A DNA stretch of 64,000 nt from an uncultured Chryseobacterium sp. (lineage in GTDB: Bacteria; Bacteroidota; Bacteroidia; Flavobacteriales; Weeksellaceae): contig CAJYXJ010000015.1 of assembly GCA_913778085.1 (NCBI GenBank), forward strand, positions 1 to 64,000, written 5' to 3'. Position 1 is the first letter of the stretch. Each line of letters opens with the position of its first letter. Below are positions 1-64,000 of the stretch, piece after piece. The notes beneath the pieces are model-generated. The model was not told the origin of the DNA. It made no database searches and saw nothing but the letters and a program-made list of their open reading frames with translations. Both the position numbers and the translations under genes were made by a program.

Positions 1-77
1 ATGGAAAACTTGCCCAAGCTAAGGCCAACGAGTTTCCCACATTTCAACAAAATCTTCCAACATCAACAACAGAAATA

Positions 78-707
78 TTAACAAAAAACTCTACTTTTGA
101 GTGTTAGTAAGAACGGGAAGATTACAATTTCTTTACTGATATTAATATCCCCATAAATAATTTTTTCTCCTGCATTGATAGGTAAGTTATGCAATGCTGC
201 TTCTTCCGGTGACATAATCTGTAGGTACCCCGAGTGCTCCCCATTTATAAAATAATCAATATAAATTTCTTTACCTTCTTTGGTTACTTTACGGGCCATT
301 TTTAAAATTACTGTACCAAATTTATCTACTAATGACAGCTCTACTTCCGCCGCCTGCTCACCTAATCTTTCTATATCATCAATATAAAGGATTTTTCTAC
401 CCTTACGTTCAATGCCTGCTAATTCATTCAAGTATTTAGCTGTAGCTTCTTCGCCCATTTCATCAAGTTCTTTCGCAAATGCAGCAACTGCTTTTTTACT
501 TCCAGTAAAAACCGTAAATCCTTTATATTCCAATCGTGTTATAAAGTTTCCATACGGAACATTCATTGGGGCTACCGTCGATTGAAAACCAAGCTTAGGT
601 TTCAGACCAAGATTTCCTAAAGTCTCTGCCGTTTCCCTGCTGAAGCCCAATCCTAAAAATTCTTTGGCTTTGGAAAGTTTACCTTTAAAACCTATTTTTA
701 AATCCTC
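78..707 (-). pseudogene. Orphan polymorphic-toxin C-terminal cassette, no ATG start
   Basis: The minus-strand frame is open from 707 (just after a stop at 708-710) to a stop at 78-80 and encodes about 209 residues. It contains no ATG near its beginning; the first plausible initiator is a TTG at 650. Its first ~85 residues (nt 444-681) match residues ~610-688 of the full toxin gene upstream at about 94% DNA identity. After that the sequence diverges into a different ~120-residue C-terminal domain, acidic and lysine-rich, that I do not recognise. It lies behind the terminator of the toxin-immunity unit and I see no promoter. This is the organisation of orphan CT cassettes of contact-dependent or polymorphic toxin loci, which are silent until recombined onto the full-length gene. 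No cognate immunity gene is visible in nt 1-77, where the minus frames are closed. Toxic activity is unknown. Confidence 0.6.
444..681 (-). repeat. Copy A of toxin recombination repeat
   Basis: This 238-bp segment aligns without gaps to 1574-1811 with 14 mismatches that I counted (about 94% identity). It encodes the constant pre-toxin segment joining the conserved body to the variable C-terminal toxin domain. Identity ends sharply on both sides, as expected for a homologous recombination patch used to swap toxin tips. Confidence 0.85.
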
Positions 708-738
708 TTAACTCTACTTCAAAACTTTAAAATTAAAA

Positions 739-763
739 GACTGTTCAAATTTTTCGAACAGTC
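739..763 (-). terminator. Terminator after immunity gene
   Basis: The 8-bp arms GACTGTTC and GAACAGTC form a perfect stem. On the minus strand it is followed by TTTTAATTTT. It sits between the immunity-like gene and the orphan cassette, so transcription of the toxin operon should stop before the orphan. Confidence 0.75.
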
Positions 764-816
764 CTAATTACTATTTTTATATTCTTAATTCTACAATTAG
801 CTACTCTTAAGATTAA

Positions 817-1101
817 TTAAGATTCTCTGCGTAATATTTCATCCAAAATAGGTTGAGCATCTGATATTGATATTTTGCCTAAGGTTTTCAATACCAATAA
901 CAATGATGTTGGCGTAGTTTTGGACTTTATTAATTTTAATTCATTAATAATGTCACTTTGGTTATTTACCTTCTTGAAAATATCAGTAATAAAAATATAT
1001 TCTTTTTCATCTGATGAAAAATCTTTTAACATTTCATCCAGTCCTCTATTGTTAATTTTTTTTTGATTGTTTTCCATAGAGATTTTTATAGTATCTTCCA
1101 T
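817..1101 (-). CDS. Candidate immunity protein for the adjacent toxin
   Basis: A 94-residue, acidic and lysine-rich protein with no signal peptide or membrane segment, so probably cytosolic. It starts with ATG 10 nt after the stop of the large toxin gene and is followed by a strong terminator, so the two form an operon. I do not recognise a family. The immunity role is inferred only from size, position directly 3' of a polymorphic toxin gene and cotranscription. The C-terminal half (KTLGKISISDAQPIL) looks helical. AT-rich composition matches the toxin tip more than the housekeeping genes further right. Confidence 0.55.
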   Translation of the reverse strand: MEDTIKISMENNQKKINNRGLDEMLKDFSSDEKEYIFITDIFKKVNNQSDIINELKLIKSKTTPTSLLLVLKTLGKISISDAQPILDEILRRES

Positions 1102-1111
1102 AATAAATATA

Positions 1112-3637
1112 TTATTTAAAAAATTTCACATAAATTTTTGTGTACGGAGGAATAGAAGGTATTAGTTCTTGTATAATAACTTTTACATAACCTTGTTCTA
1201 ATGCCCTTTGTCCCGTCCATGTTTTAAATGCTGCTTTTTCAGCCGTCATTCCTTGTTGTAATGCTTCGTTGAAAGCAGTAACATTATCGCTTGCTCCAGA
1301 CCATAAACCTTTGATTCCATTAAATGGAATCTTTCTTATTCTTAGATGCTCTATTAAAGCATTAAAAACTTGTTTGCCTCTGATTTGTGTCTTTAAATCT
1401 TTACGATATATAGCAAATTCTAAAAATTCATCAGCACTTATTTCTACAAGTCCGACTAATTCATTTGTCAATAAATCCTTAAAGTTATAAGATCCATCTC
1501 TGAAAATAATATCGCAATTTTCAGGGAGAAATTTATTAAATTTATTTAATAGATCCTCTAAATGTTTTAAGGCAGCTTCTTCGCCCATCTCTTCAAGTTC
1601 CTTCGCAAAAGTAGCAACCGCTTTTTTACTTCCAGTAAAAACCGTAAACCCTTTATATTCCAATCGTGTTATAAAGTTTCCATACGGAACATTTATTGGG
1701 GCTGCCGTCGATTGAAAACCAAGCTTAGGTTTAAGACCAAGATTCCCTAAAGTCTCTGCGGTTTCCCTGCTAAAGCCCAATCCTAAAAACTCTTTGGCTT
1801 TGGAAAGTTTATACCTTGCTTTTAAAAACCATTTTTGAAGCTCGTTCCAAACCTGTTGCAGGAATTTTTTCAACCCATTGCCTCCTTTTGAGAAAAGTTC
1901 CAGTAAAGCGGACAGTGCCCTGTATGCCTGATCCTTCCCATACTTTGCCGCGGCAGAGATCGCTGCTCCGACTTCTTTGTTTACCGCTTCAACGATTTCC
2001 GCAATTTTGCCTAATTTAGCAACTTTCAGAACCTGGGTAAAAGGTATAAAAAAACTGGCAATAAAAGCAATTCCGCTCCCGGCAATGTATGCAACCCTTA
2101 CCCAATCAAAATCTTCCTTACTGTGAGTCTTACAAAAATCCAGCATTTTAGTATACATTTCTGAAACCGCAGTTCCCAGGTTTTCCCAGAAATGTCCGCC
2201 AAATAAAAAATCACAAATGGTATCCAGTGTTTCCATAGCGCCCTGAAAATCCTGAGCGGCATTAAAAGGAGCTTCCAAAATACTTCCTATAAACTTAAAC
2301 AGTGAGGATATAAAATCCACCAACCCATTCCATAGTCCGCAATAGTAAGCTACCCACAGCTGCATTTTCCCTGCCAGAAATCCTCCTAAGTCTGCATCGG
2401 CAAGTTTATAAATGGATTCTACCTCTTTTGTAATAAAATCATTATAATACCTGATAAATTCTTTGATGGCACCTGAGTATTTTTTGATGTAAGTCTCAAG
2501 AATATTTGGTGTTAAATCATGAAGATCCAATCCTCTTTTGTCGGCAAAAAGCTTATCAATACTGTTTACCAGTTCATCCGATATAATAATTTTCTTAAGC
2601 AAATTATCTTTGTCAAAAAAATAATCTTCACTTTGGGTATCCCAGAAATCATCGGATACTTTCAGATAGTCAAGGCCATCTCCTATTTTATTACAGATCC
2701 ATCCCGTAGCTTTTGAAATGGCAAAAAAATTAAGAAACCCCTGTTTAAGGGCATTTAACAGATTATTTATATTTACGCTGTCTTTTTCAATATTGCCTTT
2801 CTCCAGAAGTTCCTTGATAATATTTATTTCCAACCCGGTTTCTTTGGCCAGCGTTCGCATCGTTGAAGGATTGAAAAATCTTTCATCCAATTCTCCTTCT
2901 TTATTATAGAATTGTTTTTTTACCGATGGGGATACCTTAGCATAAAGTTTTTTTGAGGAGAAAAAATCCTCATCGCCTTCAATAAAGAAATAAATATCAT
3001 TTTCCCCCAATCTTGCTGTTTTATAAGCCTCCCGAACTTTATTTCCGTCATCCGAAAAGAAAAAGTAAACGGTAAACAATAACTTCTCATCAGGATCCCG
3101 TACACCGTTGAAATTTTTATCAAAGAAAACATCCAGAGAAGTATACAGATAGCCATCCTTCGCTGTTTTTTTTAAATCATTAATGATATTCAGATTTCCT
3201 TTTTTTTCTTTTTGCGCATCAACGAAATAAGTCTTCTTTAAAAAATCCTCACTTTGACTGTTATCTGCCGGCTTCACGGTCACCAATGGGCTCACATGGC
3301 TCATGCCTCTTATCGTTTCTCCAAGTCTTACAGGTTGAGGCATGCTGTTGCCGGTATTAAGAAAATTCTGAAAATTTTTATGCCTTTGTTGCATTACTTC
3401 AGAAAAATCCAAAAAATTCCCGTTTTGAAAATCTGCTAAAAGTTCTCTTTGTGAAGCATCATCAAAATCCTGTATCTCATTTAAATAATCCTCCAAATTC
3501 ATAATGCCTGATATTTGGTTAAACCATCTTTTTGCTGTCTCTTCCTGAAAATAGAGAAAGTACCTAATTTTAATTGTAAATTCATTTTTTTCATAAATAA
3601 TTTTTATAATGTTTTGGTTTTTAATACTGAATTTCAT
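1112..3637 (-). CDS. Polymorphic toxin-like protein with variable C-terminus
   Basis: About 841 residues from the ATG at 3637; a second ATG at 3502 (protein MNLEDYLNE...) is an equally possible start, and the frame upstream to 3658 offers only TTG. The N-terminal ~450 residues are unrecognised, with a DPDE-type acidic stretch (FDKNFNGVRDPDEK). A middle region holds hydrophobic segments (IAGSGIAFIASFFIPF) that could help membrane passage. Residues ~610-688 are the constant segment shared with the orphan cassette. The last ~150 residues are the presumed toxin, with the motif LWSGASDNVTAFNEAL followed by TWTGQRALEQG. No signal peptide, T9SS tail, PAAR or Rhs repeats were seen, so the export route is unclear. 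Toxin function is inferred from architecture and the downstream immunity-like gene. Confidence 0.6.
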   Translation of the reverse strand: MKFSIKNQNIIKIIYEKNEFTIKIRYFLYFQEETAKRWFNQISGIMNLEDYLNEIQDFDDASQRELLADFQNGNFLDFSEVMQQRHKNFQNFLNTGNSMPQPVRLGETIRGMSHVSPLVTVKPADNSQSEDFLKKTYFVDAQKEKKGNLNIINDLKKTAKDGYLYTSLDVFFDKNFNGVRDPDEKLLFTVYFFFSDDGNKVREAYKTARLGENDIYFFIEGDEDFFSSKKLYAKVSPSVKKQFYNKEGELDERFFNPSTMRTLAKETGLEINIIKELLEKGNIEKDSVNINNLLNALKQGFLNFFAISKATGWICNKIGDGLDYLKVSDDFWDTQSEDYFFDKDNLLKKIIISDELVNSIDKLFADKRGLDLHDLTPNILETYIKKYSGAIKEFIRYYNDFITKEVESIYKLADADLGGFLAGKMQLWVAYYCGLWNGLVDFISSLFKFIGSILEAPFNAAQDFQGAMETLDTICDFLFGGHFWENLGTAVSEMYTKMLDFCKTHSKEDFDWVRVAYIAGSGIAFIASFFIPFTQVLKVAKLGKIAEIVEAVNKEVGAAISAAAKYGKDQAYRALSALLELFSKGGNGLKKFLQQVWNELQKWFLKARYKLSKAKEFLGLGFSRETAETLGNLGLKPKLGFQSTAAPINVPYGNFITRLEYKGFTVFTGSKKAVATFAKELEEMGEEAALKHLEDLLNKFNKFLPENCDIIFRDGSYNFKDLLTNELVGLVEISADEFLEFAIYRKDLKTQIRGKQVFNALIEHLRIRKIPFNGIKGLWSGASDNVTAFNEALQQGMTAEKAAFKTWTGQRALEQGYVKVIIQELIPSIPPYTKIYVKFFK
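1574..1811 (-). repeat. Copy B of toxin recombination repeat
   Basis: Partner of the repeat at 444-681, in the same orientation 1130 bp away, inside the full-length toxin gene. Recombination between the copies would delete the present toxin tip and immunity gene and fuse the orphan tip to the gene body in frame. Confidence 0.85.
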
Positions 3638-3750
3638 TTTCAGTATCTCTATGTGCAAATATCCATAGGGAGTATGTCAAAACTCGTCGTATTAAATTTT
3701 TTATTAATTTTTTTTCAAAATTTATTATTAGCACGAATTACTTTATAATA

Positions 3751-3786
3751 AAAAATCCGTATCCCATTGTGGAAATACGGATTTTA
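3751..3786. terminator. Palindromic terminator-like hairpin
   Basis: Arms AAAATCCGTAT (3752-3762) and ATACGGATTTT (3775-3785) are perfectly complementary, with A- and T-rich flanks on both sides. It lies between the toxin gene start and the end of katG, both on the minus strand, and probably insulates the toxin gene from read-through. Confidence 0.6.
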
Positions 3787-3860
3787 ATGATCAGGATTTC
3801 AAATGGGTAAATTGAAATCGTTTTATTTCTGATAAATAGCCGGAAGAAGGTGGTGAAAAC

Positions 3861-3885
3861 AAAAAAAGCAGCCCAAAGGCTGCCT
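3861..3885 (-). terminator. katG terminator
   Basis: Stem GCAGCC/GGCTGC with a 4-nt loop, followed on the minus strand by a run of seven T. It begins 26 nt after the katG stop codon. Confidence 0.8.
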
Positions 3886-3911
3886 TCATCACTTCACATG
3901 ATACCTATAAA

Positions 3912-6266
<2,355 letters not shown>

Positions 6267-6584
6267 TCTATCAAAAATATTTTTACAATAGTTAAAAACA
6301 ATGATATGTTTGACTTTTTATAATCCTGCAATTAAATTAATCATTTTTACACAAAATAAAAGATAACGGAAGGCTAAATATTCATATTTGAAACGATACG
6401 GGCCTTTAATTTAAGCTTCTTCATCTTTCCGTTATTTTTTATTATGAAAAATTTAATTATCTTTAGATATTTAAGGAATTGTTATCTGATTGCCGGTAAT
6501 TTGCCACAAATAAAGAATTTGTAATTGTTAAATAAAGGGAATCTAATTTAAATCCTAAAAATAAGACTTGCTAAAACTCTAATT
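6267..6584. other. Intergenic region katG / haem-binding gene
   Basis: No coding potential seen. AT-rich. It contains a long-range inverted repeat with arms ATAACGGAA (near 6364) and TTCCGTTAT (near 6427) separated by about 55 nt. A clear consensus promoter for the rightward gene was not found. Confidence 0.4.
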
Positions 6585-7046
6585 ATGAAAAAATTACTGA
6601 CCGTTGTTCTTGTTGCCTTCATCATCATCCAGTTTTTCCCGATCGATAAGAAAAATCCTGCCCCGACCCCCGGGATGGATTTTATAAAGATTAAAAAGAC
6701 GGACCCCGAAGTAGCAGCCATCATCAACCGTTCTTGCTACGACTGCCATTCCAATGAAACCCGCTACCCCTGGTATTCCAATATAGCCCCGTCTTCATGG
6801 ATTTTGAAAAACCATATTGATGAGGGAAGAAAAGAACTTAATTTCTCCACTTTTGCCGTCTATGAACCTAAGACACAGGCACACAAATTGCAGGAATGCA
6901 TAGAAATGGTGGAGAAAAAGGAAATGCCGCTGGAGTCCTATTTTATCGGCCATCAGGATGCTAAGCTTTCGGACGCACAAAGAAAGATCCTCACGGATTA
7001 TTTTAAAAAGGAAAAACAGGAAACAGAACGGAAAATGGCACTTTAA
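6585..7046 (+). CDS. Haem-binding domain protein
   Basis: A 153-residue protein with an N-terminal hydrophobic segment (residues 2-18) that would export or anchor it. Right after it is a single CxxCH motif (CYDCH, about residues 47-51) followed by SNETRYPWYSNIAP, the pattern of the Haem_bd family (PF14376) common in Bacteroidota. It therefore probably carries one c-type haem in the periplasm. It is followed after 10 nt by a DCC-family thiol oxidoreductase, suggesting one operon concerned with redox chemistry. The physiological partner is not evident. Confidence 0.85.
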   Translation: MKKLLTVVLVAFIIIQFFPIDKKNPAPTPGMDFIKIKKTDPEVAAIINRSCYDCHSNETRYPWYSNIAPSSWILKNHIDEGRKELNFSTFAVYEPKTQAHKLQECIEMVEKKEMPLESYFIGHQDAKLSDAQRKILTDYFKKEKQETERKMAL

Positions 7047-7056
7047 AACAACAATT

Positions 7057-7470
7057 ATGGAAGGGAACTGGCAGAACAAGCATGTTGTATTCTTCGACGG
7101 TGATTGCGGAGTCTGCAATTTCTGGGTGCAGTGGATTTTGGAAAGAGACAAGAAAAACCAATTTATGTTTGCTTCTCTTCAATCGGATTTCGGACAGCAG
7201 TTTTTATCGGAAAGAGGATTAAATACGAAAGTTTTCAATACCATGTATCTCTGGAAGCCTAATCAATATTATCTTGAAAAATCCAGAGCCGTGCTGAAAA
7301 TCGCAGATCTGCTGGGTGGAATTTATAAACTTTCAGTGATCGGAAAACTCATCCCGAAATTTCTCAGTGATAAAGTATATGACAAAGTCTCGGAAAACAG
7401 AATGAAACTGGCAAACCAGAAGTGCTACCTGCCTACTCCTGAAGAACGGAAAAAATTTATACAGGTTTAA
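7057..7470 (+). CDS. DCC family thiol-disulfide oxidoreductase (DUF393)
   Basis: A 137-residue protein beginning MEGNWQNKHVVFFDGDCGVCNF. The DxDCxxC motif (DGDCGVC) near the N-terminus defines the DCC/DUF393 family, predicted thiol-disulfide oxidoreductases. The frame extends upstream to 6958 but that part overlaps the haem-binding gene; ATG 7057 leaves a normal 10-nt gap and starts right before the first beta strand. No signal peptide, so cytosolic or membrane-peripheral. Substrate unknown. Confidence 0.85.
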   Translation: MEGNWQNKHVVFFDGDCGVCNFWVQWILERDKKNQFMFASLQSDFGQQFLSERGLNTKVFNTMYLWKPNQYYLEKSRAVLKIADLLGGIYKLSVIGKLIPKFLSDKVYDKVSENRMKLANQKCYLPTPEERKKFIQV

Positions 7471-7570
7471 GAGCAAACCGGAAGAGAGAAGCCCGATGCC
7501 GGAAGTCTTAATATTAAAGCTAATGTATCGTTTAAAAAATTTTTATGATTATCATTAATCTTTAAAAATA

Positions 7571-7608
7571 AACTAAAGACTGTCTTTTATGGGCAGTCTT
7601 TAGTTTTG
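7571..7608. terminator. Bidirectional terminator
   Basis: Arms AACTAAAGACTG and CAGTCTTTAGTT form a long perfect stem with an 11-nt loop, with T-rich tails on both strands. It lies between the convergent DCC and amylase genes and can serve both. Confidence 0.85.
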
Positions 7609-7634
7609 TGATTAGATAAAAGTTTAAAGTTTCA

Positions 7635-9068
7635 TTACTGATTCAATGACCAAACAGAATATGAATTTGGCGGGGCTTGGATTTTCACCCATTTATCGCC
7701 CTGTGTAGTAGGATACCATGAGGAATTTCCCGTGAAGTCTTTGATCTGCTGGCTGGCCCAATTGGTCTGAATCCATCGTTCCTGCCAGCTGGAAGAGCTA
7801 TTGATATAGACAACCAGTCCAGGATTTCCGTTATAGCCGTTTCTTCGGGCAATGTATTCATCGTTATCAGTATAGAGAATCGAAGTGGTTCCGGTGGCTT
7901 TGTTATTGTGGATCCAAATGAGGTTGTTCAGCCTTTCTTTGTTCAGCCATTCCTCGTAATCCCTGTAAAAAATGGTGGGATAACCTTCATGGGTCAGGAT
8001 GTAAGCATACGCCGGCATTTTATTGTAAATGATATCCGTATCATGATTGGCGACAAAAGTAACCGCTTTAAAGGGGTTTCTTTTCCACATCATATCATCA
8101 TTCAGGACGTTGAGGTTTCCATTATCGAATGCCTCATCCATTTTGTAATAAGCGGCAAAATCAAAGACCGAACTGTTGGCATTATTGGCCCAGGACTCCA
8201 GTGTATTTACATTAGAATCCCATAATTCGCCAACCGAGAAACCACCGACATTGGAATTCCAGTTATTTACTACCCAAGCGCCGAATCCTTTCACATAATC
8301 GAATCGCCATCCGTCAAATTTCATGACGTTTTTATAATACTTTCCTACCGAATCATCCCTTCCCCAAAGCCAGTCCTGCACATATGGATTGGCATGGCAC
8401 AGATCCGGAAAACCACCAAAAGCCCCTTCATCATTATTCCCGTAAGAATTTTTATAAAAGTCGTTGTAGTTTCTGGGGAACTTTCCTGAAGCCACTCCTG
8501 AAAAGTTGGTCCAAGTATTAGAACCTACATAGGGATTATATTCCGACTGTCCGCCGCTGTTGTGGTTGATGACAATATCGGCATACACCTGCATATTTTC
8601 CGCATGGGCTTTTGTAATCAGGGCTTCCAATTCCGTCCTTGAACCGAAACGTGTTTCCACGCTGCCGTTCTGGTTGTAATTTCCGAAATCATAATAATCC
8701 GTTGGATCATAGCCCATGGAATAGGCTCCATTCTGTGCTTTTGAAGCCGGAGGAAGCCATACTGCACCAATTCCTGCATTAGACCAATCGGTGACTTTTG
8801 ATTTTACGGTATTCCACCAATTGCCGCCATCCGGGACATCCCAGTAAAAGCCCTGCATCAGAACTCCTCCGCCCGGCCCGGCAACAAATTTACCTGTAGA
8901 AGAAGAAGTGCCGGTACTGAAAGGCCGCCCGTCGTGATGGGTAACATTCACAATTTTATCGTGAACACCCAGGTCTTTCTGATCCTCAGAGATCACCTCA
9001 TCACTGGTCCGGCAGGAATTGATTATTCCCAATGCCAGTAATGAAAGTACATAATATGTTTTTTTCAT
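7635..9068 (-). CDS. Secreted GH13 alpha-amylase, archaeal (GH13_7-like) type
   Basis: A 477-residue endo-acting alpha-1,4-glucanase. All GH13 signature regions are present: DIVINH (164-169), WRFDYVKG with nucleophile Asp257, GELWD with acid/base Glu281, and FVANHD with Asp343. Long stretches (MQGFYWDVP, FDFAAYYKMDEAFDN, TIFYRDYEEWLN) resemble, from memory, the Pyrococcus/Thermococcus amylases of subfamily GH13_7 more than typical bacterial amylases. The N-terminus has a signal peptide ending in NSC19, so it is probably a lipoprotein; residues 20-60 form a Ser/Thr-rich linker. There is no SusCD pair or T9SS tail, and it appears to be a single-gene unit. Confidence 0.93.
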   Translation of the reverse strand: MKKTYYVLSLLALGIINSCRTSDEVISEDQKDLGVHDKIVNVTHHDGRPFSTGTSSSTGKFVAGPGGGVLMQGFYWDVPDGGNWWNTVKSKVTDWSNAGIGAVWLPPASKAQNGAYSMGYDPTDYYDFGNYNQNGSVETRFGSRTELEALITKAHAENMQVYADIVINHNSGGQSEYNPYVGSNTWTNFSGVASGKFPRNYNDFYKNSYGNNDEGAFGGFPDLCHANPYVQDWLWGRDDSVGKYYKNVMKFDGWRFDYVKGFGAWVVNNWNSNVGGFSVGELWDSNVNTLESWANNANSSVFDFAAYYKMDEAFDNGNLNVLNDDMMWKRNPFKAVTFVANHDTDIIYNKMPAYAYILTHEGYPTIFYRDYEEWLNKERLNNLIWIHNNKATGTTSILYTDNDEYIARRNGYNGNPGLVVYINSSSSWQERWIQTNWASQQIKDFTGNSSWYPTTQGDKWVKIQAPPNSYSVWSLNQ

Positions 9069-9244
9069 AGAGAAAGTTTTAATTATTAATCTGTTACCTA
9101 ATTTACAATTTTATTGACATAAGTTCTATACAACGTGAAATAATTTTTATTTTTAACATGAAACCCAACGAAATCATTGCTCAAAATATTCATTAAAAAA
9201 TCATAAACTTTTAAGATTTTCGGTACAATTTTTCTTTTAATCCA

Positions 9245-9252
9245 TATATTTG
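9245..9252 (+). promoter_or_regulatory. -7 element TATATTTG of DUF4290-murA
   Basis: A perfect TAnnTTTG element ends only 6 nt before the ATG at 9259, so transcription would begin at or next to the start codon (leaderless mRNA). No clear -33 TTG was found. Confidence 0.55.
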
Positions 9253-9258
9253 CAGACT

Positions 9259-9936
9259 ATGGAATACAACACCCAAAAAACTCAGCTACATTTGCCGGAA
9301 TACGGCAGAATCATACAACAGTTGGTTGAACGTTGCAAAGAGCTTTCCTCACGAGAAGAAAGAAACGAAATGGCAATGGCGATCATTGATTTTATGGGTC
9401 AGCGAAACCCGCAGCTGCGAGACGAAGAAAATTATAAACATAAACTTTGGGACCATCTTTATATTTTAGCCGATCATAATCTGGATGTAGATGCGCCCTA
9501 CCCTTTTCCTACGAAAGAAGAACTTGAAGAGAAACCTAAAAGGATGGAATATCCTAAGCTTCAGGGCGATTTTAAATTTTATGGTAAAAGTATTCTTCAA
9601 CTGATTGAAAAAGCAATAGAACTGGAGCAGGGAGATGAAAAGGAGGCCCTGATCGAAGTGATTGCCAACAATATGAAGAAATCCTATAATGTCTATAATA
9701 AGGAACACGTAACGGATGATGTGATTTTCCGTCATCTGAAGGAACTTTCGGAAAACAGGCTGGACCTTACCGGAATCGATACGCTTGAAAAGAGTAAAAT
9801 CTACTATACCAGTAATAACAACAACCGGAACAACCAGAATAACAACCGGAATAACAACAACCGAAACCAAAATAACCAGAACAATAAGAGAAGGCACAAT
9901 AATAACAATAACAACCATAATAAAAACAGAAAGTAG
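9259..9936 (+). CDS. DUF4290 family protein
   Basis: A 225-residue protein of the Bacteroidota-restricted DUF4290 family (PF14123), function unknown. Residues 1-175 form a charged, helical globular domain (YGRIIQQLVERCKEL, DEENYKHKLWDHLY). The last ~45 residues are almost only Asn, Arg, Lys and Gln, a low-complexity basic tail that could bind nucleic acid. It is cytosolic. The murA start follows 2 nt after the stop, so the two are cotranscribed. The ATG at 9259 is chosen over a TTG at 9250 because the promoter overlaps the latter. Confidence 0.85.
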   Translation: MEYNTQKTQLHLPEYGRIIQQLVERCKELSSREERNEMAMAIIDFMGQRNPQLRDEENYKHKLWDHLYILADHNLDVDAPYPFPTKEELEEKPKRMEYPKLQGDFKFYGKSILQLIEKAIELEQGDEKEALIEVIANNMKKSYNVYNKEHVTDDVIFRHLKELSENRLDLTGIDTLEKSKIYYTSNNNNRNNQNNNRNNNNRNQNNQNNKRRHNNNNNNHNKNRK

Positions 9937-9938
9937 AT

Positions 9939-11246
9939 ATGAGTGGAACATTTCAGATACGGGGAGGAAAAAGACTGCAAGGTGAAATCACTCCACAGGG
10001 GGCAAAAAATGAAGCCCTTCAGATTCTATGTGCCGTTTTATTGACTGATGAGGAAGTAAGGATCAAAAATATTCCGGATATCCACGACGTTAATCGATTA
10101 ATTGAGATTTTGGGTGACTTCGGGGTTAAGGTTACCAAGAATGCACATGGCGATTATACATTCAAAGCCGATAAAGTAAATTTTGATTATATTAAGTCCA
10201 GCGAGTTCAAAAAAGACGGAGCCAAACTGAGAGGTTCCATCATGCTGATGGGCCCGATGCTGGCAAGATACGGCGAAGCTTATATGCCGACTCCTGGGGG
10301 TGACAAAATCGGTAGAAGAAGATTAGACACACATTTTCAGGGATTGGTAGAACTCGGTGCGGAATTCAATTATGATGAGGAAGAGTATTTTTATTCTCTA
10401 AAAGCAAAAGAGCTTAACGGAAAGTTTATTCTTCTGGAAGAAGCTTCCGTAACGGGGACCGCCAATATTGTAATGGCTGCAGCCCTGGCCAAAGGTAAAA
10501 CAAGGATTTACAATGCTGCCTGTGAACCTTACCTGCAGCAACTCTGTAAAATGCTGAACAGGATGGGGGCAAATATTTCCGGAATCGGTTCTAACCTCCT
10601 TACCATTGAAGGCGTTGAATATCTTCACGGAACCGAGCATACCATGCTTCCGGATATGGTGGAAATCGGTTCCTGGATCGGTCTTGCAGCCATGACCAAG
10701 TCTGAAATTACCATAAAAAACGTAAACTGGAACCAGCTTGGCGTAATCCCGAATACCTTCAGGAAACTGGGAATCGAGCTTGAACAGAGCAATGACGATA
10801 TTTTCATTCCTGCCCAGGAACATTATAAAATCCAGAAATTTATAGACGGATCCATCCTTACGATCTCCGATGCTCCGTGGCCGGGATTCACTCCGGACCT
10901 GTTATCGATCATTCTGGTAGTGGCCACACAGGCCAGAGGGAGTCTTCTGGTTCACCAGAAAATGTTTGAATCAAGATTATTCTTTGTGGATAAACTGATC
11001 GACATGGGCGCACAGATCATCCTTTGCGATCCGCACAGGGCTACGGTAATCGGGTTGAACCAGGAAACGCCATTGAGAGGGACTACGATGGTTTCCCCGG
11101 ACATCAGAGCAGGAAACGCCCTTCTGATCGCCGCCCTTTCAGCAGAAGGAAAATCGATTATCCATAATATCGAACAGATCGACAGAGGATACGAGAATAT
11201 TGATGGCAGACTGAAAGCGATCGGTGCTGATATCGAGAGGATTTAA
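9939..11246 (+). CDS. murA: UDP-N-acetylglucosamine 1-carboxyvinyltransferase MurA, Cys-to-Asp variant
   Basis: A 435-residue enzyme for the first committed step of peptidoglycan synthesis, transferring enolpyruvate from PEP to UDP-GlcNAc. Lys23 and Asn24 (GAKNEALQ) and the general base Asp320 (DAPWPGFTPD) are conserved. In the loop that reads GGCxIGxRPVDLH in Escherichia coli, this protein has PGGDKIGRRRLDTH, so the catalytic, fosfomycin-alkylated Cys115 is replaced by Asp122. The same change is known from Mycobacterium, Chlamydia and Borrelia and gives intrinsic fosfomycin insensitivity while keeping activity. It is the only murA in the window and sits in an operon with the DUF4290 gene. 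Confidence 0.96.
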   Translation: MSGTFQIRGGKRLQGEITPQGAKNEALQILCAVLLTDEEVRIKNIPDIHDVNRLIEILGDFGVKVTKNAHGDYTFKADKVNFDYIKSSEFKKDGAKLRGSIMLMGPMLARYGEAYMPTPGGDKIGRRRLDTHFQGLVELGAEFNYDEEEYFYSLKAKELNGKFILLEEASVTGTANIVMAAALAKGKTRIYNAACEPYLQQLCKMLNRMGANISGIGSNLLTIEGVEYLHGTEHTMLPDMVEIGSWIGLAAMTKSEITIKNVNWNQLGVIPNTFRKLGIELEQSNDDIFIPAQEHYKIQKFIDGSILTISDAPWPGFTPDLLSIILVVATQARGSLLVHQKMFESRLFFVDKLIDMGAQIILCDPHRATVIGLNQETPLRGTTMVSPDIRAGNALLIAALSAEGKSIIHNIEQIDRGYENIDGRLKAIGADIERI

Positions 11247-11266
11247 TTTTTATATATAAAACAGTG

Positions 11267-11289
11267 AAACCGCCTTTACGGCGGTTTTT
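11267..11289 (+). terminator. murA terminator
   Basis: Stem AAACCGCC/GGCGGTTT with a 5-nt loop and a T run, 20 nt after the murA stop. Confidence 0.85.
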
Positions 11290-11390
11290 CTTTGTTTTTA
11301 GAGCTTCCTGATAGGTTTTATTCAAAGACAAAATAAAACAGCTGCCATGAACCGACAGCTGTTTCTGTAATCAAAACCATATGAAATCAC

Positions 11391-11702
11391 TTATAAATAT
11401 TTACGGCAGGTATAGGCCACCGCGGTATTCAAAAGCTTATTTTTATTAAGGAAAAATTCCAGCTGCTCAAAATCATCCGGATATACATTGATATACAGCT
11501 GAACCGTTCCGAAGTTTCTTCCGTTTATATACTCAACATTTGCCGACAGTACTTTATGACAGATCCCGAACTGATGGTAAATGGTATTCATCAAATATTC
11601 AAATTTCATTTTCCCGTTTAATTCTATTTCCACTATCAATTCTTTTTTAGAGAGGTTGAGCGTTTTCTGCAAAACCTGAAGTCCGGGATTAGGAGTCGTC
11701 AT
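11391..11702 (-). CDS. Small NIL/ACT-like domain protein
   Basis: A 103-residue cytosolic protein. Its pattern of alternating strands and helices and the segment INGRNFGTVQLYINVYPDDFEQLEFFLNK (split here as INGRNFGTVQ and LYINVYPDDF) resembles the NIL domain found at the C-terminus of MetN ATPases, an ACT-like methionine-sensing fold. Here the domain stands alone with no transporter beside it. Family assignment is by pattern recognition only; function unknown. Confidence 0.5.
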   Translation of the reverse strand: MTTPNPGLQVLQKTLNLSKKELIVEIELNGKMKFEYLMNTIYHQFGICHKVLSANVEYINGRNFGTVQLYINVYPDDFEQLEFFLNKNKLLNTAVAYTCRKYL

Positions 11703-12028
11703 ATCTGGTATTTTGGGTTAAACGTTATTTAAGCAGTTTGAAATTCGGTATTCAATCAATGCTTAACTACAGCAAAAATATAAAAAATAATTAGTCTACA
11801 AAATTAGTAGGGTAATAATTTTTAATTTTAACATTTAAATCTGAAAGAATAAAATCCAGCATGGTGGAAAAGACCTGAACTTAAAATGGAAATGAGGCTA
11901 ATAAGCCGGCAGAAGGAAGATGAATACCGGAATTTTTTCCTGTTTATTTCTGGAAATAAATACTACCGAATTTACATTCAGAAATACGTAATAGCTACAG
12001 ATATAAAGTATCTATCATTACCCATTAC
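11703..12028. other. Intergenic region with NIL gene promoters
   Basis: On the minus strand two perfect -7 elements are visible, TATTTTTG (11773-11780) and TAATTTTG (11799-11806), upstream of the NIL-like gene. No coding sequence of note. Confidence 0.45.
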
Positions 12029-12691
12029 CTATAATTTCAGCTCCCTGATCCGCTCCAATTTATCGGAAGCTGCCAAACCGTTCGGATTGCAGCCGGGTTC
12101 GCCCTCCGGAACTTTAAGCTTTTTCTTCTGATAAAATTCCTCCCAGAAAGCATTTGTTTTTCCTGTTTTAGGATCGGTAAAGGTCATTGGTTCCAGCCTG
12201 AAAATATGACTATCCCTAAATGCCCTTTCAACAAAATCCGAGCAGTAATAAGCATTTTCATCTAAGATATAATTGAAATTATAAGGCTTCCCCAACATGG
12301 AATTTGCTTTTTGAATAGCAGCAGGGACGGCATTTTTGAAATGACCTTTCAGACGGTAAACAACCACCTGCTGCCCGTCATCTGCCTGGTCTTTCAGAAA
12401 ATCTTTCAGACTTTGCTTTTGGGAACCGCCTTTGGGGGCGGCATGTAAAACGAAAGCCTTCCCTCTGCTTTTTTCCAGGAGCCCGATATGATCGAAGGAA
12501 GTATTTTCCTGTTTTTGGGTGACCTTATTGATTGCTCCTGAAAGCCCGGTTTCTTTAGCCGTCACAAAAAGCAGATCACCGTTTTCAAATCCTGAAATGT
12601 TGGTGCTTTTGCAGCCCGCCATTACATTCAGAAAGATAATTAGGGCAACAATACACGGCCGGAAATTATTTCTTCTTAAAATTCTTTTCAT
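12029..12691 (-). CDS. YiiX/YebB-like permuted papain-fold lipoprotein
   Basis: A 220-residue protein from ATG 12691 (the frame reaches 12700 only with a TTG). A signal peptide ends in the lipobox VMAGC, so it is a lipoprotein. FDHIGLL supplies the catalytic His (residue 68) and YYCSDFV the Cys (residue 150), the order typical of circularly permuted NlpC/P60 enzymes of the YiiX family. These act as amidases or thioesterases; the substrate here could be peptidoglycan or a lipid amide. It overlaps the upstream DUF1801 gene by 26 nt, so the two are translationally coupled. Confidence 0.8.
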   Translation of the reverse strand: MKRILRRNNFRPCIVALIIFLNVMAGCKSTNISGFENGDLLFVTAKETGLSGAINKVTQKQENTSFDHIGLLEKSRGKAFVLHAAPKGGSQKQSLKDFLKDQADDGQQVVVYRLKGHFKNAVPAAIQKANSMLGKPYNFNYILDENAYYCSDFVERAFRDSHIFRLEPMTFTDPKTGKTNAFWEEFYQKKKLKVPEGEPGCNPNGLAASDKLERIRELKL

Positions 12692-13124
12692 AAGTATCAA
12701 TCCATTCTTCGACCGTCATTTTTTTACTCAGTTCAGCAAGCAGTTCCAGCGGAATATCATCCATTTTTTTAAAACGTATGCAGGACTTGCCCATATCCAG
12801 CTTTCTTTTGGAATATTTCGGATATTCTTCCACGAACCAATCCAGCAGCTCAGGCTTGGCATACATCCCCATATGATAGAGCGCAATGAAATTTTTCTGG
12901 GATGCGATGCTTATAAACGGCAAAGGTGAACCCGGAGTACAGTGATAACCTGCAGGGTATGTTTCAAGAGGCACCGCCCAGCCGATCATTCCGTAGCTAG
13001 AGCCTTGGGAGAAACCTTCCGGAAGATTATCATTAACGGTATTAAAAATTTCTCTGAAGACGACCTGTCTTTCTTCGGGGATTTGGGAAATATAATCTTC
13101 TGCGGAAAAGGATGATATCTGCAT
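12666..13124 (-). CDS. DUF1801 (YdhG-like) domain protein
   Basis: A 152-residue cytosolic protein. The pattern ISQIPEERQVVFREI, SYGMIGWAVP, FISIASQKNFIALYHMGMY and CIRFKKMDDIP matches the DUF1801 family, a SufE-like small fold of unknown function. Its 3' end overlaps the start of the YiiX-like gene, indicating an operon. Confidence 0.8.
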   Translation of the reverse strand: MQISSFSAEDYISQIPEERQVVFREIFNTVNDNLPEGFSQGSSYGMIGWAVPLETYPAGYHCTPGSPLPFISIASQKNFIALYHMGMYAKPELLDWFVEEYPKYSKRKLDMGKSCIRFKKMDDIPLELLAELSKKMTVEEWIDTYEKNFKKK

Positions 13125-13187
13125 AATGTTTTAGTTTTAATGATTTTTAAAATTAACAAAATTTAAATAAATCCTGCTTATGGACAG

Positions 13188-13218
13188 ACAAAAAAACAGC
13201 CGAACTATCGTCCGGCTG
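13188..13218 (-). terminator. Terminator of the T9SS adhesin gene
   Basis: Stem CAGCCG/CGGCTG with a 10-nt loop and a T run on the minus strand, 28 nt past the stop codon at 13246. Confidence 0.8.
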
Positions 13219-13245
13219 CTTATTAAATTTATTTATATTTAAAAA

Positions 13246-15750
13246 TTACTTTTTGATGGCTTTTGCAGTTGAGCTGGTACCGTCACTGTACGTTACCGTC
13301 ACCAGATATAACCCTGAATTCAATTCTCCCAAATGAAGTTCATTGCCCGGATTTTCAATCGTTTTCACTACTCGTCCTGAAACATCCGCTACAGAAACCG
13401 ATCTTACCCCTTTTGTTTGAGCAATGTACAGAACATCTGTAAATGGATTTGGATATACCTTGATCTCATTTTTATTTACAGAAGTTTCAGCAGTAGCTAA
13501 GGCACTGGCTACTTCAAATTTAAAATCAATGAATTCTCCTCTCGTAATAGATGCACATGCATTAGCTGGTGCGGTGCTGTTGTAATCCGTTACTACCCTC
13601 ATTCTGTATGTTCCGGCCGCTGTTCCGGCAGGTACTGTAATGGTTCCTGAAGTTGATGTCACATAAGTGGAAGTAACAAACACTCTTTCCGTTGTTTCAA
13701 AAGTAAAGTTGTTATTCCAGTCTATCCATACTGCAAATCCGCAAGTAGGACCTCCTGCCGTGAAAGATACTGAAGTACTTGCTCCTGCAGTGGTGGATAT
13801 TTTGTTATTCGATGATGTTAAATTCTGATATCCGCCAGCTGCTCCTGCACTTGAGGTGTATGCCATATTGGTAACCGCTCCTGTAGAACTGAAAGCAGAC
13901 ACCCAGGAATTCTGGTTGGAAGACGAAGGCACACAATATCCTGTTCTTACCGTAACAGCATCAGTCCATATACTATTATCACTGCCGCTGCATTTTGATC
14001 TGACAAATATATAGTAATTAGTATCAGGCGTTAAATTCATTATTGTTGCAGAAGTACCTGTAGCCGAAACGGAATTGGTAGCATCTAAAACAGTCGCAGA
14101 TGTTGGAGGCGTACTGCTTGTACTGTAATATACATTGTACCCGTTTGCAGGGACCGGGCTAGGAGCCGTCCAGTTCACCGTTACTGAAGTTGTCGTTAAA
14201 TTTGAAGTGGTTATAGCAGTTGGCTCTAAACACGAAGGGATGGCTTGTACTGTAATATTATCGATATATATGCCCTGATTGATAGCAGCCATTCCATGTT
14301 TAAGAGCAAGTTGAAGATCTGAACCTGCAGGAATATTTACGGTATACATTCCGTAAGTAGTCGTCAGAGCCAAGGGAGATCCGATCTGTGTGAATGAGGC
14401 CGGATCCGTAGGATTTGACAGGGTACCTACTGATAAAGTCGTAGTGGTTCCTGATGATGCCCTTGCATAAAATCTTACCCGCTTGGTACCATCTGACAGG
14501 CTTACAGTAGGAGGGGTAACCAGCATCTGCCCCCCCGTAAGACCGCTAGAATTATATAGATAATAACTATTAGGCGTAGAATAAGGAGTGGATGCAATCA
14601 CATATCCATATCCTGCAAATGATGCACTTTCCAGATAAGACCAGCAGCTCGGTGCATTATTATTTGTTGAAGAGCCTGTGGTTGTGGTATCAAAATTTTC
14701 CGTGTAAGGAACGGTGAATGTTGAACACGCTGTTTTAAATGTTCCTGCGAAGGACCATACGCTCTGGCTTGTTGCAGTGCTGCAGTTGGTTCTCACCCAG
14801 TAATAATAGTTTGTATTGGAAGTAAGACCTCCGATGGTAGTACTTGTCCCTGTAACTCCGGGATAAGTAGGAGTAGCAGTGTTGGCTGGTGTTGTATTGG
14901 AAGTGCTGTGATAAACGTCATAACTTACGACACTGCTGGAAGGAGCCGTCCATGAAACCAAAGCAGAATTTGCCGTAATGCTTGCCGGTGCCTGAAGAAC
15001 AGGAGGCGCACAGGTAGAGTAGGCATCTGCCGAAAAAGCAAAGACATTCGGGATACCGGGACCTGCCGTTTTCGTTACCGCAACACTCTGGATTGTTTTG
15101 GCCTGATTGGCTGCATCAATCGCCATCTCAAACTGATACAGTCTTGGGTTCGTACCGCCTTCCGGTGAAGGAACATCATCTGCAGTGGCAGGCGTTGCTC
15201 CCGGCTTTTTAACCCTACCTATTCCCTGGATGGCAAAATTTGTCGCATTATACCAGTCTGCAATGCTGATCCCTGTAAATGTCTGTGAAGTACCGTCGGA
15301 GAAATTCACCACTGCGGTTACTGTAGACGCACCGCTACCGCTTACAGCAAGCATATAAAGCTTGGTCGCTGCTTTCGGGGTCGTAAATGTCAGGGTCCCG
15401 GTATCATTTACCGCCGTAAGCCTTAAGGAATTGTTTGCGCTTAAACTTGCCAGCTGATAACTTAAACCGGGAGTCGCTGCCACTGCAGAAGTGATCAGTC
15501 CGTTTACAGGAATCCCGTACGTAAGTGCTGCACTGGAAGATGTCAGCTGAAAATCACGGGCTACAAATGCATAGCCGGCACCATCTACATCATTATTGGT
15601 AGAAACTGTGGAAGATCCTACACCATTAGCAATTACATCTGCAGTAAAACCTGAAGAAACAGGCATCTGCTGATAATTTTGTGCTGCCACGGAACAGGCA
15701 GCGAACAGAGCCACCGTATTGACAGCTCCAAAAAGTAGTTTTAATTTCAT
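13246..15750 (-). CDS. Large secreted T9SS protein with fibronectin III and GEVED domains
   Basis: An 834-residue exported protein. Order: signal peptide (1-23); a Thr/Ser-rich N-terminal domain to ~245; a fibronectin type III module (ending NYYYWVRTNC); a jelly-roll-like region; a second fibronectin module (ending NYYIFVRSKC); a GEVED domain (VWIDWNNNFTFETTERVF ... GTYRMRVVTDY); and a C-terminal type A T9SS sorting domain (IKVYPNPFTDVLYI ... LNSGLYLVTV) of ~70 residues. It is therefore carried over the outer membrane by type IX secretion and probably attached to the surface. No catalytic motif was seen; adhesion or binding is inferred. It is a monocistronic unit. Confidence 0.9.
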   Translation of the reverse strand: MKLKLLFGAVNTVALFAACSVAAQNYQQMPVSSGFTADVIANGVGSSTVSTNNDVDGAGYAFVARDFQLTSSSAALTYGIPVNGLITSAVAATPGLSYQLASLSANNSLRLTAVNDTGTLTFTTPKAATKLYMLAVSGSGASTVTAVVNFSDGTSQTFTGISIADWYNATNFAIQGIGRVKKPGATPATADDVPSPEGGTNPRLYQFEMAIDAANQAKTIQSVAVTKTAGPGIPNVFAFSADAYSTCAPPVLQAPASITANSALVSWTAPSSSVVSYDVYHSTSNTTPANTATPTYPGVTGTSTTIGGLTSNTNYYYWVRTNCSTATSQSVWSFAGTFKTACSTFTVPYTENFDTTTTGSSTNNNAPSCWSYLESASFAGYGYVIASTPYSTPNSYYLYNSSGLTGGQMLVTPPTVSLSDGTKRVRFYARASSGTTTTLSVGTLSNPTDPASFTQIGSPLALTTTYGMYTVNIPAGSDLQLALKHGMAAINQGIYIDNITVQAIPSCLEPTAITTSNLTTTSVTVNWTAPSPVPANGYNVYYSTSSTPPTSATVLDATNSVSATGTSATIMNLTPDTNYYIFVRSKCSGSDNSIWTDAVTVRTGYCVPSSSNQNSWVSAFSSTGAVTNMAYTSSAGAAGGYQNLTSSNNKISTTAGASTSVSFTAGGPTCGFAVWIDWNNNFTFETTERVFVTSTYVTSTSGTITVPAGTAAGTYRMRVVTDYNSTAPANACASITRGEFIDFKFEVASALATAETSVNKNEIKVYPNPFTDVLYIAQTKGVRSVSVADVSGRVVKTIENPGNELHLGELNSGLYLVTVTYSDGTSSTAKAIKK

Positions 15751-16005
15751 ATTTACTAACTATTGTTGATGTAAAATTATAAAAAAACTAACATAAAAAC
15801 TAATTTAGCTATAATTTTATATAAAAATTTTATTAATATTAAAAAATAAATAATTAATCACGTTTATTTGAAATAGATATTCAGAAAGATATGATGGCTA
15901 AATTTTTTATATTACCCAAAGAACAACCATTATACTTGCAGATTTGAAAATCATTATAAAATCCTTTCTTTACAAGCTTTATTTTAATATTGGAAAATTA
16001 AATCT

Positions 16006-16013
16006 TATTTTTG
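16006..16013 (+). promoter_or_regulatory. -7 element TATTTTTG
   Basis: Perfect TAnnTTTG 20 nt before the aminotransferase ATG. The remaining ~280 bp between the two divergent genes is AT-rich with no coding signal. Confidence 0.5.
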
Positions 16014-16033
16014 TCATACAAATTTTTTGAACA

Positions 16034-17239
16034 ATGCCGAATATTTCAAACAGAGCACTGCACATGCCGCCATCGCCGGTAAGAAAACTGGTTCCTTTCG
16101 CCTTAAAAGCAAAACAGAGAGGTACCAAAGTCTATCACCTCAACATCGGGCAACCGGATATTGAAACCCCGGAAACGGCACTGGATGCTTTAAAGAATAT
16201 CGATCTGAAAGTACTGGAATATGCTCTTTCTGAAGGTAACATCGAATATAGAAAAGCACTTACGGACTATTATCACTCACTGGATTTTACAGATCTAACG
16301 CCTGATCATTTTATCGTAACAAACGGTGGATCGGAAGCTCTGAATTTTGCCATCTCTACCTTATGTGACGATGGTGATGAAGTAATTATTCCTGAGCCGT
16401 ATTATGCCAACTACAATGGGTTTACCAGCACATTCAACGTGAATGTTGTAGCCGTTCCATCAAGCATTGATACCGGTTTTGCACTTCCTCCGATTGAAGA
16501 ATTCGAGAAAAAGATAACGGCCAAGACCAGAGCTATCGTGATCTGTAATCCGGGAAATCCTACCGGTTATCTTTATACCCGCGAGGAACTTCAGAAATTA
16601 GCGGAAATTGCTTTGAAGTATGATGTTGTTGTGATTTCCGATGAAGTCTACAGAGAATATGTGTATGACGGAAAACAGCAGATCTCCATGCTTGCTTTTC
16701 CTGAGTTGGCAGAAAACTGCATCATCATCGATTCGGAATCCAAGCGCTATTCGATGTGCGGCGTGAGAATCGGATGTATGATTACGCGTTCCAAAAAAAT
16801 CCACGACGCGGCCATGCTTTTTGCACAGGCAAGATTAAGCCCTGTTCTGCTGGGACAGATTGCGGCAACGGCAGCGCATAAGAACGACGGTGCTTACATC
16901 AGATCCGTAAGAGAAGAATACACCCATCGCAGAAATGTCCTGGTAGATCTGCTGAACGCTATTCCCGGCGTGATCTGCCCAAAACCTAAAGGTGCCTTTT
17001 ACTGTGTAGCGGAACTTCCGGTGGACGATACTGAAAAATTCGCACAGTGGCTTCTCGAAAGTTATTCCAATAACAATGAAACGATCATGGTAGCTCCGGC
17101 AGGAGGCTTCTACAGCAACCCTGAACTGGGCAAAAAACAGGTGAGGATCGCTTATGTTTTAAAAGAGCAGGATTTAAAGAGAAGCGCGGCTATCCTTAAA
17201 GACGCTCTAGAAAAATACAGAGCCGAATTCAGTCTTTAA
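16034..17239 (+). CDS. Class I/II aminotransferase (aspartate-type)
   Basis: A 401-residue PLP-dependent aminotransferase, fold type I. The PLP Schiff-base Lys is Lys237 in SESKRYSMCGVRIG; NPGNPTG (172-178) and Asp203 (SDEVYREY) contact the cofactor. Closest in feel to aspartate/aromatic aminotransferases of subfamily I-gamma; the exact amino-acid substrate cannot be read from sequence. Cytosolic. It heads a likely operon with a small lipoprotein gene and murB (gaps of 19 and 1 nt). Confidence 0.93.
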   Translation: MPNISNRALHMPPSPVRKLVPFALKAKQRGTKVYHLNIGQPDIETPETALDALKNIDLKVLEYALSEGNIEYRKALTDYYHSLDFTDLTPDHFIVTNGGSEALNFAISTLCDDGDEVIIPEPYYANYNGFTSTFNVNVVAVPSSIDTGFALPPIEEFEKKITAKTRAIVICNPGNPTGYLYTREELQKLAEIALKYDVVVISDEVYREYVYDGKQQISMLAFPELAENCIIIDSESKRYSMCGVRIGCMITRSKKIHDAAMLFAQARLSPVLLGQIAATAAHKNDGAYIRSVREEYTHRRNVLVDLLNAIPGVICPKPKGAFYCVAELPVDDTEKFAQWLLESYSNNNETIMVAPAGGFYSNPELGKKQVRIAYVLKEQDLKRSAAILKDALEKYRAEFSL

Positions 17240-17258
17240 TCATTATTATACATACAAT

Positions 17259-17738
17259 ATGTCAGCAATAAAATATACCGGTCTGAAAAAACTCTTACTG
17301 CCTGTTTTATTGCTGATTTTCTTTTCCTGTCATGAGAAGGAATCCAAAGCGGGCCATCAGAATCCCAACGAAATTATTTCGGTCAGCTATTCCGATATCG
17401 GCGGACATCTTGGGAATTACAGGATTGTAAAGGTAACCGAAGATTCCATCCTTGCTGAACAGGGAATTACGAAAAAGAAAATCCATAGGGCATGGAAGTC
17501 GGCCATCAGTCGGCAGACCTGGAAAAGACTTACTTCCACCATTGACGTAAAAACCCTGGACCGGATCAAGAGCTCGCCCAGCCAGCAATCTGTGGACGGA
17601 TTAGATGAAACCTTCCAGATCAGGACATCGAAAAAATACCATGCATACGTGAACGCTTTCGCAGATACGGCGCATTACGAACAGCTGAAGAAACTGAAGG
17701 ATCAGATCCAGGCCCTCCTTCCAAAAGAATACAATTAA
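17259..17738 (+). CDS. Hypothetical lipoprotein
   Basis: A 159-residue protein with a hydrophobic N-terminus ending in FFSC24, a Bacteroidota-style lipobox. The mature part is basic and helical (KKKIHRAWKSAISRQTWKRL). I do not recognise a family. It sits between an aminotransferase and murB with a single base separating it from murB, so it is expressed with them. Confidence 0.75.
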   Translation: MSAIKYTGLKKLLLPVLLLIFFSCHEKESKAGHQNPNEIISVSYSDIGGHLGNYRIVKVTEDSILAEQGITKKKIHRAWKSAISRQTWKRLTSTIDVKTLDRIKSSPSQQSVDGLDETFQIRTSKKYHAYVNAFADTAHYEQLKKLKDQIQALLPKEYN

Positions 17739-17739
17739 A

Positions 17740-18753
17740 ATGCACGAGAATTTTTCACTAAAACCATACAATACATTCGGAGTCGATGTAAACGCAAGAT
17801 ATTTTGCTGAAGTAAATAACGTTGAAGAATTAAAAGAAGCCCTGGATTTTTCAAAACACAACAGGCTGTCTCTGCTTTTTCTCGGAGGAGGAAGCAATAT
17901 TTTATTTACCCGCGATTTCGACGGATTGGTTATTAAATTAAACCTGAAGGGAATTTCAATTCAGCCACTGAATGAAAACGAAGCATTGGTTACCGCTAAA
18001 GCAGGTGAAAGCTGGCATGAATTCGTGATGTTCTGTCTTGATAAAAATCTTGGCGGACTGGAAAATCTTTCGCTGATCCCCGGAAACGTAGGCACTTCTC
18101 CGATGCAGAATATCGGGGCGTATGGAACTGAAATCAAAGATATTTTCGTGAACTGCACCGTGCTTAACCTTGAAACATTTGAAACTGAAATTTTTGATCT
18201 CGAAAAATGCAGATTCGGCTACAGGGATTCCATCTTCAAACGGGAAGGCAAGGGAAAATATGTAATCCTTGAAGTCACTTTCAGACTCACCCTCGGAAGC
18301 CACCGCATTAAAACGGAATACGGAGCGATACAGGCCGAACTGGAAAAATCAGGTATTGGAAATCCGACCATTCAGGAGGTATCCCAAGCCGTTACAAGCA
18401 TCCGGAAGAGCAAACTTCCCGATCCGAAGGAAATCGGAAATGCCGGCAGCTTTTTTAAAAATCCGACCATTCCACTAGCCCAATTTGAAGCGTTACAACG
18501 GGAGTTTGAAAATATCCCCGGTTATCCGAATGAAGACGCCGTAAAAGTTCCGGCCGGATGGCTGATCGAGCAATGTGGCTGGAAAGGGAAACAGATCGGC
18601 AATGTTGCTTCTCACAAATTACAGGCTCTGGTTATAGTAAACGCAACAGGAGAAGCCACAGGAAAGGAAATCTATGACTTTTCAACGGAGATAATCAATT
18701 CTGTTAAAGAAAAATTCGGGATCGAACTTGAAAGAGAAGTGAATATTATTTAA
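17740..18753 (+). CDS. murB: UDP-N-acetylenolpyruvoylglucosamine reductase MurB
   Basis: A 337-residue FAD enzyme that reduces the product of MurA to UDP-MurNAc with NADPH. FAD-binding motifs are clear: NTFGVDVNA near the start, LGGGSNIL (~48-55) and GNVGTSPMQNIGAYG (~111-125). RKSKLPDPKEIGNAGSFFKNP carries the catalytic Ser of the GSFFKNP motif, and the C-terminal domain ends as in E. coli-like type I MurB. Cytosolic. The start codon is one base after the preceding stop. Confidence 0.96.
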   Translation: MHENFSLKPYNTFGVDVNARYFAEVNNVEELKEALDFSKHNRLSLLFLGGGSNILFTRDFDGLVIKLNLKGISIQPLNENEALVTAKAGESWHEFVMFCLDKNLGGLENLSLIPGNVGTSPMQNIGAYGTEIKDIFVNCTVLNLETFETEIFDLEKCRFGYRDSIFKREGKGKYVILEVTFRLTLGSHRIKTEYGAIQAELEKSGIGNPTIQEVSQAVTSIRKSKLPDPKEIGNAGSFFKNPTIPLAQFEALQREFENIPGYPNEDAVKVPAGWLIEQCGWKGKQIGNVASHKLQALVIVNATGEATGKEIYDFSTEIINSVKEKFGIELEREVNII

Positions 18754-18802
18754 GTAGTTTTGGTAAAGTTCCATATAAACCTTCTAAAAACAAATACACA
18801 AT

Positions 18803-19606
18803 ATGAAAATTGCTATTCTCGGTGCCGGAAACATGGGCCTGTCTTTTTCAAAATCGTTTTTGAAATATGAGCTGATTAAACCGGAAAACCTCCATCTGAT
18901 CACAAGAAACGAATCTAAATTCTCCAAAATCGCTGAAGAATTCCCTAAATCCAGGATCTCTGTTTTTGAGGAAGTAGAGGAGCTGGATGCTGATCTGATC
19001 ATCATTGCCGTAAAACCTCAGGATTTCGCCTACGCTGCAGAGAATTTTAAGTTTCAGCTGAAAGAAAAGCAGATGGTTCTATCAATTATGGCAGGCATCA
19101 ACATCGAAAAAATTCAGAAACTGCTCCGCCATCCTGTGGTCGTACGAGCCATGCCGAACTCCCCTACCCTTCTCGGAATGGGAATCACCGGCTACACCGC
19201 AGCAGAAGGTATTCCATTCAGCCAACTCATCCACATTGAACGACTGCTGAACTCAACAGGAAGATCCGTCTATCTGGAAGATGAAAACTTACTGGACAGT
19301 GTAACCGCACTTTCCGGAAGCGGACCGGCCTATTTCTATTACATCGTCGATGCTATGATCAAAGCCGGAACCGAGATGGGAATCGAGGAAAATCTTTCTA
19401 AGCTCTTCGTACAGCAAACGATGCTGGGCGCCTATCACCTGATCAATAACTCCGACAAAAGCCTTGAAGACCTGATTAAGGACGTAGCTTCAAAAGGCGG
19501 AACCACCGAAGCTGCCCTGAAAACATTTAATGACAACCAACTGAAAGAACTTCTTAAAAACGGAATTTTAAATGCGGAAAAACGGGCAAAGGAATTGAAC
19601 GGTTAA
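18803..19606 (+). CDS. proC: Pyrroline-5-carboxylate reductase
   Basis: A 267-residue NAD(P)H enzyme for the last step of proline synthesis. It starts with the Rossmann motif ILGAGNMGLSF (3-13), then VKPQD, and contains the family signature ALSGSGPAYFYYIVDAM with VASKGGTTEAAL near the C-terminus. Length is normal. It follows murB after 49 nt and may be part of the same transcript. Nothing else is coded in 19607-19797. Confidence 0.95.
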   Translation: MKIAILGAGNMGLSFSKSFLKYELIKPENLHLITRNESKFSKIAEEFPKSRISVFEEVEELDADLIIIAVKPQDFAYAAENFKFQLKEKQMVLSIMAGINIEKIQKLLRHPVVVRAMPNSPTLLGMGITGYTAAEGIPFSQLIHIERLLNSTGRSVYLEDENLLDSVTALSGSGPAYFYYIVDAMIKAGTEMGIEENLSKLFVQQTMLGAYHLINNSDKSLEDLIKDVASKGGTTEAALKTFNDNQLKELLKNGILNAEKRAKELNG

Positions 19607-19797
19607 TTGGTCTAAAAACTTTGACAAAGTTAACGAGCATTCCAGGCTGAAAGCCTTGAGGTTACGCACGCATCTGTAAGAATTCGTGAATAATTGGGAG
19701 AATTCTATCCTAAAAGGTATTCATCCTGATAAAGAAGTTAAAAAATTCACAGCTAAAAAGCTTCTAAAATCTTTTTTATACTAATAACAAAAAATAT

Positions 19798-20220
19798 TTA
19801 CAGTATAAAACGATCGAACTTCTTTTCCATATTTTTTTTAATTAAAAATCCTAAAAAGACCCCAAAAGTATTCAGGATAATATCATCCACTTCAAAAATG
19901 CCCATTCTTGAAAAATACTGAAGTGCCTCAACGATGGTGATTGCCGAAACAAAAGTGAACAGAAGATTTTTAAGTTGCTTAAGACTTGGAAACAGCCATC
20001 CCAGAAAGCCGAAAGGCATAAACATCACAATGTTTCCTACAACGATCATGAAAGCATCTTTCCACGAAATACAGCCTTTGATAAAGTTGATGGTGGATAT
20101 GATGGGTTGTACCGTAAGTAAATTTTCATCCATCTGCTTCCGGCCCATCCCAAAAAACATCAGATACAGCAGGAGCAGGGTATAAGGAAAAATAATAATC
20201 TTATAAAATTTCTTTAACAT
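19798..20220 (-). CDS. VanZ family membrane protein
   Basis: A 140-residue integral membrane protein with about four hydrophobic helices. The segment GNIVMFMPFGFLGWLFP and the later ALQYFSRMGIFEVDDIILNTFGVFLGF (NT-G pattern) are diagnostic of the VanZ-like family. Function is unknown in bacteria without glycopeptide-resistance clusters. It is divergent from lnt. Confidence 0.85.
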   Translation of the reverse strand: MLKKFYKIIIFPYTLLLLYLMFFGMGRKQMDENLLTVQPIISTINFIKGCISWKDAFMIVVGNIVMFMPFGFLGWLFPSLKQLKNLLFTFVSAITIVEALQYFSRMGIFEVDDIILNTFGVFLGFLIKKNMEKKFDRFIL

Positions 20221-20249
20221 CGTTTACAAATGTATTCATTTCAAAACAT

Positions 20250-20257
20250 TAAATTTG
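20250..20257 (+). promoter_or_regulatory. -7 element TAAATTTG of lnt
   Basis: Perfect TAnnTTTG match 17 nt before the lnt ATG, in the 54-bp gap between divergent genes. Confidence 0.5.
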
Positions 20258-20274
20258 TGTATTAAAACAAATTC

Positions 20275-21909
20275 ATGAAATACGTTTTGCTTACGCTGAT
20301 TTCGGCGATGCTGCTATCCATTTCCTGGCCTACCTACGGGGTTCCGTTTTTTATATTTTTCGCCTTGGTTCCACTGCTGATGATGGAGCATGGGGTATCT
20401 AAATTTTCGGATTACAATCGAAAAAGCTGGGTGGTTTTCGGATTGTCCTACTTATGCTTTGTAATCTGGAATGCCGTAACGACAGGCTGGCTGTACGGTT
20501 CCAAAAACCCTGACGGAAGCCATTCGATGATGGCGGTTTTGTTCCCGGTGCTGGTTAATTCCTTTCTGTATGCACTGGTTTTCCAGTGTTATCACTGGTA
20601 CAAAAATGCCCAGGGAACGTATTGGGGACTTGCCTTCCTGATAGCGATCTGGATGAGCTTTGAGAAGTTCCACCTGGGTTGGGAACTTACATGGCCGTGG
20701 CTGAACCTGGGGAATGTTTTCTCAGACTATCCTAAGCTGATCCAGTGGTACGATACCCTGGGTGCCACCGGCGGAAGCTTCTGGATTCTGCTGACGAACG
20801 TTTTTATTTTTTATACGGTAAGAATCTGGCAGGCCGGGAGAAAAAGAAAAGATTTAATTAAAAACACTTCCATCGCAGCCGCATTGATTATCCTTCCAAT
20901 GATCATTTCGGTAACAAAATTTAATCGTTTTGATGAAAAACCCATTGGCAGCGTAAATGTTTTAATGCTTCAGCCTGACCTTGATCCGTATGCTGAAAAA
21001 TATTCACAGGACAGCCTGACCATCGAGAACGATCTGCTCAGCCTCGCCGAACGGAATTCAAAAGGGAAAATTGATTATTATATCGCTCCCGAGACTGCTC
21101 TTCCGGGGAATGGATCCATTTCTGAAACAGCTTTTGAAAAGAGTCTGATCATCAACAATGTGAAAGGCTTTCTTTCAAAACATCCGGGTTCGGTTTTCAC
21201 AACAGGAATTTCTTCCCATCACTTTTATACGTCGGAAAATAACCTGCCTACAGAAGCTTATCAGATTAATCCGGGACTTTGGGTGGAGCGATTTAACTCA
21301 GCCATTCAGGTGATCCCGAATCACAAAATAGAAGTTTACCATAAGGGCAAACTGGTTCCGGGGGTCGAAATATTCCCATACATGAGCTACCTGAAACCGC
21401 TTTTGGGCGATGCAATGATCAACCTGGGAGGAACAGTAGCTTCTCTGGGAACCGATAAAGAAAGGACTTCGTTTTCGAACCCCTTTAATAAAGGCAAAGT
21501 AGCTCCGATCATCTGCTATGAAAGCATTTATGGTGAATTTACGGGAGATTATGTAAAAAAAGGAGCCAATTTCCTGGCCATTATGACGAACGATTCCTGG
21601 TGGGGCGTTACAGAAGGGCATAAACAGCTTTTATCCTATGCCAGGCTGAGAGCCATTGAGACGCGCCGGGAAATTGCCAGGGCTGCAAACAGCGGAATCT
21701 CCGCCCATATCAATGCAAAGGGTGAGATCATCGAAGATACTTTCTATGGCGACAAAACCGCACTGTATGCCAAAATAAACCTGTATGACGGAATGACGTT
21801 CTATACGAAAGCCGGCGATCTGCTGTCCCGCTTTTCAATTTTTGCCTTCGGATTTCTGCTGTTTTATTTTCTAATCAAATGGTTTCAGAATAAAACTAAG
21901 AAAAATTGA
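20275..21909 (+). CDS. lnt: Apolipoprotein N-acyltransferase
   Basis: A 544-residue inner-membrane enzyme that adds the third acyl chain to lipoproteins. About six membrane helices occupy residues 1-215, then a nitrilase-fold domain faces the periplasm. The nitrilase triad is visible: Glu in APETALPG, Lys in YHKGKLVPGVE, and Cys in IICYESIYGEF. NDSWWGVTEGH and ARLRAIETRREIARAANSG (Lnt hallmark) follow, then a last C-terminal helix. The many lipoproteins in this window would be its substrates. Confidence 0.95.
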   Translation: MKYVLLTLISAMLLSISWPTYGVPFFIFFALVPLLMMEHGVSKFSDYNRKSWVVFGLSYLCFVIWNAVTTGWLYGSKNPDGSHSMMAVLFPVLVNSFLYALVFQCYHWYKNAQGTYWGLAFLIAIWMSFEKFHLGWELTWPWLNLGNVFSDYPKLIQWYDTLGATGGSFWILLTNVFIFYTVRIWQAGRKRKDLIKNTSIAAALIILPMIISVTKFNRFDEKPIGSVNVLMLQPDLDPYAEKYSQDSLTIENDLLSLAERNSKGKIDYYIAPETALPGNGSISETAFEKSLIINNVKGFLSKHPGSVFTTGISSHHFYTSENNLPTEAYQINPGLWVERFNSAIQVIPNHKIEVYHKGKLVPGVEIFPYMSYLKPLLGDAMINLGGTVASLGTDKERTSFSNPFNKGKVAPIICYESIYGEFTGDYVKKGANFLAIMTNDSWWGVTEGHKQLLSYARLRAIETRREIARAANSGISAHINAKGEIIEDTFYGDKTALYAKINLYDGMTFYTKAGDLLSRFSIFAFGFLLFYFLIKWFQNKTKKN

Positions 21910-22101
21910 CATTAGGATCCATTGAATTTTCAAATGTATTATTCTTAAAGTCAATGCTTACTGCAACGGATACCGTGTCAAAATCAGGATCATCAGCCAA
22001 CGGTTTATTTATAAATAATTTTATAAAAGATTTGCCTATCTGAAAAATTCTTCGTTATTTTGCACTCTCAAATATTATAGTACAAATAAGAACATCGAGA
22101 T

Positions 22102-22344
22102 ATGTCAAGAATTTGCCAAATAACAGGAAAGCGTGCAATGGTTGGTAACAACGTTTCTCACGCTAATAACAAAACGAAGCGTCGTTTTGAAATTAACTTA
22201 TTAGAGAAGAAATTTTACCTTCCGGAGCAGGATAAGCACGTAACACTGAAAGTATCAGCTCATGGATTGAGAGTGATTAACAAAATTGGAATCGAGGAAG
22301 CTATTGAAAGAGCAACCAGAAACGGATTGATTAAAAAGAACTAA
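22102..22344 (+). CDS. rpmB: 50S ribosomal protein L28
   Basis: 80 residues; begins [20 protein letters not shown], the L28 signature. It heads a compact operon with L33 and DUF4295 (3-nt and 20-nt gaps), a conserved Bacteroidota arrangement upstream of ftsY. The 192-bp region before it holds no other gene. Confidence 0.97.
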
Positions 22345-22347
22345 ATC

Positions 22348-22530
22348 ATGGCAAAAAAAGGAAACAGAGTTCAAGTAATCCTTGAATGTACAGAGCACAA
22401 AGAAAGTGGAATGCCGGGAATGTCAAGATACATTTCTACAAAAAATAAAAAGAACACTACAGAGAGATTGGAATTGAAAAAATACAATCCTGTTCTTAAA
22501 AAGGTAACCGTACACAAAGAAATCAAGTAA
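22348..22530 (+). CDS. rpmG: 50S ribosomal protein L33
   Basis: 60 residues; contains the L33 pattern [11 protein letters not shown] and [10 protein letters not shown]...[12 protein letters not shown]. The paired zinc cysteines of C+ type L33 are absent apart from one Cys, so this is a zinc-free form. Starts 3 nt after L28. Confidence 0.96.
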
Positions 22531-22550
22531 TTTATAAAATATAATTTACC

Positions 22551-22703
22551 ATGGCAAAGAAAGTAGTAGCAACCCTACAGAGCGGACAGTCAAAAAAAAT
22601 GACTAAAGTGGTGAAAATGGTGAAGTCTTCTAAATCAGGAGCTTACGTTTTCGAAGAAAAAGTAATGAATGCAGACGAAGTAGACGGTTATTTGAAAAAA
22701 TAA
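22551..22703 (+). CDS. DUF4295 small basic protein
   Basis: A 50-residue protein, MAKKVVATLQSGQSKKMTKV at its start, belonging to DUF4295 (PF14128), a Bacteroidota-specific small basic protein always found next to rpmB-rpmG. Rich in Lys, so probably ribosome-associated; this role is inferred from location and charge. Confidence 0.9.
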   Translation: MAKKVVATLQSGQSKKMTKVVKMVKSSKSGAYVFEEKVMNADEVDGYLKK

Positions 22704-22725
22704 TCTCCACTTTATTTACAATATA

Positions 22726-22756
22726 AAAAACTACTCAGCTTTTGGGTAGTTTTTTT
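22726..22756 (+). terminator. Terminator of rpmB-rpmG-DUF4295 operon
   Basis: Stem AAAAACTAC/GTAGTTTTT with an 11-nt loop and T run. It separates the ribosomal operon from ftsY. Confidence 0.8.
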
Positions 22757-22758
22757 GT

Positions 22759-22878
22759 TATCTTTGCTTTTAATCTAGCTGGAAGTCCGGGAACGGAGGC
22801 TCGAAGCACACGACAACCGTGCACTTCAGGCTTCCATTACTCAGCTTCCTTCATTAATTTAATTCCATAATTCATAAG
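22759..22878 (+). promoter_or_regulatory. ftsY promoter and long leader
   Basis: TATCTTTG (22759-22766) is a perfect -7 element directly after the terminator. The ~105-nt leader is GC-richer than other leaders here and contains GCTGGAAGTCC ... GGAGGCT facing AGGCTTCC ... CAGCTTCC, an imperfect inverted repeat, plus a small GCAC/GTGC hairpin. The same GGAAG-rich elements occur near 7480 and 58540-58800. Confidence 0.45.
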
Positions 22879-23832
22879 ATGAGTTGGTTTAAAAATATTT
22901 TTAAAAAAGAAGAAAAAGAAACTTTAGACAAGGGATTGGAAAAGTCCAGCCAGGGGTTCTTTGAAAAAATGACGAAAGCCGTAGTCGGTAAAAGCAAAGT
23001 AGATGATGAAGTACTGGATGATCTGGAAGAAGTACTGATTGCCTCCGACGTCGGTGCCTCCACCACCATCAAAATCATCGAAAGAATTGAAGAACGTGTT
23101 GCCCGTGATAAATACGTGGGCGTAAACGAACTGGATAAAATCCTCCGGGAGGAAATTTCGGGGTTGTTGCTTGAAAATCCTCATGCAGGAACAGGAAACA
23201 TCGATTCATCCAAAAAGCCTTATGTCATCATGGTCGTAGGCGTAAATGGCGTAGGAAAAACCACCACAATCGGAAAGCTTGCCCATCAGTTTACCACAGA
23301 AGGTAAAAAAGTCGTTCTTGGAGCGGCCGACACGTTCAGGGCTGCTGCAGTGGACCAATTGGTCATCTGGAGCCAGAGAGTGGGTGTGCCGATTGTAAAA
23401 CAGGAAATGGGTTCCGACCCTGCATCGGTTGCTTTTGACACGGTACAGAGTGCTGTGGCGCAGAATGCCGATGTTGTGATTATCGATACTGCCGGAAGGC
23501 TTCATAATAAAATCAACCTGATGAACGAGCTTTCCAAGATCAAAAGGGTAATGCAAAAGGTCATTCCTGATGCTCCTCATGAGATCCTGCTGGTTCTTGA
23601 CGGTTCTACCGGCCAGAATGCTTTCGAGCAGGCCAAACAGTTCACTGCCGCCACAGAAGTAAACGCACTGGCCGTAACCAAGCTCGACGGAACAGCGAAA
23701 GGAGGCGTGGTGATCGGTATTTCAGACCAGTTCCAGATCCCGGTGAAATATATTGGCGTCGGAGAAAAGATGCAGGACCTGCAATTATTTAATGGTACAG
23801 AGTTTGTAGATTCATTTTTCAAGAAAAGATGA
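22879..23832 (+). CDS. ftsY: Signal recognition particle receptor FtsY
   Basis: A 317-residue SRP GTPase, receptor for ribosome-nascent chain complexes at the inner membrane. The acidic A domain is reduced to ~30 Lys/Glu-rich residues. The N domain follows, then the G domain with GVNGVGKTTT (121-130), DTFRAAAVDQL, DTAGRLH, and TKLDGTAKGG. Length is typical of the short FtsY of Bacteroidota. Confidence 0.97.
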   Translation: MSWFKNIFKKEEKETLDKGLEKSSQGFFEKMTKAVVGKSKVDDEVLDDLEEVLIASDVGASTTIKIIERIEERVARDKYVGVNELDKILREEISGLLLENPHAGTGNIDSSKKPYVIMVVGVNGVGKTTTIGKLAHQFTTEGKKVVLGAADTFRAAAVDQLVIWSQRVGVPIVKQEMGSDPASVAFDTVQSAVAQNADVVIIDTAGRLHNKINLMNELSKIKRVMQKVIPDAPHEILLVLDGSTGQNAFEQAKQFTAATEVNALAVTKLDGTAKGGVVIGISDQFQIPVKYIGVGEKMQDLQLFNGTEFVDSFFKKR

Positions 23833-23898
23833 TGTCTATCATGTTTTCCCATCATCAATAATGAACCAAATTAATATTAACATTAAAAAAATTCAGCT

Positions 23899-24159
23899 AT
23901 GGGATTTATTACATGGATTATTTTCGGACTACTGGCCGGAGCAATTGCTAAAGCGATTATGCCTGGAAAACAAGGCGGCGGAATGCTTATCACGATGATT
24001 CTAGGAATCATAGGAGCCTTTATCGGAGGATCGATAGGCGTTTACTTACTTCACTGGGGAGATGTAGATTCTTTCTGGAACTTCAGAAGCTGGATCTTAG
24101 CCATCGGAGGTGCTTTGATTGTTCTGTGGATTTACGGAATGCTGACCAGAAGGGCTTAA
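23899..24159 (+). CDS. GlsB/YeaQ/YmgE family membrane protein
   Basis: An 86-residue protein with three hydrophobic segments. The Gly-rich pattern WIIFGLLAGAIAKAIMPGKQGGG and TMILGIIGAFIGG is that of the transglycosylase-associated/GlsB stress-response family. It sits in the inner membrane; molecular role unknown. Confidence 0.9.
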   Translation: MGFITWIIFGLLAGAIAKAIMPGKQGGGMLITMILGIIGAFIGGSIGVYLLHWGDVDSFWNFRSWILAIGGALIVLWIYGMLTRRA

Positions 24160-24176
24160 CCGGTATCATAAAAATT

Positions 24177-24216
24177 AAAACGGCGGATCTGAATTTCAGG
24201 TCCGCCGTTTTTTTTA
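24177..24216. terminator. Bidirectional terminator
   Basis: Arms AAAACGGCGGA and TCCGCCGTTTT with T-rich tails on both strands, between the convergent GlsB-like gene and sppA. Confidence 0.85.
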
Positions 24217-24230
24217 CAATATAATTTAGT

Positions 24231-26000
24231 CTAGTTGATCTTGATCTGATAAGGCATTTCCATCTTCACTTCAGATTGCAGTTTTCTTTCTTCCACGATC
24301 TGTTCGAGCAACTCATAGTTAGCCTTTCCTATTTTGTTCTTCACTACTCTTGCCGAAATATCATCTTCATTTAGATCTTTAAAGATTTGCTCAAACGGTG
24401 ACATTCTTTTTGGGAAAGAGGCTACATTATACGACTTCAGCCCTGCTTTCTGAGCGGCAAATTTTACGGCATCATTCAATGTTCCCAATTCATCCACCAA
24501 GCCGATTTGTTTGGCTCTTGTTCCGCTCCATACTCTTCCGCCGCCAATGTTGTCGATCTGCTCAAAAGTCTTTTTTCTGTTTTGAGTAACGAAATGTACG
24601 AATCTTTTATAAGTTCCCTCAACACTTCTGGTAATCATATTCACCCCATATGGCGTAACCCCGTTTAGCGACGAATAATACTGTGAATTGGCATTCGTAG
24701 CAACAATATCCGAACGGACCCCGTTTTTGTTGGCGATATCCTTGAAGTAAGGAATAACTCCGAAAACCCCGATAGATCCTGTAAGCGTATTCGGCTCCGA
24801 ATAGATTTTATCGGCGGCCATCGCAATATAATATCCTCCCGAAGCGGCATAATCCCCGAAAGAAACCACAAGCGGCTTTTTCTTTTTCAGCTGCTGCAGT
24901 TCAAATAAAATCTCATCCGAAGCGTTGGCACTTCCTCCCGGAGAATTGATCCTGAAAACAACAGCTTTTACTTTATCATTTTCCTGAAGATCTTTGATGT
25001 ATTTAATATATTTTTCCGAATGAATATCATTATAATTATCACCTCCGTTAATGGAACCGGAAGCATACAGAACCGCTACTCTGTCGCCCGAATTCTCGTC
25101 ATCGGAATAGGAAGCAATATATTTTCCTAAAGAAATTTTATTTAACTTATCATCTTCCTTTAAATTCAGCTTAGTACGGATCAGGCGGTCATACTCCGTT
25201 TTCTGGATTAATTGATCAGCCAGCTTATATTTCAGTCCTAAATCCGGGATCATCCCATAGAGGCTGTCTACTACCGTTCTGAATTGTGCCGTATCGATTT
25301 TTCTTGAAGCGGCCATCCTTGAAGAGGTATTTTTCCAGATGTCATTCAGCAACGTACTTAGCTGTTCTTTGTTTTCAGGAGAGATATCGTTTCTGATGAA
25401 AGGTTCCACGGCAGATTTGAACTTTCCGTGGCGGATCACCTCTATTCCAATTCCATACTTGTCCGCAAAATCTTTATAAAAAGCGACTTCCGTTGCCAGA
25501 CCTTTCAGCTCGATCATCCCTGCAGGATTCAGATAATACCGGTCTGCCACGGATCCCAGATAATAGGCAGCCTGAGAAACGGTATTTCCGTAGGAATAGA
25601 CAAATTTTCCGCTTTTTTTAAAATCCTGGATCGCATTTCTGAGATCATCAATCTGGGTAATTCCGGCATTCAGGTAATCGGCTTCAATGCTTATTCCCTT
25701 AATATTATTATCGGTCTTGGCTTTCCTGATGGCCTCGATGGCGTCGTAGATCAAAACATTTTTGGTCTCATCACTGATGTCGAAGAATCCTTTCTGCTCT
25801 TCTGTAGGGCTGTCTATAATATTGGTCTTCAGATTAATGGTAAGAATAGAATTCTTTTTTACCACTACCGATTTCTCGCTTCCCATAGCACTAAACACAA
25901 GCATTATGATAAAAAAGAAGAAAAACACGACACATAAGATGACGATTGCCACTATATTTGCCAGTACATTTTTAAAAAAACTTTTCATATAATCAATCAT
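24231..26000 (-). CDS. sppA: Signal peptide peptidase SppA, 67-kDa type
   Basis: A 589-residue membrane-bound serine protease that degrades cleaved signal peptides. One N-terminal membrane helix (~12-38) is followed by two tandem SppA/ClpP-like domains. The catalytic Lys is in GKFKSAVEPFIR of the first domain and the Ser in AASGGYYIA of the second, as in E. coli SppA; SPGGSANASDEI is also present. ATG 26000 or the in-frame ATG 25988 (MKSFFKNVLANIV) could start it. The divergent folK begins 8 nt (or 20 nt) away, so the two promoters must overlap the opposite coding regions. Confidence 0.95.
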   Translation of the reverse strand: MIDYMKSFFKNVLANIVAIVILCVVFFFFFIIMLVFSAMGSEKSVVVKKNSILTINLKTNIIDSPTEEQKGFFDISDETKNVLIYDAIEAIRKAKTDNNIKGISIEADYLNAGITQIDDLRNAIQDFKKSGKFVYSYGNTVSQAAYYLGSVADRYYLNPAGMIELKGLATEVAFYKDFADKYGIGIEVIRHGKFKSAVEPFIRNDISPENKEQLSTLLNDIWKNTSSRMAASRKIDTAQFRTVVDSLYGMIPDLGLKYKLADQLIQKTEYDRLIRTKLNLKEDDKLNKISLGKYIASYSDDENSGDRVAVLYASGSINGGDNYNDIHSEKYIKYIKDLQENDKVKAVVFRINSPGGSANASDEILFELQQLKKKKPLVVSFGDYAASGGYYIAMAADKIYSEPNTLTGSIGVFGVIPYFKDIANKNGVRSDIVATNANSQYYSSLNGVTPYGVNMITRSVEGTYKRFVHFVTQNRKKTFEQIDNIGGGRVWSGTRAKQIGLVDELGTLNDAVKFAAQKAGLKSYNVASFPKRMSPFEQIFKDLNEDDISARVVKNKIGKANYELLEQIVEERKLQSEVKMEMPYQIKIN

Positions 26001-26008
26001 TTTTCAAT

Positions 26009-26425
26009 ATGTCGCATCATAAGGTGGTTTTGTTACTCGGAAGTAATCTCGGAGACCGAAAAAAAAACCTGGAAACCGCAATAAATAAAATAGAAGAAGG
26101 TGGAAATCAAATATTAAAAATAAGTGAATTTTTAACATCCGAGCCCGTAGAATTTGCCAGTTCCAATATTTTTTGTAATATTGCATTGATAATATTTACA
26201 GATCTTTCGCCCATTAGGCTACTTGAGCAGATCAAAAGCATTGAAGCGGAAATGGGAAGGGTAAACGATTCTAAAATATCAGGCGGATATACTGACAGAG
26301 TAATCGACATAGATATCGTTACCTTTAATTGGCTTAATTTTAGCTGTGAAAGATTGGAAGTCCCTCATAGGAAACATATTTTTGAAAGAGAATTTTCTAA
26401 AATATTATTAAAAGATTTTATCTGA
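26009..26425 (+). CDS. folK: HPPK, 2-amino-4-hydroxy-6-hydroxymethyldihydropteridine diphosphokinase
   Basis: A 138-residue folate-pathway enzyme that pyrophosphorylates 6-hydroxymethyl-dihydropterin with ATP. LLGSNLGDRKKNLETA is the N-terminal signature, and DRVIDIDIVTF carries the metal-binding aspartates (RxIDxDI). HPPK's ending PHRKHIFERE is conserved. Length is slightly short (~138 versus ~160 residues) but complete. It has no room for its own upstream region outside sppA. Confidence 0.93.
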   Translation: MSHHKVVLLLGSNLGDRKKNLETAINKIEEGGNQILKISEFLTSEPVEFASSNIFCNIALIIFTDLSPIRLLEQIKSIEAEMGRVNDSKISGGYTDRVIDIDIVTFNWLNFSCERLEVPHRKHIFEREFSKILLKDFI

Positions 26426-26447
26426 TATAAAACATAAAACATATTGT

Positions 26448-27566
26448 ATGAAATTAGGTTTATTATTATTGGCCGCATTTCCTATTGCTACGTATGCACA
26501 GGATAGTATAGCTGTTACTTCAAATGATAAGTATCCGAATACATTCTCTTCAGGTTCTGCCAATGTTCAACCTTTTAACAACAAAGCCAAAAGATTCAAC
26601 GACTGGTCCGTATCAGTAGGTGGTGGGGCTGCCTTTATGGTACATTCCGACCTTAAATCCATCTATGATAAAAAGATCAATTGGGGATACAATGCGTATG
26701 CAAGTTTAGACAAGCAAATTACGCATGTTCTCGGTTTAAGCCTTATCTACCAGAGAGGTGAAACAACACAAAAGGCTCAGTTGGAAGGTGCAGCAGGTAT
26801 TGCTGCCGGAGTTGCCACAGCAAACACAAAGTATAACCAAGTTGCTTTAATGGGAGACATCAACTTCTCGAATCTATTGAGAAGAGTAGATAACCATTCT
26901 CCCTACAGATGGGCATTACATGGTTATGCGGGTGCAGGTTTCATGGGTTACAAAACTTCATTGTACGACAACAATGAGTTCAGATGGAGCAATGATCCTA
27001 AAAGAATTCCTTTATTTATCGAGCAGAAATTTGCGATCAATTCTTTTTACTGCCAGTTTGGTGCAGGGGTGAAATACAACGTTTCCAAGCTGATCGATAT
27101 CGAAGCCAGAGCCATGTATGTCATGAGCGGCGACGACGAGTTTGATGGTGGAGGGTACGCTGGCCCTGGAGATTATGACCCGGCTTCCAAAGTATCGAAG
27201 TACAACATGATCAACAAAGGAAGATCCGACAATGCATTGACGGTTAACTTAGGTCTGTCTTTCAAACTTGGAAAACACGAAAGTCACCTGGCATGGCATG
27301 ATCCTCTTCAGGAAGCTTATTACAGAGCGAATGTTCTTGAAAACAAAAGTACGGAACTTGTCGTATGTGAAAAAGGAGACCTTGACAACGACGGTGTTTG
27401 TGACGATTGGGACAGACAGCTTGATACTCCTGCAGGAGCTAGAGTAGATGGCGCGGGAGTTGCATTGGATATGGATCTTGACGGTGTAATCGATTTATAC
27501 GATAAATGTGTAACCGTTCCGGGACCGGTAGAAAACCAAGGTTGTCCTACCACCACAACAAAATAA
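26448..27566 (+). CDS. OmpA-like barrel protein lacking the OmpA C-terminal domain
   Basis: A 372-residue outer-membrane protein: signal peptide (1-17), an eight-strand-type beta-barrel (~50-285), and thrombospondin type 3 repeats (GDLDNDGVCDDWDRQ ... DLDGVIDLYDKC). It then ends at NQGCPTTTTK without the peptidoglycan-binding OmpA domain that its downstream paralogue has. The stop codon lies exactly where the linker to that domain starts in the paralogue. The two genes share the N-terminal motif YPNTFSSGSANV and near-identical TSP3 segments, so they arose by tandem duplication. It cannot anchor to the wall by the usual domain. Confidence 0.9.
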   Translation: MKLGLLLLAAFPIATYAQDSIAVTSNDKYPNTFSSGSANVQPFNNKAKRFNDWSVSVGGGAAFMVHSDLKSIYDKKINWGYNAYASLDKQITHVLGLSLIYQRGETTQKAQLEGAAGIAAGVATANTKYNQVALMGDINFSNLLRRVDNHSPYRWALHGYAGAGFMGYKTSLYDNNEFRWSNDPKRIPLFIEQKFAINSFYCQFGAGVKYNVSKLIDIEARAMYVMSGDDEFDGGGYAGPGDYDPASKVSKYNMINKGRSDNALTVNLGLSFKLGKHESHLAWHDPLQEAYYRANVLENKSTELVVCEKGDLDNDGVCDDWDRQLDTPAGARVDGAGVALDMDLDGVIDLYDKCVTVPGPVENQGCPTTTTK

Positions 27567-27602
27567 CTTAAATCATTTAATTAACTAAATAAAAAATACA
27601 CT

Positions 27603-29063
27603 ATGAAATTAAGTTTAGCAATTGTTGCATTGGCTTTAACTGTTCCTACAGTTGCTTTTGCACAAGACTCAACTGCAGTGGCTTCATCAGGACAATATCC
27701 GAATACTTTTTCTTCGGGCTCTGCGAATGTTTCCCCGTTTACAGATAAATCAAAAAGATTTAACGATTGGGCGATTTCCATTGGTGCCGGTGTACCATTG
27801 ATTCAATCTGCAGACTTAACATCCATAAAAAACGGTAACGGTTCGAACCTTTTTGGATATTCTGCTTATGTAAGTATTGATAAAGCAATTACCCATGCTT
27901 TCGGTCTTAATTTACAGTATGACAGAGGTGAAACCAGACAAGGTTTTTTCAATACTAAAGATTCTGCTCCGGCAAACGCTTCGGTAACTCAGCAGGTAGG
28001 TGCAAGAACCCAGTATGATGCCATCTCGTTATTAGGAGATATCAATTTTTCAAACCTGTTAAGAAGAGTGGATAACCATTCACCTTTCAGATGGGCACTT
28101 CACGGATATGCGGGTGTAGGAGTTTTATCTTACAAAGCATACCAGAAAGATGAAAACGGTCAGAGGCTTGCAAATCAGGTTAAAGCATTTGAACTAGGAT
28201 CAATGTTTGCTCAGGCAGGTGCAGGTCTTAAATTTAAAGTAAACAGAAGACTTGATATCGAAGGTAGAGTCATGTATGTAGTGACCGGTGACGATCAGTT
28301 CGACGGCGGAGGTGCTAAATACAGTGCAATCAACCAACGTGAAGAGCAGGTTTCCGATAACTTCGTTAACGCTACTTTAGGTATTTCTTTGAAACTTGGA
28401 AAACACGAATCTCACTTAATGTGGCATGACCCACTTCAGGAAATCTATTATAAACTTGATGTTTTGGCTAATAAAAACCAGGATATCGAAGTTTGTAAAA
28501 AAGGAGATCTTGATAATGACGGAGTTTGCGACGATTGGGACAGACAGCTTGATACTCCTGCAGGAGCAAGAGTGGATGGTGCCGGTGTAGCTCTTGATAC
28601 GGATCTTGATGGTGTAATCGATCTTTACGATAAATGTGTAACCGTTCCAGGACCTGTAGAAAACCAAGGTTGCCCTACAGTTGCTCCTACACCAGTAGGA
28701 CCTGTAACCGATGACACAAGAACTTTAGAAGGAATTGAGTTTGATCTGAATTCAGACAGAATTTTACCTTCTAATACTCCGATCCTCAACAACGCTGTTA
28801 ACTATATCAATTCTTCATCAGGTACTTATACGGTAATCGGAGCTACCGATACAAGAGCTTCTGAAGCTTACAACCAGAAATTATCTGAAAGAAGAGCAAA
28901 CAACGTTAAAGATTATTTAATTAAAAACGGAGTTCAGTCCGGTAAACTTGACGCAGTAGGTAGAGGTGAAAAAGACCTTAAATATCCTGAATGCGACCCG
29001 GCTACTAAATGTCCTGAATGGAAAAACAGAGCAAACAGAAGAGTTTACTTTGAAGCTAAATAA
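27603..29063 (+). CDS. OmpA family outer-membrane protein
   Basis: A 486-residue protein: signal peptide (1-20), beta-barrel (~50-285), thrombospondin type 3 calcium-binding repeats (~295-350), a Pro/Thr linker (TVAPTPVGPVTD), and a C-terminal OmpA domain. The latter has IEFDLNSDRILPSN and ATDTRASEAYNQKLSERRANNVKDYL (key Asp and Arg for diaminopimelate binding). It links outer membrane to peptidoglycan. It follows its truncated paralogue by 36 nt and ends at a terminator. Confidence 0.95.
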   Translation: MKLSLAIVALALTVPTVAFAQDSTAVASSGQYPNTFSSGSANVSPFTDKSKRFNDWAISIGAGVPLIQSADLTSIKNGNGSNLFGYSAYVSIDKAITHAFGLNLQYDRGETRQGFFNTKDSAPANASVTQQVGARTQYDAISLLGDINFSNLLRRVDNHSPFRWALHGYAGVGVLSYKAYQKDENGQRLANQVKAFELGSMFAQAGAGLKFKVNRRLDIEGRVMYVVTGDDQFDGGGAKYSAINQREEQVSDNFVNATLGISLKLGKHESHLMWHDPLQEIYYKLDVLANKNQDIEVCKKGDLDNDGVCDDWDRQLDTPAGARVDGAGVALDTDLDGVIDLYDKCVTVPGPVENQGCPTVAPTPVGPVTDDTRTLEGIEFDLNSDRILPSNTPILNNAVNYINSSSGTYTVIGATDTRASEAYNQKLSERRANNVKDYLIKNGVQSGKLDAVGRGEKDLKYPECDPATKCPEWKNRANRRVYFEAK

Positions 29064-29086
29064 TAATTTTATTATTAAATTATATA

Positions 29087-29115
29087 AAAGCCATGCATTG
29101 CGTGGCTTTTTTTAT
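29087..29115 (+). terminator. Terminator of the OmpA pair
   Basis: Stem AAAAGCCA/TGGCTTTT with T run, 24 nt after the OmpA stop. It covers an ATG at 29093 that would otherwise extend recQ, arguing for the recQ start at 29141. Confidence 0.8.
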
Positions 29116-29140
29116 TATATTCCTTTATTATTTTTATCCT

Positions 29141-31042
29141 ATGATTTCCCAGCAAGATTTTCAGGAACTGAAGCTTAAGACATTAAAACATTTTTGGGGC
29201 TACGATCATTTTCGTGATGCACAGGAAGCCATTATTGATTCTGTAATTAATAATAACGACACCCTTGTCCTGTTGCCTACAGGTGCAGGAAAGTCTCTAT
29301 GCTATCAGCTCCCCGCCCTGCTTAAGGAAGGAACCTGTCTTGTAATTTCTCCTCTGCTGGCCCTGATGAAAGACCAGGTAAATCAGTTAAAATCAAAAGG
29401 AATAGAAGCAGAATACCTGTCTTCCGAACTTGATGAATACGATGCGGAGACAATCTATGACCGTTGTAAAGAAGGTCTTACCAAAATATTATATATTTCT
29501 CCGGAGCGGATTACCAATAAACAGTTCCTTCAGCATATTGACGAAATCACCCTTTCTTTTATCGCAGTAGATGAAGCACACTGTATTTCGGAATGGGGGC
29601 AGGATTTCCGTCCCAGCTATCAGAATATAAAAGAATTCAGAAAAAATAATCCTGAAATCCACTGCCTGGCACTTACGGCAACTGCAACGCCGAAAGTGCT
29701 GGATGAAATTAAATTAAAACTGCAATTAAAAAATCCTGAGGTTTTTCAGAAAAGTTTTAAGCGGGATAATATTAAAATTTTTATGGAAGAAATTTCAGAT
29801 AAATTCCAGAAAGTATTTGATATTTTAAAATTCACCAATGAATCCGGAATCGTCTACGTAAGAACCAGAAGAGAAGCGGAACAGCTGAGTGAATTTCTAC
29901 AGAAGAATCAGCTTACCAATGTCGACTTTTTCCACGCGGGCTTATCCACCAAAGAGAAAAATACCAGGCAGCGGATCTGGAATACCAGTGATAATCATGT
30001 CCTGATTTCTACCAATGCTTTCGGAATGGGAATCGATAAGGATAACGTACGATTTGTGATCCACTACTCTCCTGCCCCGTCGATTGAAAACTATTATCAG
30101 GAAATCGGAAGATCCGGAAGGGACGGTAAAGAAAGTTTTGCATTTCTGCTTTGGAATACACAGGAAATCCTGAACTTTGATCAGATCCTTAAAAACCAGA
30201 TTCCTAACAAAGCGGAATTCCTGAAGATCATCACTTACCTATATTCTGTATTTCAGGTAGCAGAATTTGAACTCCCGGAAAAAATTTTTCCGCTCAACAT
30301 CAATGCAATCCATAATTTCACCAGGTTATCAACGGCTAAAATCAAAAATGTCTTGGGTTTCCTTCACAATCAGGAAATTATTTATTTTAACGATTACAAA
30401 AGCCTTTCGTCTCTCCAACTGATGATGGAAGCGGATGAAATCGATCAGCTGCCTAAAAAAGACGCCTACTTCCTGGAGCTGATGCTCCGTACCATTTCAG
30501 GAGTTACTACGCATAAAGTAATGTTCAGTGAACAGCAGGTAAGCAGTAAAATCGGGGTAAGCACGGAACTTATTAAGGAAAGACTGAAAGAACTTCACCA
30601 GAACGGCTATGTGGAATATGTAGACGGAGCCTTATCGAGCATTAAATTTTTAAAACCGAGGGACGAAAGATTAAACAGTTCCGTTTACTGGAAACTTTTT
30701 GAGCATATTCAGAAAAATAAAATTCAAAAATGGGAGGAAATGAAGTTTTTCCTCGAGGATAATCAGTACTGTAAAATGAAGCTGATCCTAAGCTATTTCG
30801 GTGAAAAAAATGCAAAGAATTGTGGACAGTGCTCCGTTTGTGAGAAAAATAAGCAGTCTATTTTTGGGAAGAATATTTCAAATCAGATCCTTAACCTGCT
30901 GGGCAAACGGCCGGCAACCATTGAAGAGCTGTCTATCCAGCTGAGCTATCATTCCAAAGAGAATATTCTGGAAAATCTGATTTTCCTTTTGGATACGGGA
31001 AAGATAAAGATGCTTAATTTCAGGACCTATGCGATTGCATAA
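29141..31042 (+). CDS. recQ: ATP-dependent DNA helicase RecQ
   Basis: A 633-residue superfamily 2 3'-5' helicase for recombination and repair. Walker A is LPTGAGKS (45-52), followed by VDEAHCISEWGQDFRPSY, LTATAT, and motifs V/VI FGMGIDKDNVRFVIH and QEIGRSGRDG. The RecQ zinc site is present as CKMKLIL...NCGQCSVCEK. The protein ends after a winged-helix-like region with a short tail and no clear HRDC domain. ATG 29141 is used because the longer frame runs through a terminator. Confidence 0.94.
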   Translation: MISQQDFQELKLKTLKHFWGYDHFRDAQEAIIDSVINNNDTLVLLPTGAGKSLCYQLPALLKEGTCLVISPLLALMKDQVNQLKSKGIEAEYLSSELDEYDAETIYDRCKEGLTKILYISPERITNKQFLQHIDEITLSFIAVDEAHCISEWGQDFRPSYQNIKEFRKNNPEIHCLALTATATPKVLDEIKLKLQLKNPEVFQKSFKRDNIKIFMEEISDKFQKVFDILKFTNESGIVYVRTRREAEQLSEFLQKNQLTNVDFFHAGLSTKEKNTRQRIWNTSDNHVLISTNAFGMGIDKDNVRFVIHYSPAPSIENYYQEIGRSGRDGKESFAFLLWNTQEILNFDQILKNQIPNKAEFLKIITYLYSVFQVAEFELPEKIFPLNINAIHNFTRLSTAKIKNVLGFLHNQEIIYFNDYKSLSSLQLMMEADEIDQLPKKDAYFLELMLRTISGVTTHKVMFSEQQVSSKIGVSTELIKERLKELHQNGYVEYVDGALSSIKFLKPRDERLNSSVYWKLFEHIQKNKIQKWEEMKFFLEDNQYCKMKLILSYFGEKNAKNCGQCSVCEKNKQSIFGKNISNQILNLLGKRPATIEELSIQLSYHSKENILENLIFLLDTGKIKMLNFRTYAIA

Positions 31043-31113
31043 ATTATGAGTAACGGATAATGGTTTATATTTAATAATAATTTTTTTAATTTTTAAACCT
31101 TTCTTAAAGAGCT

Positions 31114-31121
31114 TATCTTTG
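31114..31121 (+). promoter_or_regulatory. -7 element TATCTTTG of fmt
   Basis: Perfect TAnnTTTG ending 4 nt before the fmt ATG, predicting a leaderless or nearly leaderless transcript. Confidence 0.55.
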
Positions 31122-31125
31122 CAGC

Positions 31126-32073
31126 ATGAAATCATTGAAAGTCGTATTTTTAGGAACTCCGGGGTTTGCGAAAACGTCTCTGGAAGCCATTCACCAGTCT
31201 CACCATGAAGTTGTGGGTGTTGTAACGGTGGCAGATAAAGCGAGCGGACGCGGACAGAAAATCAGCCAGTCGCCGGTTAAAATTTTTGCAGTAGAAAATA
31301 ACCTTCCTGTTTTTCAGCCCGAAAAACTGAGGAATCCTGAATTCCTGGAAGAACTGAGAAAGCTGGAAGCGGATGTTTTCGTAGTGGTCGCTTTCAGAAT
31401 GATGCCGAAGGTTTTATTTGAAATGCCTAAAATGGGAACTTTCAACCTTCACGCTTCCCTCCTTCCCGATTACCGGGGAGCAGCTCCGATCAATTATGCG
31501 ATTATCAACGGTGAAGAAAAATCAGGAGCAACCACTTTCTTTATCAATGAAAAAATTGACGAAGGAAATATTCTGTTGCAGGAAGAATTAACGGTTTTGC
31601 CCGATGAAAATGCAGGAAGCCTTCACGACCGGCTCATGGCCATGGGTGCCAGGCTGGTGGTGAAAACCCTCGACGGACTTGCAGAAAATTCAATTGTCGA
31701 AAAACCGCAGCCGCAGGTGGAGTATCCGAAGAATGCCTTTAAGATCTTCAAGGAAGATACCCGAATCGACTGGACTAAAAATTCTAGAGAAATCCATCAG
31801 TTTATTCTGGGAATGTCGCCGTATCCCGCCGCTTTTACGACGTTGAAAATCGGAGAGGAAGAAAAAGGATTAAAGATTTTCGGTGGCAGATTTGAAATTT
31901 CAGAACACGGCAAACCGGCCGGAAGCCTTGACATTTCTAAGAATGAGTTTAAAATCTATACGGCAGACGGAATCTATTTTCCTGAAGAGCTGCAATTGGA
32001 AGGCAAAAAAAGAATGAACATCAAAGATTTCCTGAACGGATTCAGAAGCTTTGAACACATAAAAATGGCTTGA
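31126..32073 (+). CDS. fmt: Methionyl-tRNA formyltransferase
   Basis: A 315-residue enzyme that formylates initiator Met-tRNA with 10-formyl-THF. FLGTPGFAKTSLEAI opens the Rossmann-like domain; FNLHASLLPDYRGAAPINYAI contains the catalytic Asn-His pair and SLLPxYRG motif, with the conserved Asp in KIDEGNIL. The C-terminal OB-like tRNA-binding domain is present (TADGIYFPEELQLEGKKRM). Normal length. Confidence 0.96.
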   Translation: MKSLKVVFLGTPGFAKTSLEAIHQSHHEVVGVVTVADKASGRGQKISQSPVKIFAVENNLPVFQPEKLRNPEFLEELRKLEADVFVVVAFRMMPKVLFEMPKMGTFNLHASLLPDYRGAAPINYAIINGEEKSGATTFFINEKIDEGNILLQEELTVLPDENAGSLHDRLMAMGARLVVKTLDGLAENSIVEKPQPQVEYPKNAFKIFKEDTRIDWTKNSREIHQFILGMSPYPAAFTTLKIGEEEKGLKIFGGRFEISEHGKPAGSLDISKNEFKIYTADGIYFPEELQLEGKKRMNIKDFLNGFRSFEHIKMA

Positions 32074-32091
32074 TAAAATCAAGCCATTTTA
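32061..32091. terminator. Terminator overlapping fmt stop
   Basis: Arms AAAATGGCTTGA and TCAAGCCATTTT, 5-nt loop. The left arm contains the fmt stop codon. T-rich on both strands. Confidence 0.75.
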
Positions 32092-32097
32092 TATGTT

Positions 32098-32187
32098 GTC
32101 AATAGTGAATTTTGCTTCGCAAGTCAATATTGAATTTTTAAACCTGCAAAAAATTGACAAGCGCAGCGAATTCACTATTTACCATTC
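32098..32187. repeat. Inverted intergenic repeat (TTGCTTCGC family)
   Basis: AATAGTGAATTTTGCTTCGC at the left faces AGCGAATTCACTATT at the right, flanking GTCAATATTGAA-type sequence. Related pieces (ATTCACTTGCGAAGCAAAATTCAC, GTCAATTTGCTTCGC) occur at 39770-39840, 40100-40130 and 40385-40610. It looks like a dispersed non-coding palindromic repeat family of this genome. Confidence 0.6.
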
Positions 32188-32190
32188 ACT

Positions 32191-33312
32191 TTATAGCTGC
32201 ACCATCTCCGTCACCTCAACATCATATCCTCCAACCTGAGGCTTGATGTTCGGATTCTGGGTGATTACCTTAAATTTATTAATTCCTAAATTCTTCAAAA
32301 TCTGTGTTCCGATTCCATAATCCCTGTAATTGAATGCCAGGGTCGGATGCTGTTGCTGTCCGTCCTGATAATTCAGGAACTGCTGTAGCTTTTTCAGGGT
32401 ATTTTCAGAATTTGAAACATTGTTGATAAAAATAATGGCTCCTTTCCCGGCTTCATTTACCATATGGGTTACTTTTTCCAGCAAAGGTTTTTCCCCGTTG
32501 TTTAATCTCGTTAGCACATCAAAATACGAATCGGAAGACTGTACCCTTACCAAAACCGGTTCGTTTACCGTCCAGCTTCCTTTCGTTAAAGCAAAATGGA
32601 TCTGATCATTGGAGGTTTCCCTGAAAGCATAGAACTCGAAATCACCGTAAGCGGTCTTTACTTTTCTTTCTTCAAGCCTTTCAATCAGGTTTCCTTTTTT
32701 AAGCTGATAATGGATCAGGTCTTCGATGGAAACAATTTTCAGATCATGTTTCTGTGCAAGAGCATATAGCTCCGGCAAACGCGACATGGATCCGTCTTCA
32801 TTCATGATCTCGCAGATCACCCCTCCTTCTTTCAGACCCGCCAGACACGTTAAATCGATGGCTGCTTCGGTATGTCCTGCTCTTTTGAGAACACCCCCTT
32901 TTCTTGCGCGAAGCGGGAAGATATGTCCCGGCCTCATAAAATCGGTCGGCTTGGAATTTTCATCCATTAAGGCAAGAATGGTTTTCGCCCGGTCGGCTGC
33001 TGAAATTCCGGTAGAGGTTCCGTTGCCCAAAAGGTCTACTGAAACGGTGAATGCCGTTTCTTTAGGATCGCTGCTTCGGCTTACCATCACTTCAAGGCCC
33101 AGTTCGTCACATCTTTTTTCAGGAAGCGGCATACAGATCAGCCCTCTTCCGTGAAGCGCCATGAAATTGATAATTTCAGGAGTCGTCAGTTCGGCAGCAC
33201 AAAGAAAATCGCCTTCGTTTTCCCTGTCTTCATCATCTACTACTATGATTATTTTACCATTTTTAAGGTCTTCGATGGCCTCGGGAATAGTATTTAACTT
33301 AATATCAGACAT
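32191..33312 (-). CDS. ribB: 3,4-dihydroxy-2-butanone-4-phosphate synthase with degenerate GTP cyclohydrolase II domain
   Basis: A 373-residue RibBA-shaped protein of riboflavin synthesis. The N-terminal DHBP synthase domain is intact: [11 protein letters not shown] (26-36), [11 protein letters not shown], and [28 protein letters not shown]. The C-terminal half has the outline of GTP cyclohydrolase II, but where the zinc site should read C-x10-C-x-C it has [15 protein letters not shown] (255-269), with no cysteines, and the catalytic region is eroded. So only the RibB reaction is supported; a separate RibA must supply the GTP branch. This resembles the RibBX hybrids described in other bacteria. 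Confidence 0.9.
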
Positions 33313-33332
33313 TTTTACTTTTTAAATTTTCA

Positions 33333-33340
33333 CAAAGATA
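33333..33340 (-). promoter_or_regulatory. -7 element TATCTTTG of ribB
   Basis: On the minus strand TATCTTTG lies 20 nt before the ribB ATG. No FMN riboswitch-like structure fits in the short leader. Confidence 0.5.
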
Positions 33341-33381
33341 CTTATAAAAACAGGCATCTTCCAATTAATATAAACTCTTTA

Positions 33382-34386
33382 TTATTCGCCAAATACAGCG
33401 TTTTTTGCTTTTCTGAAAATATGATAAGAGGCCAGCCTTTTCTGATGGTCGTAGATGTGGGAGTTGATCATCAGCTCATCTACCTTAAACCTTTCCTGAA
33501 AATTTTTTAGCTGTTCTTCAATTTCAGACTGATCTCCGATCAAAGTATATTTGAGTTTCTGCAACACCATTGATCTTTCCATCGGCGACCAAATATCATC
33601 CATATTGTCTACCGGCGGTGCAAACGGCTTCCTGTCGTTCCGGATAATGTTGATGAATGCCTGGAATAAAGTAGTGGACATTCGGTGTGCTTCTTCGGAA
33701 GTCTCTGCAGCCACTCCGTTGATGCATGCGATAATGTAGGGCCGATCCAGGTATTTCGACGGTTCGAAATGTTCCCTATAAATATTGAAGGCCATTTCCA
33801 TCTGCTCCGGTGCAAAATGCCCGGCAAAGGCATAGGGTAATCCCAACTCTGCTGCCAGAAAAGCACTGTCTGTGCTGGACCCGAGAATGTACAGCGGAAT
33901 ATCCAACCCTTCTCCAGGAATAGCCCGTACCAAAGCACTTGAATTTTCTGTGGAGAAATATTTCTGCAGCTCCAGGATCTGCCTTGGAAACTGCTCGTTG
34001 ATAATCGCCGGATTTCTTCCCAAAGCCTGGGCCGTAAGACCATCTGTTCCGGGAGCCCTTCCCAAACCGAGATCAATCCTTCCCGGGAAAAGGGATTCCA
34101 GGGTTCCGAATTGTTCCGCAATAACCAAGGAGCTGTGATTAGGAAGCATAATCCCTCCCGATCCAACTCTTATTTTTTTAGTTCCATTGGCAATAAAGCC
34201 GATCAGTACCGAAGTGGCCGAGCTGGCAATACTTTCCATATTATGGTGCTCCGCAAGCCAGAACCTTTTATAATCTAAACTTTCAGCATGGTTGGCAAGA
34301 GACAGGCTGTCCTGAAAGGTGTCGTGAACAGTTTTTCCCTGCTTTACCGGCGCAAGATCCAATACTGATATTTCAAAATTTTTCAT
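33382..34386 (-). CDS. Luciferase-like (LLM class) flavin oxidoreductase
   Basis: A 334-residue protein of the bacterial luciferase-like monooxygenase superfamily. [19 protein letters not shown] and [40 protein letters not shown] are the landmarks of the MsnO8/YhbW subgroup, which use reduced FMN or F420-like flavins. No flavin reductase is adjacent. Substrate unknown. Single gene with its own promoter. Confidence 0.88.
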
Positions 34387-34414
34387 ACGATCTATTTTAG
34401 TTTCAAAAACTGAA

Positions 34415-34422
34415 CAAAGATA
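34415..34422 (-). promoter_or_regulatory. -7 element TATCTTTG of LLM gene
   Basis: Perfect TAnnTTTG on the minus strand, 28 nt upstream of the ATG at 34386. Confidence 0.5.
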
Positions 34423-34756
34423 AGGCTAATAAAACTCATTAGTTACTTTTTGTAATTGATAGGATTGATGGTGACGGAAAGGGAAAAGCTATTGGGAAAT
34501 GGCTGTGTTCAAGTTTAAAGATATTTTATATATTTACTGAATTACTTTACTAACAATCAAAATCAAGCATACTGTTTTAATTTTTCTGACAGAAATTATG
34601 ACCAATACCGTCAGTACACTTTTAAAAATTATACATTTTCATAATGACGATCTATTTTGAGCAATCTGCTCTCTTGAAATCATAGATGCTATTCTGATTT
34701 TTATAATTTATTTACTGATCAAAAATTTAAAAATTTTCTAAACTGATAAGGGTATC
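34423..34756. other. Gene-free AT-rich interval
   Basis: Only very short frames (the longest rightward ATG frame I followed gives 20 codons). No hairpin, repeat or consensus promoter recognised. Confidence 0.4.
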
Positions 34757-35329
34757 ATGAAAAAATTCACTTTACAATTAGGTTTAATATTGATTCTATT
34801 TTTAATTATCAATACCTCCTATTTTTGGGAAGGTGAATTAGGATTATTATCTATAGTTGCCCTACTTATGGCCTTTATCATCTATTTCATTTTATTTGTA
34901 GAATTTGTAAGGCAGCTTTATATTTCATTTAAAAATAAATTCACTGAAGAAAAAAGAAACCTTCTTATTATATGTATGCTTTCCTGCCTAGTTTTAATTA
35001 TGCTCAAGCCAGAAGGACTTATCAATTTTGAAAATTTGTTAGAAGGAAAAGACCGCTTTTTTGCCCAAGCCGAAGGAGCCGCCAATTGTACGACTACATT
35101 AAAATTAAAGGATAACAAAAAATTCATTTATGAAAGCATTTGTTTTGGGATAAAACGCATTAAAGGCGGATACACAATTATAAATGATACTGTTTATTTT
35201 AATTCAAGAAAGACATTTCAATATACATATGGTATTATTGATAAAAAGGAAAATATAATCAGGCTTTACAGGAGTAAATCTGATAATAAACCTTATGGAA
35301 TTCCAATTTTGAGAAGTTTTAAAAATTAA
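34757..35329 (+). CDS. Hypothetical membrane protein
   Basis: A 190-residue protein with three hydrophobic helices (about residues 5-21, 27-50 and 70-85), then a ~100-residue soluble domain with many Lys, Tyr and Asn (GGYTIINDTVYFNSRKTFQ). No family recognised. The stop codon TAA overlaps the next ATG by one base (TAATG), so it is translationally coupled to an endonuclease/phosphatase-family gene. Composition is more AT-rich than that partner. Confidence 0.75.
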   Translation: MKKFTLQLGLILILFLIINTSYFWEGELGLLSIVALLMAFIIYFILFVEFVRQLYISFKNKFTEEKRNLLIICMLSCLVLIMLKPEGLINFENLLEGKDRFFAQAEGAANCTTTLKLKDNKKFIYESICFGIKRIKGGYTIINDTVYFNSRKTFQYTYGIIDKKENIIRLYRSKSDNKPYGIPILRSFKN

Positions 35330-36027
35330 TGAAAATCGCTACTTTAAACATCGACTGGGCCAGGAAAAAGAATCCCCAGAAAACCGCAGCATTCCTGAAC
35401 GGGTTTAATTTCGATTTCCTTATTCTAACCGAAGCCGTTGATCTGGATCTTGAAAGGTTTCCCTATAAATATCCCTGCTCGCCTATTCCGGAACACACGG
35501 TCTATGAAAACCTCAACTACACGGAGTATCTGAAAGGCGAAAAAGCTTTCCGGACGATTCTGTATTCTAAAATTCCCTGCTCGAAAAAATATCCGGTGAC
35601 GGATGATAAAACCAACCTTGCTCTGGAGTTTGAAACGGCATTGGGGAATATTGTATTCTACTGCACCATTATCGGAACCTGGTTCAAGCGCCAGCCTTTT
35701 GCGGATAACGAATTGCACAATACCATTTCAGATTGCAGACGGATTCATGCAGAAAACCCCAACCTCTTTATTGTCGGCGATTTCAATACTTCCTTTAAAA
35801 CAGGCGAAGAAAGATTATCCATCAGTTCCAAAATTACGGAAGCCCTGAACAGTTTTTTTCTGGATTTAAAAGTAAAGACTATTACTTCGGAAATTGAAAA
35901 TAACATTGATCACATTGTGGTTCCTGAAAGTTTTGCCGATTATACGATTGAAACAGGAATTTTTGCAGAGAAAAACCTGGTCAGTGATCATCAGGGGATC
36001 ATTGTTTCCTTTAAAGGGTTTAAATAG
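35329..36027 (+). CDS. Endonuclease/exonuclease/phosphatase family protein
   Basis: A 232-residue protein starting KIATLNIDWARKK, the first EEP-fold motif with the Asn metal ligand. DFLILTEAVD supplies the Glu, IVGDFNTSF the Asp-Asn pair, and NLVSDHQGIIVSF the final Asp-His, so the active site is complete. Could be a DNA repair nuclease or a phosphodiesterase; no signal peptide. Coupled to the upstream membrane protein. Confidence 0.85.
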   Translation: MKIATLNIDWARKKNPQKTAAFLNGFNFDFLILTEAVDLDLERFPYKYPCSPIPEHTVYENLNYTEYLKGEKAFRTILYSKIPCSKKYPVTDDKTNLALEFETALGNIVFYCTIIGTWFKRQPFADNELHNTISDCRRIHAENPNLFIVGDFNTSFKTGEERLSISSKITEALNSFFLDLKVKTITSEIENNIDHIVVPESFADYTIETGIFAEKNLVSDHQGIIVSFKGFK

Positions 36028-36082
36028 TAATTAATTCTATTTTTACCGCCAATTTATTAATATTGCAGTATAATTTAAAACC

Positions 36083-36526
36083 ATGAAATCAAAGATTATT
36101 TTCCTTTTTATTGCCTTGCTGCCTTTAACAGGCTGTAATTTTAATCAATTCTATAAAGACCGTGAATCCGACAAAGCCGATGGCGAAAAAGTACCTCAGA
36201 AGTTTTACTGGGAAATTCGATACGGTGGAAATCAGGATGACATTTACAAACTGTTCGGAAAAAAATTTTTTAGCGTAACAAGCAAAGAAAAACTTATAGA
36301 ACTTTTAAATGTAACCGGAAAGATCGGCCCGGTACAGGATTACAATCTTTCTCACTGGGAAACATTAGTCGTAAAAGGCAGCAATCCTAAAAGTGAATAT
36401 CTTTTTATCTATGATGTTAATAGAGGTACGGAAAAAACAAAAGAAACTTTTACCTTAGAAAAAGACGAAAACGGCGAAATAAAAATTGTGGGGTACCACA
36501 TCAATCAGGATATGCTGAACAAATAA
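36083..36526 (+). CDS. Hypothetical lipoprotein
   Basis: A 147-residue protein with a signal peptide ending PLTGC, a good lipobox at Cys18. The mature part is unrecognised (KFYWEIRYGGNQDDIYKLFG). A terminator overlaps its stop codon. Possibly transcribed with the two genes before it (55-nt gap). Confidence 0.75.
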   Translation: MKSKIIFLFIALLPLTGCNFNQFYKDRESDKADGEKVPQKFYWEIRYGGNQDDIYKLFGKKFFSVTSKEKLIELLNVTGKIGPVQDYNLSHWETLVVKGSNPKSEYLFIYDVNRGTEKTKETFTLEKDENGEIKIVGYHINQDMLNK

Positions 36527-36565
36527 AAAACGGTCGGTAATTGATGAAATTACTGACCGTTTTTA
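36526..36565. terminator. Strong bidirectional terminator
   Basis: Arms AAAAACGGTCGGTAATT and AATTACTGACCGTTTTT (one mismatch) around a 4-nt core; serves the convergent lipoprotein and lipocalin-like genes. Confidence 0.85.
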
Positions 36566-36583
36566 AATTCTCTTCAGAAGACG

Positions 36584-36955
36584 TTATTTTTCTTTGCTAT
36601 AACGTTTAAAAACCTGTTTTTCTTTACCTTCCTTTTTGTTTTGAATCACCAAAACATCTTTACTCAGTTCCTGGATTTCAAAAATTTTTTCTTTTCCCAA
36701 TAAAGTAATTCTAAGATTTCCTTTGGTTCTTTCAATTTTAAAAGGTCCCGTCATCCCGCCAATCATTCCATTAGATGCCTCATCAATCATTTCCAGACTT
36801 GCCGTGCTGTCTTTTTTAAAGGTAAATATTCCGGTGGAATTGCTGTTCGCAATCGATTTTTGCGACCATGAGCCAATCAGTAAATCATAATTGAATTTGG
36901 AACTATGATCTGCATTCAGCAAAAAAACAAATAGAAAAGTAAATAAATATTTCAT
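36584..36955 (-). CDS. Small secreted lipocalin-like protein
   Basis: A 123-residue protein with a signal peptide (1-15) and a mature part resembling the lipocalin-like domains of Bacteroidota: LLIGSWSQKSIANS near the start (GxW motif), then alternating strands with MTGPFKIERTKGNLRIT. Ligand unknown. Confidence 0.65.
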   Translation of the reverse strand: MKYLFTFLFVFLLNADHSSKFNYDLLIGSWSQKSIANSNSTGIFTFKKDSTASLEMIDEASNGMIGGMTGPFKIERTKGNLRITLLGKEKIFEIQELSKDVLVIQNKKEGKEKQVFKRYSKEK

Positions 36956-37036
36956 TGTAATTAGGTTTAAGACTTAAAAATATGAAAATTAATCAGCAAT
37001 TTATTTATCCCACTTTTGATTTGATATCCAAATTTT

Positions 37037-39163
37037 TTATTTCGATTTCTCTTTCAAATACGTAAAATGATTAATCAAAATTCGGATTTCATTGAATTCA
37101 AAATGGCTCGGCAGCGCATTCTTCCATTCCGTTAAAGTTTCCTTCGGATCTTTATAGAAAAGCTCTTCAAAGGCTTTGATCTTATCGGAAGTAATCACCC
37201 TTGAAATATCCAGCAGGCCCTGTTCGGCAAACTTTGCAAGGTGCCCGATCACCGTTTCTTTAACCAGGCCTCTTTCCAGAGCGATTTCTGCAATGGTTTT
37301 TCCCTGTTCAAACAACTGGAACGTAAGAACCTGGGAAGGAACTTTGGCAATTTTCATGCTTACTTCCTGGTTGTTCTTTTCATCCAGCAATTTAGTTTCC
37401 AGCAAATGGATATCCTTCAGGCTGTTCAGGTATTCTTCAATATCTTCCAGCCAAACCCTAAATTCTTCGTTGTATTGTTTCAGGCCTTTGGTTCCTTTGA
37501 TCTCTGCATAAAAATCCTTTAGCGGACTAAAAATTTTATCCCGGATTTCGGTAAAAAAGAAATTAACGGCACCTTTGGTTTTGCTTTCAATCTCAGACCA
37601 CTCCTCTTTCTGTTCAATAAAATTATTGACTTTCTGAGAAATAACCCGTTGCAGTTTTTCGTAAATTTTTCCCAGGTTTACGATCTCATGCTTCAACTGA
37701 AGATAAAGCTGGTTGGTTTTTACATGATCAATGCTTCTGGTAGCCACTGATAGTTTGTTCCACTCCTCCACTTCATTTAAAAACCACAGGCAATCAATCG
37801 TACGAAGGACCTTTTTAACGCTGTAATCGTATTTTTCGTTATTGAGAATGGCTTCTACCTTATCATTGGCTACCGTATCGGTATGGAAAGACAGGATCCT
37901 GTTATCTTTGAAAATAACTTCCGGCGTTATCCTGGATTTTAAAACAATTCCCTCCAGGGTACGGCAACGCGACAAGGCGACATATACCTGACCCGCTGTA
38001 AAACTTTTTCCGGCATCGATGATTACCCGGTCAAAGGTAAGCCCCTGGCTTTTATGGATCGTTACCGCCCAGGCCAGCTTGATGGGGAACTGCTCAAAAC
38101 TTCCCAATACTTCTTCCTTGATGTTTTTATCGGTGTCCAGGAAATATTTTTTCTGTTCCCAGACCTCTCTTTTTACCGTAATTTCACGTTCGCTTCCGTC
38201 GAGGATCACTTTGATTTCGTTTTCATCCAGCGCGGAAATTTCTCCCAGCTTTCCGTTGAAATACCGTTTTTCCCCGGAAACATCGTTCCGGATAAACATG
38301 ATCTGGGCACCGATCTTCAGATCGAGGAACTGCTCGTTCGGAAACTGGTTTTCCCTGAATTCCCCGAAAAGCTTGGCTTCGTAGGTCTTGGCTGTGATTT
38401 TAATTTCATCCAGCTTTTCCTGATTGATGTCGTCGGCCATTTTGTTGTGCGAACACAGGTAAACGTAGGGTTCGTCTTCCGAACTGAAGCCCGGGTCGTA
38501 CCTTTCATTCAGTTTTTCAAAATCGATATTGGCCACGTCGCCGTCCCGGATCGCATTCAGGATGGCCAGGAAATCCTCATCGGACTGACGGTAAACTTTG
38601 GTAAGCTCAATGGTAATCAGTGGAATTTCCTTGATCGCATGGCTGTCGAAAAAGAATGGGGAATGATAATACATTTTTAAGATATGCTCATCCCGCACCA
38701 CCGGAGGAAGCTGATACAGGTCTCCGATAAACAGCATCTGCACGCCACCGAAACGCTGGTTATTCCTCCGGATAAATCTTAAAGAAAAATCCATCATGTC
38801 CAGGACATCGGCCCTAAGCATCGAAACCTCATCAATGATAATGATCTCCACTTCGCGGAGAAGCTTTAATTTATCTTTCCGGTATTTGAAATGCGGCATC
38901 AGGTCGGCAATATTATTGGCCAGACTGGTGTCGATCCGTTCCGTAGTGGGTAAAAAGGTTCTCAGCGGAAGCCCGAACATCGAATGGATGGTAACGCCAC
39001 CTGCATTGATCGCTGCAATCCCGGTAGGAGCAACAACAATGTGTTTTTTTCGGGTGCGCTTTACAAAATCATTAAGGAAGGTGGTCTTTCCCGTTCCTGC
39101 TTTTCCCGTTAAAAATACGCTTCGGTTAGTGTGTTCCAGTAAGTCAAAAAAATGATTGTTCAT
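37037..39163 (-). CDS. Pif1/RecD-like helicase with C-terminal helix-turn-helix
   Basis: A 708-residue superfamily 1 helicase from ATG 39163 (a TTG at 39172 overlaps the promoter). Walker A is GKAGTGKT (20-27), then APTGIAAINAGGVTIHSMFG, IIIDEVSML, and GDLYQLPPV as in Pif1; the UvrD-like C-terminal motif is AWAVTIHKSQGLTFDRVIID with VALSRCRTLEG. After ~residue 420 comes a helical region, then a domain with LFEQGKTIAEIALERGLVKETVIGHLAKFAEQG, the HTH_40 domain that often ends such helicases. Likely a 5'-3' helicase for genome maintenance, cytosolic. Confidence 0.9.
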   Translation of the reverse strand: MNNHFFDLLEHTNRSVFLTGKAGTGKTTFLNDFVKRTRKKHIVVAPTGIAAINAGGVTIHSMFGLPLRTFLPTTERIDTSLANNIADLMPHFKYRKDKLKLLREVEIIIIDEVSMLRADVLDMMDFSLRFIRRNNQRFGGVQMLFIGDLYQLPPVVRDEHILKMYYHSPFFFDSHAIKEIPLITIELTKVYRQSDEDFLAILNAIRDGDVANIDFEKLNERYDPGFSSEDEPYVYLCSHNKMADDINQEKLDEIKITAKTYEAKLFGEFRENQFPNEQFLDLKIGAQIMFIRNDVSGEKRYFNGKLGEISALDENEIKVILDGSEREITVKREVWEQKKYFLDTDKNIKEEVLGSFEQFPIKLAWAVTIHKSQGLTFDRVIIDAGKSFTAGQVYVALSRCRTLEGIVLKSRITPEVIFKDNRILSFHTDTVANDKVEAILNNEKYDYSVKKVLRTIDCLWFLNEVEEWNKLSVATRSIDHVKTNQLYLQLKHEIVNLGKIYEKLQRVISQKVNNFIEQKEEWSEIESKTKGAVNFFFTEIRDKIFSPLKDFYAEIKGTKGLKQYNEEFRVWLEDIEEYLNSLKDIHLLETKLLDEKNNQEVSMKIAKVPSQVLTFQLFEQGKTIAEIALERGLVKETVIGHLAKFAEQGLLDISRVITSDKIKAFEELFYKDPKETLTEWKNALPSHFEFNEIRILINHFTYLKEKSK

Positions 39164-39169
39164 CGCTGC

Positions 39170-39177
39170 CAAAATTA
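39170..39177 (-). promoter_or_regulatory. -7 element TAATTTTG of the helicase gene
   Basis: Perfect TAnnTTTG ending 6 nt before the ATG at 39163, a third case of a promoter abutting the start codon. Confidence 0.5.
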
Positions 39178-39244
39178 CGGAAATGAATCCTAAAAACCTT
39201 ACCTTGGCACAAGTTTTGAAAATTTTGAACCAGATTATTTTATT

Positions 39245-39685
39245 ATGTTAAAAACGATTCCGTGCCTTTCCGCTGTTCTCCTGGGTTTTGCTTTATTTTC
39301 TTCCTGCGGCTCTGCAAAAGAGGTGGATGCCAATCTGCCGAAAGACATTTCGGAACGGCCGAAGGATGAAAGCAGCCAAAAATATGAACAGGCACAGCTG
39401 GATCAATTGAGAGCCTCCATCGAATCGGAAGTTACCAAAGAAAAATGCACCAGCACCAGTGAATGGGCCTTTGCACCGATGGGAGCCAAAGCATGCGGCG
39501 GTCCTCAGCTTTATATTGCATACCCTAAGAAAATGCAAACTAATATTCTGGCAAGGATTAATGATTATACGGAAAAGGTTAAAGCGTTTAACCAAAAGTA
39601 TGGTGTCATTTCCGACTGTATGATGGTGAATGAACCTACCGGAATCAAATGCATCAACGGAAAAGCAGAACTGATCAACCCGTAA
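39245..39685 (+). CDS. Hypothetical lipoprotein
   Basis: A 146-residue protein with signal peptide ending FSSC21. Mature part has five Cys, including KEKCTST, AKACGGP and SDCMMVN, which may form disulfides in the periplasm. Similar proteins occur in Chryseobacterium from memory, but no function is known. Confidence 0.75.
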   Translation: MLKTIPCLSAVLLGFALFSSCGSAKEVDANLPKDISERPKDESSQKYEQAQLDQLRASIESEVTKEKCTSTSEWAFAPMGAKACGGPQLYIAYPKKMQTNILARINDYTEKVKAFNQKYGVISDCMMVNEPTGIKCINGKAELINP

Positions 39686-39729
39686 CACATTATTATATAT
39701 AAAATTCCTACAGGATTTTTTCGCTAAGG

Positions 39730-39767
39730 AAAAAAAGCATTGCCGAATAGAGCAATGCTTTTTTTAT
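39730..39767 (+). terminator. Terminator
   Basis: Stem AAAAAGCATTG/CAATGCTTTTT with T run after the lipoprotein gene. Confidence 0.85.
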
Positions 39768-39841
39768 CTCAATAGTCAATTTCTGCGAGTGAATGGTGAA
39801 TCTGCTGACAGAGCAAAATTGACGATTCATTATCCACATTT

Positions 39842-40136
39842 ACCGTCAATATTAAGTTTTAAGCTGCCGAAAGTTATCGTTAACCTTCACCTTGATTTGT
39901 TCCAGAGGAGCAATATCTGTGTAGTATAAATATATAAACCAAGACTAGAACTCCGTAGGAGTTCTATCTTCTGCAGTATTACAGATAGCACACCTACGGC
40001 GTGCCGATACCTATTGTATTCGATTTTCGGCTACACAGATCATATTCCTATAGAATATTTTTTATTAGTGGTCAAACCTAATATTAAAAGGAAATTCACT
40101 TATGAAGCAAAATTCACCATTCCCTGTTCATATTTG
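39842..40136. repeat. Palindrome-rich intergenic repeat, copy 1
   Basis: First of two direct copies of a ~295-bp unit beginning CCGTCAATATT. Inside are short self-complementary elements: AGAACTCCGTAGGAGTTCT, GCACACCTACGGCGTGC and ATATTCCTATAGAATAT, separated by ATCTGTGTAGTATAAATATA and similar spacers. Transcribed, either strand would form a row of small hairpins. No protein-coding logic. Confidence 0.8.
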
Positions 40137-40390
40137 CCGTCAATATTTAAATTTCAATCTGTAGAAAATTACCGTTAACCGCCACATTCATTTGCTCCGG
40201 AGGAGCAATATCTGTGTAGTATAAATATATAAACCAAGACCAGAAATCCGTAGGAGTTCTATCTTCTACAGTACTACAGATAGCACACCTACGGTGTGCT
40301 GATACATATTGTATTCGATTTTCGACTACACAGATCATATTCCTATGGAATATTTTTTATTAGTGGTCAAACCTAATATTAAAAGGAATT
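40137..40390. repeat. Palindrome-rich intergenic repeat, copy 2
   Basis: Second copy, starting GCCGTCAATATT, about 90% identical to copy 1 by eye over the core (40190-40385). Several differences are in one arm of a palindrome (AGAAATCCGTAGGAGTTCT, GCACACCTACGGTGTGC). A 63-codon leftward frame across it is probably spurious. Confidence 0.8.
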
Positions 40391-40600
40391 CACTTGCGAA
40401 GCAAAATTCACAATCAATTTTTGTCAATTGTCAATTCCTGCGGGTCAATTTGCTTCGCTTGTCAATATTTTATATTCTTTTTTAATTAATAATCCAATGA
40501 AGCAGCAAAAATCTCTCATTCACTCTTTATATGTCAATTCAACCTTTGCAAATTAATAGCCAATTCATTATATTAAAATTCACTTGCAAAGCAAAAATCA
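40391..40600. repeat. TTGCTTCGC-family repeat fragments
   Basis: Scattered GCGAAGCAAAATTCAC, GTCAATTTGCTTCGCTTGTCAATA and ATTCACTTGCAAAGCAAAA pieces in both orientations, as at 32098-32187 and 39770-39841. No gene. Confidence 0.55.
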
Positions 40601-41140
40601 CTATTCACCATTCATCGCCTTAACGTTTTCCTTATACCAGGAAGAATATTTTACATAATTGTCTGCAATCCTGTTCACTTCTCCTTCCAGCAATTGGGAA
40701 TTGATGTCCTTGATCTTTCTCGCCGGGACCCCGCCCCAGACTTCTCCGGATTTGATGTGCGTTCCCTGGGTTACGACGGAGCCGGCGCCTACAATTGAGT
40801 TTTCTTCCACCAGGCAGTCATCCATGACAATAGAACCCATCCCGATCAAAACATTGTCCCTGATGGTACAGCCGTGAACAATCGCATTATGGCCGATGGA
40901 AACATTATTCCCGATATTCAGCGGGTGCTTCTGATAGGTACAGTGCAACATGGCGTTATCCTGAACATTTACTTTGTTTCCCATTTTGATGTAATGCACA
41001 TCACCGCGGATCACGGCATTGTACCAGATGCTGCAGTCGCTTCCCATGGTAACGTCCCCGATAATCGTGGCGGTTTCCGCTAAAAATGTATTATCCCCAA
41101 TCTGTGGCGATTTTCCTAAAAGTTCTTTGATCAGTGCCAT
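40601..41140 (-). CDS. Gamma carbonic anhydrase family hexapeptide-repeat protein
   Basis: A 179-residue left-handed beta-helix protein. Hexapeptide repeats run from about residue 15 to 150 (IGDVTMG, VNVQDNAMLHCT, IGNNVSIGHNAIVHGC). The three His that bind the metal in gamma carbonic anhydrases are present (MLHCT, IGHNAIVHGC). Related YrdA/PaaY proteins vary in activity. ATG 41140 is chosen; the 19 codons upstream lack homology and run into the divergent nfu region. Confidence 0.88.
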   Translation of the reverse strand: MALIKELLGKSPQIGDNTFLAETATIIGDVTMGSDCSIWYNAVIRGDVHYIKMGNKVNVQDNAMLHCTYQKHPLNIGNNVSIGHNAIVHGCTIRDNVLIGMGSIVMDDCLVEENSIVGAGSVVTQGTHIKSGEVWGGVPARKIKDINSQLLEGEVNRIADNYVKYSSWYKENVKAMNGE

Positions 41141-41273
41141 ATGTTTAATTTGAAAATTCGATAATGTATTTATTTGAAATTGGTTTTCGAGGATCAATTC
41201 GGCTTTCGACTTTTAAATGATGCCGATAGCAAAAATCTAACTTCCGATGCCTGCCTTCTAATTTCTAATTGCG

Positions 41274-41281
41274 TATTTTTG
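41274..41281 (+). promoter_or_regulatory. -7 element TATTTTTG of nfu operon
   Basis: Perfect TAnnTTTG, 21 nt before ATG 41303, supporting that start over an upstream in-frame ATG at 41174. Confidence 0.5.
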
Positions 41282-41302
41282 TATCTCAAATTTAAAGAAA
41301 AA

Positions 41303-42181
41303 ATGCGTACTATACTTATAGAGCCTACTGAAAACCCGAAAGTGATGAAATTTGTGGCTGATTATAACCTGATTCCGGGATCTTTGGAGCTCGACAGAAA
41401 TTCAGATATTTCAGAAATTCCCCTGGCCCAGGAGCTTTTTAATTATCCTTTCGTTGAAAAGATATTTATTACCGCCAATTTTGTAGCCGTGGCCAAACAG
41501 GATACGGTAGAATGGGAACATGTGGCGGAAAGCCTGAAAAACGTTATTGAAGACGAATTGCTGGCCAACCCGAGAATCTATCTTCAGAAGAAAAAAGAGC
41601 TGTACCAGATTTACGCCGAAATGACGCCAAACCCGAATGTAATGAAGTTTGTCTCGAATAAATTACTGCTTGAAGGTTTTGTAGAAGTAAAATCAAGAGA
41701 AGGAGCCGAAGGCGTTCCATTGGCGCAGGCGGTCTTCAAAGAATTTGATTTTGCCAAGGAAGTTTTCATTTCGGATAATTTCGTGGCCGTAACCAGAGAT
41801 AACTCTGTAGAGTGGCATGAAGTGATGATGGCCGTTCGTGCACTGATCGCAGAATACCTGCAGAATGGTGGCGAAATTTCCAATATTGAAGCCCAGAAGC
41901 ATGAAAATCCGGTGGAGAAGATCATCAACAGGGATTATACGGACGACGAACAGAAAATTTCCGATATCTTAAATGAATATGTAGCCCCGGCAGTAGAGAA
42001 CGACGGCGGGAAAATTTCCTTAATGGAATACGACCAGGAAAGCAAAACGGCCAGGATGCTCTTGCAGGGCGCCTGCTCGGGATGTCCAAGTTCTACAGCT
42101 ACCCTTAAAAACGGAATCGAAAACATCTTAAAACAATTCGTTCCGGATCTGGTGGAAAGAGTGGAAGCCGTAAACGGATAA
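41303..42181 (+). CDS. Nfu/NifU-type Fe-S scaffold with duplicated N-terminal domain
   Basis: A 292-residue protein. Two tandem Nfu N-terminal domains share the pattern TENPKVMKFVADYNLIPG (7-24) and TPNPNVMKFVSNKLLLEG (~107-124), each followed by a FxxxVFISxNFVAV segment. The C-terminal NifU domain carries the CxxC cluster ligand GACSGCPSS. It delivers Fe-S clusters to apoproteins in the cytosol. Downstream lie the AAA/TOPRIM pair and hemH. Confidence 0.93.
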   Translation: MRTILIEPTENPKVMKFVADYNLIPGSLELDRNSDISEIPLAQELFNYPFVEKIFITANFVAVAKQDTVEWEHVAESLKNVIEDELLANPRIYLQKKKELYQIYAEMTPNPNVMKFVSNKLLLEGFVEVKSREGAEGVPLAQAVFKEFDFAKEVFISDNFVAVTRDNSVEWHEVMMAVRALIAEYLQNGGEISNIEAQKHENPVEKIINRDYTDDEQKISDILNEYVAPAVENDGGKISLMEYDQESKTARMLLQGACSGCPSSTATLKNGIENILKQFVPDLVERVEAVNG

Positions 42182-42209
42182 AATATTTTTATGATATAAA
42201 AACCTTAAA

Positions 42210-43280
42210 ATGAAAATACGAAGTATAAAACTGCAAAACTATAAAAAATTTGTAAGCGAAAAAATTATCAATTTTACAAATACAGATGGAGAAATTAATG
42301 AAAAGACATTACTAATTGGTGACAATGGAAGTGGAAAAACCTCTATCTTACAAGCAATAGTTAGTTTAATCGCTTCTGCTACAAGACTAAATTTTTATCC
42401 AAGTCGACTAGATTGGTCTGGTTATGATTATAGGTTTATACAAAACGGCAATATGCCCATAAAGATAGAGATTGAAGTTGAATTTTCTGAAAATGAAATC
42501 AAATCTACCCAAAAATATTTAAAAAATCTAAACGATAAAGGGTATAAACTGAGAGAAACTATTAGCAATAGTAATAAAGTTAAATTAAGTTTAAATTATA
42601 ATAAAGACAGACTATTTATAATAAATGGCGGATTAAATGATTTAAAAAAATTTAACGGTTATCAATATGCTAAAATGCTATCATCATATGTTAAGAATAA
42701 AACACAACTTTTTGAAAATGTTGGTAACATTTACTGGTATAATGAACAGAGAAATGCTGAAAATTTATCTTTTCTACTAGATGACAGCAAAATCAATCAA
42801 TTGGATTCTATTAGGAATTATTTATCAAGTTCGTACTCATTTCATATAAGTTTAAAAAATGGTGCTAGAAGATTATCAGAAGGAGAATTTGATTTTTATG
42901 CTAAATTATCGCAATTGTACACTCAAGTTTTTCCAGATCGCAAGTTCGTTGGGCCTGCACCAAATTTTGATGTATATGAGAAAGCAAAAACGCCCGATTT
43001 TTTTCTAAATGATGGTAAAAATAATTATGAGTTAGCAGGCATGTCGGCGGGAGAAAGGGCGATTTTTCCAATCTTAATGGATTTTGCACGTTGGAATATT
43101 AATAACTCCATTATTATAATTGATGAAATTGAATTACACCTTCATCCACCATTGCAACAACAATTAATAAGAGTTTTATCAAAGTTGGGTGATAATAATC
43201 AATTTATTTTCACTTCCCATTCAGATTCTGTTTTTAATATGTTCGAATCATCTGAAATAATAAGGTTAGAAAATGAGTAA
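42210..43280 (+). CDS. AAA/ABC-type ATPase of a PARIS-like (AriA) defence pair
   Basis: A 356-residue SMC/OLD-type ATPase. Walker A is GDNGSGKT (37-44), the ABC signature is AGMSAGER (276-283), Walker B IIIIDEIELHLHP (301-313), and the H-loop TSHSD has His337. The middle (60-270) is a helical insert. A following gene encodes a separate DUF4435/TOPRIM protein; this split ATPase + TOPRIM layout is that of PARIS (AriA-AriB), in which the ATPase senses phage proteins. Both genes are very AT-rich: sample lines I counted have 20-27% GC against 50% in hemH. It starts 28 nt after nfu and overlaps the next gene by 8 nt. PARIS assignment is inference; a shorter AriA than the typical ~450 residues is a difference. 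Confidence 0.75.
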   Translation: MKIRSIKLQNYKKFVSEKIINFTNTDGEINEKTLLIGDNGSGKTSILQAIVSLIASATRLNFYPSRLDWSGYDYRFIQNGNMPIKIEIEVEFSENEIKSTQKYLKNLNDKGYKLRETISNSNKVKLSLNYNKDRLFIINGGLNDLKKFNGYQYAKMLSSYVKNKTQLFENVGNIYWYNEQRNAENLSFLLDDSKINQLDSIRNYLSSSYSFHISLKNGARRLSEGEFDFYAKLSQLYTQVFPDRKFVGPAPNFDVYEKAKTPDFFLNDGKNNYELAGMSAGERAIFPILMDFARWNINNSIIIIDEIELHLHPPLQQQLIRVLSKLGDNNQFIFTSHSDSVFNMFESSEIIRLENE

Positions 43281-44139
43281 AACAATAAAAATATATTGCG
43301 AAGGCACTAACTCTAGTTTTGACTGTAAAATTTTAAATTTAATTATATCAGATATAATAGGAAAAATCTTACTTCAACCAATCGGTAGTAAAAAAGGGGC
43401 AGGACCTATAATTAATTATGATTTTCCTATACCAAGTATAGTAAAACCAGACTTTTTCTTTTTCTTTAGAGATAGAGATTTTGATTTAGCCGTACCTAAT
43501 AATGAAGAACTGACTATTCAAGATAATAAAGATTCATTTCAAAATGTAATTGGGCAGCGTTGTCTTTCTTATAGATGTACAATTGAAAATTATCTTTTTG
43601 ATGAAAAAATTTTATTTGAGTTTCTAAAGAAGAAAAATCTTCTACTAGAAAATAGTATTGGATCAGAAACAGATGTTAAAAATAAAATGATTAAGGCAGC
43701 TAAAAACATTAAATATTATCAAGCAATTCGTCATACCTTAGGAGTGCTAAGAACAAATTTAGATTTAGGAACTTCATTTTTAAACAAAAATAAAAGTAGC
43801 GGTGACTTACCAAATGATTTAACATTAGAATATTGTAAAAACAAAGCATTAGAAAAGATTAAAAACATCAAAGATGAAACTAAAAAATGGGATAATTTTG
43901 AAATAGAACTACAAAAATTCTTAATGATTTTTAATGAGACTATATTTTACAATAATCTGGAATTTCTAACATGGTTTCAAGGTAAAGACTTTGCTACAGC
44001 TTTACAAAGAGAATTACAAAATTTTTCAAAAAGAGATTTAAATGAGTTTTACCAATTTTCTCTAGATCAATTTAACTATTCGAAATTTGCAGATTTAGTT
44101 CAGCTTAAAAATCTAATACAAGAGAAAATAAATGAATAG
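43273..44139 (+). CDS. DUF4435/TOPRIM-like effector of the PARIS-like pair
   Basis: A 288-residue protein with TOPRIM landmarks: IYCEG (Glu10), FFFFFRDRDFD (Asp67, Asp69 and Asp71) and RCTIENYLF (101-109), the IENYL motif typical of DUF4435. In PARIS the DUF4435 partner AriB is a nuclease released on phage sensing that cuts tRNA; here the same role is inferred. The C-terminal half is helical and unrecognised. It overlaps the ATPase by 8 nt (ATGAGTAA) and hemH by 8 nt (ATGAATAG), so the three genes are translationally linked. Strongly AT-rich, suggesting acquisition by transfer. Confidence 0.75.
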   Translation: MSKTIKIYCEGTNSSFDCKILNLIISDIIGKILLQPIGSKKGAGPIINYDFPIPSIVKPDFFFFFRDRDFDLAVPNNEELTIQDNKDSFQNVIGQRCLSYRCTIENYLFDEKILFEFLKKKNLLLENSIGSETDVKNKMIKAAKNIKYYQAIRHTLGVLRTNLDLGTSFLNKNKSSGDLPNDLTLEYCKNKALEKIKNIKDETKKWDNFEIELQKFLMIFNETIFYNNLEFLTWFQGKDFATALQRELQNFSKRDLNEFYQFSLDQFNYSKFADLVQLKNLIQEKINE

Positions 44140-45157
44140 AGGAATTTTATTAGTCAACCTGGGATCACCACGGTCAACGGCAGTAGAGGATGTAAAAGAA
44201 TATCTGGATGAGTTCCTCATGGATGAGCGGGTTATCGATTACCGCTGGTTCTTCCGTGCCCTGCTGGTACAGGGAATTATTTTAAAAACAAGGCCTAAGA
44301 AATCAGCCGAAGCCTATAAAACCGTATGGACGGATGAAGGTTCGCCTTTGATTGTGATCACCGAAAAAATCCGGCAAAAACTTCAAAAGGTGGTAGACGT
44401 TCCGGTGGAGATCGGAATGAGGTATGCCCAGCCCAGTATTGAAGCGGGAATTCAGAAGCTGGTGGATCAGGGTGTTTCGGAAATCGTTCTTTTTCCGTTG
44501 TATCCGCAGTATGCCATGAGTACAACAGAGACCGTTATTGAAAAAGCGGAGGAAGTAAGGAAAGAAAAGTTCCAAAAAGTAAAGATCAATTACATCCAGC
44601 CTTTCTACGACCGGGATATTTACATCAATTGTCTTGCGGAAAGCATAAAGGAAAAGCTTCCTGAAAACTTTGACGCTCTGCAGTTTTCTTATCACGGAGT
44701 TCCGGAAAGGCATATCTATAAAACCGATCCCACAAAAACCTGTAATCTGAACGACTGCTGTTCAAGAGAGAGCAATCCGAGCCATAAATTCTGTTACCGT
44801 CACCAATGTTTTACCACAACCAATAAGGTAATTGAAAAACTTGATATTCCGAAAGAGAAAACCATCGTATCTTTTCAGTCAAGGTTAGGTAAAGATAAAT
44901 GGATCGAACCTTATACCGATGAGACTTTGGAAACCATACCCGGAAAAGGAGTAAAAAACCTGGCTATTGTCTGTCCGGCTTTCGTATCGGACTGCCTGGA
45001 AACACTGGAAGAGATTTCCGTGGAAGGAAAACATCAGTTTACCCATGCCGGCGGAGAAAGCTTTCATTATATTCCGTGCCTGAACGATGAAGACCGCTGG
45101 ATCGAAGTGGTCAAAATCCTGTGTGAAGAAAAACTTCATGAATTTTATTTGGTATAA
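44132..45157 (+). CDS. hemH: Ferrochelatase with internal cysteine cluster
   Basis: A 341-residue enzyme that inserts Fe2+ into protoporphyrin IX. LLVNLGSPRS opens the protein; the catalytic His188 is in QFSYHGVPERH and the acidic pair follows in PAFVSDCLETLEEI. An insert carries five cysteines, C204, C209, C210, C221 and C226 (KTCNLNDCC ... FCYRHQC), resembling ferrochelatases with an internal [2Fe-2S] cluster. The start codon overlaps the end of the TOPRIM gene by 8 nt. Membrane-associated in the cytosol. Confidence 0.95.
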   Translation: MNRGILLVNLGSPRSTAVEDVKEYLDEFLMDERVIDYRWFFRALLVQGIILKTRPKKSAEAYKTVWTDEGSPLIVITEKIRQKLQKVVDVPVEIGMRYAQPSIEAGIQKLVDQGVSEIVLFPLYPQYAMSTTETVIEKAEEVRKEKFQKVKINYIQPFYDRDIYINCLAESIKEKLPENFDALQFSYHGVPERHIYKTDPTKTCNLNDCCSRESNPSHKFCYRHQCFTTTNKVIEKLDIPKEKTIVSFQSRLGKDKWIEPYTDETLETIPGKGVKNLAIVCPAFVSDCLETLEEISVEGKHQFTHAGGESFHYIPCLNDEDRWIEVVKILCEEKLHEFYLV

Positions 45158-45170
45158 AATTTTTGAATCC

Positions 45171-45221
45171 CCATAAATAATAAGACCACAGGAAATTTTC
45201 CTGTGGTCTTATTATTTATGG
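45171..45221. terminator. Very long bidirectional terminator
   Basis: A near-perfect ~25-bp inverted repeat, core AAGACCACAGG/CCTGTGGTCTT, between convergent hemH and the M4 peptidase gene. Confidence 0.9.
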
Positions 45222-45229
45222 TTTAGATA

Positions 45230-47182
45230 TTACTTTTTAATTAAATTTCCTGCTTTCTGTCCGTTTACGGTCACGATGTAAATTCCGGGAAGTATATTGC
45301 CCGGAAGACTGATCTCCAGCCTGTTTATACCATCTGTTGTTTTAACCTTTTCTGAAATTTCTCTTTTCCCGGTCAGGCTCATCAGCTCCACTACGCCATT
45401 TCCTTTCTTGCCTTCGAATGAAACAGTAAACTGATCTGTAGCCGGATTCGGGCTTATGGTATAAAGCAATGCATCCGGAGCTGCCATTTTTCCGGCAGAT
45501 GAGGTTCCACCTCCCACGCCTACGGCGTTCCATGCATTTGCGACTTGGGTAACTTCAGCACCTCCTGCGCCATACAGATCAGCTGCTGCCTGAAGAGAGT
45601 AGGTTCTGGCATTCATATACGTAGAAGAAGAAGTAAGATAGGTGGTCAGCGTTCGATATGCTATAGCTGCCGCTTTATCCAGCCCGATTCCCGTAACATT
45701 GTAGGCAAAACCTTTATCATTGGTTCCGCTTCCTCCGGTTACCAACAGATAATACCAGAAATTAAGTACCCCGGAATTGGTATGAACTCCACAATAATCA
45801 TTCGACTGGGTAGGACTTGAACATCCTGATGTTGTCGTTGCCTTCCAATAGGTTCCAAGGTAAGTATCCGGCTGTCCGTATGCATTCGGGTTTGCCATAT
45901 CCCGGATCACATAGCTGAAATCTTCCCCCAGTTTCCAGCTTGCCTGGTTAGGCCGTGCCCAGCGTTCTATGGAGTTTCCGAAAATATCCGAAAATCCTTC
46001 ATTAAGTGCGCCAGATTCTCTCTGATAAGCCAGATTGGCTGTTTTGGAGGTCATGCCGTGGGCAATTTCGTGGCCGCAAACATCCAAGGCTGTTAACGGT
46101 TTTCCACCGTTCGTAGAAGAGCTTCCGTCGCCATACGTCATCCGGGCCCCGTCCCAAAATGCATTAAAATAATTGGTAGAATAATGCACATAGGATTTTA
46201 TACTGAAATTATTATTGTCGATGCTCTTCCTTCCGAATTTGGTATACAGATAGTCCACAGTCATTTCCGCTCCCCAATGTGCATCGGTTGCATACTGGTC
46301 TTTATTGCTGTTGACGTTATTCCAATTATTATCTGCATCTGTAAAGTCTACGGCAGAAGAATAGTTTGTTCCTTTCTTTAAGTTGTAGGTTTCTATCGCA
46401 GTTCCGGCATTTCTTCCGGTTTCGCGCAGCCTGTAGCTTCCGTTGTAAGAATCCGCCGTGATGCTTCGGGTTCCGCTGTAAGCAGTAACGGCCGTTCCCG
46501 GAGTATTAACTTCATGGATGATGGCATCAACGCCCAATATTTTACCGTCTTTTGCATCTACAAAAACATATTGCCTGCTTAACGGTTTTTCAGCATAAAT
46601 GTCAAACTTATAAGCAAGCCTGAGATCATTCATTTTTTCATCGGCTGGATCTGAATAATAAACGACTTCCCCTTTGGGAGCAAAGCTTGCATTTTTATCA
46701 TCCGATTCTCTTTTGATGAAATCTTCTTCTTCCCTGTTCTGCCATTTGTAGGATTCGGCGCTTACAAAGACCAAAGCGCTCTGCAAAGCGATATGTTCGG
46801 AAATTTTCGGACTTTTCTCCAGGTTTTTTGGAGTTTTAACGATCCATTTCCCTGATTCTCCTACAATTTTACCGTCTTTGGTCTGCACAGCCATCATTCC
46901 GTATTCTACAGGAATATCATTAACAGTCTGTTGGAACCGGTAGGTTTCGTATCCCAGCTGGTCTTTTTCAAGTCCCAGATTCCGGCCCTGTGCTGAAGAA
47001 AGCCTTTGAGAAGTTTCATCATACAACACGGGACTTCCCTGGAAAACAGGCCGGTCTTTTTCAAACCTCATAAATTCCGCATGAAGGCCGTCCTTGGAAG
47101 AAACCAGTTTTGACGGGAGATTCTGTGCAAAAACGAATGAGGATACAGCAATGCTTGAGGCTAAAATAAATTTAATTCGCAT
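45230..47182 (-). CDS. M4 (thermolysin-type) metallopeptidase with T9SS tail
   Basis: A 650-residue secreted protease. Order: signal peptide (1-19), FTP-type propeptide (~60-225), catalytic domain with HEIAH (371-375) and third zinc ligand Glu395 in GALNEGFSDIFG, and a C-terminal type A T9SS sorting domain (ISPNPATDQFTV ... LPGIYIVTVNGQ) of ~75 residues. It is exported by Sec and then the type IX system. Probably an extracellular nutritional protease. Monocistronic. Confidence 0.95.
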   Translation of the reverse strand: MRIKFILASSIAVSSFVFAQNLPSKLVSSKDGLHAEFMRFEKDRPVFQGSPVLYDETSQRLSSAQGRNLGLEKDQLGYETYRFQQTVNDIPVEYGMMAVQTKDGKIVGESGKWIVKTPKNLEKSPKISEHIALQSALVFVSAESYKWQNREEEDFIKRESDDKNASFAPKGEVVYYSDPADEKMNDLRLAYKFDIYAEKPLSRQYVFVDAKDGKILGVDAIIHEVNTPGTAVTAYSGTRSITADSYNGSYRLRETGRNAGTAIETYNLKKGTNYSSAVDFTDADNNWNNVNSNKDQYATDAHWGAEMTVDYLYTKFGRKSIDNNNFSIKSYVHYSTNYFNAFWDGARMTYGDGSSSTNGGKPLTALDVCGHEIAHGMTSKTANLAYQRESGALNEGFSDIFGNSIERWARPNQASWKLGEDFSYVIRDMANPNAYGQPDTYLGTYWKATTTSGCSSPTQSNDYCGVHTNSGVLNFWYYLLVTGGSGTNDKGFAYNVTGIGLDKAAAIAYRTLTTYLTSSSTYMNARTYSLQAAADLYGAGGAEVTQVANAWNAVGVGGGTSSAGKMAAPDALLYTISPNPATDQFTVSFEGKKGNGVVELMSLTGKREISEKVKTTDGINRLEISLPGNILPGIYIVTVNGQKAGNLIKK

Positions 47183-47632
47183 AATAAGATGGATTGGTTT
47201 TTAAAATTAATTAACAAATTATTTACACTAAATTAATAATATAATTAATTAAAATTCAATCGAAAATATAAATTAATAGTAAAAACACAATTACAATATT
47301 ATATTCAAATACATTTCAAATGTAAAATTTTACACTAATAATAATTTTAAGTTAAAATATTTTATATAAAAACATCATTTGATAAATTATTTTTTCGATA
47401 TGTCTGGCATTGTAATTCAAAATATATTGAATTATTATCAGATCAGAAATTTATTAATATCAAAAAAAATATTTAAAAAAATCAAATACCCCCCATATAA
47501 AAACACTATATCTCATAAAAATATATTTTTTATAAAACAAACCCCTATAATTTTACAATAAAATTTTAAAATTTAAATATTTTTACTACCTTTACCCCAT
47601 CAAAACAAAATCATCAACCTTAAAAATTAAAA
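47183..47632. other. Extremely AT-rich intergenic region
   Basis: About 450 bp with only short frames, long A/T tracts and a TACCCCCCAT island near 47487. A degenerate -7 element TACCTTTA precedes the toxin-antitoxin pair at ~47587. No repeat recognised. Confidence 0.4.
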
Positions 47633-47863
47633 ATGATGAATGCAACTGCCGAAATTCTAAAAAGTAAAATTGAAAATTTCAATCCTGAAATGCTGGAAGC
47701 TTTTGCACAAATGATGGAAAGCTTTGAAGCAAAAGCACCAATGGCGGTTTCTCCGTTTCACCTAGACGAAATTTTATACCGGATCCAGTTTCATAATGAA
47801 AATCCTGCTACCAAACTGGATTTTTATGAAAATATAACGGAGCTGAAAAAATATTGTGCTTAG
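47633..47863 (+). CDS. Putative antitoxin of a ParE-type module
   Basis: A 76-residue acidic protein (starts MMNATAEILKSKI; ATG 47636 equally possible). It is helical and followed with a single-base gap by a ParE-like gene, the order antitoxin-toxin typical of RelBE/ParDE modules. The protein itself matches no family I can name with certainty. Confidence 0.65.
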   Translation: MMNATAEILKSKIENFNPEMLEAFAQMMESFEAKAPMAVSPFHLDEILYRIQFHNENPATKLDFYENITELKKYCA

Positions 47864-47864
47864 C

Positions 47865-48116
47865 ATGAATGTATTGCTCTCCTCCATCGCCAAAAACGAC
47901 ATTAGGCTGCTTATGAGGGTTTTCAATGCGGAAGAAGAAAAGAGGGGAAACGATTTCCTGGAAAGCCTAAAAGAATCCATTGACAGGATTCTGCAAAATC
48001 ATCAGGCAGGAAGCAGTGAAATTTTGGTAATGCCCATGCAGGATTTTCCGGTGAACGTCCATTATATTTTCGAGGATGAAGAAAATATTCTGATTACTGC
48101 CGTTTTTAAAATCTAA
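47865..48116 (+). CDS. ParE/RelE-superfamily toxin-like protein
   Basis: An 83-residue protein from ATG 47865 (a GTG at 47856 would overlap the antitoxin stop). The pattern EEKRGNDFLESLKESIDRILQNH followed by a beta hairpin with VNVHYIFEDEENILITAVF is that of ParE/RelE-fold toxins. Target could be gyrase (ParE) or ribosome-bound mRNA (RelE); not decidable by eye. Followed by a terminator. Confidence 0.7.
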   Translation: MNVLLSSIAKNDIRLLMRVFNAEEEKRGNDFLESLKESIDRILQNHQAGSSEILVMPMQDFPVNVHYIFEDEENILITAVFKI

Positions 48117-48141
48117 TCGGTTCTGACTATTATTATATTGG

Positions 48142-48171
48142 ACCTCGCAGGAATTTTCCTGTGAGGTTTTT
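48142..48171 (+). terminator. Terminator of the toxin-antitoxin pair
   Basis: Arms ACCTCGCAGGAA and TTCCTGTGAGGT (one mismatch) with T run. Confidence 0.8.
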
Positions 48172-48222
48172 CATTGTACTATAGCTAAACCTCATAAGTT
48201 TTAGAAACCTATGAGGCTTGTA

Positions 48223-49434
48223 TTACCTGACCGGCGTCCTGAATTCCCCATACCCCATCAGCCCGTCATAATTCCTGCCGAATGGCGCATAATATAAAAA
48301 GGCCTGATAGAGATTCTCCGTCTGCCAGAAGTTGCCGTTCACTTCCCCGAAATTGAGACTTCCGTCCGGATTTTTTGTCGCTAAAATATAGTTGTAAAAT
48401 CCCTGCTTCAGATAAATCCGGGCGACATATTTTTTGGTTGCTTCATCATACTGCATTTGATTCTCTTTACCAGGCAGAAAATTATTAAATCCTCCCAGCA
48501 CATAAATTTCTTTATCCACCGGCTCGGAATCCAGTGAGAAATGAACCCATGAATAATCGGCTTCCCTGGCCGCATCCCTTTCCCGCCCCAGATCATTCCT
48601 GCGGTAATACCAGGCTCCGTTTACATCCGGCTGATACTGGTAGTTCAGCGGAAATGCCCACACCGGATGCAGGTAGGTCTGGTTTACCCCGTCGACCTGC
48701 TCGGCAGCACGAACCATATCCGCCGCCATATTCATATTTTTATTATCAAAATAGTAAAACTCGTTATTTCCCGGAAACACCAGCGACATCTGCTGGAAAA
48801 GCAGCTGGTTTCCAAGCGTTGTGCTTGGTCTCAGATTATTGACAGCTATATTAGGATTGTTATTCTGCATCACTTTCAGTGTGATGGAATTAACGTTGGA
48901 AGACAGGTCACCGGCTTTGGGAACAGCTTTTACTTCTACCCGCTGCTGGGCTTCCGGATTCCGGGCATCCGCAAAACGGGAAACGCCCACAGCCAGTGTT
49001 GCTCCGTTTTCCACAAGATAAAATCTTTTCGTAAAAAGTGGTTTTTCTGCAGAATCCTTGTAGATGATCAACTCGAAATTCCCGGAAATTTTCGGCTGGA
49101 TTTTGTCATTCGGAAATGTCAGCGTATAATGGGTATAAGCCTGCAGGGTATTGAAGGAATACTGGAATTTATCCAGCAGCCCGTTCATGCTTCCATTGGC
49201 TATTTCCGTAAAAAAAAGATTGTCGTCTTCCCAGTTGCGGTTATAATGCTTGATGGTATAGCGGTAAATTTCACTTGCATTGGTAAGATCGTCAAAACTC
49301 AAAACCAGCTGCTGGCCGAAATTAATCACCGGTGTTTCATCATTAGTCTGAGGATTAAACAGCTGAATGCTCTGGATATTCTGTCCGCAGAACAGTCCGC
49401 TTAACGAAAGTAAAAGGAGTCGCAATGTTTTCAT
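48223..49434 (-). CDS. T9SS plug protein (DUF5103)
   Basis: A 403-residue secreted protein with signal peptide (1-17) and the DUF5103 pattern: IQSIQLFNPQTNDETPVI, YTIKHYNRNW, and the C-terminal E-set-like YSWVHFSLDSEP, YVLGGFNNF. This family includes the Plug protein that seals the SprA translocon of the type IX secretion system. It fits with the two T9SS cargo proteins in this window. A small palindrome CCTCATA...TATGAGG lies just past its stop. Confidence 0.85.
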   Translation of the reverse strand: MKTLRLLLLSLSGLFCGQNIQSIQLFNPQTNDETPVINFGQQLVLSFDDLTNASEIYRYTIKHYNRNWEDDNLFFTEIANGSMNGLLDKFQYSFNTLQAYTHYTLTFPNDKIQPKISGNFELIIYKDSAEKPLFTKRFYLVENGATLAVGVSRFADARNPEAQQRVEVKAVPKAGDLSSNVNSITLKVMQNNNPNIAVNNLRPSTTLGNQLLFQQMSLVFPGNNEFYYFDNKNMNMAADMVRAAEQVDGVNQTYLHPVWAFPLNYQYQPDVNGAWYYRRNDLGRERDAAREADYSWVHFSLDSEPVDKEIYVLGGFNNFLPGKENQMQYDEATKKYVARIYLKQGFYNYILATKNPDGSLNFGEVNGNFWQTENLYQAFLYYAPFGRNYDGLMGYGEFRTPVR

Positions 49435-49531
49435 TATGACGAAGATAAAGAAAAATCGTTTTTAAACGGTAAAAGCAAGCCGTCTTATTCATTAAAAGTT
49501 CATTAAAATTTCCAATCCGGACTTTTGTACT

Positions 49532-49539
49532 TACCTTTG
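49532..49539 (+). promoter_or_regulatory. -7 element TACCTTTG
   Basis: Perfect TAnnTTTG, 22 nt before the MBL-hydrolase ATG. Confidence 0.5.
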
Positions 49540-49561
49540 TTCGTAATAAAATATTCATCCT

Positions 49562-50200
49562 ATGCTTCAGATCCAAGGTTTCGTGTTCAATTTTGCGAGC
49601 GAAAATACCTATGTCCTTTACAACGAAAATAAGAAAGCGTGGCTCTTCGATCCGGGGAACCGGAATGAGCCGGAAACAAAAGCCCTTGAAACCTTCATCC
49701 GGGAAAAAGAACTGACCGTCGAAAAAATCCTTCTGACCCATGCCCACATTGATCATGTTCTTGGTCTGCAATGGGCTTCCGACACCTATCAGGCTCCTGT
49801 AACCATGCATCAGGAGGACAAGGAAGTGCTGGATATGTTCCAGATCAGCGGCATGAGATTCGGGATGCAGCTGGAGCACATTGACGTAGAAATTAATTAT
49901 GTAAACGAAGGGGACGAACTTGATTTTGACGGTGAGAAATTTAAAGTTTACCATGTTCCGGGACATTCTCCGGGAAGCGTGGTTTACCATAATGAAAACC
50001 AGAAATTTATGATCTCCGGCGATGTTCTGTTTGAAGGAAGCATCGGCAGAACCGATCTTTACAAAGGAAATTACGAACAACTGATTGACGGCATAAGAAC
50101 CAAACTGCTTATTCTTGATGATGACACGCAGGTTTTTTCCGGACATGGAAATCCGACGACGATTGGTTTTGAAAAGGCACATAACCCATTTTTGAAGTAA
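49562..50200 (+). CDS. Metallo-beta-lactamase fold hydrolase (glyoxalase II-like)
   Basis: A 212-residue MBL-fold protein. THAHIDHVLG is the HxHxDH zinc motif; YHVPGHSPGSVVY, SGDVLFEGSIGRTD and SGHGNPTTIGFEK give the remaining ligands. This is the usual 'YcbL/GloB-like' hydrolase of Flavobacteriia. Substrate not decided; a thioester hydrolase is likely. Cytosolic. Confidence 0.9.
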   Translation: MLQIQGFVFNFASENTYVLYNENKKAWLFDPGNRNEPETKALETFIREKELTVEKILLTHAHIDHVLGLQWASDTYQAPVTMHQEDKEVLDMFQISGMRFGMQLEHIDVEINYVNEGDELDFDGEKFKVYHVPGHSPGSVVYHNENQKFMISGDVLFEGSIGRTDLYKGNYEQLIDGIRTKLLILDDDTQVFSGHGNPTTIGFEKAHNPFLK

Positions 50201-50264
50201 TAGCGTTTTTGCCTGGTACTGCTATATAGTTTGAAACAGGAAATATTGTTTCAGACTATATTTA

Positions 50265-50487
50265 TTTGCAGGTGATTACAAACACTATTGTTTTAGACTA
50301 ATGTAAACTGCATTTTATTACAAACAGGGCTGTTCTAAACTTCCTGCGTTTGCAGGTAATTACAAACACCGCTGTTTCAGCATTATGTAAACTGTATTTT
50401 ATTACAAACAGGGCTGTTTTAGACTTCCTGCGTTTGCATTTGATTATAAACAGAGTTGTTTTAACCTATACGGGATGTATTTTGTCT
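50265..50487. repeat. 84-bp tandem repeat made of 42-bp half units
   Basis: TTTGCA starts copies at 50265, 50349 and 50433, exactly 84 bp apart; the first two are near identical and the third is partial and diverged. Each unit holds two related 42-bp halves, with ATTACAAACACTATTGTTTTAGA and ATTACAAACAGGGCTGTTCTA-type cores containing AAACA/TGTTT inverted arms. Stop codons in most frames argue against coding. Confidence 0.8.
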
Positions 50488-50609
50488 AAAAAGCTGATTG
50501 ACTTTAATTTAGCAGCAAAATTCAATTTATTTCTATATTTTTCCATAATTATCTGGGCTATGATTTACATTATCTAAAGCTTTTTGCCATATTCTGAAAA
50601 CTAAGAAAA

Positions 50610-50991
50610 ATGAAATACGAATTATGCAATTACATTGGCAACGACGGAATAATTGAAGTGAAAACAGAGAACAAAGTGCCTGTAAATTGGTCTCCGTATA
50701 AGATTCAGACCAATCTTTTATTTTAACTTTTGAAAGCATTTTCCTGTCAGAGAATTAAAATTTGATGACACGCCTAATTGGAAAACCTTTCCATAACAGC
50801 TTTTGGAAAAAAATTTAACGGTCACTGTAGATTTTACCAAAAGCGTCGTAAAAGAAACTGTGTGGAAATACATTGATGCACTCATACCTAAAGCATCATG
50901 TGCTTTTAGATTACTGATGGAAAATCATAACTATGAATATAAAAATCCTAATCAAATTAATACAAGAGAAACATCATCAAAGCGGAATTGA
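50610..50991 (+). pseudogene. Possible decayed gene fragments before the SUKH gene
   Basis: A 38-codon frame (50610-50726, begins MKYELCNYIGNDG) is followed by a second frame (about 50803-50991, TTG start, contains KETVWKYIDALIPKASC). They do not match each other and no family was recognised. The second overlaps the SUKH-type gene by 59 nt. They may be remnants of a toxin gene whose immunity gene survived. Confidence 0.3.
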
Positions 50992-51379
50992 AGTCAATCC
51001 TCCGGCAACACTTTCAGATATCACAGAATTTGAAAATAAAATCGGCTTTGCACTACCATCAGACTTTATAGAATTCTATTTAACCTGCAATGGTTTTGGC
51101 TGCAATGAAGACATTTTTAATATGATTCCTCTCCAAAATATCAGAAAATATGAGGAAAACTTCGGGAAGAATTGGTTTCATATCTCCGAATATATGATTT
51201 ATTCGGAGATGTGGGGACTGAGACGTACGTCAGAAGGTGATTTTGAGATATTTTACAGCAGCTATCCCGATAAAGTGATGACCTCTTCTATTAAAGAGTT
51301 TCTTCAAAGATTTCTTGCAGGCAATGTATTTGACAGCGGAGGATTATATGAATGGCAAAAAGAACCGGGAATAATATAA
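50933..51379 (+). CDS. SMI1/KNR4 (SUKH) family protein, orphan immunity candidate
   Basis: A 148-residue cytosolic protein. LSDITEFENKIGFALPSDFIEFYLTCNGFG is the SUKH-family opening, and EIFYSSYPDKV plus the helical end FLQRFLAG follow. SUKH proteins are commonly immunity proteins for polymorphic nuclease toxins. No toxin stands upstream, only degraded frames, so it may be an orphan. The upstream -10-like signal is unclear. Confidence 0.8.
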   Translation: MNIKILIKLIQEKHHQSGIEVNPPATLSDITEFENKIGFALPSDFIEFYLTCNGFGCNEDIFNMIPLQNIRKYEENFGKNWFHISEYMIYSEMWGLRRTSEGDFEIFYSSYPDKVMTSSIKEFLQRFLAGNVFDSGGLYEWQKEPGII

Positions 51380-51403
51380 ATTATAATTATTCAAATTCTT
51401 TAA

Positions 51404-51433
51404 TAAAAAAACCGCCAGAAAAATCCGACGGTT
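51404..51433 (-). terminator. Terminator of the trehalose-type operon
   Basis: Stem AACCGTC/GGCGGTT (minus strand; includes a G-T pair) with a T run, 26 nt after the TonB receptor stop. Confidence 0.7.
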
Positions 51434-51458
51434 GATCCATTTTATGAAGAAAGTAATT

Positions 51459-53912
51459 TTAGAAATCCAAAGTAATGGAAGCTCTTACCGCAGCACCCAT
51501 AATTGGTCTTGCCATAATAATTCCGTCTCCGGTTGGAGATCCTGCTCTTGGATCACCTTCTGTGATTCCGATCGTATTGAAAATATTGGTTCCGTCAACC
51601 GCAAACCGAATTTTTCCTAACTGATAAGAAGTTCCCGCTCCAAATTCTGAGAAAGAAGGCAGCGTCTGCGCATTTTTCTCGTCCTGGAAACGTTTTCCGT
51701 AATAATTCATGCTTACATACGCTCTCCATTCTTTCGTAAGATTTACCGCAGGAGAAATATTGAAATAGAATTTAGGCATTCTCCTTACCGTATTATCATT
51801 ATAGTTGAATGTAGTTCCATCAGCATTTCTTCCTGTAAAATCCTTGTATTTAGGATTTTGGATCGTTCCGTTGAACGTTACTTCCAGTAAATTATTGAAT
51901 AATCTTGCATACCCTTCCAGTTCTACCCCCATATTGGTTGTATTGGCAAATTTATTTTCTGAAGTTCCGTCCGAGAACACATCGGTAAACGAAAGGTTTT
52001 TCAGTGTAGAATAGAACGGAATTACGGCCACGTCAAATGTTCTTGAATAATATTTATACCCTGCTTCCACCTGGTTGGTCGTCACAGGTTTAATAGCTGA
52101 TAAATCATTCATATTATTATAATACGCTTCCTCATTCGGCGATCTGAAACCGTTGGAAAAACGTGCATATACCGCATTTTCTTTATTGATTTTATAGTTC
52201 AGAGCCGTTGTAAAAGAAACTCTGTTCACATCAAAATTCCAATACGTGTATTTATTGCCTAAAACAGACATATTTTCGTCCGCAGTGGTCGTTGCAAAAC
52301 TGTGCGTTCCGTCCGTTGTCAATCCTGAATTATTAAGATTTCCGCTCGTTGTGTTTACTCCGTATCCTTTATAGAAATCTTTGCTGTAGCGGATTCCTCC
52401 ATTAAAGCTTAAAGCATCAGTAATGTTGTAGTCTAAATTCAGATAAAGATCGTTCAGACTTCCCTGGATCTGGGAATCTCTCAACAGGAACGACATATTG
52501 GTAACACCATTGTACGTTTTAGAGTAACCAACACTGTTTGGTGTTAATGAAGTATCCACTAAATTTAAAAGTTCCGGTCTGTCTGAAGCTGTGGTTAAAA
52601 TGTTACTCCAGTTCCAATATTGGTGCGACTTCCAGTTGGATTTATAGAAACCTGCCGTTACATTTCCTTTATCAAATTTATAGCTGAATTGAAGATCGTT
52701 CACAAAATTATTCATCTGCTTGTCGATTGCCCAGAAACCTAATTTCTGAACATATGCCGGATTTACAACCGCTCCGCTGCTTACTAAAGAATACTGATAA
52801 TTGGTCATCTCATAATCTCCACCTTGAGAAACAGGCTTTGTTGCGAACTCAGCGGCAGTTTTGGGTCCTCCTGCAGGGAAAATCCCCGTATAATTCATAT
52901 TGATACCGGTATATCTTGTTTTATTTAAAACAGAGAAATTATTACCAAGATCATATTTGAATTCCGCTCCCAAAACATCCACTTTCGGGTGAATTCCATC
53001 CTCTAAATTTCTGCTGAAAAATCCTCCTCCAACCTGAGGAATGTTCAGCTGACTGATATTTCTGTAACTATAGGTTCCGTAATTGGCATCAAAACCTGAA
53101 AATTCTTTCAGATCATTTCCATTCTGCACCAAAGGAATCGGGAGGAAGAATGTGTTTCTGTCGTCCAGTTTTTTATAATACACCTTTGCATAACCTTTAT
53201 CAAAAACATATTTCAGATTCATCCTGATCTGTCCGCCCTGATTGGCTTTAAATCCTGTCTTTCTGATACCGTCATCCGTTCTGTAAAAACCTCCTACATT
53301 GAAGAATAATTTATCCTGAACCAAAGCTCCGCCCAGATTTACATCAGTACGCATCAAACCGTAGGTACTGGTTTCCAGTTTTGCCGTTCCTCTGAAATCG
53401 TTTCCGCCTTCTTTAGTGATAAAGTTAATTAAACCTCCCGGAGAATTGTTCGCAAAAATAGAACCTGAACCCCCTCTCAAAGCCTCCAATCTGCTCACCG
53501 AATTATCCACACGGAAGAAGTTATCCGCATTGGCGAACTGTAATGCCCCGTCCTCAAACACAGGAAGTCCGTCTTCCTGCACCTGTACAAATTCGTATGC
53601 TCCCGCAGAAGGAATACCTCTTGCAAAAAGATTATTCCCAACTTCACCTCCCGAAGTCTCCACGGCAAAGCCCGGAACCCTTTGTAGTAAAGCAGCTGCA
53701 CTGATCGGGTTCTGCTTCTGAATTTCTTTCGCTGTAAAAGTGGAAATCGCCGTACTGGATTCTATTTTGGGTTTTGGTCTCGAGTTACCGGTAATTACTA
53801 CTTGATCAATAGACTTGGTTCTCGTAAAATCCTGTGCAGTATCCTGAGCATAGGTGTTATTGAAATAAAGGGTCGCAATTCCGGCCAGCAAAAAAATTGA
53901 TTTGTTTTTCAT
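51459..53912 (-). CDS. TonB-dependent receptor
   Basis: An 817-residue outer-membrane receptor from ATG 53912 (MKNKSIFLLAG; two codons upstream begin with TTG). Signal peptide (1-22); TonB-box-like SIDQVVITGNSR; plug domain with LLQRVPGFAVET and GGSGSIFANNSPGGLINFITKEGG; then a 22-strand barrel ending in ...GAAVRASITLDF with terminal Phe. It lies 28 nt after the trehalase gene in the same direction, so its cargo may be trehalose or another alpha-glucoside. No SusD partner. Siderophore uptake is the alternative by family. Confidence 0.88.
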   Translation of the reverse strand: MKNKSIFLLAGIATLYFNNTYAQDTAQDFTRTKSIDQVVITGNSRPKPKIESSTAISTFTAKEIQKQNPISAAALLQRVPGFAVETSGGEVGNNLFARGIPSAGAYEFVQVQEDGLPVFEDGALQFANADNFFRVDNSVSRLEALRGGSGSIFANNSPGGLINFITKEGGNDFRGTAKLETSTYGLMRTDVNLGGALVQDKLFFNVGGFYRTDDGIRKTGFKANQGGQIRMNLKYVFDKGYAKVYYKKLDDRNTFFLPIPLVQNGNDLKEFSGFDANYGTYSYRNISQLNIPQVGGGFFSRNLEDGIHPKVDVLGAEFKYDLGNNFSVLNKTRYTGINMNYTGIFPAGGPKTAAEFATKPVSQGGDYEMTNYQYSLVSSGAVVNPAYVQKLGFWAIDKQMNNFVNDLQFSYKFDKGNVTAGFYKSNWKSHQYWNWSNILTTASDRPELLNLVDTSLTPNSVGYSKTYNGVTNMSFLLRDSQIQGSLNDLYLNLDYNITDALSFNGGIRYSKDFYKGYGVNTTSGNLNNSGLTTDGTHSFATTTADENMSVLGNKYTYWNFDVNRVSFTTALNYKINKENAVYARFSNGFRSPNEEAYYNNMNDLSAIKPVTTNQVEAGYKYYSRTFDVAVIPFYSTLKNLSFTDVFSDGTSENKFANTTNMGVELEGYARLFNNLLEVTFNGTIQNPKYKDFTGRNADGTTFNYNDNTVRRMPKFYFNISPAVNLTKEWRAYVSMNYYGKRFQDEKNAQTLPSFSEFGAGTSYQLGKIRFAVDGTNIFNTIGITEGDPRAGSPTGDGIIMARPIMGAAVRASITLDF

Positions 53913-53940
53913 ATTCAAAATGTTTTTATATAGTTTATTT

Positions 53941-55419
53941 TTAATTTTGTTTTAATTGAAGGTAAACCCCATTTGTCCACCCAAAACCGTCCTGATTAGG
54001 ATATTCTCCGCCTCCGGCAATAGTCTCGATGTCTAAAGCATTGTATTTTTCCATTAGTTTTCCGGTGTTTTTATAAACTCTTTCTACATTGGCGCACCAG
54101 TTATTTTTAATTTTTCCTGCCAGATCATCAAAGCCGTAATTCTTCATCGCTTTAAATCCGAGCCACTGATACGGCGCCCAAGCATTCGGAAGATCCCATT
54201 GCTGACCTGAATTTTTTGTCGTCGTTACCAACCCGCCCTGATACAGAAATTTTTCTTCAATATTTTTAGCAACAGCCGCTGCCTGATTTTCAGTGGCGAT
54301 TTTCATGAATAAAGGATAAAGAGCAGCAATATGTTCAGACGGTGTTTTTGTGTTTTTTTGAATATGATAATCTTTGTACGTTCCGGAATTTTCTTCCCAG
54401 AAATACTGATCAACCATTTGTCTTCGCTTTGCTGCTTTTTTAGAATAATCAATTTCTTTTTCAGTCAATTTTTGAAGTGATGAAGATATTGCCAGTGTTT
54501 TTTCCAAATGCCATAAAAGGCAGTTCAGATCCACTTCGGCAAGATTCAAGGTTTCAATAGTCTGTATATGTTCTGCGTCTGCAAACCATCTGCTGGAGAA
54601 ATCCCAACCCGATTCACAGGCACTCCTGATATTCCTGTAGAACTCCGTTCCTGCATTTTCACTATCGTTGATATCAATCAGGTAACTTTCTGGCCGCGGT
54701 TCGTTTTCCGCATCGTAATACCTGTTCAAAATATCTCCACCATCCGTTTTTACTACCCGTTTTACTGCCGAGCCGTTTTCCAGCTGCGCCGCTCCGTCCA
54801 TCCAGAAAGCATATTCCTTTTCCAATGCATCATAATAGGTAACGTATACGGACTCATCACCCGTGGTTTCAAAAAGCAGATCCAGCATCAGCGAAAAATA
54901 AGGCGGCTGAGAGCGGGTAAGAAAATGCGTGCGGCTTCCGTTAGGTACAAAACCGTATTCCCGGATCAGGTAAGCACAGTTTTCAATAATATTTTCCATC
55001 ATTTTAAGCCGTCCGGAAACCTGCAGACCCAGCATAATGAAATAACTGTCCCAGTAAAAAAACTCGTTGAAGCGACCCCCGGGCACCACATAAGGCTCAG
55101 GAAGCCTGAGTAAAGTTCCCTTTTCTTCATATGAAGTCCTGGTAAGCTCATCCCAAAGCCTTTCGATATGATCTTCAATCGGTAAATGGTCTTCTTTCTG
55201 AAGGGAAACTTTGGCTCCCAGAAATTCAAAATTTGAAAGGATAAATTTTTTCAGGTTGAAATCCATCATCAGCTTTTCCCTGTGGTATTTCTCATTAATT
55301 TCGGGAACCGGAAACAGCGGAACCGCATCGGTCATCATTTTCTGGTCTTCAAAAATTTCAGATCTCTGGACCTCATCAAAAAGATCCTGAATTTCATGTA
55401 TATATAACGGTTGGTTCAT
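53941..55419 (-). CDS. GH37 trehalase, cytoplasmic type
   Basis: A 492-residue inverting trehalase that splits trehalose into two glucoses. The GH37 signatures are present: PGGRFNEFFYWDSY (113-126) and QQWDLPNAWAPYQ. The catalytic acid corresponds to Asp in ESGWDFSSRW and the base to Glu in GGGEYPNQDGFGWTNG. There is no signal peptide, so it acts on imported sugar. It sits between an MFS transporter gene (2-nt gap) and a TonB receptor. Confidence 0.94.
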   Translation of the reverse strand: MNQPLYIHEIQDLFDEVQRSEIFEDQKMMTDAVPLFPVPEINEKYHREKLMMDFNLKKFILSNFEFLGAKVSLQKEDHLPIEDHIERLWDELTRTSYEEKGTLLRLPEPYVVPGGRFNEFFYWDSYFIMLGLQVSGRLKMMENIIENCAYLIREYGFVPNGSRTHFLTRSQPPYFSLMLDLLFETTGDESVYVTYYDALEKEYAFWMDGAAQLENGSAVKRVVKTDGGDILNRYYDAENEPRPESYLIDINDSENAGTEFYRNIRSACESGWDFSSRWFADAEHIQTIETLNLAEVDLNCLLWHLEKTLAISSSLQKLTEKEIDYSKKAAKRRQMVDQYFWEENSGTYKDYHIQKNTKTPSEHIAALYPLFMKIATENQAAAVAKNIEEKFLYQGGLVTTTKNSGQQWDLPNAWAPYQWLGFKAMKNYGFDDLAGKIKNNWCANVERVYKNTGKLMEKYNALDIETIAGGGEYPNQDGFGWTNGVYLQLKQN

Positions 55420-55421
55420 TT

Positions 55422-56651
55422 TTAATTTTTGGGTTGTATTTTTAATTTATTCATAAGCACAGCAGAAACAATGAGTAAGGAAAGCGGAATCAGCGAAAGA
55501 TAAAAGGCCTTTTGCCCGCTGAACTCCTGGAATACGAATCCGGTAATCACAGAGCCTATCGTTCCTCCTATAGCAGAGAAAACCACGATCAGACCGGACA
55601 TCGAGCTGTGCAGGTATTTAGGAACGGATGCCAGGATCACGGAGTTGATGCTCGGATAAATAGGAGCCAGCAAACCACCCATCAGCGGAAACAGGTATAT
55701 GACCAGAGGCGCATTCAGCCAGGTAGTCCCTTCGCCTATATACAACTCATTCGTCAAAGGCAATACTAAAAGAATACTTACCCCAAATCCTACGATACAG
55801 AACGAAACCACATAGATCCAGCTGAATTTTTTTGAAAAAAATCCGGAAAGAAATCTTCCCAGCGCAAAAGCTCCTGCCAGCACCGCACCCGCCTGGATGC
55901 TCATCGAAGTCGGCATCTTTAAAATATCTTTATAAAAAGTCGGTGTCCAGGTCTGAAAGCTCTGCTCCACCAGCACAAACAGAAAGGCGCAAAGCAAAAA
56001 GAAGAGTACTTTTTTATACCTGAATAAACTTACACTGTTTCTCAAATCTCCGATAAGATCAGTTTTTTCACTTTTGGCATCACGTTCATCCAGCTTTGAA
56101 AAGAACAGGAATATGAAAGACAAAGCGGAAAGCCCTCCCAAAACCCAATATACCCTCAGCCAGTGGGTCGATCCGGGATCACGGTCATCGGTAAACAGAC
56201 TGAACATAATATTTCCCATCAAGACCCCGATCATGAAAAACCCTTCCAGATACCCCATAAAGCTGGAATGCTCCTTATCTGTAGAAGTCACCAGCCCAAT
56301 GGAAGTAAAGACAGAAATTTTGATCAGTGCGAAAGACACCCCTACCACAGCAAATAAAAGCTTAAAAAACCAGAAGGCATCGGCAAAAGGCATGATAAAG
56401 CACATACAGGTCACCATCAGCAGGGCTGCCAGCATGGAATTCCGTATTCCTATCTTCGGCAGGAAAGACGCCAGGATGAATGAGCAGATGGCAATCGGCA
56501 GGTCTTTGAAACCTTCCAGCACACTTGCATGAGACTTGGTAATGCCGAAGTTCTGCTGCACCTGTAAAATCACGGTTCCTACTGAATTCAGCAGAATAGC
56601 AAAGACAAAATAGTTCAGAAATAAGACTGCCCTGATGTTGAAATTTTTCAT
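55422..56651 (-). CDS. MFS sugar transporter
   Basis: A 409-residue inner-membrane carrier with about 12 helices. The central loop (~residue 190-205) is charged (SKLDERDAKSEKTD). Similar to the FucP/NanT-like MFS proteins of Bacteroidota. Given the operon with a trehalase it is inferred to import trehalose. Its start faces the AraC gene across a 123-bp control region. Confidence 0.88.
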   Translation of the reverse strand: MKNFNIRAVLFLNYFVFAILLNSVGTVILQVQQNFGITKSHASVLEGFKDLPIAICSFILASFLPKIGIRNSMLAALLMVTCMCFIMPFADAFWFFKLLFAVVGVSFALIKISVFTSIGLVTSTDKEHSSFMGYLEGFFMIGVLMGNIMFSLFTDDRDPGSTHWLRVYWVLGGLSALSFIFLFFSKLDERDAKSEKTDLIGDLRNSVSLFRYKKVLFFLLCAFLFVLVEQSFQTWTPTFYKDILKMPTSMSIQAGAVLAGAFALGRFLSGFFSKKFSWIYVVSFCIVGFGVSILLVLPLTNELYIGEGTTWLNAPLVIYLFPLMGGLLAPIYPSINSVILASVPKYLHSSMSGLIVVFSAIGGTIGSVITGFVFQEFSGQKAFYLSLIPLSLLIVSAVLMNKLKIQPKN

Positions 56652-56774
56652 TTACGTACTTTCTTGCCGGCTAAGATAGAAGCATTTGCCTTAACGTTAA
56701 TTTAACACAGTAAATCAATATTTGAACAATATTAATATAATTATTATTTTAGCGCCTTAAATAGCATTAAAATA

Positions 56775-57680
56775 ATGAAAGTTGCTTTTGAGAGAATTAT
56801 CCCCGATGAAAGAAACTCCTTCCGCACGCTGCATAATACCGTACTGATTTCAGGCTTCAGGTGGGAGTACCATTACCATCCCGAAATCGAGCTGGTCTGC
56901 GTAGTTGCCGGAAGCGGAACCCGGCATGTAGGCTATCATAAAAGCAATTATACCAACGGAGACCTGGTTCTGATCGGCTCCAATATTCCGCATTCCGGAT
57001 TCGGGTTGAATTCGATTGATCCGCATGAGGAAATTGTACTTCAGTTCAAAGAGGAAATCCTCCAGTTCCCGCCGGAGGAGGTAGAATCCAGATCTATCAA
57101 AGATCTTCTGGAACGTTCCAAATACGGAATCCTTTTTCACCAGAATATCAAAAACATCATGCTTCCGAAGCTGCAGCTGATGGTAGAAACGGAAGGCTAC
57201 AAAAGATACCTGATGCTGCTGGAAATCCTGTTTGAACTTTCACAGTGTACCGACTACGATCTTCTGAACAAAGAAATTATGCCCTACACGATTATTTCTA
57301 AAAACAAGACCCGCCTCGAAAATATTTTCACTTTTGTCGAGCACCATTATGATCGGGAGATCAATATCGAAGAAGTAGCCGAACTGGCCAACCTCACCCT
57401 GCCCGCCTTCTGCAATTTTTTCAAGAAAGCAACAAAGATTACCTTTACGGAATTTGTAAACCGGTACCGCATCAACAAAGCATGCCTGATGATGGCACAG
57501 GATAAAACGATTTCAGAATGCAGCTACAGCTGCGGGTTTAATAACGTTACCTATTTCAACCGGATGTTTAAAAAGTATACGGAAAAAACCCCTTCAGAGT
57601 TTATGAAAAATTTTTCGCACAACAAGGTGAGTGTCGATTTAAATCCTGAAAAGAAAATAAAGCCCAACTCAGGCTTCTGA
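56775..57680 (+). CDS. AraC family transcriptional regulator
   Basis: A 301-residue regulator. Residues 25-100 have a cupin-like effector domain (FRWEYHYHPEIELVCVVAGSG, NIPHSGFG). The C-terminal ~100 residues are the double helix-turn-helix (DREINIEEVAELANLTLPAFC and TISECSYSCGFNNVTYFNRMFKK). It is divergent from the transporter-trehalase-receptor operon, which it probably activates when the sugar is present. Confidence 0.92.
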   Translation: MKVAFERIIPDERNSFRTLHNTVLISGFRWEYHYHPEIELVCVVAGSGTRHVGYHKSNYTNGDLVLIGSNIPHSGFGLNSIDPHEEIVLQFKEEILQFPPEEVESRSIKDLLERSKYGILFHQNIKNIMLPKLQLMVETEGYKRYLMLLEILFELSQCTDYDLLNKEIMPYTIISKNKTRLENIFTFVEHHYDREINIEEVAELANLTLPAFCNFFKKATKITFTEFVNRYRINKACLMMAQDKTISECSYSCGFNNVTYFNRMFKKYTEKTPSEFMKNFSHNKVSVDLNPEKKIKPNSGF

Positions 57681-57695
57681 TATGTTTTAAACAAT

Positions 57696-57857
57696 TGTGG
57701 ATAACTCTAAGAAAGACTGTGATCATCCAGATATAAAAAACAGGAACAGGCATTATAAATTATCTAAAAATCAGATAATAAAACATTAAAAAAGTTGAAA
57801 ATTTATTAATATTTATCCACAATCACAGGTGGATAAGTTTGTGGATAAGTTTTCAAC
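57696..57857. other. DnaA-box cluster, candidate oriC
   Basis: Three perfect DnaA boxes (TTATCCACA or its complement TGTGGATAA) at 57696-57704, 57813-57821 and 57840-57848, plus GGTGGATAA at 57828-57836 with one mismatch, within 153 bp. Between the first and second lies a ~100-bp very AT-rich stretch. GTTGAAAA (57793) and TTTTCAAC (57850) flank the right group as an inverted repeat. Such clustering is rare by chance and is the usual look of a chromosomal origin. dnaA itself is not here, as is often the case in Bacteroidota. Confidence 0.55.
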
Positions 57858-57875
57858 AGCCGGTAATTCTGCATT

Positions 57876-57905
57876 AAAAAAGCTGCTCCAAAAAAGAACA
57901 GCTTT
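57876..57905 (-). terminator. Terminator of the thioredoxin-family gene
   Basis: Stem AAAGCTG/CAGCTTT with a 13-nt loop, followed on the minus strand by TTTTT. Confidence 0.65.
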
Positions 57906-57930
57906 CTATATTTTAATGACAGGATTAAAA

Positions 57931-58485
57931 TTATTTCCATTTGATATTGCATCCCATGCTCGGTTTCTGGATTTCTTCCTGCGGCTCACCCAATAAAAGA
58001 TTTTCAAAAGCGATGATCAGGTCCTCTCCTGTTACTTCCTTGTGATTTCCGGGTCTGGAATCATCCATTTGCCCCCTGTAGATCAGATCCAGTTTCTCAT
58101 CAAAGAAAAAGAAATCCGGTGTGCAAGCTGCATCATACGCTTTAGCAATGGCCTGGCTCTCATCATACAGATAAGGAAAATCAAAATTTCTTTCAATCTG
58201 GAACTCGATCATTTTTTCCGGAGCATCTGCCGGATATTTTTCTACGTCGTTGGCATTGATCGCAATAAATTCAATTCCCCTTTCGTTGTAATCTTCATAA
58301 AGCTCATTCAGCTTATCGATAACATGAAGTACAAACGGGCAATGGTTGCACATAAAGATGACCAAAGTCCCCTTTTCTCCTTTCAGATCATCCAGTGACT
58401 GAATTTCGTTGCTTTTAGACGGGTTTGGCAGTTCAAAAAACGGTGCTTTTGTACCAAGATCGATCATATTTGAAGGCGTGTTCAT
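57931..58485 (-). CDS. Thioredoxin-fold protein (AhpC/TSA-like)
   Basis: A 184-residue protein from ATG 58485 (seven upstream codons to 58506 start with TTG and overlap the promoter). The thioredoxin-like domain has LVIFMCNHCPFVLHV with a CNHC motif, then FIAINANDVEKYPADAPEKM and ACTPDFFFFD with the cis-Pro. This is the widespread 'thioredoxin family protein' of the peroxiredoxin-like group; likely a cytosolic reductant. No signal peptide. Confidence 0.9.
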   Translation of the reverse strand: MNTPSNMIDLGTKAPFFELPNPSKSNEIQSLDDLKGEKGTLVIFMCNHCPFVLHVIDKLNELYEDYNERGIEFIAINANDVEKYPADAPEKMIEFQIERNFDFPYLYDESQAIAKAYDAACTPDFFFFDEKLDLIYRGQMDDSRPGNHKEVTGEDLIIAFENLLLGEPQEEIQKPSMGCNIKWK

Positions 58486-58503
58486 AACTTTTTTATTTAA
58501 GCA

Positions 58504-58511
58504 CAAAGATA
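58504..58511 (-). promoter_or_regulatory. -7 element TATCTTTG
   Basis: Perfect TAnnTTTG on the minus strand 18 nt before the ATG at 58485. Confidence 0.5.
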
Positions 58512-58534
58512 AAAATTTCTTTGATTAAATGTAG

Positions 58535-58805
58535 GGAAGAAGGAAGCCGGATGCTGGAAGTTTATTCGGCAACATTACAAATAGTCATACCTAATCGTTT
58601 GCTACCCCTGTCAGTAGGAAATCTATTTAAAAATCCTGACTTATAAAACTGACCTTTGGCTCCTATCCTAATAACCTACTGAAAATAAATTAATAGGATT
58701 GAGTTCACATCAGATATGACCGTAACTGTTCAATTAATTTCTACAAAAGCTTAAAAACTAATGACTAACAAAACTTCCAGCATCCATTCTCCCGACTTCC
58801 AGCCC
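58535..58805. repeat. Inverted pair of GGAAG-rich intergenic elements
   Basis: GGAAGCCGGATGCTGGAAGTTT (here split: GGAAGCCGGATG, CTGGAAGTTT) at 58550-58572 faces AAACTTCCAGCATCC with CCCGACTTCCAGCCC at 58772-58805. The ~200 bp between holds no gene. The family is also seen near 7480 and in the ftsY leader. Confidence 0.5.
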
Positions 58806-58832
58806 ATTTAAAAGTTAAACTTTAAATTTTAT

Positions 58833-58877
58833 TTGGAAGTTATAATCAAAAGTTTGTAGTTTTGCTAACACTGTTAG
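58833..58877 (+). promoter_or_regulatory. tetR promoter with overlapping operator
   Basis: TTG (58833-58835), 21 nt, TAGTTTTG (58857-58864) fits the consensus well. Directly downstream, at the expected transcription start, is the palindrome CTAACACTGTTAG (58865-58877), matching three sites upstream of the RND operon. This implies autorepression. Confidence 0.75.
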
Positions 58878-58890
58878 ACAAATAAAAATC

Positions 58891-59487
58891 ATGGGTTTAC
58901 ATGAACGCCGTCAGAGAGAAAAAGAAAATATACGTACCAGTATTCTGGAGGCGGCATTTTCTCTGGCTAAAACCGAGGGTTGGGCTTCACTTTCCATGAG
59001 AAAGATCGCCGATGCCATTGAATACAGCGCACCGGTAGTCTATGATCATTTCGAAAACAAGGAAGCCATCCTTTACGAAATTTCATTAAACGGTTTTCAT
59101 TGTCTGCACATCGAACTTTTGAAAGCTCAGCAGGCTCATGATATTCCTGAAGACAAACTAAAGGCGATTGTAGATGCTTACTGGAAGTTTGCTTTCAAGA
59201 ACAAAGAATATTACCAGCTGATGTTCGGATTGGGAATGCAGTGCAGCGGAAAAGGAATGATGAAACAGGAATTTTCTTCTTTTCAGGATATGCTTTACGA
59301 AGGAACTTTGGAAATTATTAAGAAGAAAGGTTCAAATCCTGATAATGCCTGCCACTCATCTCATGCCTTATTTTCAGCAGTACACGGGCTGATCTCCATT
59401 ATGATGATGCGTAATGATGATATCCCTTCTACCATGAATAAGACGACCCTGGACGAAACCGTTTCGGCATTTATTAAGTCTTTGTAA
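58891..59487 (+). CDS. TetR/AcrR family repressor
   Basis: A 198-residue regulator. Residues 10-60 form the TetR helix-turn-helix: ENIRTSILEAAFSLAKTEGW, SLSMRKIADAIEYSAPVVYDHFENKEAILYEI. The C-terminal ligand domain (helical, YYQLMFGLGMQCSG) is unassigned but fits the TetR_C family of efflux regulators. It is upstream of and in the same direction as an RND operon that bears its presumed operator. Confidence 0.93.
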   Translation: MGLHERRQREKENIRTSILEAAFSLAKTEGWASLSMRKIADAIEYSAPVVYDHFENKEAILYEISLNGFHCLHIELLKAQQAHDIPEDKLKAIVDAYWKFAFKNKEYYQLMFGLGMQCSGKGMMKQEFSSFQDMLYEGTLEIIKKKGSNPDNACHSSHALFSAVHGLISIMMMRNDDIPSTMNKTTLDETVSAFIKSL

Positions 59488-59506
59488 ATTTTTTTTGAAC
59501 TTAAAA

Positions 59507-59519
59507 TTAACACCGTTAG
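59507..59519. promoter_or_regulatory. TetR-type operator, site 2
   Basis: TTAACACCGTTAG, a palindrome identical in 11 of 13 positions to the site in the tetR promoter. A further half site TTAACACTTAA lies at 59524-59534. Confidence 0.65.
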
Positions 59520-59581
59520 GATTATTAACACTTAATTATTTTACAAAAAAAGAAAAATGTATTAAAATTTCATCTCATTAC

Positions 59582-59594
59582 TTAACACTGTTAG
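59582..59594. promoter_or_regulatory. TetR-type operator, site 3
   Basis: TTAACACTGTTAG, same palindrome. The 311-bp interval 59488-59798 otherwise holds only AT-rich DNA. Confidence 0.65.
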
Positions 59595-59713
59595 TAAAAA
59601 TAACGCAATATATAATTTATTTAACATATTTCAAACAACATTAAAATTATTCCTTTATGAAAGCAGCTATCTGAAATTGCCTCTACTAATTTTTTATATT
59701 TTTTAATTAAATA

Positions 59714-59726
59714 TTAACACCGTTAG
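59714..59726. promoter_or_regulatory. TetR-type operator, site 4
   Basis: TTAACACCGTTAG, identical to site 2, 73 nt before the RND adaptor gene, so probably overlapping its promoter. Confidence 0.65.
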
Positions 59727-59798
59727 GAAATATAACAGAATTTACATTAGGAAACGTCATTATTAAATCTAACATTTCATTAAAAATTTAAACTCAAC

Positions 59799-60959
59799 AT
59801 GAAAATATTTGGAAAAACGAGGATTATTGTACTGATCGCCAGTATTATCCTTCTACAAAACTGTACCCAGGCTGCAGAAAGTTCCAGTGGCGCTCCTCGT
59901 GCTCCCGAACTTCCCGTTTATACGGTAATCTCTTCTCCTGCTACTGTTTATCAGGAATTCCCTACAGCCCTGGAAGGAAAAAACAATGTGGAAATCCGCT
60001 CACAGGTCGATGGTTACCTGGATAAAATCTACGTGGAGGAAGGTGCTTACGTAAGAGCCGGGCAGCCTTTATTTAAAATCGATTCAAGAAGCTACGGCGA
60101 GCAGATGAACATGGCATCCGCCAATCTGCAAGCAGCCAATGCAAATATTCAGAAGGCCAAAGTAGAAGTTGACCGGCTGGAGCCTCTGGTTGCTGCAAAA
60201 GTAGTTTCAGATGTCCAATTAAGAACAGCCAAAGCAAATTATGCTGCCGCCGTAGCCGCCGCTTCACAGGCTAAGGCATCCGTGGGAAGCGCAAGGATTA
60301 ATGTAGGATTTACGACCATTACCGCTCCGGTAAGCGGTTATATCGGAAGGATTCCGTACAAAAAAGGAAGCCTGATTTCGAGAACCGACCCTAGTCCATT
60401 GACACTATTATCGGACATCAGCGAAATCTACGCGTATTTTTCTTTAAGTGAACTGGATTTTATCGCCTTCCAGAAGAAATATCCCGGCGCCACTTTAAAT
60501 GAAAAACTGAAAAATATGCCGATGGTAGAACTGGTTATTGCAGACAACACCATCTATCCTCAAAAAGGAAAGATGAGCATCGTTGACGGACAGTTCGATA
60601 AAACGACCGGAGCCATCAGCGTCCGTGCCGTATTCCCGAATGCCGGAGGAATCCTGAGGACCGGAAATACCGGAAGGGTTCGTATGCCGCAGTTATTCGG
60701 CAAAACGTTGGTTATTCCGCAGGAATCTACTTACGAAATTCAGGATAAAACCTATGTGTATGTACTGGGGAAAGATCATAAAGTAACCGGAAAACCTGTT
60801 AAAATTTCAGGAAAAACAGACAGTTACTACTTTATTTCCGAAGGAATTGCTGCCGGGGCTAAAATTGTATTTACCGGATTGGGGACTCTTAAAGATGGGG
60901 TTTCCATCAAACCGAAAGCGATTTCTTCCGACAGCCTTCTCAGAGCAAGACCTTTATAA
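59799..60959 (+). CDS. RND efflux periplasmic adaptor (AcrA/MexA family)
   Basis: A 386-residue lipoprotein adaptor: signal peptide with lipobox LLQNC24; lipoyl half (RSQVDGYLDKIYVEEGAYVRAGQPLFKID, in parts), an alpha-hairpin rich in Ala (~100-165), the second lipoyl half (TTITAPVSGYIGRIPYKKGSLIS), and beta-barrel and membrane-proximal domains. It joins the inner-membrane RND pump to an outer-membrane channel. The RND gene follows after 342 nt. Confidence 0.95.
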   Translation: MKIFGKTRIIVLIASIILLQNCTQAAESSSGAPRAPELPVYTVISSPATVYQEFPTALEGKNNVEIRSQVDGYLDKIYVEEGAYVRAGQPLFKIDSRSYGEQMNMASANLQAANANIQKAKVEVDRLEPLVAAKVVSDVQLRTAKANYAAAVAAASQAKASVGSARINVGFTTITAPVSGYIGRIPYKKGSLISRTDPSPLTLLSDISEIYAYFSLSELDFIAFQKKYPGATLNEKLKNMPMVELVIADNTIYPQKGKMSIVDGQFDKTTGAISVRAVFPNAGGILRTGNTGRVRMPQLFGKTLVIPQESTYEIQDKTYVYVLGKDHKVTGKPVKISGKTDSYYFISEGIAAGAKIVFTGLGTLKDGVSIKPKAISSDSLLRARPL

Positions 60960-61301
60960 ACGTTCAAACTTTTACTTTTTAACCACAAAAGTCACAAAAG
61001 CTTTTAGACACATGAGTCACATGAGATTTTAAGTTTATAATATTACGTATATCTTTAGAAAACAGAAGAATAAAAATCAAAGATTTTCATGAGGTTATTC
61101 TGCTTTAAATTCTCAGTTTTTCATCTAGAAAGGATATGAACTGCATTATTTAAGTGCAATCATCTGTGTAGATCCGTGAAATCTGTGGGAAAAAATGCAA
61201 CCACAAAAGCTTTAAACATTAGCGATTTATCTTAAACCCGACGAAATATTTCTGTGCCTTTTGTTGTGAAAACAAAAGTTCCATTAAAAAATAAACTTCT
61301 T
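60960..61301. other. Long gap inside the RND operon
   Basis: 342 bp without a gene. Contains repetitive CACAAAAG motifs (CCACAAAAGTCACAAAAGCTT) and ATCTGTGTAGATCCGTGAAATCTGTGGG-like phrases typical of dispersed intergenic repeats. No terminator or -7 consensus of good quality. Confidence 0.45.
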
Positions 61302-64000
61302 ATGTTAAAACAATTTATAGAAAGGCCGGTGCTTTCCACGGTCATTTCCATCATCCTCTTATTATTGGGCGCTTTATCGCTCTTTAATTTACCGATTGCC
61401 CTCTTTCCGGATATTGCGCCGCCAAGTGTTCAGGTAACTGCCTTTTATCCGGGTGCGAATGCGGAAGTGGTCGCCCGTTCGGTGGCTACTCCGATTGAAG
61501 AAGCCGTAAATGGTGTGGAAAACATGACCTATATGACTTCCAACTCGAGTAACGACGGTACCATGACGCTGAGTGTATTCTTTAAGCAGGGTTCCGATCC
61601 GGATAATGCTGCTGTAAACGTTCAGAACCGGGTATCCAAAGCGATGAGCCAGCTTCCACAGGAAGTGGTGCAGGCGGGAATCTCCACGCAGAAAGTACAG
61701 AACAGTATGATTATGTTTATGGGATTAACCAGCAATAATTCTAAGGAATATGATGAACTATTTCTTCAGAATTATTTAAAGATCAACATTATTCCTCAGA
61801 TCCAGCGTATTCCGGGCGTGGCTCAGGCACAGGTTTTCGGAACAAGGGATTACTCCATGCGTCTCTGGCTGAAACCGGACCGTTTGGCAGCCAACAATCT
61901 TTCTCCGCAGGAAGTGCTGAATGCGGTAAAGGACCATAACCTGGAAGCAGCTCCTGGACGTCTCGGACAGGGAAGCAAGGAGACTTACGAGTATATCCTG
62001 AAATACAAAGGGAAATTAAATAAAAACGAAGACTACGAAAACATTGCCATCAAAGCCAACAGCGATGGCTCTTTCCTCCGGCTGAAGGATGTGGCACGGG
62101 TAGAATTCGGATCTTATACCTACACCGCAGCCAACAGGGTTGACGGGAAACCGGTAGCCGGATTTGCCATTATGCAGACTGCCGGTTCCAACGCCAACGA
62201 GATTTTAACGGAAATTGAGAAACAGGTCGATCAGTTTAAAACAACCCTTCCTCAGGGCGTTGAGCCGATCATTATGTACAACTCCAAAGATTTCCTGGAT
62301 GCTTCTATTCATCAGGTAGTAGAAACGTTAGTGATTGCCTTTATCCTCGTATTTATTGTGGTGTATATTTTCCTTCAGGATTTCAGATCGACGCTGATTC
62401 CGGCCATCGCTGTTCCGGTTGCCATCATCGGGACCTTCTTTTTCCTGAATTTATTCGGGTTCAGCATCAATATGTTGACCTTATTCGCTTTAGTACTCGC
62501 CATCGGTATTGTGGTAGATGATGCGATTGTGGTAGTGGAAGCGGTTCACTCGAAAATGGAACACACGGGCATGCCGGTGGAACAGGCCACGATGAATTCG
62601 ATGAGCGAAATTTCCGGAGCCATTATTTCCATTACTTTGGTGATGTGCGCCGTGTTCATTCCGGTAGGTTTTATGCAGGGTCCTGCGGGTGTTTTCTACA
62701 GACAGTTTGCCTTTACCCTGGCGATTGCCATCCTGATTTCAGCTGTCAATGCTTTGACGTTGAGCCCAGCTTTATGTGCGCTGCTTCTCAATGATCCTCA
62801 GGGCGAACATGGAGAACACGGCAAAAAGACCGGTTTCGGGGCAAGATTCTTTAATGCTTTTAATACAAGCTTTAATAACCTAACTAAAAAATACATCTAC
62901 AGTCTTAAGTTTTTAATTAAAAATAAATGGGTTGCCGTAGGAGGTTTGGTACTTCTCGTTGCCGCCAGTGTTTTCTTAATTAAAAAAGCACCGTCCGGAT
63001 TTATTCCTACCGAAGACCAGGGCTTCATTTTGTATGCCGTGAATACGCCTCCGGGAAGTTCCCTGGACAGAACGCACCGTGCTACCGAGCAGATCGACAA
63101 GATCATCAACGGTGAAAAGGCAAAGAATCACCTTTGGGTTTCCGATGGTCTGAATTTCATCAGCAATGCCAATGCGTCTCCGTATTCTGCCGGATTTATC
63201 AAACTGAAAGATCATGACCAGCGTGGCGCCGTAACCGATCCGGATCAGATTGCGGCGGGACTGACGGGAAAAGTTTCCCAGGTAAAAGATGCCAGTGCCT
63301 TCTTTTTCAACTTTCCTACCGTTCAGGGATTCGGGAATGTTTCCGGCTTTGAGTTTATGCTCCAGGATAAGACCAACGGCTCGCTGGAACAGTTGGGAAC
63401 TACGACCCAGGCCTTTATCGGTGAACTGATGAAACGCCCGGAAATCGCTTTTGCTTTCACCACTTATGCTGCCGGAAATCCCCAGTTCACGATTGAGGTT
63501 GATAATGATAAGGCAAATCAGTTAGGCGTTTCCATTACCGAACTCATGCAGACGATGCAGATTTATTACGGAAGCAGCTTTGTGTCGGATTTCAACCGGT
63601 TCGGAAAATACTACCGGGTGATGGCACAGGCCGATATTCCTTACCGTACCGATGCCAATTCCCTGGAAGGAATTTATGTGAAGAATAAATCGGGCGAAAT
63701 GGTTCCCATAAAAACGCTGGTGACTTTAAAAAGAGCGTTCGGACCTGAAACGGTTACCCGAAACAACCTGTTCAATGCCGTTACCATCAACGGAACACCG
63801 AAACCGGGGTACAGTACCGGAGATGCGATTAAAGCGGTAGAAGAAGTTGCCCAGAAATCACTGCCGAGAGGCTATGGCTACGAATGGACGGGAATCACCC
63901 GCGAAGAAATTAAAACCAGCGGACAGACCGCCTTCATCTTTATGTTGAGTATCCTGTTTGTCTATTTCCTGTTGGCCGCACAGTATGAAAGCTATATCCT
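61302..64000 (+). CDS. RND multidrug efflux pump (AcrB family), 3' end beyond window
   Basis: 899 codons present, still open at the right edge. The protein begins MLKQFIERPVLSTVISIILLL, the first helix of HAE-1 type RND permeases, with LPIALFPDIAPPSVQV following. The proton relay pair is intact in ALVLAIGIVVDDAIVVVE in transmembrane helix 4. Porter-domain motifs GANAEVVARSVATPIEEAVNGV and GFIPTEDQG are present. Expected length is ~1050 residues, so about 150 are missing. It should pair with the adaptor upstream and an outer-membrane factor off the window. Confidence 0.95.
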   Translation, partial: MLKQFIERPVLSTVISIILLLLGALSLFNLPIALFPDIAPPSVQVTAFYPGANAEVVARSVATPIEEAVNGVENMTYMTSNSSNDGTMTLSVFFKQGSDPDNAAVNVQNRVSKAMSQLPQEVVQAGISTQKVQNSMIMFMGLTSNNSKEYDELFLQNYLKINIIPQIQRIPGVAQAQVFGTRDYSMRLWLKPDRLAANNLSPQEVLNAVKDHNLEAAPGRLGQGSKETYEYILKYKGKLNKNEDYENIAIKANSDGSFLRLKDVARVEFGSYTYTAANRVDGKPVAGFAIMQTAGSNANEILTEIEKQVDQFKTTLPQGVEPIIMYNSKDFLDASIHQVVETLVIAFILVFIVVYIFLQDFRSTLIPAIAVPVAIIGTFFFLNLFGFSINMLTLFALVLAIGIVVDDAIVVVEAVHSKMEHTGMPVEQATMNSMSEISGAIISITLVMCAVFIPVGFMQGPAGVFYRQFAFTLAIAILISAVNALTLSPALCALLLNDPQGEHGEHGKKTGFGARFFNAFNTSFNNLTKKYIYSLKFLIKNKWVAVGGLVLLVAASVFLIKKAPSGFIPTEDQGFILYAVNTPPGSSLDRTHRATEQIDKIINGEKAKNHLWVSDGLNFISNANASPYSAGFIKLKDHDQRGAVTDPDQIAAGLTGKVSQVKDASAFFFNFPTVQGFGNVSGFEFMLQDKTNGSLEQLGTTTQAFIGELMKRPEIAFAFTTYAAGNPQFTIEVDNDKANQLGVSITELMQTMQIYYGSSFVSDFNRFGKYYRVMAQADIPYRTDANSLEGIYVKNKSGEMVPIKTLVTLKRAFGPETVTRNNLFNAVTINGTPKPGYSTGDAIKAVEEVAQKSLPRGYGYEWTGITREEIKTSGQTAFIFMLSILFVYFLLAAQYESYI

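Follow-up and report, generated by a model that had tools for sequence, protein, structure and literature searches.

A putative PARIS-like ATPase/TOPRIM defense pair nested between nfu and hemH in an uncultured Chryseobacterium

Two genes between nfu and hemH

An ATPase gene and a TOPRIM-type gene lie between nfu and hemH in the genome of an uncultured Chryseobacterium sp. (Table 1; the window is the whole 64,000-nucleotide stretch that we analyzed). A preliminary description of this DNA had reported the pair and its two 8-nt overlaps, both of which the open reading frame coordinates confirmed, and the hemH start codon lies inside the second overlap. We suggest that these overlaps reflect coupled translation. 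In the eight nearest relatives the hemH start reads ATGAAAGG, and a single hemH match was found in the source genome.

The pair is foreign in composition, with a GC content of 26.9% compared to 41.7% in the 3-kb flanks on each side, in keeping with the AT richness noted earlier. The expectation that it has no terminator or promoter of its own also held up. No terminator-like site was found between positions 41900 and 44139, and the 16 promoter-like sites between 41900 and 45300 were not in excess of shuffled sequences (mean 12.9, SD 4.1). Bacteroidetes-type promoters follow the pattern TTTG-N17-24-TAnnTTTG, for which we found no site on the plus strand of the nfu-hemH interval. Neither an integrase nor a transposase gene was found between nfu and hemH.

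Table 1. Features of the nfu-hemH locus (window positions)
Feature	Position	Strand	Basis or remark
nfu (Nfu_N + NifU), upstream operon gene	41303..42181	+	Pfam Nfu_N 1.7e-47, NifU 3.7e-21
AT-rich 28-nt leader, nfu stop to ATPase start	42182..42209	+	No hairpin; spacers of nearest relatives have them
ATPase gene, OLD-type ABC ATPase, AriA-like putative sensor, 356 aa	42210..43280	+	AAA_15 + AAA_21; 34-member clade
Walker A, GDNGSGKT	42318..42341	+	G37, N39, G42, K43 invariant 34/34 (alignment A4)
ABC signature, MSAGE	43041..43055	+	M278, S279, E282 invariant 34/34 (alignment A4)
Walker B, IIIIDE	43110..43127	+	D305, E306 invariant 34/34 (alignment A4)
ATPase/TOPRIM gene overlap, 8 nt, ATGAGTAA	43273..43280	+	ORFs
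TOPRIM/DUF4435-type putative nuclease gene, AriB-like putative effector, 288 aa	43273..44139	+	Family profile vs AriB; profile-profile vs DUF4435
E10, CEG motif	43300..43302	+	Aligned to catalytic E26 of AriB; invariant 27/27
D67-R-D69, TOPRIM D-x-D	43471..43479	+	Aligned to AriB D-R-E; D67, D69 invariant 27/27
IENYL motif	43582..43596	+	Aligned to AriB ENY; E105, Y107 invariant 27/27
TOPRIM gene/hemH overlap, 8 nt, ATGAATAG: TOPRIM gene end and first hemH-frame start codon	44132..44139	+	ORFs
hemH, ferrochelatase	44132..45157	+	Pfam 2e-102

The two proteins and their relation to PARIS

Both genes are open and keep their conserved active-site residues; the SMC/ABC-type motifs of the ATPase and the IENYL motif of the TOPRIM protein, recognized at the outset by eye, coincide with invariant positions of the family alignments. 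The ATPase matched Pfam AAA_15 (5.3e-27, 95.8 bits) and AAA_21 (1.1e-22, 82.0 bits). Compared with PDB, the profile of its family matched retron I-A PtuA best (2.4e-29), then AriA of PARIS (7e-10), with weaker matches to OLD, Gabija GajA and the retron-Eco8 OLD nuclease; all 34 family ATPases matched PtuA models, and AriA models as well. In a tree with long branches and an uncertain root, which did not include E. coli AriA, one 100/100 branch set the 34 family members apart, and six PARIS-type ATPases sat on another 100/100 branch. Full-length members of the family measure 335 to 398 aa versus 436 to 459 aa for these six, which exceed the window ATPase by about 80 to 100 aa. PADLOC also labeled the window ATPase AriA, but we rejected this as proof of PARIS: the two models (373 and 304 positions) behave like the generic AAA_15 (374) and AAA_21 (304), of which they are probably copies, and AAA_15 and AAA_21 are the detectors used in the PARIS paper (PMC9122126).

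On its own, the window TOPRIM protein had no match in Pfam (to an E value of 1), NCBIfam or PDB, and PADLOC returned a single weak model (HEC-02B, 5.9e-4). The profile of its family, by comparison, matched AriB (8ux9_A, E value of 4.5e-4), and a profile-profile comparison with six DUF4435 proteins, each next to an ATPase in bacteria of the same taxonomic order, gave 96.3% at an E value of 1.7e-9. Nine of 27 family members matched DUF4435 itself at an E value of 0.1 or below (best, 3.3e-8). Together with the alignment of its putative catalytic residues to those of AriB, these matches point to remote homology between the window TOPRIM protein and AriB.

The rule for PARIS in PMC9122126 calls for an ATPase scoring at least 32 bits against AAA_15 or at least 27 bits against AAA_21, plus an adjacent protein scoring at least 27 bits against DUF4435. 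The window ATPase scores far above the first part, whereas its partner has no Pfam DUF4435 match, so we regard the pair, on sequence grounds, as PARIS-like rather than PARIS proper. The preliminary description had likened the pair to the AriA/AriB architecture, proposing profile searches for both proteins and treating a place outside the OLD/PARIS families as a refutation. What stands is the PARIS-like ATPase/TOPRIM make-up, the match of the TOPRIM family profile to AriB and a place inside the OLD/PARIS superfamily; membership in PARIS proper does not, given the partner's lack of a DUF4435 match and the shorter ATPase in a clade of its own.

An empty site in relatives and nesting elsewhere

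Among 98 further genomes of the genus, 90 have nfu immediately before hemH, and the pair is absent from that interval in all 90. Instead, the interval is a short spacer (36 genomes), is FMN-reductase-sized (37), holds another small gene (13) or is of another kind (4); some of the unrelated genes in this slot overlap hemH too. The earlier prediction of nfu-hemH pairs without the insert held in 90 of 90 cases, and the contrary outcome, in which all relatives carry the pair at normal GC content, did not occur. Since none of these genomes has the pair at the site, the insertion looks recent; GC content and empty relatives together bear out a PARIS-like pair of foreign composition in an iron/heme operon. 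A search of 246 further genomes from the same taxonomic family gave no TOPRIM relative at an E value of 0.001 or below. Of 59 other genus genomes, 22 had ATPase matches, every one of them weak (best E value, 4e-8).

A single-sequence scan of genome contigs found no match. An alignment-based scan, of which the best 80 matches were kept so that counts are lower bounds, yielded a sparse family of at least 40 loci (window included) in several phyla, at least 34 of them with a TOPRIM match adjoining the ATPase. Among the family loci listed, 10-nt overlaps between the two genes recur. The unit can apparently decay, since the TOPRIM gene is absent or split in L054, L062, L064, L066, L080 and L088. 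Between two Capnocytophaga loci, dN/dS was 0.16 for the TOPRIM gene, 0.10 for part of the ATPase gene and 0.12 for a flanking gene. A phage origin of the pair was considered and rejected, as 50,697 phage records held no TOPRIM match at an E value of 0.01. Neither the window proteins nor alignment A2 recovered a TOPRIM match from viral contigs; alignment A1 found four viral ATPase loci, none among the 40 listed family loci by score.

Similar nesting occurs elsewhere. Relatives of the pair lie inside DISARM on the three plasmids read, in a type I restriction-modification (RM) operon (L077), between livH- and livM-like genes, within the first codons of carB (L089) and nested in Capnocytophaga; empty sites exist for the livH-livM, carB and Capnocytophaga cases. 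The nuo operon of the source genome itself holds two further ATPase-headed pairs. Tight nesting thus appears to recur, though it is the minority arrangement in the family: in only 6 of the 30 pairs listed are both neighbors co-directional and within 100 nt. Upstream neighbors are co-directional in 25 of 29 cases and downstream neighbors in 21 of 29, against a background of 155 of 243 (the loci being related), so that a strand bias is suggestive on the upstream side only, the downstream value being close to background.

We looked for signatures of how such pairs insert. Target-site duplications as a general mark of transposition were rejected: when the best direct repeat across each of 30 pairs was set against 40 shuffles, clear repeats were confined to L060 (an exact 29-nt repeat upstream of both purL and the ATPase gene) and L084 (55 nt, three mismatches). 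The repeats of L061 and L083 exceeded the shuffle maximum by one point, and that across the window pair did not exceed it. Hairpins are present in the empty nfu-hemH spacers of the nearest relatives (seven of eight at z below -2) and in the empty sites of one Capnocytophaga and one livH-livM relative. Hairpin-targeted insertion was nonetheless discarded, because four of six folded nuoE-nuoF spacers fall short of z -2 and hairpins also occur in other window gaps (z below -4 in three of eight non-co-directional gaps and none of five co-directional ones).

A candidate defense unit, its rivals and known systems

We consider it likely, at a probability of roughly 0.7, that the pair is a PARIS-like OLD-ATPase/TOPRIM abortive-infection unit that was horizontally acquired and rides on the nfu-hemH operon. 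In support we count the empty site in the 90 genus relatives, the TOPRIM partner at 34 or more of the family loci, the active-site invariance, the AriB and DUF4435 profile matches, the nesting in DISARM and RM operons, the nested relatives with empty sites, the nuo pairs and the low dN/dS. Against it count the window TOPRIM protein's lack of a DUF4435 match of its own, the higher score of the ATPase profile against PtuA than against AriA, the loose setting of most family pairs and the decay of the TOPRIM gene in some relatives. Horizontal transfer would have brought about 1.9 kb with the bare pair into this genome, where it replaced the nfu-hemH spacer and extended into the first hemH codons. 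The pair would then be read from the transcript of the nfu promoter, with hemH translated, probably by re-initiation, from the ATG inside the TOPRIM gene end. The ATPase would act as a sensor and keep its TOPRIM partner inactive until a phage trigger freed that partner to cut RNA or DNA (tRNA in AriB), and growth of the infected cell would stop. The hemH overlap, which had seemed unexplained, has a plain reading: the insertion probably extended into the first hemH codons, as in the carB relative. Because only one genome carries the insertion, it may be in recent neutral passage.

Other explanations were weighed against this one. The pair could act like Septu or retron I-A, with a PtuA-type ATPase whose HNH partner was swapped for a TOPRIM protein and a trigger unlike that of PARIS. 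The best PDB matches and the PtuA matches of all 34 ATPases speak for this, even if AriA models match too, but the partner is of the TOPRIM/DUF4435 type, the window ATPase is about 100 to 200 aa shorter than the matched PtuA chains, and the direct neighbors of the pair are nfu and hemH, leaving no adjacent reverse transcriptase gene; we think it unlikely. Somewhat more doubtful still is a selfish or decaying insertion, not defensive and without current function. A single-genome insertion among the genomes searched and the lost or split TOPRIM genes would fit, yet both frames are open with all invariant residues kept, the Capnocytophaga dN/dS is well below 1, and relatives sit inside DISARM and RM operons.

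The preliminary description had also suggested that heme supply or Fe-S status is linked to defense expression. Recruitment of the pair to heme or Fe-S control, tying its expression to hemH or nfu function, would suit its position between two iron/heme genes and its overlap with hemH. We find this idea unsupported and improbable: the pair is missing from all 90 genus relatives in which nfu adjoins hemH, other genes fill the same slot, relatives of the pair adjoin unrelated genes, and further ATPase-headed pairs lie within the nuo operon of the source genome. An assembly or binning artefact joining a foreign fragment to nfu-hemH is most improbable of all. The insertion is known from one draft genome of 82 contigs, but both junctions lie within a single 117,689-base contig, hemH retains a start codon and is nearly complete, and comparable insertions occur in genomes unrelated to this one.

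Searches for defense genes usually turn to islands, prophages and plasmids. The present PARIS-like pair lies in a core iron/heme operon with no adjoining mobile-element gene, and some relatives are placed alike in unrelated phyla. We tentatively speculate that tight gaps in housekeeping operons form a distinct defense hotspot, which bare ATPase/nuclease pairs enter without integrases, where they are expressed from the mRNA of the host operon and capture the start region of the downstream gene (hemH, carB). Loss of the pair would then cost an essential start codon, stabilizing the unit, and components could be swapped at the slot by recombination in the conserved flanks, as the nuoE-nuoF slot may illustrate. 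If general, this would mean that island-based searches overlook one class of defense loci and that annotators of essential operons have to reckon with nested conflict genes supplying the next gene's start codon. With this locus one could also ask if the start codon of an essential gene can keep a costly defense gene from being lost.

Among known systems, the two adjacent genes, an OLD-type ABC ATPase and a TOPRIM protein, correspond to class 4 OLD, which is defined by separate ATPase and TOPRIM genes; OLD itself, Gabija GajA and the retron-Eco8 OLD nuclease share the combination but carry both domains in one protein (PMC10568477). PARIS (AriA/AriB), a class 4 system, shares with the window the gene order of a separate OLD-type ATPase followed by a TOPRIM gene, the aligned catalytic positions of TOPRIM (E and D-x-D/E) along with the ENY motif, and the profile-profile homology to the six ATPase-adjacent DUF4435 proteins; it differs in its longer ATPase, in a separate 100/100 clade, and in a DUF4435 score that the window TOPRIM protein does not reach. 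PARIS is further characterized by an AriA hexamer, a response to triggers such as Ocr and the cleavage of tRNA. PtuA of Septu and retron I-A shares the ATPase domain and supplies the top PDB profile matches, but its partner is the HNH protein PtuB rather than a TOPRIM protein, and the window pair has no adjacent reverse transcriptase gene. Defenses embedded within other defenses were reportedly treated by Payne in 2024. OLD-ABC/TOPRIM back-up effectors sit inside BREX loci (PMC12839542). Such effectors and embedded defenses share with our family the nesting of a pair in another system's operon, as in the DISARM and RM relatives; their hosts are defense systems, in contrast to the housekeeping genes that serve as hosts at nfu-hemH, the livHM-like locus, carB and nuo.

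The nfu-hemH gap of the window and its relatives

As the preliminary description had proposed, nfu and hemH are separated in the window by two genes, the upstream one encoding an AAA ATPase (AAA_15/AAA_21). Overlaps of 8 nt join the ATPase gene to the second gene and the second gene to hemH. The pair is AT-rich (GC content of 26.9% versus 41.7% in the flanks), and the interval contains neither a terminator-like site nor a convincing promoter. Low GC content relative to the flanks was seen in 27 of 30 loci of the family, by which we mean loci with relatives of the window ATPase. The second protein, searched alone, had no match in Pfam, NCBIfam or PDB and a single weak one in PADLOC.

Features of the window pair and of the nuo operon of the same genome (G000; locus L297)
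Feature	Position	Strand	Remarks
nfu	41303-42181	+	
ATPase gene	42210-43280	+	AAA_15/AAA_21
Second gene (TOPRIM-type)	43273-44139	+	
hemH	44132-45157	+	
AAA_15 + DUF3226 pair	G000:C29:20500-33500 (L297:4921-6599)		between nuoE and nuoF
Second AAA_15-headed pair	L297:8860-10406		between ORF overlapping nuoF end and nuoG

The start of hemH reads ATGAATAGAGG in the window versus ATGAAAGG in the eight nearest relatives, which places the start codon inside the overlap with the TOPRIM gene; upstream of it there is no ATG, GTG or TTG in the same open frame, and this is the one hemH match in the genome. Given the overlaps and the lack of signals, the pair would be transcribed by read-through from nfu, and hemH would be translated by re-initiation at its start.

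We found hemH in all 99 genus genomes searched (G000 included) and read its surroundings in the 98 others (109 loci). In 90 of these, hemH directly follows nfu on the same strand; in the other eight no nfu-adjacent hemH occurred in the stretches read, which cover second hemH copies in part. The empty site expected in relatives was indeed present: the longest gap is 571 nt, so none of the 90 genomes carries the pair. Gaps measured ≤110 nt in 36 genomes, 111 to 330 nt in 4, 450 to 475 nt in 13, and 500 to 575 nt in 37. Among the longest class, 35 of 37 intervals hold an open frame of ≥146 aa of one type, and the one interval scanned encodes an FMN reductase (PF03358, 2.3e-26). All 13 intervals of 450 to 475 nt hold an ORF of ~147 aa that, in the examples read, abuts hemH or overlaps it by a few bases; the one scanned had no Pfam match at E ≤ 0.001. 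In the eight nearest relatives (hemH 93 to 99% identical), the spacer is 66 to 78 nt, with a hairpin (z below -2) in seven. Because relatives hold an FMN-reductase-type gene, the ~147-aa ORF or a spacer here, the gap is a variable slot. These contents, the bare spacer often with a hairpin, were read in loci L014-L042 and L149-L228.

Extent and surroundings of the family

An alignment scan of an 84,980-species collection, from which the best 80 loci were kept so that family counts are lower bounds, gave at least 40 family loci (window included) with the ATPase profile at E ≤ 1.3e-45; the next ATPases reached 4e-27. Among the matches listed, a TOPRIM match adjoins the ATPase in 34 of the 40, being partial, split or oddly framed in four (L064, L070, L078, L086). 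One of the six lacking a match is cut by a contig end (L057), and in five (L054, L062, L066, L080, L088) none is present. In L064 (Calothrix; 8065-8726) the TOPRIM gene is broken into two frames, and the unit is therefore probably decaying; its near twin L071 is intact.

Hosts among the matches listed include Bacteroidota, cyanobacteria, Desulfobacterales, Thiomargarita, Anaerolineae, Sorangium and Magnetococcales. The window ATPase grouped with one Desulfobacterales and one Chitinophagales member (support 99/87), with Capnocytophaga and Prevotellaceae as next neighbors, a grouping that points to horizontal transfer. Across 246 other genomes of the same taxonomic family, nothing matched the window TOPRIM protein at E ≤ 0.001; at E ≤ 0.01 it had only weak matches, in 2 of 394 others in an order sample and 4 of 394 in a phylum sample. 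Of 59 other genus genomes, 22 gave matches to the window ATPase, all weak and mostly partial (best E 4e-8). Both genes occur on four cyanobacterial plasmids, and the ATPase on a fifth.

On the three plasmids read of these four, the pair lies inside DISARM (named by annotation on two, by homology on the third), between a methyltransferase gene, which it overlaps by 4 nt, and drmA. At L077 it comes after genes for a type I methyltransferase, a specificity subunit and PDC-S02, and overlaps the gene on either side by 4 nt. At L087 it separates two permease genes of an operon that we take to be livKHMGF-like; these genes are adjacent without the pair in 7 of 9 other genomes of its family group, the other two giving no usable match, and in one Calothrix, one of these gaps holding a run of N. 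At L089 it cuts into carB, whose intact start is lost; 50 nt are shared by the TOPRIM frame and what remains of the carB frame. The start (MPKRT or similar) is intact in all 11 relatives read (20 other genomes searched). Within L089:8885-8934 the TOPRIM gene runs into carB in another reading frame and stops there; carB seemingly starts at an internal ATG. In Capnocytophaga L056 part of a 166-nt gap has given way to the pair; in one relative this gap contains a hairpin. The pair precedes the same downstream gene in one further species; in five others, upstream gene and pair are both absent from the stretch read. Between two Capnocytophaga carriers, dN/dS was 0.16 (TOPRIM gene), 0.10 (the part of the ATPase compared) and 0.12 (flanking gene). 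Elsewhere the neighbors include genes for a GHMP kinase and a sugar transferase (L079), or a purL-like (L060), UDP-sugar dehydrogenase (L058) or release-factor (L065) gene. To call tight nesting frequent would nevertheless over-read these loci, as only 6 of 30 pairs have co-directional neighbors within 100 nt on both sides; at least one neighbor is on the other strand in 10, and one side is unknown in 2.

The nfu-hemH interval holds no integrase gene, and no consistent target duplication was found across pairs. Direct repeats flank the pair at L060 (29 nt, exact; before 7001 and after 8920) and L084 (55 nt, near-identical; before 7001 and after 8946). The L060 repeat includes TACCTTTG, a promoter-like motif lying ahead of the purL-like gene, and the ATPase there may use a copy of that gene's promoter.

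ATPase-headed pairs in the nuo operon

In the genome of the window, an AAA_15 gene and a DUF3226 gene separate nuoE from nuoF, and the pair stops 1 nt short of nuoF. The DUF3226 protein has FVEG and DTDF motifs, presumably TOPRIM-like. A second AAA_15 gene (33.0 bits, cut-off 32.1) with a 180-aa partner (no Pfam match) precedes nuoG. In the 30 nuoF loci that matched best among 98 genomes, the nuoE-nuoF gap is 15 to 113 nt in 27 and holds the first pair in 3; the gap before nuoG is 39 to 48 nt in 29, the second pair being in G000 only. Relative to the empty site, the left junction of the second insertion is clean and its right junction slightly altered. At E ≤ 1e-20, three of 99 genus genomes carry the first ATPase (G000 and two of 98 others). 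Its pair is 48% (ATPase) and 91% (partner) identical to that of G000 in G014, and 95% and 63% in G045; this mosaic suggests that parts were exchanged at one slot. The nuo pairs do not belong to the window family: the first ATPase, the one scored, reached only 28.1 bits against the family profile.

Relation to PARIS and other defense systems

In 34 aligned ATPases there is no variation at the G/N/K of Walker A, the S/E of the signature or the D/E of Walker B; likewise C9-E10-G11, D67, D69, E105, Y107 and K238 are invariant in 27 aligned TOPRIM proteins. The TOPRIM family profile matches AriB (E 4.5e-4), with E26 aligned to E10 and D-R-E to D67-R-D69 of the window protein; an AriB E26A mutant is reported not to cut tRNA (PMC12409363). 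Profile-profile comparison with six DUF4435 proteins of the same order gave 96.3% (E 1.7e-9). At E ≤ 0.1, DUF4435 matched 9 of the 27, a PADLOC AriAB model 23 and the AriB model 15. Full-length family ATPases measure 335 to 398 aa versus 436 to 459 aa for the six ATPases beside these DUF4435 genes, and the two sets form separate 100/100 branches, which are long, with an uncertain root. In PDB, the ATPase profile best matched retron PtuA-type ATPases (2.4e-29), with AriA lower (7e-10).

By analogy with PARIS, the ATPase would sense a phage product and release the TOPRIM nuclease, which would arrest the cell. Among the top listings from open-licence PMC full text, no paper reports PARIS-like pairs inside housekeeping operons; that OLD/TOPRIM pairs can be nested within BREX has already been published (PMC12839542). 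What would surprise specialists is that tight gaps within operons are used repeatedly.

The PARIS-type architecture first proposed for the pair thus holds in make-up and in homology to AriB and DUF4435 profiles, but not under the published PARIS rule. Taken with the ATPase lengths and separate branches, this argues that the window pair is a distinct, PARIS-related subfamily, PARIS being the closest known system by make-up.
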